This document shows positions 1-20,157 of a DNA stretch of 20,157 nt, one piece after another. This stretch comes from a virus. The notes below the pieces were generated by a model. The model had not been told where the DNA came from. It saw only the letters and a program-made list of their open reading frames with translations, and made no database searches. Within the stretch, counting starts at the first letter, position 1. Each line of letters begins with the position of its first letter. The stretch is taken from the IMG/VR virus record IMGVR_UViG_3300007542_000271, positions 1 through 20,157 of that record, one strand, 5' to 3'. A program made the position numbers and the translations under genes.

Positions 1-2
1 GA

Positions 3-1892
3 CTCTACGTACCTAATGTAAAGTTTACTGACACGGAGAAATCACGTATCTTTGTGAAGGTTACGAAGACTAAAGTTTTGGCTGCTTTTGGTCAGATGAC
101 AGAAGTGCTCTTTGGTGGAAATAAGTTTCCTATCACTATTGACCCTACTACCCTCCCTGATGGGGTTTTGGACACTGTCCATATCGAGACCAACGACAAG
201 GTAAAGGAAGCAGAGAAGTCTGCAGGTATTCAATCCCTCCTTCCTGGGGAAACAATGCAAACCTTCCGGGAACGTCTTGGTGGTCTTAAAAAAGAGTTGG
301 AGCCCATTGAAGAGGTAAAGCCGGGACCTGGAGTAACACCCTCGCAGGTTACTTTTGAGCCCGCAATGGTTGCAGCCAAGAAGATGGAAAAGAAAATCCA
401 CGACCAGTTGGAGGAGTCTCACGCAAAGAAGCACCTCCGTGCAGCAGCCTTTGAATGCTCCCTCTTTGGTACCGGCATTATGAAAGGCCCATTTGCTGTT
501 GATAAAGAATACCCACGTTGGGACGACACAGGTAAGTATGACCCTCTGATCAAGACTGTCCCTATGGTCTCTAGCGTTTCTATCTGGAACTTCTATCCTG
601 ACCCCGATGCCAACAGTATGGAAGAAGCTGAGTATGTGATCGAACGCCATAAGATGTCCCGCAGTGAGCTTCGTAAGCTTTCTGCAAGGCCCTATTTCCG
701 TAAGAATGAGATTGAAGCTGCCATTAAGTTTGGTCCTAACTACACTAAAGAGTGGTGGGAGCAAGAGATGGAGGATGACGCTCAAGAGGTTCAAACCGAG
801 CGTTTTGAGGTCTTGGAGTTCTGGGGTAATGTGGACATGGAAGTCCTCAAGCGTCACGAAGTTAATATCCCTCTTGAGTTGCGTAAGAGTTTGCAAGTGT
901 CTGTGAACATTTGGGTGTGTAATGGAAGAGTCTTGCGCCTTGTCATGAATCCCTTTACCCCTACGCTAATCCCCTTCTACTGCGTACCTTACGAGATTAA
1001 CCCTTACTCGATGTGGGGTGTTGGTGTAGCTGATAACATGGACGACACCCAAACGCTTATGAATGGCTTTATGCGTATGGCTGTTGATAACGCGGCCCTC
1101 AGTGGCAACTTGATCATTGAGATTGATGAGACCAACTTGGTACCGGGCCAAGACCTATCTGTGTATCCGGGTAAAGTATTCCGTCGTCAAGGTGGTGCTC
1201 CTGGTCAAGCCCTCTTTGGCACTAAGTTCCCTAACGTCTCTAATGAGAACATGCAGATGTTTGACAAGGCACGAGTACTTGCAGATGAGTCTACAGGGTT
1301 CCCATCGTTTGCCCACGGACAGACTGGGGTCAGTGGCGTAGGACGTACAGCCTCTGGTATCTCCATGTTGATGTCTGCCGCTAACGGATCTATCCGTACT
1401 GTGGTCAAAAACATTGATGACTACCTATTGGCACCTCTTGGCAAAGCTCTCTTCAGCTTCAATATGCAATTTGACTTTGACCCTGAAATCAAAGGTGACT
1501 TGGAAGTTAAAGCTGCAGGGACAGAGTCCTTGATGGCTAATGAAGTCCGTAGCCAACGCCTTATGCAGTTCCTTGGTGTGGTCCAAAACCCGATGCTGGC
1601 ACCCTTTGCTCGTCTGGACTACATCATTAGAGAGATTGCTAAGTCTATGGAACTTGACCCTGACAAGGTTGCTAACTCTATGCAGCGGGCTGCTATCCAG
1701 GCTGAAATCTTGAAGACCTTCCAAGCCTCTCAACCCCCTGCACCAGAGGGACAGGCCCCCGGAGGGAAACCCCCAGCAGGAGTTCAAGCACAAGACACTA
1801 CGGGTTCCGGTGGCGGCAGTATTGGTACAGGCTCAGTCCCTCAACCGGGAGAACAAGGCTTTAGTGCAAACACAGGTGAAGGTGCCCAATGA
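3..1892 (+). CDS. Portal (head-tail connector) protein, 5' end outside window
   Basis: The dodecameric portal sits at one capsid vertex, nucleates assembly and is the channel for DNA entry and exit. The frame is open to the left edge with no start codon other than an internal GTG at 54, so the gene begins upstream; 629 residues are visible. The visible N-terminal stretch with VKVTKTKVLAAFGQMTEVLF, the segment around IWNFYPDPDA (near residue 195 of the visible part) and the following basic helix (HKMSRSELRKL) are typical of podovirus-type portals. The tail (last about 55 residues) is Pro/Gly/Gln-rich and probably disordered. The stop overlaps the next start (ATGA), implying translational coupling. 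Its place ahead of scaffold and capsid genes supports the call. The family assignment is by recognition of sequence style and synteny. Confidence 0.85.
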   Translation, partial: LYVPNVKFTDTEKSRIFVKVTKTKVLAAFGQMTEVLFGGNKFPITIDPTTLPDGVLDTVHIETNDKVKEAEKSAGIQSLLPGETMQTFRERLGGLKKELEPIEEVKPGPGVTPSQVTFEPAMVAAKKMEKKIHDQLEESHAKKHLRAAAFECSLFGTGIMKGPFAVDKEYPRWDDTGKYDPLIKTVPMVSSVSIWNFYPDPDANSMEEAEYVIERHKMSRSELRKLSARPYFRKNEIEAAIKFGPNYTKEWWEQEMEDDAQEVQTERFEVLEFWGNVDMEVLKRHEVNIPLELRKSLQVSVNIWVCNGRVLRLVMNPFTPTLIPFYCVPYEINPYSMWGVGVADNMDDTQTLMNGFMRMAVDNAALSGNLIIEIDETNLVPGQDLSVYPGKVFRRQGGAPGQALFGTKFPNVSNENMQMFDKARVLADESTGFPSFAHGQTGVSGVGRTASGISMLMSAANGSIRTVVKNIDDYLLAPLGKALFSFNMQFDFDPEIKGDLEVKAAGTESLMANEVRSQRLMQFLGVVQNPMLAPFARLDYIIREIAKSMELDPDKVANSMQRAAIQAEILKTFQASQPPAPEGQAPGGKPPAGVQAQDTTGSGGGSIGTGSVPQPGEQGFSANTGEGAQ

Positions 1893-2080
1893 ACCTAAAA
1901 CCTTTCGTCAACAACAAAGAACTTTGGCAAGACTTTAACCTAGAGCTTGCTAACCGTATCCATACGTGCTATAAAAAGCTCGAACAAGTTGTGGACATCC
2001 CCGAAATCTATAGAACCCAAGGTGAAATTCAAGCACTTAAAAACCTCATTAAACTTCGAGATAAGGTGAATGCAGAATGA
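1889..2080 (+). CDS. Small conserved-looking phage protein, 63 aa, unknown function
   Basis: This is a short, charged, probably all-helical protein. It starts inside the portal stop codon (ATGA) and its own stop overlaps the next start (ATGA), so all three genes are likely translated as a coupled unit. The C-terminal half (YRTQGEIQALKNLIKLRDKVN) resembles a small helical protein I recall directly after portal genes in other podovirus-like phages. No enzyme motif, signal peptide or membrane segment is visible. A minor connector or assembly factor is possible from position only. It is real rather than a chance frame because it fills the space between two genes exactly and has coupled overlaps at both ends. 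Confidence 0.75.
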   Translation: MNLKPFVNNKELWQDFNLELANRIHTCYKKLEQVVDIPEIYRTQGEIQALKNLIKLRDKVNAE

Positions 2081-4566
2081 ACCCAGATCAAACCACACAG
2101 ATTCTTAGAGATAGCAGGAGCGCAGCTCTTCTTAAATATGTCTCTGAGGGTGCCACTTTAGAAGACCTCGAAGCGGCTGGTTACACCACAGAAGAAATAT
2201 CTCTAGCCCTGAAAGAGCCTCAAGAAACATTGGGTACTACGGCCAAAGAGTTTGATCGGGATCGACAAGGCACAGTAAGGCAAGATACTATAGAGAGTTA
2301 TACCCCCACATACAGGGACAAGCTTCGTTCAGGTATTGAGAAGGGTTCCTCTGTTTTGGGTGGGTCTAAACAAACTGGACAATTTCTTTCAGACAGACTT
2401 CTTGGAAGTAAGACAAGCGACGAAATGGGCCTCCTTGACCTCACAGGGATCACAGCACCTCTTGGCATCCAAGAAGGTTCCCGACAGGTAAGACGTGGCT
2501 ATAATACAGGGAATAAAGCTGACATGGCCCTTGGCACTTTGGGGGCAGGACTAAACGCACTCTCTGCTGTACCGGGAGGAAGGGTTATTGCAAAAGGTGT
2601 CACCAAAGGCGCAGAAAAACTTGTAGGGAAGTTGGTTGCAAAAAAGGGCTTAAACCAACCACCCAGAGCTGTTATTCGTTCCGACAACCTCTTTCGTGGG
2701 GAAGGTCCAATAACTACCAGCCTCAGCTCTGCAACTAAGCCTTATGCGGTACGCTTAACCGGCCAAAGTCAAATTGATGATATGATTAAATCTGGGCTTG
2801 TTAGACCTAAAGTGGGGGGTTATGGTAAAAGCAAAAAATCAACCCTTTACTTTGGGGAAATGGACGAGGCTACCCCAAATAGTGTCTTTACACGCCCTAC
2901 AGAAAGCTCTGGTAAGGAGTACACAATTGTTGCTAAAGCCCCTCAAATTGCAGGTAGAGAAGGCCCTATCCCAATAGATGAACTGCAGCACATTTGGACA
3001 ATGCGAAACGGGGAAATGGTAGATATTCTCCCAGAAGTCCTTAAGAGAAATGTAGACTACACCCCTGCAGGTTTTGCTCAGGGTGGTTCAGTGGAGGATA
3101 GTCAAATGGAGAGATTGATGCAAGAAGGTGGTATGGCTGATGATGGGATGGAACAAGAGCCTGTAACTGGGAATGACATTCCTCCGGGTTCTCTGGCTTC
3201 TGAAGTCCGAGACGACATTGATGCCAAACTTTCAGAAGGTGAATATGTTGTGCCTGCTGACGTAGTCCGTTTCTTTGGTGTGCGGTTCTTTGAAGACCTC
3301 CGTAATCAAGCCAAACAAGGTCTCTCTGAAATGGACGCTGATGGACGTATTGGAGGGGCACCTGTTAGCCCTGAAGGTATTCCTGTTGGTATGGGTGAGG
3401 AAGACGACGAGCTTACCCCTGAAGAACTCCAGATGCTGGAAGAGGCTCTTGGAGGCATGGCAACTGGTGGTATGGTAGCTCAAAAACCCGCTATGGGGAT
3501 GCAAGAAGGTGGCTCTACCGGAGGTTTTGACCGTTCCACCTTTACCCTTTCCCCAGATACTACGGGGGGTTTCGAGTCTCGTAAATATATTAACCCTCAA
3601 ACTAAAGAAGAGCGTGAGTTCCAGTTCCTTGATGGTCAACCCTTGGGTGCTATCCCAAAAGGTTTTGTCCCTTGGTCTGAAGAACTAACCCAAGAGACCC
3701 CTGAGACTGAAGCTGCAGCAGGTGAAGAAGAGGGTGCCTTGGTCAACCGCCGAAGAAGAACCAACACTAGCTCTCCTGCCGTTACGTCCGGTACAGGTGA
3801 TGCTGGGGACACAGGAGAAGGTTCAGGTGGGATTGACTATCAAGGTTGGGCAGAAAAGAATGCTGATTCCTTGAAGTCTGACCCCTACGCTTTTGGTGTC
3901 AATGCCCTCTCTGATAAGACAGGGAAAGGACTAGCTCAAGGTTTGGCAGTTGCAGGTGCTGCCACAGGGAACCCCTTGGGTCTGCTTGGTGCGGCTGGTG
4001 TAAAAGCCTACAACAAAGGTCAGAACATTGCGGAAGCTAAAGCTGCTCTGCAACAAATGGCTAAAAATGGTTTGGATAAAACACCTCAGTACCAAGACCT
4101 TTCGAGCAGAATTAATAATGCTGTAGACAACCTCCCAGGCCTTCAAAGGTTTGCAGTCGAACAAGAACTCGTCTCTACAGGGAATGAATACTTTAAGTCT
4201 GCGAACCAAGAACCTGCAAGAGAAGCGTCTAGCTCCTCTTCGTCGTCTTCGTCAAGCTCTCCTTCTTCTCCCCCGCCCCGTCGCCCTGGGTCTTTCTCTA
4301 CTCAAGGCTCTTCTGCACAAGTTGCAGCTGCTAGACCAAGTTCTGGTGGGGGTGGAGCTGACTCTGGACAAGCTGCTGCTGCTATTGCTCAACCTAAACC
4401 CGTCACTACAATCTCCGGCCCTGCTGGGATGCCTATCACACCTAAGCCCCTTACTGCTGCCCAATCTGGAAGCGATGCTAGAGAAGGGCGTAGGGCTACA
4501 GGTGGCCTAGTTACAAAGAAGAACCCCGTAAAAGCACCTAAAAAAGGTCTTGGCGGCAAGAAATAA
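2077..4566 (+). CDS. Large multi-domain virion-associated protein, 829 aa
   Basis: The exact role is unknown; its position between portal and scaffold suggests a head or ejected protein. Visible parts in order: residues 1-60, acidic helical start; about 85-190, Gly/Ala-rich helices (LGTLGAGLNALSAVPGGR) with amphipathic character; about 195-325, a compact globular-looking domain with R226, S255-T256 and E302 spaced somewhat like ADP-ribosyltransferase-type folds (speculative); about 370-427, a segment containing LSEGEYVVPADVVRFFG and the following FFEDLRNQAKQGLSEMD, which I recall from marine phage structural proteins; 430-580, acidic low-complexity; about 590-690, helices with a hydrophobic Gly/Ala stretch (GLAQGLAVAGAATG). 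From residue 718 there is an 11-serine run, then Pro/Arg- and Gly-rich sequence and a Lys-rich end. The short motif GG-[S/M/L]-V occurs at residues 336, 464 and 809. The start overlaps the upstream stop (ATGA). Confidence 0.7.
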   Translation: MNPDQTTQILRDSRSAALLKYVSEGATLEDLEAAGYTTEEISLALKEPQETLGTTAKEFDRDRQGTVRQDTIESYTPTYRDKLRSGIEKGSSVLGGSKQTGQFLSDRLLGSKTSDEMGLLDLTGITAPLGIQEGSRQVRRGYNTGNKADMALGTLGAGLNALSAVPGGRVIAKGVTKGAEKLVGKLVAKKGLNQPPRAVIRSDNLFRGEGPITTSLSSATKPYAVRLTGQSQIDDMIKSGLVRPKVGGYGKSKKSTLYFGEMDEATPNSVFTRPTESSGKEYTIVAKAPQIAGREGPIPIDELQHIWTMRNGEMVDILPEVLKRNVDYTPAGFAQGGSVEDSQMERLMQEGGMADDGMEQEPVTGNDIPPGSLASEVRDDIDAKLSEGEYVVPADVVRFFGVRFFEDLRNQAKQGLSEMDADGRIGGAPVSPEGIPVGMGEEDDELTPEELQMLEEALGGMATGGMVAQKPAMGMQEGGSTGGFDRSTFTLSPDTTGGFESRKYINPQTKEEREFQFLDGQPLGAIPKGFVPWSEELTQETPETEAAAGEEEGALVNRRRRTNTSSPAVTSGTGDAGDTGEGSGGIDYQGWAEKNADSLKSDPYAFGVNALSDKTGKGLAQGLAVAGAATGNPLGLLGAAGVKAYNKGQNIAEAKAALQQMAKNGLDKTPQYQDLSSRINNAVDNLPGLQRFAVEQELVSTGNEYFKSANQEPAREASSSSSSSSSSSPSSPPPRRPGSFSTQGSSAQVAAARPSSGGGGADSGQAAAAIAQPKPVTTISGPAGMPITPKPLTAAQSGSDAREGRRATGGLVTKKNPVKAPKKGLGGKK

Positions 4567-4607
4567 GGTTACTCAGCTTCTGCTGACCCCAACATAAAGG
4601 AACTAAA

Positions 4608-5450
4608 ATGTCTGATACCCGAGTCTACGTAGACACTAACTATAGCAGCCGTAATCGGCAACGTATCGAAGAGGATGAAAAAGAGCTAGAAGAGCTTGTG
4701 AAAAAACCCACAGAAGAGGTACAAGCAGCTCCTCAAACTTCCGAAAAGGCTGAAGAAGAACCTTCGGACCCAGAAGAGAAGACCTTTAAGAAGCGTTATG
4801 GTGATCTGCGTAGGCACCTTTCGGAGAAGGAAAAAGAGTGGGAAGCCAAGCTGGAAGACTTGCGTAAGTCTACTACCAAGACCCAAATCCTTCCCCCTAA
4901 ATCGGATGAAGACATTGCTGCTTGGACTAAGAAGTACCCGGATGTAGCATCTATTGTGGAGACCATTGCTAATAAAAAGGCAGAGGAAAAACTCTCTCAA
5001 TACAAGAACAAGTTTGATGAGTACGAAAAAATCTCTCACGACACTGCTCGTCAAAAAGCAATGAACGCAATCAAAGCCTCCCACCCAGATTTCGATGAAC
5101 TGCGGAAGTCTGATGGATTCCATGAGTGGGCAGACGAACAACCCAAGTGGGTCCAAGACGCACTCTACGAGAACGAAGAGGATGCACGAGCTGTGATCCG
5201 GGTCCTTGACCTATATAAAGTAGATAAGGGTATGGATGCGTCATCGCGTAAGGCACAGACCCGTGAGGCTGCCTCTCTGATTTCACCTAAGGGTAAAACC
5301 AATGTGGACTTCGATGAGAGTGGCGCAAAGATCTACGAGTCCCAAGTGTCTAAAATGGACATGAATACCTACGCTAAAAACGAGGGCAAAATCATGGAGG
5401 CCATCCGCAAAGGTAATTTTGTATATGACCTCTCTGGTGGTGCACGTTAA
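4608..5450 (+). CDS. Capsid assembly scaffolding protein
   Basis: Scaffolding proteins line the inside of the procapsid, drive capsid-protein polymerisation and leave or are degraded before DNA packaging. This 280-residue product is very hydrophilic and helical: an acidic N-terminus (about residues 18-65, rich in Glu and Lys), a coiled-coil-like stretch KEKEWEAKLEDLRKS (near 75-90), a central charged helix, and the segment FHEWADEQPKWVQDALYENE (about 165-185), which I associate with podovirus scaffolds. The basic C-terminal end would suit contact with the capsid protein. A Shine-Dalgarno AAAGGA lies just before the ATG. The immediate downstream neighbour is the capsid gene, the usual order. 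No protease motif is visible, so how it is removed is unknown. Confidence 0.8.
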   Translation: MSDTRVYVDTNYSSRNRQRIEEDEKELEELVKKPTEEVQAAPQTSEKAEEEPSDPEEKTFKKRYGDLRRHLSEKEKEWEAKLEDLRKSTTKTQILPPKSDEDIAAWTKKYPDVASIVETIANKKAEEKLSQYKNKFDEYEKISHDTARQKAMNAIKASHPDFDELRKSDGFHEWADEQPKWVQDALYENEEDARAVIRVLDLYKVDKGMDASSRKAQTREAASLISPKGKTNVDFDESGAKIYESQVSKMDMNTYAKNEGKIMEAIRKGNFVYDLSGGAR

Positions 5451-5453
5451 TAC

Positions 5454-5481
5454 TTGACAAGGTAAAACATACCGATATAAC
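5454..5481 (+). promoter_or_regulatory. Sigma70-like promoter ahead of the capsid gene
   Basis: A perfect -35 box TTGACA (5454-5459) is followed, after 16 bases, by TATAAC (5476-5481), five of six bases of the -10 consensus. It starts four bases after the scaffold stop and lies in the longest non-coding stretch of the window. Transcription would begin near 5488, giving a leader of about 220 nt before the capsid ATG. It implies that host RNA polymerase gives the capsid gene its own, extra supply of transcript. Confidence 0.6.
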
Positions 5482-5484
5482 TAA

Positions 5485-5684
5485 GAGCAGATAGCTTCGA
5501 CCTCTTCGTGACACTCCTAGCTATCTGTTTCCCTTAAAATTAAAAGTCTAAACCATTCGCTAAGACTCACCTAATTGAGTACAGGCCTGGTGCATACTTC
5601 GAGCATAACAGATCCTTATGCTGCAAATATGAACCACACCCCGGAAATGTTAGCCTCTTATCTGGATGTTTAGCTTCTCATCCA
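5485..5684 (+). promoter_or_regulatory. Structured 5' leader of the capsid mRNA (three hairpins)
   Basis: The 260-base gap 5451-5710 holds no supported gene. After the promoter come three stem-loops. (1) CAGATAGCT 5488-5496 pairs with AGCTATCTG 5519-5527 (9 bp, extendable by A-U and G-U pairs), with a 3-bp inner hairpin CGA/TCG in the loop. (2) AGCATAA 5602-5608 pairs with TTATGCT 5616-5622. (3) TGGATG 5663-5668 pairs with CATCCA 5679-5684, ending 14 bases before the Shine-Dalgarno. Only the first has T-rich sequence behind it (TTTCCCTT), too weak for a clear terminator. An RNA-stability element, a processing site or translational control of the capsid gene are all possible. Confidence 0.45.
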
Positions 5685-5697
5685 AGCCAAATATCTT

Positions 5698-5703
5698 AGG
5701 AGG
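5698..5703 (+). promoter_or_regulatory. Strong ribosome binding site fixing the capsid start at 5711
   Basis: AGGAGG lies seven bases before ATG 5711. An in-frame ATG at 5666 would add 15 residues (starting MFSFSSKP) but lies inside hairpin 3 of the leader and has no Shine-Dalgarno, so 5711 is preferred. Confidence 0.85.
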
Positions 5704-5710
5704 ATTTCTC

Positions 5711-6784
5711 ATGGCTTTCCAAACTGCTGCTGGCTGGTCGAACCTGCCCAACGGTAACTTCTCTTCGGTCATCTACTCGAAGAAAGTCCAACTCGCTTTC
5801 CGTAAGGCCACCGTTGTTGGTGATATTACGAACTCCGACTACTTCGGTGAAATCTCCGCTCAGGGCGACACTGTTCGCATCATCAAAGAGCCGGAAATCT
5901 CGGTGTCGGCTTACGCTCGTGGCACTCAGATCCAAGCACAAGACCTCGACGATGAGGACTTCTCGCTGGTTATCGACAAGGCCAACTACTTCGCGTTCAA
6001 GACTGACGACATCGAAGTTGCTCACTCGCATGTGAACTTCATGGACTTGGCTACGAACCGTGCTGCCTACCGTCTGGCAGACCAGCATGACCAAGAAGTT
6101 CTGGGCTACCTGTCGGGCTTCAAGCAGTCGGCTCTGCACACCAATGCAGACACCATCAACGACATCGTGAATGGTACGAAAGCTATCACCACGGCTGGTT
6201 CGGATGAACTGCTGACTTCGATGAAGCTGAAGAAGGGTTCGTTCGGGAACATCACCACGGCTTCGGCTGGTGAGCACTCGATCCCTGTGGCTGCTCGTCT
6301 GCCGGGTGCAACTGCCCTGCCGACCGAGTACGTCTCGCCTGTCATGCTCATCAACCGTATGGGCCGTCTGCTGGACCAACAGCGTGTGGACAAAGCTAAC
6401 CGTTGGTTGGTGATTGACCCCGTCATGATGGAAGTCCTGATGGATGAAGACTCGCGCTTCCTGAATGCAGACTTCGGTGACTCGGGTGCTCTGCGTAACG
6501 GTCTGGTTCTGAACAACTGGAACGGCTTCCGTGTCTACATCTCGAACAACCTGCCTTCGGTTGGTACTGGCCCTGCAACCACTGGTGTTGCTAACCAGAA
6601 CGACAACTACGGTGTGATTGTTGCTGGTCATGACTCGGCAGTTGCTACCGCTGAACAGATCAACAAAACCGAGACGTACCGTGACCCGGACTCGTTTGCT
6701 GACATCGTTCGTGGTATGCACCTGTATGGTCGTAAGATCCTGCGCCCGGAAGCACTGACGGTTGCAAAGTACAACCTCGCCTAA
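5711..6784 (+). CDS. Major capsid protein
   Basis: This is the main shell protein, expected to have the HK97-type fold. The product is 357 residues from ATG 5711 (start MAFQTAAGWSNLPNG), chosen because of the AGGAGG site. Early segments such as GDITNSDYFGEISAQGDTVR and the region LVIDPVMMEVLMDEDSRFLN (about residues 235-255) match capsid proteins of podovirus type as I know them. Context agrees: scaffold just upstream, tail adaptor downstream. Codon use is unlike most of the window: 21 of 24 serines are TCG and most leucines are CTG, with GC content clearly higher, as expected of the most abundant virion protein. It has its own promoter and leader, and a hairpin terminator follows. The bias also leaves a 374-codon open frame on the opposite strand, which is an artefact. 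Confidence 0.92.
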   Translation: MAFQTAAGWSNLPNGNFSSVIYSKKVQLAFRKATVVGDITNSDYFGEISAQGDTVRIIKEPEISVSAYARGTQIQAQDLDDEDFSLVIDKANYFAFKTDDIEVAHSHVNFMDLATNRAAYRLADQHDQEVLGYLSGFKQSALHTNADTINDIVNGTKAITTAGSDELLTSMKLKKGSFGNITTASAGEHSIPVAARLPGATALPTEYVSPVMLINRMGRLLDQQRVDKANRWLVIDPVMMEVLMDEDSRFLNADFGDSGALRNGLVLNNWNGFRVYISNNLPSVGTGPATTGVANQNDNYGVIVAGHDSAVATAEQINKTETYRDPDSFADIVRGMHLYGRKILRPEALTVAKYNLA

Positions 6785-6800
6785 TTGGTAGGTGAACTCA

Positions 6801-6827
6801 GGGTGTCCCTTCGGGGGCACCTTTCTC
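6801..6827 (+). terminator. Rho-independent terminator after the capsid gene
   Basis: GGTGTCCC (6802-6809) pairs with GGGGCACC (6814-6821), including one G-U pair, closed by a TTCG tetraloop on a C-G pair, an especially stable arrangement. It is followed by TTTCTCT. It lies 17 bases after the capsid stop. The T-tract is interrupted, so partial read-through to the next gene is likely. Confidence 0.75.
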
Positions 6828-6856
6828 TGCCATAATTTCTAGGAAAGGATTCTGAT

Positions 6857-7264
6857 ATGGCTATCTCTCAATCGCTGCGTAATCGCGCAATCGTAATCGA
6901 AAAGTACGTCACTCTGGCTGCTACCGCTGGCACTAACGTGGGCGTCTCTGTCCCCGCTGGTACGCTGATCCTGGCAGCTGGTGTTGAAGTCCTGCAAGCT
7001 GTCCCTGATGTCTCGGTCTATACGGCTGACGTGACGGATGGTACGACCGTGTTCGCTAATGATGTGTCCCTGGACGCTGCTGCCAAAGGTACGATCCGTG
7101 TGGGTACGACTGCAGGCTTCATTGCTGCTGCTGACACTGTTGACGTTGTGACCACTATTACTGGTTCGCCGGGTACTATCAAAGCTCGTGTGTTCGTCGT
7201 TGCCGTTAATCTGAATGACTCGGTGTACGAAGCAGCTGAAGTTGATCGTGACCTGCTGGCATAA
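6857..7264 (+). CDS. Probable capsid decoration/stabilising protein, 135 aa
   Basis: This is a small protein rich in Val, Ala, Thr and Gly, with alternating hydrophobic residues suggesting mostly beta-strands, and no cysteine. No family is recognised with certainty. The case for a decoration (cement) or other high-copy head protein is contextual. It lies directly after the capsid gene, has a good ribosome site (AGGAAAGGA), and shares the capsid gene's unusual codon bias (all nine leucines are CTG). It is also framed by two hairpin terminators. High-copy need is the simplest explanation of that bias. A head-fibre base or a major tail component are alternatives. Confidence 0.55.
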   Translation: MAISQSLRNRAIVIEKYVTLAATAGTNVGVSVPAGTLILAAGVEVLQAVPDVSVYTADVTDGTTVFANDVSLDAAAKGTIRVGTTAGFIAAADTVDVVTTITGSPGTIKARVFVVAVNLNDSVYEAAEVDRDLLA

Positions 7265-7274
7265 TAACTAACTT

Positions 7275-7303
7275 AAGGGGGCTGTCTGTAGCCCCCTTCT
7301 GCT
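7275..7303 (+). terminator. Rho-independent terminator
   Basis: AAGGGGGCT (7275-7283) pairs perfectly with AGCCCCCTT (7290-7298), loop GTCTGT, followed by CTGCTTT. It is a 9-bp, GC-rich stem located 10 bases after the stop of the 135-residue gene. The T-tract is poor, so it may attenuate rather than stop transcription into the tail genes. The stem could also protect the 3' end of the capsid-region mRNA. Confidence 0.7.
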
Positions 7304-7324
7304 TTCCAAAAGGGTTCTTTAGCA

Positions 7325-8014
7325 ATGTCCAACTACGTAATTCTCGTCAACCTTCTTTTGACAAGGCTCAACGAGGTTACTCTTGACCCGCTTGGTGATG
7401 GTTTTGATTCTGTTCGCGGTGTTCAGGCTCTGGCTAAAGACGCTGTGAATAATAGTCTTCGTACAATTTATCAGGAAGCCCAAGAGTGGCCTTTCCTCAA
7501 AAATACTTTCACTCAAACTCTCACTGTTGATGTCAGGGAGTATAGTTACCCTGCAGATTACTCTTCCTCGGACATCTCTACTTTTTATCTGAAAAAGAAT
7601 ACTTCGCTCAACAACCAGCCCCGCTATTTACCTGTTATCTCTTACGAAGAGTACACCCAAGAGTTTCGGGCTCAAGATGACGAAGGCCAAGAAGGTCCCC
7701 CAGAAAGAGTCTACCAGACTTACGGAAGTAATTTCGGTGTCTCCCCTAACCCAAATCAAGCATATGATTTAGAGTATATATACTGGAGCATCCCTGCAGA
7801 CTTACGACTTTATACTGATGTGTGCGTAATCCCCAGCAGGTTTGACCATATTATCGTTGACGGTGCTATGACATACATGATGAACTTCCGTTCAAACGAC
7901 CAAAGTGCAGAAATACACAAACAAAAATTTGAAAGCGGCATCAGGGCTATGAGACGTATTCTCCTTGATGAACCCACTTACATTAGGGGTACCGTGATTC
8001 GTGGGAGAGGTTAA
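7325..8014 (+). CDS. Tail tubular protein A-like head-tail adaptor, 229 aa
   Basis: Adaptors of this type form a ring under the portal and receive the nozzle. The N-terminal helices (LLTRLNEV, then ALAKDAVNNSLRTIYQEAQEWPF, about residues 12-58) match the pattern of T7 gp11 / P22 gp4-type adaptors: an N-terminal helical bundle with a conserved 'E-x-x-W-P-F' turn, then a beta-rich middle and a C-terminal helix (HKQKFESGIRAMRRIL). The position between head genes and the nozzle gene, and the TAATG overlap with the nozzle gene, support it. Assignment rests on motif style, size and order. The start has only a modest ribosome site (AGGG 11 bases upstream). Confidence 0.75.
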   Translation: MSNYVILVNLLLTRLNEVTLDPLGDGFDSVRGVQALAKDAVNNSLRTIYQEAQEWPFLKNTFTQTLTVDVREYSYPADYSSSDISTFYLKKNTSLNNQPRYLPVISYEEYTQEFRAQDDEGQEGPPERVYQTYGSNFGVSPNPNQAYDLEYIYWSIPADLRLYTDVCVIPSRFDHIIVDGAMTYMMNFRSNDQSAEIHKQKFESGIRAMRRILLDEPTYIRGTVIRGRG

Positions 8015-9561
8015 TGCCAGATAACATTAAATCTTTTCCCGCCTCCTGCCAAGGGGGTTTGATTGGTAATCTTGACTACCTCACCCAGGGTGCAACTCTC
8101 CCTGGTTCAGCCATTAGAATGATTAACTACGAGCCTGCCCTTGAGGGTGGGTATCGACGTGTATCAGGTTATGCAAATTCTTATGGTACTGTTCCTGGAG
8201 AGGAAGGTGCGCCTGTCCTTGGTGTCACAGTCTTGAGTGGTATCAACAGCGGCATCTTTGCCTGTCGCAAGCCTAGCTCTGGTAATAACTACCTACACTA
8301 CTGGGATAACACGACACAAGCTTGGGTGAATGTAACTACCTCTGGCTCTCCCACTATGGTTGGGGTTAGTAGGGTACGTTTTGCCAAAGTAAACTGGGGT
8401 GTCCCTAAGCTAGTCCTGACGGACGGCATTAATCCTGCAGCTACTTGGGAGGGTACAACCTACACACAAATTACAGGTGACCTTGCACCTGCAGCACCCA
8501 AATATTGCGAAAATTTTTCTAGTCACCTCTTTCTTGCAGGCAACACTGCTGAACCCTACAACATTTACTTCTCTGCACCCTTGGAAGAGTCTAACTTCAA
8601 ACCCGCTGATGGTTCTGGTGTAATTAACGTGGGTTTTGAAGTTAAAGCAATCAAGGCATTCCGTGACCAACTCTACATTTTTGGTGTCAATAACATCAAA
8701 CGTCTTTCAGGTACAAACATTAGTGACTTTGTTGTTGCAGAGGTGACTAAGAACCTTGGTTGTATTTCTTCAGATTCCGTAATTGAATTTAACGGGGACC
8801 TCTTATTCCTTGGACCTGATGGTATTCGACCTGTTAGTGCCACTGAGCGTCTCGGAGACATAGAACTTGGCACCCTCTCTAAACCTATCCAGTCTGTCTT
8901 TGAAGCTTATGCTAGAAATGAAGACCTTGAGTCCATTACATTCATGGTCGTGAATAGGAAGTCTCAGTTTAGGTTATTCTTTGCAGAGGCAGAAGCTCTA
9001 GGACTAATTGGCTCTCTTCGTCGTTCCGGTCAAGAAGGTCTTGGCTTTGAGTACTCTCAGCTTGTTGGTGTAGAGGTATCTTGTGGCGACTCTGGGTACA
9101 TTGGCACAGAAGAGTTTGTGATCCACGGAGACTCCCTTGGTAGAGTACACAGACAAGAGGTGGGACAAAACTTTGGTGGGAACCCCATTTTTTCTCTCTA
9201 CCAGACCCCCTATTTGTATATGGATGACCCTATTGTACGTAAGCAATTCTACGACCTGACCACGTACATGAGGGCTGAAGGGCAAGTCATTGTCAATCTT
9301 GGTATTGACTTTAACTATGGCGACAGTAATATCATTAAACCTACAGATTACAGCTTTACAACTGCAGGTGCCGCTGCCCTCTTTGACTTATCCACATATG
9401 ATACGACAGATATCTATGATGGGAACCCGAGCCCTGTACGTAAGACTAATATTCAAGGTTCTGGAGATTCTTTGTCTATTACATACGTGACCACGGAAGA
9501 CCAACCCAGCCACACTCTTCAAGCTTTTGTGGTCTCTTATACCCTTGCCGATAGGAGGTAA
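8014..9561 (+). CDS. Tail nozzle protein (tail tubular protein B / P22 gp10-like)
   Basis: A 515-residue, beta-rich protein expected to form the hexameric tube extending from the adaptor and closing the DNA channel. The start ARMINYEPALEGGYRRVSGY-type segment (about residues 30-50), the repeated 'blade' stretches with Trp and Gly, and the later LYIFGVNNIKRLSG, FLGPDGIRPVS and VVNRKSQFRLFF segments (about 220-320) fit beta-propeller nozzle proteins of podoviruses. The ATG lies in the upstream stop (TAATG). Its own stop codon abuts AGGAGG, the ribosome site of the fibre gene, so termination and reinitiation are close. It is larger than P22 gp10-type proteins but smaller than T7 gp12. Confidence 0.75.
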   Translation: MPDNIKSFPASCQGGLIGNLDYLTQGATLPGSAIRMINYEPALEGGYRRVSGYANSYGTVPGEEGAPVLGVTVLSGINSGIFACRKPSSGNNYLHYWDNTTQAWVNVTTSGSPTMVGVSRVRFAKVNWGVPKLVLTDGINPAATWEGTTYTQITGDLAPAAPKYCENFSSHLFLAGNTAEPYNIYFSAPLEESNFKPADGSGVINVGFEVKAIKAFRDQLYIFGVNNIKRLSGTNISDFVVAEVTKNLGCISSDSVIEFNGDLLFLGPDGIRPVSATERLGDIELGTLSKPIQSVFEAYARNEDLESITFMVVNRKSQFRLFFAEAEALGLIGSLRRSGQEGLGFEYSQLVGVEVSCGDSGYIGTEEFVIHGDSLGRVHRQEVGQNFGGNPIFSLYQTPYLYMDDPIVRKQFYDLTTYMRAEGQVIVNLGIDFNYGDSNIIKPTDYSFTTAGAAALFDLSTYDTTDIYDGNPSPVRKTNIQGSGDSLSITYVTTEDQPSHTLQAFVVSYTLADRR

Positions 9562-9567
9562 TTCTAC

Positions 9568-11628
9568 ATGACAGGATACGTTCGCCAAGCTGCTGCGGAT
9601 ATTGTTCCTACAGCTGTTGTGAGATCTGCCCCAGTCAACTCTGAGTTCAACGCAATCCGCGATGCCTTCTCTGCGAGTACTGGTCACAGACACGATGGTT
9701 CTACTGCAGAGGGCACTTACGTACCCTTGATTGCGGATGCAGACGCCAGAAACAAGGTGGTTGTAAATACTACAGACAATCGCGTAGAGCTTTATGTTGA
9801 AGTCTCTGCGACCCCTGTTGCCCAAGTGTACATTCAGGATGGAGTTCTCCTCCCTGTCGTTGATAATGATATTGATCTTGGGTCTTCCAGCCTTGAGTTC
9901 AAAAACTTGTTCATTGACGGCACCGCAAAGATTGACACCCTGACTGTCGATGAGAATGCTGTGATTGCTGGCACCCTTAATGTTGTTGGCCTGTCAACCC
10001 TTGCTTCTGTTGCTGTTAGTGGCGGTACAATCAATAATGCGGTTATCGGAGGTACAACCCCCCAAGCTATCACTGGCACCCTTGTTACTGCTACCACAGG
10101 TTTCTCTGGAACCCTTACTGGTAACGTCACAGGCAATCTTACTGGTAACGTCACAGGCAATCTTACTGGTAACGTCACAGGCAATGTCGCAGGCAATGTC
10201 ACTGCGTCCAGTGGTTCGAGCACTTTTACTGATGTTACAATCAACGGCTCCCTGAACATGAACAGTGGTAGTGCGGGCACCGTAACGGGACTCTCTGCAC
10301 CTGTAAATGGCACGGATGCAGCCACTAAGACTTATGTTGATACTGCAGATGACCTCAAGCTAAACCTCTCTGGTGGCACCATGAGTGGCGCTATTGCTAT
10401 GGGCACCAATAAAATCACAGGTCTGGGGACCCCTACAAGCACTGCAGACGCTGCCACTAAGGGTTACGTTGATACCACTGTTGCAAGTCTAATTGATTCT
10501 GCTCCAGGTACTCTTGACACCTTAAACGAGCTTGCTGCTGCTCTTGGGGACGACCCTAACTTTGCCACAACGACGGCCACTTCTATTGCGGCTAAAGTCT
10601 CTAAGGCTGGGGACACCTTGACAGGTGACCTGGTTATGGGTTCAAACAAAGTCACCTCAACGTCAACCCCCACAACTGAGGACACGCTTACCCGTAAGGG
10701 CTATGTTGATACTCAGGTCACTACCCGACTACCCCTCTCTGGTGGCACCATGAGTGGCGCTATTGCTATGGGGACAAGCAAGATTACTGGCGTAGGCGAT
10801 CCTACATCCAATCAAGATGCTGCTACTAAGTTTTACGTAGATGACCAAGGTGCTACCAAATTGAACCTCTCTGGGGGTACAATGACAGGTAACATCTCAA
10901 TGGGGGCAAACAAAGTCACATCCACTGCTACGCCTACTGTAGCTGATGACTTAACACGTAAGGGTTATGTTGATAGTATTCTAGGGAGTGCAACATCTGC
11001 TGCTGCTAGTGCGGCTGCTGCTGCTACGTCTGAAACTAATGCTGCAGGGAGTGCATCTTCTGCTCTGACCAGTGCAAACAATGCTGCAGCCTCTTTCGAT
11101 AGTTTTGATGATAGGTACCTTGGAGCTAAGGCATCTGCACCCTCTGTCGATAACGACGGGAATGCGCTCCTGTCGGGTGCAATCTACTGGAACACGGAAA
11201 GTACGCAGTTTTTTGTTTGGACAGGTTCTGTTTGGAGCGCCGCAGTTTTTGTTATAGATGACACCGTAGTGACCCTCACGGGCACTCAAACGCTCACTAA
11301 TAAAACACTGACTGCATATAGAGAAACCGTTGGGACTGTCACCTCAAGCACTGTTGACCTGTCTACAGGCACTGTGTTCTCGGATACACCCGCCACTGAT
11401 CCGACATACGTCTTCAGCAATCCACCTACCTCTGGTACCGCCACGGGTTTCACACTCAAAATTACGCCGTCTGCTACAGTGACAATCACTTGGCCTATTT
11501 CAGTTGACTGGCCGAACGCTTCGGCACCTGCAGCACCTGCAAGTGGTACAACCAGCGTCTTTGTGTTCTATACCCAAGATGGTGGCACGACTTATTATGG
11601 TTTTGTTTCTGGCGAGGGTATGGCATGA
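9568..11628 (+). CDS. Tail fibre protein with repeats, 686 aa
   Basis: This is an elongated host-contact fibre, expected to be trimeric. Domains: residues 1-70, probable virion-attachment part with the HxHDG motif at 40-44; about 90-180, beta-repeat shaft ([17 protein letters not shown]); 183-212, tetrapeptide [L/V]TGN/VAGN repeats encoded by a 24-bp tandem repeat; about 230-470, four copies of the tail-fibre module that begins LSGGTMSG, runs through MGTNKIT and ends near DAATKGYVD; about 471-511, Ala/Ser-rich coiled coil; about 513-555, the FDDRYLGAK unit ending in [14 protein letters not shown]; about 570-686, beta-rich tip with [14 protein letters not shown] and a C-terminal [15 protein letters not shown] segment, all common in phage fibres. 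AGGAGG lies nine bases before the ATG. It overlaps the next gene by ATGA. Confidence 0.88.
10114..10185 (+). repeat. 24-bp perfect tandem repeat, three copies, in the fibre gene
   Basis: Units 10114-10137, 10138-10161 and 10162-10185 are identical and each encodes LTGNVTGN; a half-unit variant (VAGN) follows at 10186-10197. Perfect identity at DNA level indicates recent slippage or duplication. Confidence 0.9.
10365..10772 (+). repeat. 39-bp exact direct repeat within fibre modules
   Basis: Positions 10365-10403 and 10734-10772 are identical over 39 bases, 369 bases apart (123 codons, in frame). They encode the [13 protein letters not shown] part of two of the four fibre modules. An in-frame deletion or duplication between them would preserve the reading frame. 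Confidence 0.85.
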
Positions 11629-13067
11629 GTGGGATAGCTCGACGCCTGATGGCCACCCCAATGAGAGAGCCTATGGAGCTGGTGTTTAACACGGCTCTTG
11701 GTGATACCACGATTGAAATCCCATTCGGTAGCTCTACTGTCGTAAACGTTGAGGTGGATTGGGGTGATGGGACTTCGGACACCTACACGACTAACGGCAC
11801 CAAGACCCATACCTATGCTTCGGGGGGTATCTATAATGTTTCTATACAAGGGTACCTGTCACAATTTGGCGCCACTGCAACACTTAATCGCCCGGAACTT
11901 ACTGGGTGTTTGTCGTTCGGTACCCTTGGTTTGACAAGTCTTGGGGGTGCGTTTCGTGATTGTATTAACCTGACGGAAGTACCTGAAAAAATACCCTCTT
12001 CTGTTACGAGCATGACTTCTATGTTCTCTGGGGCTACCTCTTTCAACCAAGATATCGGTTCTTGGGATACATCTTCTGTTACGAGTATGTCTGGTATGCT
12101 CTCGGGGGCTACCTCTTTTAACCAAAACATTGGTTCTTGGGATACATCTTCCGTTACGAGTATGTCTTTTATGTTCTCTGGGGCTACCTCTTTCAACCAA
12201 AACATTGGTTCTTGGGATACATCTTCTGTTTTCACTATGTTTGCTATGTTCTCTGGGGCTACCTCTTTTAACCAAGATATCGGCTCTTGGGATACATCTT
12301 CTGTTACGAGTATGACTTCTATGTTAGAGAATGCTACAGCCTTTAATCAAGACCTTACGGGTTGGTGTGTTGGTAACTTTGGGTCCGAACCCACCAGTTT
12401 CGCTGGTGGGACATCAGGCCTAAGTGTAGGCAACAAACCAGTCTGGGGCACCTGCCCATTGTACGTTGCCGATGGCTCGATTACCTACATTGGGGAGGCC
12501 ACAGGAACGTCGAGTGCCACACTACCTCCGCATCAGTCCGGGGACCTCATCCTCGCTTTTGCGTTCCGAGACGGGTCAACAACACTTCCGACGCAACCCT
12601 CCGGCTGGAGCTTTCTGGATGGGACCGGAGCCAACTCTTGCGCAGGACGGGTGTCTTACAAAGTTGCGACATCCGATAGCGAAACCACAGGCACCTGGAC
12701 AAATGCTACAACTGTTATTTTTCTTATTTATCGTGGTGTGAATCTTGGAAACCCCCTAAGTCTCTCCAACAGAAGCACAGGTTCGAGCACCACCGTCAAC
12801 TACAACACCAACGCCTTCTGGCAGGGGCTCTCTCGTCTGCTTACTTTCGCAGGACACCGGAGCACTAACACCGCACTTGAAACACCTCCGGGGACACTAA
12901 CGTTAATCGTGAACGCTGTGGATGCCTCTGATGAGGCTGCTGCCTTCCACTCTACCGTTGATAATTTTGGAGATTGGGCCAGCACAAATGTATCTGTTGG
13001 AGGTACGTCTTCTGGCTGGATCACTTTCACGCTTCGCCTTCGTGTCCCCATAACTCCAGCCCCGTAA
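11625..13067 (+). CDS. Host-recognition protein with BspA-like leucine-rich repeats, 480 aa
   Basis: Probably a tail adhesin. Residues 1-20 (MSGIARRLM) are a short lead; about 20-85 form a PKD-like beta domain with [11 protein letters not shown] and [12 protein letters not shown]; about 100-132 enter the repeat solenoid ([13 protein letters not shown]). Residues 133-232 are four 25-residue repeats of the DUF285/BspA type (core [19 protein letters not shown]), followed by a capping half-repeat ending GWCV and the closing KPVWGTCP. About 280-480 is a separate beta-rich domain ([20 protein letters not shown]) of the kind found at phage tail tips. No signal peptide. The ATG overlaps the fibre stop (ATGA) and the next gene is a fibre chaperone, so a role in the tail is likely. 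GC content rises in the C-terminal part, suggesting module exchange. Confidence 0.75.
12021..12368 (+). repeat. 75-bp tandem repeats encoding leucine-rich repeats
   Basis: Units start at 12021, 12096, 12171 and 12246, each exactly 75 bases (25 codons, all beginning with ATG), with a divergent fifth from 12321. Neighbouring units differ at only a few bases outside the variable last codons. There are no gaps, so copy number can change without loss of frame. Confidence 0.9.
12390..12410 (+). other. Perfect 8-bp hairpin inside the adhesin gene
   Basis: CCCACCAG (12390-12397) pairs with CTGGTGGG (12403-12410), loop TTTCG. No T-tract follows, so it is not a terminator. It sits between the last leucine-rich repeat and the GC-richer C-terminal domain. 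Confidence 0.55.
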
Positions 13068-13077
13068 GGAAACCCCT

Positions 13078-13515
13078 ATGCTTATTAGAATCACAAACGG
13101 CGTTCCCGAGACCTACACAATCGGACAGCTACGCCGCGACAACCTCAACGTTAGCTTTCCAAAGGACATCCCTGCGAAGACGCTTGAAGCTTTTGGTGTC
13201 TACGAAGTTAAGGAACTTCCTCGGCCCCCCTTTGACCCCGAGACGCATTACCTGAAGGCATCGGACTTCTACCAGGTTGAAGGTAAGTGGCAGGTTCATT
13301 ACTACCCAGAACCCCTCCCACTGGCTCAGGTCAAAGAAACAATGCAAGCCAGACGTACTAACCTTCTTGCTCAGTCTGACTGGATTGTAGTTGTGGCCTA
13401 TGAGCGGCAGGAATCTGTACCACAAGAATGGGTAGCGTACCGCCAAGCCCTCCGTGACGTACCTGCACAACAGGACTTTCCTTACGAAATTCTTTGGCCC
13501 AATAAACCCGCTTGA
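13078..13515 (+). CDS. Tail fibre assembly chaperone-like protein, 145 aa
   Basis: Such proteins bind fibre tips during folding and are usually encoded right after the fibre or adhesin, as here. The C-terminal third has the recognisable pattern: a helix ending RRTNLLAQSDW, a middle helix with VPQEWVAYRQALRDVPAQ and a terminal ILWPNKP, as in the phage tail assembly chaperone family (Pfam Phage_tail_APC type). The N-terminal part (residues 1-75) is beta-rich with several prolines. A Shine-Dalgarno AAGGAAA lies before the ATG. Such genes tend to move together with their fibre tips, consistent with the base composition it shares with the preceding domain. Confidence 0.8.
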   Translation: MLIRITNGVPETYTIGQLRRDNLNVSFPKDIPAKTLEAFGVYEVKELPRPPFDPETHYLKASDFYQVEGKWQVHYYPEPLPLAQVKETMQARRTNLLAQSDWIVVVAYERQESVPQEWVAYRQALRDVPAQQDFPYEILWPNKPA

Positions 13516-13540
13516 TTTTTTCCTCGTAAGTAGTTAAGAT
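13512..13540 (+). promoter_or_regulatory. Weak candidate promoter before the 1392-residue gene
   Basis: TTGATT (13512-13517) and TAAGAT (13535-13540) are 17 bases apart, each matching four of six consensus bases. It lies in a 50-base AT-rich gap, one of the few non-overlapping junctions in the second half of the window. Chance is a realistic alternative. Confidence 0.2.
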
Positions 13541-13565
13541 ACTAAAAAGCTTTGGAGAGTATGAG

Positions 13566-16500
13566 ATGAATTTTACCCCGCAACAGCAACACAACCTCTT
13601 GTCAAAGATGGGATATGACGGGCCTGCTAACCCTAAGATGATGGATGCTTTCGTGTCGTCCAACCCAGGTGCCGCTGCAAGAATGGGGAAGTTTAATCGT
13701 GCTCTTCAAAAGAGGGCTGGTGCTCCTATGGGTATGGCTGTAGGGGGTTCTGTCGGGGTCACCTACAGGCTTATTCAGACGGACCAAGGTAACTATCGTC
13801 TCATTGACTCTACGGGTAAGGTTATTGAGAGTGGTTCTAAGTCCGATAAAGATCGTCTTACTGAAAAGATGAATAGCCTTAATAACCCTTCGGCTAACAC
13901 AGGTGCAGCTTCTGGTACTGCTGCAGGTGATACTTCTGGTGCAGCTTCAGGTACTACTGCAGGTGATACTTCTGGTACTGCCCTTTCGCCGGGTTCGCAG
14001 ATGAACCAGAAAACTATTAATGACCCTAAGGACATTTCTGTAAAAAATGCACCTAAAAAGGGTACTGACCTTTCGCCGGGTTCGCAGATGACCCAGAACA
14101 TTATTAATGACCCTACTGGACTGGCGACGAAGCCTGAAGTAGAAGACATTTCTGTAAAAAATGCACCTAAAACCATTATTGGGGAGGATGAAGGTCAAGC
14201 TCAAGAGACTGCACCTGCAGGCACTACCGCTGTAAAAAATGTGTCTACTGCCGCTGCTCCTACGCCTACCCCTGCAAGCCTGATTGATGCAGCTATGGTT
14301 ACCCCTGGAGTGACTGGGGTCGTAGATGACCTTGAAGCTGCTACAGGTACTGTCTCTGATAAAGTTACAGCTCAGACTATGAACCCTGAGAAGCTGGCTT
14401 CCTTGGGTCTCCCTGCAGCAGAGATTGAAAAAATCCGTAAGGTACTGGACACTGGGGACCTTGAGATTACCCCTGAGCAATTGGCAGAGGCTGCTACCTT
14501 GGCTAGTCAAGGGATGTCTTTGCCTCAAGCAGTGGCTAAGGTCACTAAACAAGATTTTGAAGCTATTGCAGCTAAGTTTAAGGGGGCTACCCCAGAGGCA
14601 GAAGCTGTTACTGAGTACGACACGACAGGTATGGGTGTTGCTCAAAGAGATGTCTCTGATGAAGAGCTTGCTAGAGTAGCAGGGTTGAATGCAGAGGCTG
14701 AACAAGCAAAAGCTGCTCAATCCTTGTTTGAAGCTAAGGCAAGGTTTGCAGAAGGTAAGATTACACCTAAGCAACTGGCTGATGCTCAAACTGAATATGA
14801 TAATATTGTCACAAAAATTGCTAAAGGTACTGTTGGCGAGAAAGAGCTTATCAAAGGACAAGGTGCAGGGCTTACAGCTGAACAAGCTGGTGAGGTTGAG
14901 GCAACCTACGATGATAGCTTAGAAGCTGCACAAGGGAAAGTTAAGAAGGGGGAGATTGTAGATGCCAACACTGCGTATGACCTTCCTCCCACAGAGTCTG
15001 CAACCCTTAATAATACTGTCGTCCAAGGGGCAGCTAAAGCTGGTGACATCCCTAGTGCTGAAGCTGCTGCAGCAATCTACGCCCAAACTTTGGCAGCTGC
15101 TAAAGGCAACGTAGGTGCAAACGAACTGGTTGATGCAAAGGACGTAGTTAAAGTTGCAGAAGCTGTAGAGGCTGTTGCTGCCACTATGGATGCACTCAAT
15201 GCTGCCTCTGTGATGCAGGCCAGCCAAGGTACGCTTTCTCAGGCAGCCCTTGCTCAAGCTCAACTGGGTCAAGTACCTGTATCTGCTACTGTTGCAGGTC
15301 AAATGACGACCTTGATGGAGCAGTTTAATAATGGTACCCCAGCTTGGGCTGCAGGTGCTATGAGGGCTGCAAACGCAGCTATGGCGGCAAGAGGTCTTGG
15401 TGGATCTTCTATGGCTGCAGCAGCTATTATACAGGCTGCGATGGAATCTGCTCTCCCTATTGCTGGGGCAGATGCTCAAGCTTTCATGCAAATGGAAATG
15501 GGCAACCTTGACCGTCTTCAACAAGTCTCTCTGGCGAATGCTGCTGCACAACAAAACATTACGTTGGCTAACCTCAGCAACCAGCAACAGGCTGCCTTGC
15601 AGAATAGTTCCAACTCCTTTGCCTTGCAATCTCAAAGCCTTTCTAACCAACAATCTGTAATCTTGGCCAACGCACAGATCAAAGCTGCACAGCAAGGCCA
15701 AGTCCTTGAGGTCACTGCACAGGCTGCTTTGGCTAACGCTGCTCGGTATGCCGAAGTCAATAACATCAACTTGACCAACAAACAACAGGCACTTCTGCAA
15801 AGAAGCAGCCAAAGTCTTCAAGTCGATCTGGCCAACTTGGATTCGACACAACAAACTGCTTTGGCTAACCTGCAAGTCCAGGCTGCCCTTCGTGGTCAAG
15901 AGCTATCTAATGAACAGCAAGTGGCAATGCTTACCTCGACACAAGCTTTCCAAGCTGCAGAGTTTGATGCGACTGCTGAACAGCAAGCTTTGCTGCAAGA
16001 TGCCTCTGCTCGTCTGGCTATGGAGGGTAAGGTCATGGATATTAATCAGCAGACCTCTCTCTTCAATGCAAGCCGCGTCGCCCAGGTCAATGATGTCAAC
16101 TTGAGCAATGCCCAACAAGTCCTCCTGCAAAGGAGTGCTGAAAACCTGCAAGTGGATATGGCAAACCTTTCTGCTAAAACCCAAACAGGTTTGGCTAATG
16201 CTCAACTTCGAGCTGCCCTCCAAGGTAAGATCTTGGATAACAAGCAGCAAGCAGCTGTGTTGAATGCTGAACGGTATGCTGAAGTAAACAATCTTAACCT
16301 TTCAAACAGACAACAAGCCTTTCTTCAAGACGCAAACATTCGTGCAGCCCTTGAAGGTAAAGTCTTGGATAACAAGCAACAAGCTGAACTATATAACGTT
16401 TCTCGTATTGCTGAAGTTCAAGATATTAACATCACAAACGAACAACAAGCTTTGATCCTGAAAAGCACTCAAGCTTTTGATGTAGATATGGAGAACACTA

Positions 16501-17744
16501 GCAACAGGCAGCAGACAGCTCTTGCTAATGCTCAACTTAGAGCTTCCCTCCAAGGTAAGGTCTTGGATAACAAGCAACAGGTGGCTTTGATTAATGCTGA
16601 ACGGTATGCTGAAGTAAACAATATCAACCTTAGCAACCAGCAACAAGCTTTTGTACAAGATTTTGTAGCCAAAACCACTATGGAAGGCAAAGTCCTAGAT
16701 AACAAGCAACAAACTGCGATCTTCAATGTAGCAAACAAGCTGGAAGAGCGTCAGATTAACCTCAGCAATGAGCAGCAGACTCGTCTCTTCAATATGACTA
16801 ATAACGTCACTGTTGAGATGACCAACCTCTCCAACAGACAACAAACTGCTTTGGCTAATGCTCAGATCGAAGCCTCTCTCCGGGGTCAAGAGTTGACTAA
16901 CATCCAGCAGACTGGGGTTCTTAATGCTGCCCGTATCAGTGAGGTGGCCAACATCAACTTTACTGCAGACCAGCAAAGAGCTTTGGAGAATGCCCAACTA
17001 GCACAAACGGTAGACTTGGCTAACTTGAACTCTCGCTCTGCAAAGGTGCTTGCTGACGCTGCTGCAATGGCCAACATGGATATGGCAAACCTAAACAACA
17101 GACAGCAATCCCAAGTCCAGAACGCTCAGAACTTCCTGCAGATGGACTTGGCTAACTTGGATAATGAGCAACAGACTGAACTGTTTGCTTCTCAAGCTAT
17201 GATCAACTCCCTCTTGTCCGATCAGGCTGCGACCAATGCTGCCTCTCAGTTCAATGCTGCAAGTGAAAACCAAGTCAATCAGTTCTTTGCTGACATGGCA
17301 TCTAACGTCTCTCAGTTTAACGCTTCTCAACAGAATGCTATCAAGCAGTTTAACTCTGGGGAAGCTAACGCGACAGAACGTTTCAACACTCAGTTGGAGG
17401 CTGCCAGGTCTCAGTTCAATGCTACCAACAGCTTGGTCATTGCACAAGCAAATGCTCAGTGGCGACAGAACACTTATACCCTGAATACTGCGGCACAGAA
17501 CGAAGCTAATATGGAACTGGCAAGAACTGAAAACGCTTTGACTGTAAAAGCCCTTGACCAGATCTGGCAGCGGGAACGAGATACAATGTCTTATGTTTTC
17601 TCTTCTTTGGAGAGGGACGAAGACCGTGCACTTGAACTCCTTCTTTCAGATAAAAGAGATGATTTGGCAAAGTGGACTGAAGGTCAGGCAGAGGATGCAG
17701 CAAAAACCGCACTCCTTGTACGTGCTCTCTTTGGAGGTTGGTAA
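13566..17744 (+). CDS. Giant repeat-rod virion protein, 1392 aa
   Basis: Function is not known; this is a structural or ejected virion protein by context. Parts: 1-65, helical start with AVGGSV at 58-63; 100-205, low-complexity Gly/Ala/Ser/Thr with two duplicated segments (LSPGSQM and DISVKNAPK, each twice); about 230-590, Ala/Glu-rich helices; about 595-640, WAAGAMRAANAAMAARGLGG and following residues, a segment I recall from other marine phage proteins; 647-1218, 26 consecutive 22-residue repeats without a gap; 1229-1316, eight 11-residue repeats mostly starting FN; then a charged helical end finishing ALFGGW. The repeat region has few prolines and no cysteine and is probably a very long helical rod. 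GGAG lies before the ATG and the stop overlaps the next start (TAATG). It could be an inner-core or ejection protein, or an external whisker. Confidence 0.8.
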   Translation: MNFTPQQQHNLLSKMGYDGPANPKMMDAFVSSNPGAAARMGKFNRALQKRAGAPMGMAVGGSVGVTYRLIQTDQGNYRLIDSTGKVIESGSKSDKDRLTEKMNSLNNPSANTGAASGTAAGDTSGAASGTTAGDTSGTALSPGSQMNQKTINDPKDISVKNAPKKGTDLSPGSQMTQNIINDPTGLATKPEVEDISVKNAPKTIIGEDEGQAQETAPAGTTAVKNVSTAAAPTPTPASLIDAAMVTPGVTGVVDDLEAATGTVSDKVTAQTMNPEKLASLGLPAAEIEKIRKVLDTGDLEITPEQLAEAATLASQGMSLPQAVAKVTKQDFEAIAAKFKGATPEAEAVTEYDTTGMGVAQRDVSDEELARVAGLNAEAEQAKAAQSLFEAKARFAEGKITPKQLADAQTEYDNIVTKIAKGTVGEKELIKGQGAGLTAEQAGEVEATYDDSLEAAQGKVKKGEIVDANTAYDLPPTESATLNNTVVQGAAKAGDIPSAEAAAAIYAQTLAAAKGNVGANELVDAKDVVKVAEAVEAVAATMDALNAASVMQASQGTLSQAALAQAQLGQVPVSATVAGQMTTLMEQFNNGTPAWAAGAMRAANAAMAARGLGGSSMAAAAIIQAAMESALPIAGADAQAFMQMEMGNLDRLQQVSLANAAAQQNITLANLSNQQQAALQNSSNSFALQSQSLSNQQSVILANAQIKAAQQGQVLEVTAQAALANAARYAEVNNINLTNKQQALLQRSSQSLQVDLANLDSTQQTALANLQVQAALRGQELSNEQQVAMLTSTQAFQAAEFDATAEQQALLQDASARLAMEGKVMDINQQTSLFNASRVAQVNDVNLSNAQQVLLQRSAENLQVDMANLSAKTQTGLANAQLRAALQGKILDNKQQAAVLNAERYAEVNNLNLSNRQQAFLQDANIRAALEGKVLDNKQQAELYNVSRIAEVQDINITNEQQALILKSTQAFDVDMENTSNRQQTALANAQLRASLQGKVLDNKQQVALINAERYAEVNNINLSNQQQAFVQDFVAKTTMEGKVLDNKQQTAIFNVANKLEERQINLSNEQQTRLFNMTNNVTVEMTNLSNRQQTALANAQIEASLRGQELTNIQQTGVLNAARISEVANINFTADQQRALENAQLAQTVDLANLNSRSAKVLADAAAMANMDMANLNNRQQSQVQNAQNFLQMDLANLDNEQQTELFASQAMINSLLSDQAATNAASQFNAASENQVNQFFADMASNVSQFNASQQNAIKQFNSGEANATERFNTQLEAARSQFNATNSLVIAQANAQWRQNTYTLNTAAQNEANMELARTENALTVKALDQIWQRERDTMSYVFSSLERDEDRALELLLSDKRDDLAKWTEGQAEDAAKTALLVRALFGGW
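13902..13973 (+). repeat. 36-bp tandem repeat, two copies
   Basis: 13902-13937 and 13938-13973 encode GAASGTAAGDTS and GAASGTTAGDTS and differ at two bases. They are part of the disordered linker near the N-terminus of the 1392-residue protein. Confidence 0.85.
13983..14172 (+). repeat. Duplicated linker segment with two exact direct repeats
   Basis: A 22-base element is exactly repeated at 13983-14004 and 14070-14091 (LSPGSQM), and a 28-base element at 14031-14058 and 14145-14172 (DISVKNAPK). The order A-B-A-B shows one duplication of the block, with an extra 28-base insertion in the second copy. Confidence 0.85.
15504..17219 (+). repeat. 26 tandem 66-bp units (22-residue repeats), with 330-bp super-repeat
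   Basis: The protein frame reads as 26 successive blocks of exactly 22 residues with no insertion or deletion. First-half consensus is NLSNxQQxALx; the second half begins NA and often ends GK, GQ or NNI. Blocks five apart are most alike: 6, 11, 16 and 21 share TALANAQLRA-like cores, and 12 and 17 share LNAERYAEVNN. At DNA level a 30-base stretch at 16263-16292 recurs exactly at 16593-16622, 330 bases later. The array thus grew by duplication of five-unit (110-residue) blocks. Confidence 0.92.
17250..17513 (+). repeat. Eight 33-bp units (11-residue repeats)
   Basis: Directly after the 22-residue array come eight blocks of 11 residues, e.g. FNASQQNAIKQ, FNSGEANATER and FNTQLEAARSQ. The first six begin with Phe and seven of eight have Asn in position 2. 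The unit is half the length of the preceding repeat, supporting an underlying 11-residue helical period. Confidence 0.8.
17733..17737 (+). promoter_or_regulatory. Ribosome binding site deciding the hydrolase start
   Basis: GGAGG ends six bases before ATG 17744. A TTG at 17738 in the same frame lies immediately behind this site, too close to be used, so ATG 17744 (two codons later) is the better start. The site overlaps codons of the upstream gene. Confidence 0.75.
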
Positions 17745-18475
17745 TGGATTACGCTAAGAATTATATGAACACAGTCAGTCTTGCAGATAGGATCAGAGAA
17801 GGTGCAACAGAGGGGAAGGTTGTAAAAGCTGCTGGTGGGCTTGGTGCTAGGGAGTCTCAAAGAGTTGCTCAGAGCAGCCAAGATGTAAACTTTGGCACTC
17901 TCCGTGCAAGCTATCTTAACGATATCAGGGATATGTTTGCCAGCACCACAGAAAGAAGTAGTGTCGAGGAGTTGAAGGGGTACTTGGGGGACTCTCCTAT
18001 GACATCCCTTAGACCTAAGAGAAGCCCTGCGTCTTGGGAGAGAGCCCCCATGCACGAACCTATTTCTGCTGACATCACAGACGATAATGTTCGACAAATC
18101 CTTGATACCATTAAAGGGCGAGAGTCAGGTGGGGACTACAGTGTCCAGAATGAGAAAGGTTCTGCCTCAGGTGGGTACCAGTTCATTGACACTACTTGGC
18201 AGAGCCTTACCTCAAAATATGGCGTAGGTACTGAGTATGATTCTGCTAAAGATGCACCCTCAGATGTACAAGACCTCGTCGCTGCTGAGTATGTCAAAGA
18301 AATTCTTGCCCAAAACGATAATGATGTTACCAAAGTTCCTCTTGTGTGGTACACTGGAAACGCTGCAGGCCAAATAAGTGCCGAGGATGTTGCCCTTAAT
18401 AATGGACTTACTGCCGCAGAGTACCAAGACAGGTGGCTGAGAGCTTATGGTAGAAACGCTGGAGAAGCTGAATGA
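17744..18475 (+). CDS. Transglycosylase-like peptidoglycan hydrolase, virion-associated
   Basis: Probably cleaves peptidoglycan glycan strands locally so that DNA can pass during infection. The product is 243 residues from ATG 17744. The first 110 residues are helical and of unknown role. Residues about 112-235 have the lysozyme-like transglycosylase pattern: helix, then GRESGGDYS with likely catalytic E127, then SASGGYQFIDTTW (140-152) and, further on, VPLVWYTGNAAG (198-209). This is the arrangement seen in Rpf/Slt-type domains. No signal peptide, holin or spanin neighbour is visible, and it sits among virion genes, so ejection with the virion is more likely than a lysis endolysin. The start overlaps the upstream stop (TAATG) and the end overlaps the next start (ATGA). 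Confidence 0.75.
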   Translation: MDYAKNYMNTVSLADRIREGATEGKVVKAAGGLGARESQRVAQSSQDVNFGTLRASYLNDIRDMFASTTERSSVEELKGYLGDSPMTSLRPKRSPASWERAPMHEPISADITDDNVRQILDTIKGRESGGDYSVQNEKGSASGGYQFIDTTWQSLTSKYGVGTEYDSAKDAPSDVQDLVAAEYVKEILAQNDNDVTKVPLVWYTGNAAGQISAEDVALNNGLTAAEYQDRWLRAYGRNAGEAE

Positions 18476-19029
18476 AACGTTTTAGTGGCCCTATCCCAGG
18501 GCAATCCTTGACTACAACCCCCAAGAATAGCCCTTGGGAACGCCCCCCGGAGATTAGTGACCCGGAAGAGGCTATCCAGATGCACATTACTCGGCTGTCA
18601 CAACCTGATATGCTGAACTCTGTCCTTGATGTTGTAGAGTTGGAAGAGATTGACCTTAACACCATTGTAAAAGGTATCGTAAGAGGTGCTGTCTATAACG
18701 GCATCCACAGCATTGATGTAGGACTTCTTGTTGCACCTATTATCCATGAATTTATCAAGCAAGCTGCAAACTCTGTAGGTATTGCTACAGAAGATGGCTT
18801 TGAGGATAAGGGTGCCAAAGAGAAGCAGCGTCAGTACTCTGTATCAAAACGTGCACAGAAGATGTTGAAAGAAATGGGTGCTACCCCTAAGGAAGTTCTC
18901 TCTGAGGCTCCTGTCGAAGAAGCTCCTGCAGAGGAGATGACACAAGGTGCACCTATGGAAGCAGGCCCTCAAGAGGGTGCAGCAACAGGGATGGCCCCTA
19001 AGGGTCTGATGTCTAGAGGGGCTATGTAA
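18472..19029 (+). CDS. Conserved-looking phage structural protein with GPIPGQSLTT start, 185 aa
   Basis: Function unknown. The N-terminus FSGPIPGQSLTTTPKNSPWE followed by RPPE resembles a protein family I recall in marine phages, including cyanophage-like ones, near structural genes. Residues about 35-110 form a helical, fairly hydrophobic core (IVKGIVRGAVYNGIHSIDVG, VAPIIHEFIKQAA) that could be amphipathic or membrane-contacting. Residues 120-185 are Glu/Ala/Pro/Met/Gly-rich and probably disordered. It is coupled by ATGA to the hydrolase gene upstream and by TAATG to the next. From the company it keeps, an inner virion or ejection role is plausible but unproved. Confidence 0.7.
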   Translation: MKRFSGPIPGQSLTTTPKNSPWERPPEISDPEEAIQMHITRLSQPDMLNSVLDVVELEEIDLNTIVKGIVRGAVYNGIHSIDVGLLVAPIIHEFIKQAANSVGIATEDGFEDKGAKEKQRQYSVSKRAQKMLKEMGATPKEVLSEAPVEEAPAEEMTQGAPMEAGPQEGAATGMAPKGLMSRGAM

Positions 19030-19985
19030 TGGGTTTCTGGCAAGGTTTGAATGCAGGGTTTACTGCCGTTGAAGAACAGCGTACCCGTAAGCGTGAGAGA
19101 GAAGAAGACCTCAAGCTTCGTAAAGAAGAGCTTGCTGAACAGAGAGCTTTCGAGAGAGAGAACTTTATGATGCGTATCAAGCAGGATCGCTTGGGTATTC
19201 TCCAAGAGCGTTACCTCCAGAAAAAAGCAGAGGAGGCGGAAGCCAACACAGTCTCTACTGAAGCTTCGAGTTTCTTTAACAGACTCGAAGGTGTTGACCC
19301 TGAGGTAGTAAAGCTTTACCAAAGCAATCCTATGTATGCCGCTCAAGCAGAACGAGCTGTCCGTGAGGCAGAAAGGAATCGTGCAGAGGCTGGTCAAACA
19401 GGTGCAAGGCTTGCCGGGAACCTTTTGGTAGAGATGGTCCCACCCCCTTCCGCTCGGGTACAAACCCCTAACATTGATGTTTCTGACTTTGAGAACCTTA
19501 ACATTAATGACGATAATGTTTATTTTGGACTTTATGAGCAGACCAATATTCCTGCCCAACAAGAATTTTCGGCCAACCCTGAACTCTTCCGAGTAGTAAA
19601 CCCTGACGTTCTTAAAGAAGGTCGTTTGCAGTTTGATACAAAAGTTCTGCAACTTGCTCTGGAAGAGAAAGAAAGGTTGAACACCGATGAAACTCGGGTA
19701 GAGTTTAGTGAGTTCTCAGATAAATTGAAGAACTACAAAGAGGCTAGTAGCCCTGACCGAGTGGAAATCCTCCAGACGTTTGGGCCTGCTGCCTTGGCAG
19801 ATCTGATGTCTATGGATAACCCCTACCTCCAAGACCTGACGAACACCCCTGAGTTCACTTCCATCGTCCCAGCGGCGACAGAAATCTTGAAGCTCCGCAA
19901 TGGTATTCAAGATCCTAATGTCTCGGAGGAAGATAAAGACCGGGCACGAGCTATCTTGTTCACACGTTATGGAGTGTCCCAGTAA
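19029..19985 (+). CDS. Helical virion-cluster protein, 318 aa, unknown function
   Basis: No family is recognised. After MGFWQGLNAGFTAV, residues 15-75 are a highly charged Arg/Glu/Lys coiled coil (RTRKREREEDLKLRKEEL and on). The middle (about 130-200) is more globular, with several Asn/Asp/Phe-rich turns. The C-terminal third is helical (FGPAALADLMSMDNPYLQDL, AATEILKLRNGI). No signal peptide or membrane helix. It begins on the upstream stop (TAATG) and ends the same way, so it belongs to the same coupled set as the hydrolase and the GPIPGQSLTT protein. Confidence 0.7.
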   Translation: MGFWQGLNAGFTAVEEQRTRKREREEDLKLRKEELAEQRAFERENFMMRIKQDRLGILQERYLQKKAEEAEANTVSTEASSFFNRLEGVDPEVVKLYQSNPMYAAQAERAVREAERNRAEAGQTGARLAGNLLVEMVPPPSARVQTPNIDVSDFENLNINDDNVYFGLYEQTNIPAQQEFSANPELFRVVNPDVLKEGRLQFDTKVLQLALEEKERLNTDETRVEFSEFSDKLKNYKEASSPDRVEILQTFGPAALADLMSMDNPYLQDLTNTPEFTSIVPAATEILKLRNGIQDPNVSEEDKDRARAILFTRYGVSQ

Positions 19986-20157
19986 TGTCGGATTTTAGTC
20001 AGTTCCTCGACTCTCTTGAAGAAGAAGATGATGCTGAAAAGAAAGTTATGGCACCCCTTGAGTTGGTTCAAGGGGATGACCTCACTGCGACTATGCCAGT
20101 GCAACCTGAGGCACCTAAAAGTGAGTTCTCTTCTTTTCTTGACCAACTGGAAGCTGA
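19985..20157 (+). CDS. Start of a further gene, cut by window edge
   Basis: An ATG at 19985 sits in the upstream TAA (TAATG), and the frame stays open to the right edge, giving 57 visible residues. The sequence is acidic and contains a motif twice: SDFSQFLDSLEE at 2-13 and SEFSSFLDQLE at 45-55. Such short helical motifs separated by a linker could be docking elements. The rest lies outside the window, so no function is proposed. Confidence 0.65.
   Translation, partial: MSDFSQFLDSLEEEDDAEKKVMAPLELVQGDDLTATMPVQPEAPKSEFSSFLDQLEA

Follow-up and report, generated by a model that had tools for sequence, protein, structure and literature searches.

Introduction

HMO-2011-type phages have been described as a dominant group with a broad distribution in the ocean (PMC9038755), and many of their virion proteins are still unnamed. 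In other phages, according to Lucks et al. 2008 (PMC2266997), head genes make elevated use of host-preferred codons, and their codon set stands apart from that of the rest of the genome. For phage GP4, the description of the virion (PMC9698820) gives 540 copies of the capsid protein and as many of the cement protein, the latter arranged as 180 trimers on the shell.

Here we describe a locus in which the major capsid protein (MCP) gene and the gene behind it, which we call g135, share one strongly biased codon set. The window, by which we mean the whole stretch of DNA analysed, is an entire IMG/VR virus record of 20,157 bases. The two genes are:

5711..6784, plus strand: major capsid protein (MCP), 357 aa; PHROG 267 major head protein (E 2e-60), Pfam Phage_capsid_4, identity to the CRP-13 coat protein, codon bias
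6857..7264, plus strand: g135, predicted capsid cement (decoration) protein, 135 aa; MCP-like bias, structural model with pLDDT 88, matches to cement proteins

The codon bias of this pair is an expected case of the effect described for head genes (PMC2266997), with the differences that two genes only are involved here and that the codon set was compared between relatives rather than with a host table. What is new is the predicted separate transcription unit of the two genes, its promoter, its leader RNA and its terminator-like hairpins; searches of the open-licence literature on the leader, on HMO-2011 proteomics and decoration, and on codon bias of capsid and decoration genes listed no report of the leader or of the g135 family.

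Taken as a whole, these features are best explained, with a probability that we put at about 0.85, by a high-output late capsid-cement unit at 5454-7298 with translational selection acting on both genes. In an HMO-2011-type podophage, this stretch would serve as a late transcription unit dedicated to high output, in which a near-consensus sigma70-like promoter would drive an mRNA that opens with a structured leader of about 230 nt, encodes g135 behind MCP and stops at a terminator-like hairpin. g135 would be a jelly-roll/Ig-like cement protein bound to the outside of an HK97-type shell, probably as trimers and with a copy number close to that of MCP. We infer that the mRNA and both proteins are abundant and that the shared codons are those preferred by the host. 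Very high translation rates, needed for both genes, are proposed as the reason why the two share a codon set, since such rates would expose them to the same translational selection. Codon bias, fold and transcription signals together thus name a probable cement family in HMO-2011, CRP-345, phiM6 and many uncultured relatives, and they suggest codon bias as a proteomics-free way of recognizing virion proteins of high copy number.

The window and its relatives

Judged by its genes, the window reads as part of an HMO-2011-type podophage genome: its capsid, adaptor, SU10-type portal and further structural genes group it with these phages, and its MCP is 85% identical to the coat protein of Roseobacter phage CRP-13 and 71% identical to that of HMO-2011. 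Homologous capsid, portal, scaffold-like and adaptor genes occur in the same order as in the window in HMO-2011, CRP-1, -9, -13, -345 and Sinorhizobium phage phiM6, and the promoter and leader RNA are likewise found in HMO-2011 and the four CRP phages just named. Proteins of the g135 family are encoded at the HMO-2011 locus (phage1322_46) and in CRP-345 (gp57). In contrast to the window, CRP-1, -9, -13, -212, -235, -603 and -738 carry no cement-family gene in the parts examined; relatives without the gene in those parts are listed as L101, L105, L107, L109, L110 and L113.

Relatives were gathered as 20 loci through a search with the g135 protein and at least 80 loci, a sample, through a search with the capsid protein, to which 15 annotated phage records were added. 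For host assignment, a capsid-alignment scan of metagenome-assembled bins placed nine loci in bins of unlike bacteria and archaea, with identical contigs occurring in two bins, and therefore no host could be named. Elsewhere in the window, behind the fibre gene, a 480-aa protein (11625-13067) carries repeats that we take to resemble BspA-type repeats, and a 1392-aa protein (13566-17744) contains many imperfect repeats around NLSNRQQTALANAQ.

Codon usage of the capsid and g135 genes

TCG encodes 21 of 24 serines and CTG 22 of 28 leucines in the MCP gene, and g135 uses CTG for all nine leucines and TCG for four of seven serines; in the remaining 13 genes of the window, the figures are 36/462 for TCG and 63/457 for CTG (Fisher tests: MCP, TCG p=1e-18 and CTG p=3e-13; g135, CTG p=3e-8 and TCG p=0.0013). 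An earlier note, made from the letters of this DNA, had described the two genes as an island of extreme bias, and its serine and leucine counts all hold. Codon analysis of all genes of the window placed the island far beyond chance and found it common to no other gene. The effective number of codons (ENC) was 34.9 for MCP and 33.8 for g135 vs 45.9-54.8 for the other genes. A G statistic against the other genes' usage gave z=32.8 for MCP and z=9.5 for g135, with other genes at z≤5.3 except the 1392-aa gene (z=9.1), which hardly deviates toward the MCP set. When MCP-likeness was evaluated by a likelihood test, g135 scored z=8.4, a value reached by 0/2000 simulations and equal to 92% of the level expected for a draw from MCP usage; every other gene of the window had z≤2.8.

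The bias extends beyond serine and leucine. With these two amino acids left out, the MCP-likeness of g135 is still z=5.5, and AGA, AGG, CGA, CGG, GGA, ATA, TTA, CTA, TCA, AGT and AGC are used zero times in either gene. Within g135 the bias is uneven, AAC accounting for only 1/5 and GAC for 6/10 of the respective codons. That the island arose from local mutational bias or GC content instead of selection is hardly credible: GC3 is indeed raised in the capsid gene (0.65 vs about 0.43 in the rest), as this account would have it, but g135 reaches only 0.50, GCG is nearly absent, and relatives hold unbiased genes inside the island. The MCP bias is also other than plain GC bias, because the gene prefers C in two-codon boxes and isoleucine (TTC/TAC/AAC/GAC/ATC) but T for alanine, glycine and arginine (GCT/GGT/CGT).

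On the minus strand, a 374-aa antisense ORF (5696-6820) spans the MCP gene in codon register with it. This frame is open because the MCP gene lacks TTA, CTA and TCA codons, and it was dropped as a candidate gene, being a by-product of the codon bias.

Codon bias across relatives

Up to four ORFs per locus between the capsid gene and the adaptor gene were kept and clustered, yielding 154 slot ORFs. One family, to which g135 belongs, comprises 81 of them (132-178 aa) and has a median z of 5.6 and a minimum of 0.4; for the other slot clusters, among them HNH-like, fibre-like and unassigned genes, the median z ranges from -4.4 to 3.9 and in most is close to 0 or negative. In a first set of 76 loci, which left out loci with a capsid gene shorter than 900 nt or less than 3000 nt of other genes, the family gene was the most MCP-like gene in 72 (10.4 expected), and the median MCP-level bias was 76% for the family gene and 6% for other genes. 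Ranking by z instead of by fraction put the family gene first in only 45/76, because z grows with gene length. The TCG and CTG fractions of the family gene in this set track those of the capsid gene at the same locus (rho 0.80 and 0.87), and C-ending Phe/Tyr/Ile/Asn codons stand above those of the neighbours in the capsid gene at 75/75 loci and in the family gene at 62/75.

A second set was picked by the leader RNA motif alone and comprised at least 80 loci, 53 of them testable for codon bias. Among the matches listed, the family gene was most MCP-like in 49 of the 53 (8.9 expected), although the codon-set figures of both sets are not independent trials, because the loci are related and at least two contigs (L129, L138) occur in both; L002, in addition, repeats the window's genes. 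The TCG and CTG correlations were weaker here (0.31 and 0.35), with only two TCG-type loci among the matches listed. Exceptions in which the family gene is not the most MCP-like number 4/76 in the first set and 4/53 in the second, and at L187, one of the two TCG-type loci of the second set, the capsid gene is TCG-type (0.57) and the family gene is not (0.10).

These comparisons bear on whether the codon usage of the MCP and g135 genes is that of a donor, a phage of another host from which both came in one recent transfer. Joint acquisition from another phage had been raised by the earlier note itself, and the adjacency of the two genes and their single usage, differing from the rest, would fit it. 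We consider it very improbable. The shared bias recurs in relatives with different codon sets, the family-gene TCG fraction having a median of 0.57 in 29 TCG-type loci and 0.00 in 45 TCG-poor loci; in L014 and L015, which encode 70-71% identical g135 proteins, neither gene contains a single TCG or CTG codon. Divergence is also unequal, as the capsid protein of L024 is 89% and its slot protein 28% identical to that of the window, and in L005 an unrelated 143-aa gene between MCP and g135 is unbiased (z=-1.2) next to a g135 gene with z=10.3. Taken singly, L014, L015 and L005 are the strongest examples.

The bias follows function rather than position or joint inheritance. It exceeds base composition and is common to genes expected to be highly expressed, the pattern by which translational selection is recognized. 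The proposal of selection for very high translation, made before from the two genes of the window, is thereby supported by a bias that tracks a gene family, shifts with the capsid codon set and coincides with a predicted dedicated promoter-leader-terminator unit.

HNH-like genes, recognized by eye, lie between the capsid and cement genes in eight loci (L005 1560-1991, L006 6360-6791, L036 9301-9735, L037 2391-2810 and others); their codons are unbiased and they are probably mobile. Behind the cement gene, two small families, slot cluster 6 (e.g. L005 2492-2863, median z 3.9) and slot cluster 1 (e.g. L029 5954-6391, median z 2.7), show intermediate capsid-like bias and are possibly further virion proteins of middling copy number.

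A predicted cement protein behind the capsid gene

Searches of Pfam and PHROG with g135 matched no family, and a PHROG search with 61 family members returned three weak matches to an unnamed PHROG and one to a 'virion structural protein' PHROG. We report structural models of two family members: the AlphaFold2 model of g135, built with 61 members in the alignment, has a pLDDT of 88.3, and that of a 163-aa relative (28% identical) 84.2. Both are predicted as the jelly-roll/Ig-like beta-sandwich of about 120-160 aa by which podophage cement proteins are known, and, as is also usual for such proteins, in most relatives the family gene immediately follows the capsid gene.

In the Foldseek and VIA-align results, the top rows for g135 were the cement proteins of KHP30 (Z 11.9), Pam1 (10.8), KHP40 (10.4) and GP4 (10.1), followed by that of BPP-1 (8.6), and the Foldseek search of the PDB gave g135 no match reaching E 0.001 (best 1.5e-3). 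The 163-aa relative presents the cement-protein picture more clearly than g135, with Z of 13.2 for GP4 (E 6.6e-5), 12.3 for Pam1, 11.3 for KHP30 and 9.6 for KHP40, falling to 7.5 below the fifth row. The likeness to the cement proteins of GP4 (gp1), Pam1, KHP30/KHP40 and BPP-1 lies in predicted fold and size; phmmer and profile searches of the PDB with g135 matched no solved cement protein convincingly by sequence, and the structural alignments show 9-18% identity. Gene order offers a further parallel, since the GP4 cement gene adjoins the HK97-fold capsid gene (gp1/gp2) as g135 adjoins MCP, and an equal copy number would be expected.

An abundant g135 might instead be a jelly-roll component of the tail or fibre, or a late protein outside the virion. 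The R4C tail protein 8gtc is among the top rows with an equally good match (Z 10.4 for g135 and 9.3 for the relative), and many viral and lectin-like proteins have the jelly-roll fold, which is a common one. However, g135 is encoded directly behind the capsid gene, in what appears to be one transcription unit with it; the adaptor gene comes afterwards, and the fibre genes lie at a distance. For each of the two family members, capsid cement proteins make up four of the top five structural rows, and a capsid-level codon bias would fit hundreds rather than tens of copies per virion. A non-cement role is thus unlikely in our estimation. The suggestion of the earlier note that the small protein could be a capsid decoration protein gains support from the structure comparison, and the models favour a g135 role like that of the GP4 cement protein. 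The g135 family is probably a new family of capsid cement proteins.

A predicted capsid-cement transcription unit

MCP and g135 are predicted to form a separate transcription unit that has a conserved promoter of sigma70 type, some 230 nt of leader and hairpins resembling terminators:

5454..5481, plus strand: sigma70-like promoter TTGACA-N16-TATAAC, identified by conservation between loci
5698..5703, plus strand: AGGAGG Shine-Dalgarno sequence of the capsid gene, read from the sequence and conserved
6801..6822, plus strand: 9-bp hairpin with a TTCG loop between the capsid and g135 genes (spacer fold -27.4 kcal/mol)
7275..7298, plus strand: terminator-like hairpin closing the unit, conserved 3' of the family gene

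The promoter and hairpin assignments rest on conservation between loci and not on generic scans. A generic promoter scan returned 20 sites vs 18.5 in shuffled sequence and did not list the capsid promoter, because the scan requires the second hexamer to have T at its position 6; a generic terminator scan returned 19 sites vs 18.4, with neither hairpin of the unit among them. Between loci, an exact TTGACA-N15-18-TATAAC is present in 93/105 capsid leaders, 221-325 nt upstream of the start codon, and 95 such sites lie near a capsid gene vs four elsewhere in 1.34 Mb. Both hexamers are invariant in 18/18 aligned leaders.

The spacer between MCP and g135 measures 55-100 nt in 20 loci, the window included, and folds into a hairpin (median -22.2 kcal/mol). 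A strong hairpin follows the family gene in 79/80 loci, as against 8/54 for portal, 15/104 for scaffold-like, 4/81 for adaptor and 8/68 for 515-aa genes and 14/348 for random positions; one also follows the capsid gene in 24/32 loci that are absent from the slot family list; the family does occur in some of these. The hairpins of the window have no clean T tract, and the one between the MCP and g135 genes could lower g135 output.

A structured leader RNA before the capsid gene

About 230 nt separate the promoter from the MCP start codon, and three elements stand out in this leader:

5485..5530, plus strand: leader hairpin P1, just 3' of the predicted transcription start; RNAfold, conserved pairing
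5569..5641, plus strand: core of the structured leader RNA (model R1); R1 match of 33.6 bits, E 1.7e-8, covariation
5651..5659, plus strand: near-invariant AGCCTCTT block; AGCC invariant in 48 rows (A6)

The leader is a structure at the predicted transcript start: a 5' hairpin is followed by a second helix, which covaries strongly and has a mostly palindromic loop. Across leaders with a CC/CUAC internal-loop signature (40 distinct stems from 184 leaders), the P1 arms pair at 0.72 of positions vs 0.52 (sd 0.025) with shuffled partners. For the second helix, 89.2% of cells pair in alignment A4, on which the pairs themselves were predicted and whose 55 distinct sequences were taken from 64 candidates chosen by conserved ends and similar length. 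In this alignment 182 cells are changed on both sides (60.2 in the shuffled controls), and covariation scores 0.651 vs 0.204 when shuffled (reached in 0/500 shuffles) and at most 0.133 with partners slid.

In 97 of 100 sources, most of which also helped to build the model, a plus-strand copy of R1 lies immediately ahead of the capsid gene; this equals 97/98 testable loci, since two of the three sources without a copy, L008 and L083, do not contain the region, leaving L075 as a true miss. The model scores in HMO-2011, CRP-1, -9, -13 and -345, with weaker scores in CRP-603 and CRP-235. Viral contigs scanned with the motif gave at least 80 loci; the capsid gene comes next in 79 of the 80 matches listed, and the promoter is present in 72/75 of those listed with enough sequence. 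The match at L149 has neither capsid gene nor promoter and looks like a chance match.

Rfam 15 gave no gathering-level match in the window, and no match at E≤1 with the leaders of the window and L043. Conserved, covarying, placed before the capsid gene and absent from Rfam, the leader RNA is the larger surprise of this locus, and its role is directly testable because it is present in phages that can be grown (HMO-2011, CRP-1, -9, -13, -345). We would give even odds to its being a new class of regulatory RNA in HMO-2011-type phages that sets capsid and cement output. Possible actions include put-like anti-termination through the hairpins of the unit, protection of the mRNA 5' end, and a switch at the ribosome-binding site controlling ribosome access. 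As described for HK022, putRNA is likewise a structured RNA of about 70 nt near a phage transcript start with terminators downstream (PMC9378689), with the differences that the window's leader is longer and precedes a late gene; this likeness by description serves as a lead only.

The AGCCTCTT block, too invariant to show covariation, may pair with the Shine-Dalgarno sequence; the block could also be read as boxA-like. In most relatives, the apical loop of the leader core holds the palindrome GGCC, GCGC or GATC, and a 4-nt palindrome is found in 95/109 distinct arms vs 49 with shuffled loop letters, the sequences being related. A kissing-loop dimer formed through this loop is offered as an idea only. 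In ctYwJ313 (MW202701.1, L103 19206-20001), an inserted gene annotated as an HNH endonuclease separates the capsid promoter from the capsid gene, and the leader core found ahead of the capsid gene reaches only E 0.06.

Follow-up and report, generated by a model that had tools for sequence, protein, structure and literature searches.

Proteins gp20 to gp24 of phage SU10 (Kuravirus), of which gp20 is a transglycosylase, occur in virions and are lacking in the intermediate of genome release (PMC9509320). The ejection proteins of T7 (PMC8954989) and of DEV (PMC10925440) make a channel that spans the envelope. For phages of the HMO-2011 type, no virion proteomics was found in the literature, and publications on hendecads or 22-residue repeats in phage virion proteins yielded no description of the repeat-protein family considered here.

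The DNA analysed (the window) is a 20,157-base IMG/VR virus record from a marine virus of bacteria. On it lie late genes of a podovirus of the HMO-2011 type, which encode a portal and an adaptor of the SU10 families, a major head protein and tail proteins, followed by the gene of a large repeat protein. The computed gene neighbourhood comprises the following features:

3..1892, + strand: portal protein, SU10_portal family (PF23899), assigned by Pfam
7325..8014, + strand: adaptor, SU10_adaptor family (PF24175), assigned by Pfam
13566..17744, + strand: ORF of the repeat protein, 1392 aa, with homologues in, among others, HMO-2011 (gp25), CRP phages, HTVC103P and CHOED (gp13)
17744..18475, + strand: transglycosylase-like protein (Pfam PF06737), whose ATG overlaps the stop codon of the repeat gene (TAATG)
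18472..19029, + strand: 185-aa protein of the PIPGQSLT...PWERPP family, syntenic in every relative examined
19029..19985, + strand: 318-aa protein, fourth gene of the cluster (ORF call)
19985..20157, + strand: further ORF, start only, cut by the window end (ORF call)

The repeat gene opens the last block of the late cluster and is followed by the genes of the transglycosylase, the 185-residue and the 318-residue protein, and by the truncated ORF. The corresponding place in HMO-2011 is taken by gp22 (1128 aa), the final late gene; the genes behind it are on the opposite strand. The muralytic gene behind the repeat gene encodes a transglycosylase in the window (17744-18475) and a PF07486 cell wall hydrolase in CRP-603 (L026 8415-9356), and HMO-2011 has no annotated gene at this position; this looks like a non-orthologous replacement. 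A comparison of the window transglycosylase with SU10 gp20 gave no significant match.

Two genes of the tail region contain repeats of their own. The tail-fibre gene (686 aa) carries three perfect 24-nt repeats coding for LTGNVTGN (10114-10202). The gene of a 480-residue protein (11625-13067) carries four tandem 75-nt repeats (11997-12325); its product matches DUF285 (BspA-like) with an E-value of 7e-62 and is an unusual putative receptor-binding protein. Between the portal and a putative scaffold, an 829-residue protein (2077-4566) contains the motif (PPGSLASEVRDDIDAKLSEGEYVVPADVVRFFG) and weakly matches a PHROG of tape measures.

Almost all homologues of the repeat protein are annotated as hypothetical, and no family in Pfam, PHROG, NCBIfam or the PDB matched it. 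None of the 1392 residues is a Cys, all 30 Pro residues are located upstream of residue 632, and the repeat array contains neither Pro nor Trp. The protein was divided into these segments:

15339..15476, + strand: conserved Ala/Gly-rich segment (PAWAAGAMRAANAAMAARGLGGSSMAAAAIIQAAMESALPIAG...) upstream of the array, recognised by invariant alignment columns and hydropathy
15504..17219, + strand: array of 26 gap-free 22-residue blocks, each predicted to consist of N-cap (position 3), helix (4-19) and loop (20-3)
15768..15833, + strand: block 5, class e, module marker with predicted 12-residue helix and special linker
16098..16163, + strand: block 10, class e, module marker with predicted 12-residue helix
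16428..16493, + strand: block 15, class e, module marker with predicted 12-residue helix
16758..16823, + strand: block 20, class e, module marker with predicted 12-residue helix
16824..17219, + strand: blocks 21-26, a six-block core found in nearly every HMO-2011-type relative
17220..17741, + strand: conserved C-terminal domain with QFNA 11-residue repeats, NAQWRQ motif and long helices

Of all 19-residue stretches in the protein, the one of highest hydrophobicity lies inside the Ala/Gly-rich segment, and a related motif is also present in HTVC103P, Slicky01 and L023. The C-terminal domain is the part that is conserved as far as Vibrio, Aeromonas and Rhizobium phages. Between 17220 and 17425 it possesses its own 11-residue repeat (QFNASQQNAIK / QFNSGEANATE / RFNTQLEAARS / QFNATNSLVIA), which aligns with the first half of the 22-residue block.

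Residues 647-1218 (nt 15504 to nt 17219) form 26 successive 22-mers with zero indels. The initial annotation, which had proposed 26 gap-free blocks from residue 647, was correct in number and coordinates, and its list of blocks ending in GK or GQ (3, 6, 8, 11, 13, 16, 18 and 21) was exact. In order to assess the nested periodicity of 11, 22 and 110 residues that it had also proposed, the self-identity of the protein was determined for each lag and scored versus 300 shuffles. The strongest lag was 110 (45.5% self-identity, z 26), the higher period. It was followed by lag 66 (36%, z 21), lag 44 (31%, z 18), lag 22 (27%, z 15) and lag 88 (z 12); lag 11 gave 15% (z 4.3). The periods of 22 and 110 are strong and stand, whereas the period of 11 is weak.

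The structure of residues 560-1392 was predicted with AlphaFold2 (AF2) as a monomer from a shallow alignment of 48 sequences. The model has a mean pLDDT of 75 and a pTM of 0.54; pLDDT is 90-95 in mid-array, about 68 at the C-terminal end of the array and 55-90 elsewhere. All 26 blocks show a pattern of helix and loop. The typical block has a 16-residue helix (positions 4-19) and a 6-residue loop (positions 20-3), and a 12-residue helix with a longer linker occurs precisely at blocks 5, 10, 15 and 20. For the six-block form, the AF2 model was weak (pLDDT 61). Independent signals were obtained from 663 distinct blocks. Pro is absent from every one of them, and 116 of the 191 Gly residues occupy block position 21. 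Gly and Pro together account for 3.5% per loop residue (20-3) versus 0.5% per helix residue (4-19), a ratio of about 7. Position 3 is Ser, Thr or Asp in 74% of the blocks, as expected for a helix N-cap. Fourier analysis of large hydrophobic residues detected no power at the hendecad angle of 98 degrees (0.67; shuffle 95% limit 1.13). On the Kyte-Doolittle scale the 98-degree harmonic was marginal (59.5 versus 54.8), and harmonics 3, 8 and 10 were about five times larger. The Gly, N-cap and large-hydrophobic signals do not depend on AF2 and agree with one helix and one loop per block. Most likely, the array is a row of stacked helices, with one 16-residue helix predicted per 22 residues.

Because of the Gln/Asn content, a hendecad coiled coil was pursued first. 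Here, a continuous helix would build an extended alpha-helical barrel through which the DNA passes, comparable to the H tube of phiX174 and lined with Asn, Gln and Arg. Asn and Gln make up 28% of the array residues and Gln is almost invariant at block positions 6 and 7; moreover, hendecads occur in the H tube, whose lumen is lined by amides (PMC7354561), and a small shift in one relative (L101) comprises 11 residues. In a continuous helix of this kind, hydrophobic residues would form a stripe that advances by about 98 degrees per residue, but the large hydrophobics of the array do not follow it, the identity at lag 11 is weak, AF2 (as a monomer) breaks each block, and the loops are marked by Gly and N-cap residues. 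On the basis of the Fourier, AF2 and Gly/N-cap statistics the barrel was dropped as unlikely, although an oligomer might still adopt such a form on refolding. For the same reasons (a predicted loop in each block, Gly and Pro in the loops, no 98-degree power), the continuous hendecad coil of the initial annotation is not supported, although the array is helical as it had anticipated. Stacked helices are spaced by about 1 nm each; 26 of them would therefore extend over roughly 13-26 nm and would not form the 86-nm rod that had been calculated for a fully helical chain.

The predicted tandem of short, regularly spaced helices and loops (pLDDT to 95) corresponds to an alpha-solenoid. No named repeat family in Pfam (HEAT, TPR, Ank etc.) and no solved fold matched the array. 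Foldseek gave no fold match in the PDB at E<0.001, and its best, non-significant matches were mainly designed cages and designed helical repeat proteins; in BFVD, four viral relatives and nothing else were found. A PDB search with the family profile yielded KMP-11 alone, which was rejected as a chance match. The depositors of MW202701 labelled a homologue in that record 'huntingtin', the name of an alpha-solenoid protein.

The stacked helices are grouped in modules. The 110-residue period is a five-helix module a-b-c-d-e that consists of two similar helix pairs and a shorter fifth helix. Identity between classes is 0.38 for a-c and 0.375 for b-d versus 0.22-0.32 for the remaining cross pairs, and class e is set apart. 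The 3-2-3-2 spacing of GK/GQ blocks results from the fact that classes a and c share the GK/GQ loop. The module may be read as two helix pairs (a-b and c-d), presumably antiparallel hairpins, plus the short helix e, whose longer linker would restore the chain direction. A one-helix repeat of 22 residues with a five-helix period is an unusual helical architecture.

By means of tblastn, homologues were identified in 26 phage records, including HMO-2011 gp25, ten Roseobacter phages and pelagiphages; in Vibrio phage CHOED, Aeromonas MQM1 and Rhizobium phages, the match was confined to the C-terminal domain. Scans of IMG/VR yielded about 100 loci. Blocks were counted backwards from the conserved array end. 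Where the automatic count was 7, 22 or 27, one of the counted blocks is not a repeat (score 1-3), and the number was corrected to 6, 21 or 26, respectively; five loci (L060, L065, L049, L056, L057) were counted by eye. In the HMO-2011 clade, most arrays have 6 blocks and the others 11, 16, 21 or 26. On the tree, an expanded clade is set apart from the six-block clade (SH-aLRT 99), and no fewer than six changes of array length are required, each a multiple of five blocks. If sizes were indifferent to five, the chance of six such changes would be, as a rough guide, about (1/5)^6. Array length is variable but quantised (6+5n) in the HMO-2011 clade, not in the whole family: the distant relatives HTVC103P and L023 have 9 and 8 blocks. 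It had been argued that the strict absence of indels implies that length or register matters. This holds for register; a fixed length is contradicted by the 6, 11, 16, 21 or 26 blocks of the relatives. The proposed comparison of repeat numbers gave, in the HMO-2011 clade, differences of whole five-block units. Small shifts also occur among the relatives: 11 residues in L101, L030 and L034, and in L060 about two residues are missing near a loop. In L101 (4374-7274), the array has 11 blocks, one of which is interrupted by an insertion of 11 residues; this would lengthen one helix by three turns and leave the phase unchanged.

In the best block alignments, the length differences fall at whole blocks. 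Window blocks 14-18 are without partner in L007 and L005, blocks 12-16 in L076, and blocks 9-18 in L058 and L039; in each case the blocks to either side match well. The exact breakpoints are less clear in L112 and L054. The window, L035, L037 and L093 all carry 26 blocks, and each block has its counterpart in the others, which indicates that the long array is old. L005 and L035 have closely similar array flanks, contain 21 and 26 blocks and differ in the middle blocks; this looks like recombination within the array between lineages.

At the DNA level, too, the block copies are old. The mean identity between blocks is 52% at the five-block lag versus 38-46% at lags 1-4 and 6-9, and one pair of 149 nt, spaced by 330 nt, is 83% identical. 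TRF did not report a tandem array in the repeat region. Given these old copies and the TRF result, the array is not an assembly artefact. The peak at five blocks and the 149-nt pair would also be expected if the quantisation reflected history alone, that is, an early five-block duplication followed by unequal exchange between homologous modules, with no structural need. Divergence between most modules is too great, though, for homologous exchange to be efficient, the breakpoints vary by lineage while the cyclic order is kept, and each fifth block is structurally distinct in the AF2 model. A purely historical origin thus has a real but lesser chance of being correct; it is compatible with the fold and the role preferred below.

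Alternatively, the number of modules might act as a ruler, matched to the thickness of each host's envelope or periplasm. Quantised variation in close relatives would fit, and repeats of siphophage tape measures have been proposed to ease the gain or loss of length (PMC5099701). Against a ruler, six blocks suffice for most relatives, and protein length outside the array varies widely, with a total of 596-1386 aa among six-block proteins; we regard it as improbable. A compensation of array length by N-terminal length was rejected as well, as the correlation was +0.21 and not negative.

With respect to function, position and composition suggest that the repeat protein is likely an ejection protein. 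Our preferred explanation, which we consider somewhat probable as a whole, is an array of five-helix modules in an internal virion (ejection) protein of an HMO-2011-type podovirus; the assignment to a podovirus virion, made in the initial annotation, is probably right. The array would be inserted between the conserved Ala-rich segment and the six-block core with the C-terminal domain. We infer that the protein is packed in the head, that it passes portal and tail in unfolded form, and that it refolds together with the muralytic enzyme next to it and the proteins encoded thereafter, to build a conduit through the envelope. The lack of Cys, the lack of Pro in the array and the hydrophobic Ala-rich segment are compatible with unfolding for portal passage. 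Two candidate homologies were rejected: an apparent GSSM motif had pointed to T7 gp14, but profile comparison was negative (E 0.2-0.9), and for NAQW-like motifs of SU10 gp21/gp22 the hhalign probabilities were below 1%.

The repeat gene directly follows the tail-fibre and tail-fibre-assembly genes (9568-13515), and its product could accordingly be sought outside the head, as a tail tip, fibre stalk or adhesin. Yet its gene lies upstream of that of a muralytic enzyme and of the large genes that end the late cluster, which is the place of SU10 gp20-24, its composition is helical, Cys-free and rich in Asn, Gln and Ala, and no fibre or receptor-binding domain was recognised in it. We therefore judge an external tail component to be unlikely.

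If the repeat protein is an ejection protein, extra modules would lengthen or thicken its share of the conduit. One may go further and envisage an envelope-spanning modular helical stack that grows in indivisible quanta of five helices and 110 residues, such that phages tune the conduit by whole modules, by analogy with siphophages tuning their tails by tape-measure repeats; this we rate as rather unlikely. The series of 6, 11, 16, 21 and 26 blocks offers a natural test of whether ejection proteins have a length-setting part, a question posed by podovirus genome delivery.

A comparison with known systems places the locus as follows. Like alpha-solenoids and designed helical repeat proteins, the array is predicted to consist of short stacked helices joined by loops; in contrast to them, it has one helix per 22 residues, an odd five-helix module and no Pfam repeat family. 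The phiX174 H tube is likewise helical, rich in Gln and Asn and has a proposed role in DNA delivery, but H is a continuous decameric helix barrel, whereas the array has a loop per block. The tape measure of TP901-1, with repeats of 11/18 residues, is comparable as a helical phage repeat protein that varies by whole repeats. The repeats of siphophage tape measures are, however, marked by aromatic residues, whereas the array is Trp-free with periods of 22 and 110, and portal and adaptor of the window are of the short-tailed phage type; the 11/18-residue aromatic repeats and the long tail that characterise tape measures do not apply to the repeat protein. T7 gp14-gp15-gp16 and DEV gp73-gp72-gp71 are also adjacent genes of helical ejection proteins among structural genes, ordered small-medium-large. 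In the window, the genes with a comparable order of sizes come after that of a large repeat protein, which has no profile similarity to T7 gp14. SU10 differs in that its gene order starts with the transglycosylase and that gp21/gp22 lack a 22-residue array and significant similarity to the repeat protein. Nevertheless, gp20-gp24 of SU10 are located at the end of the late cluster with a transglycosylase among them, as is found for the last block that the repeat gene opens, gp21/gp22 are rich in Asn, Gln and Ala like the repeat protein, and portal and adaptor of SU10 share their Pfam families with those of the window.
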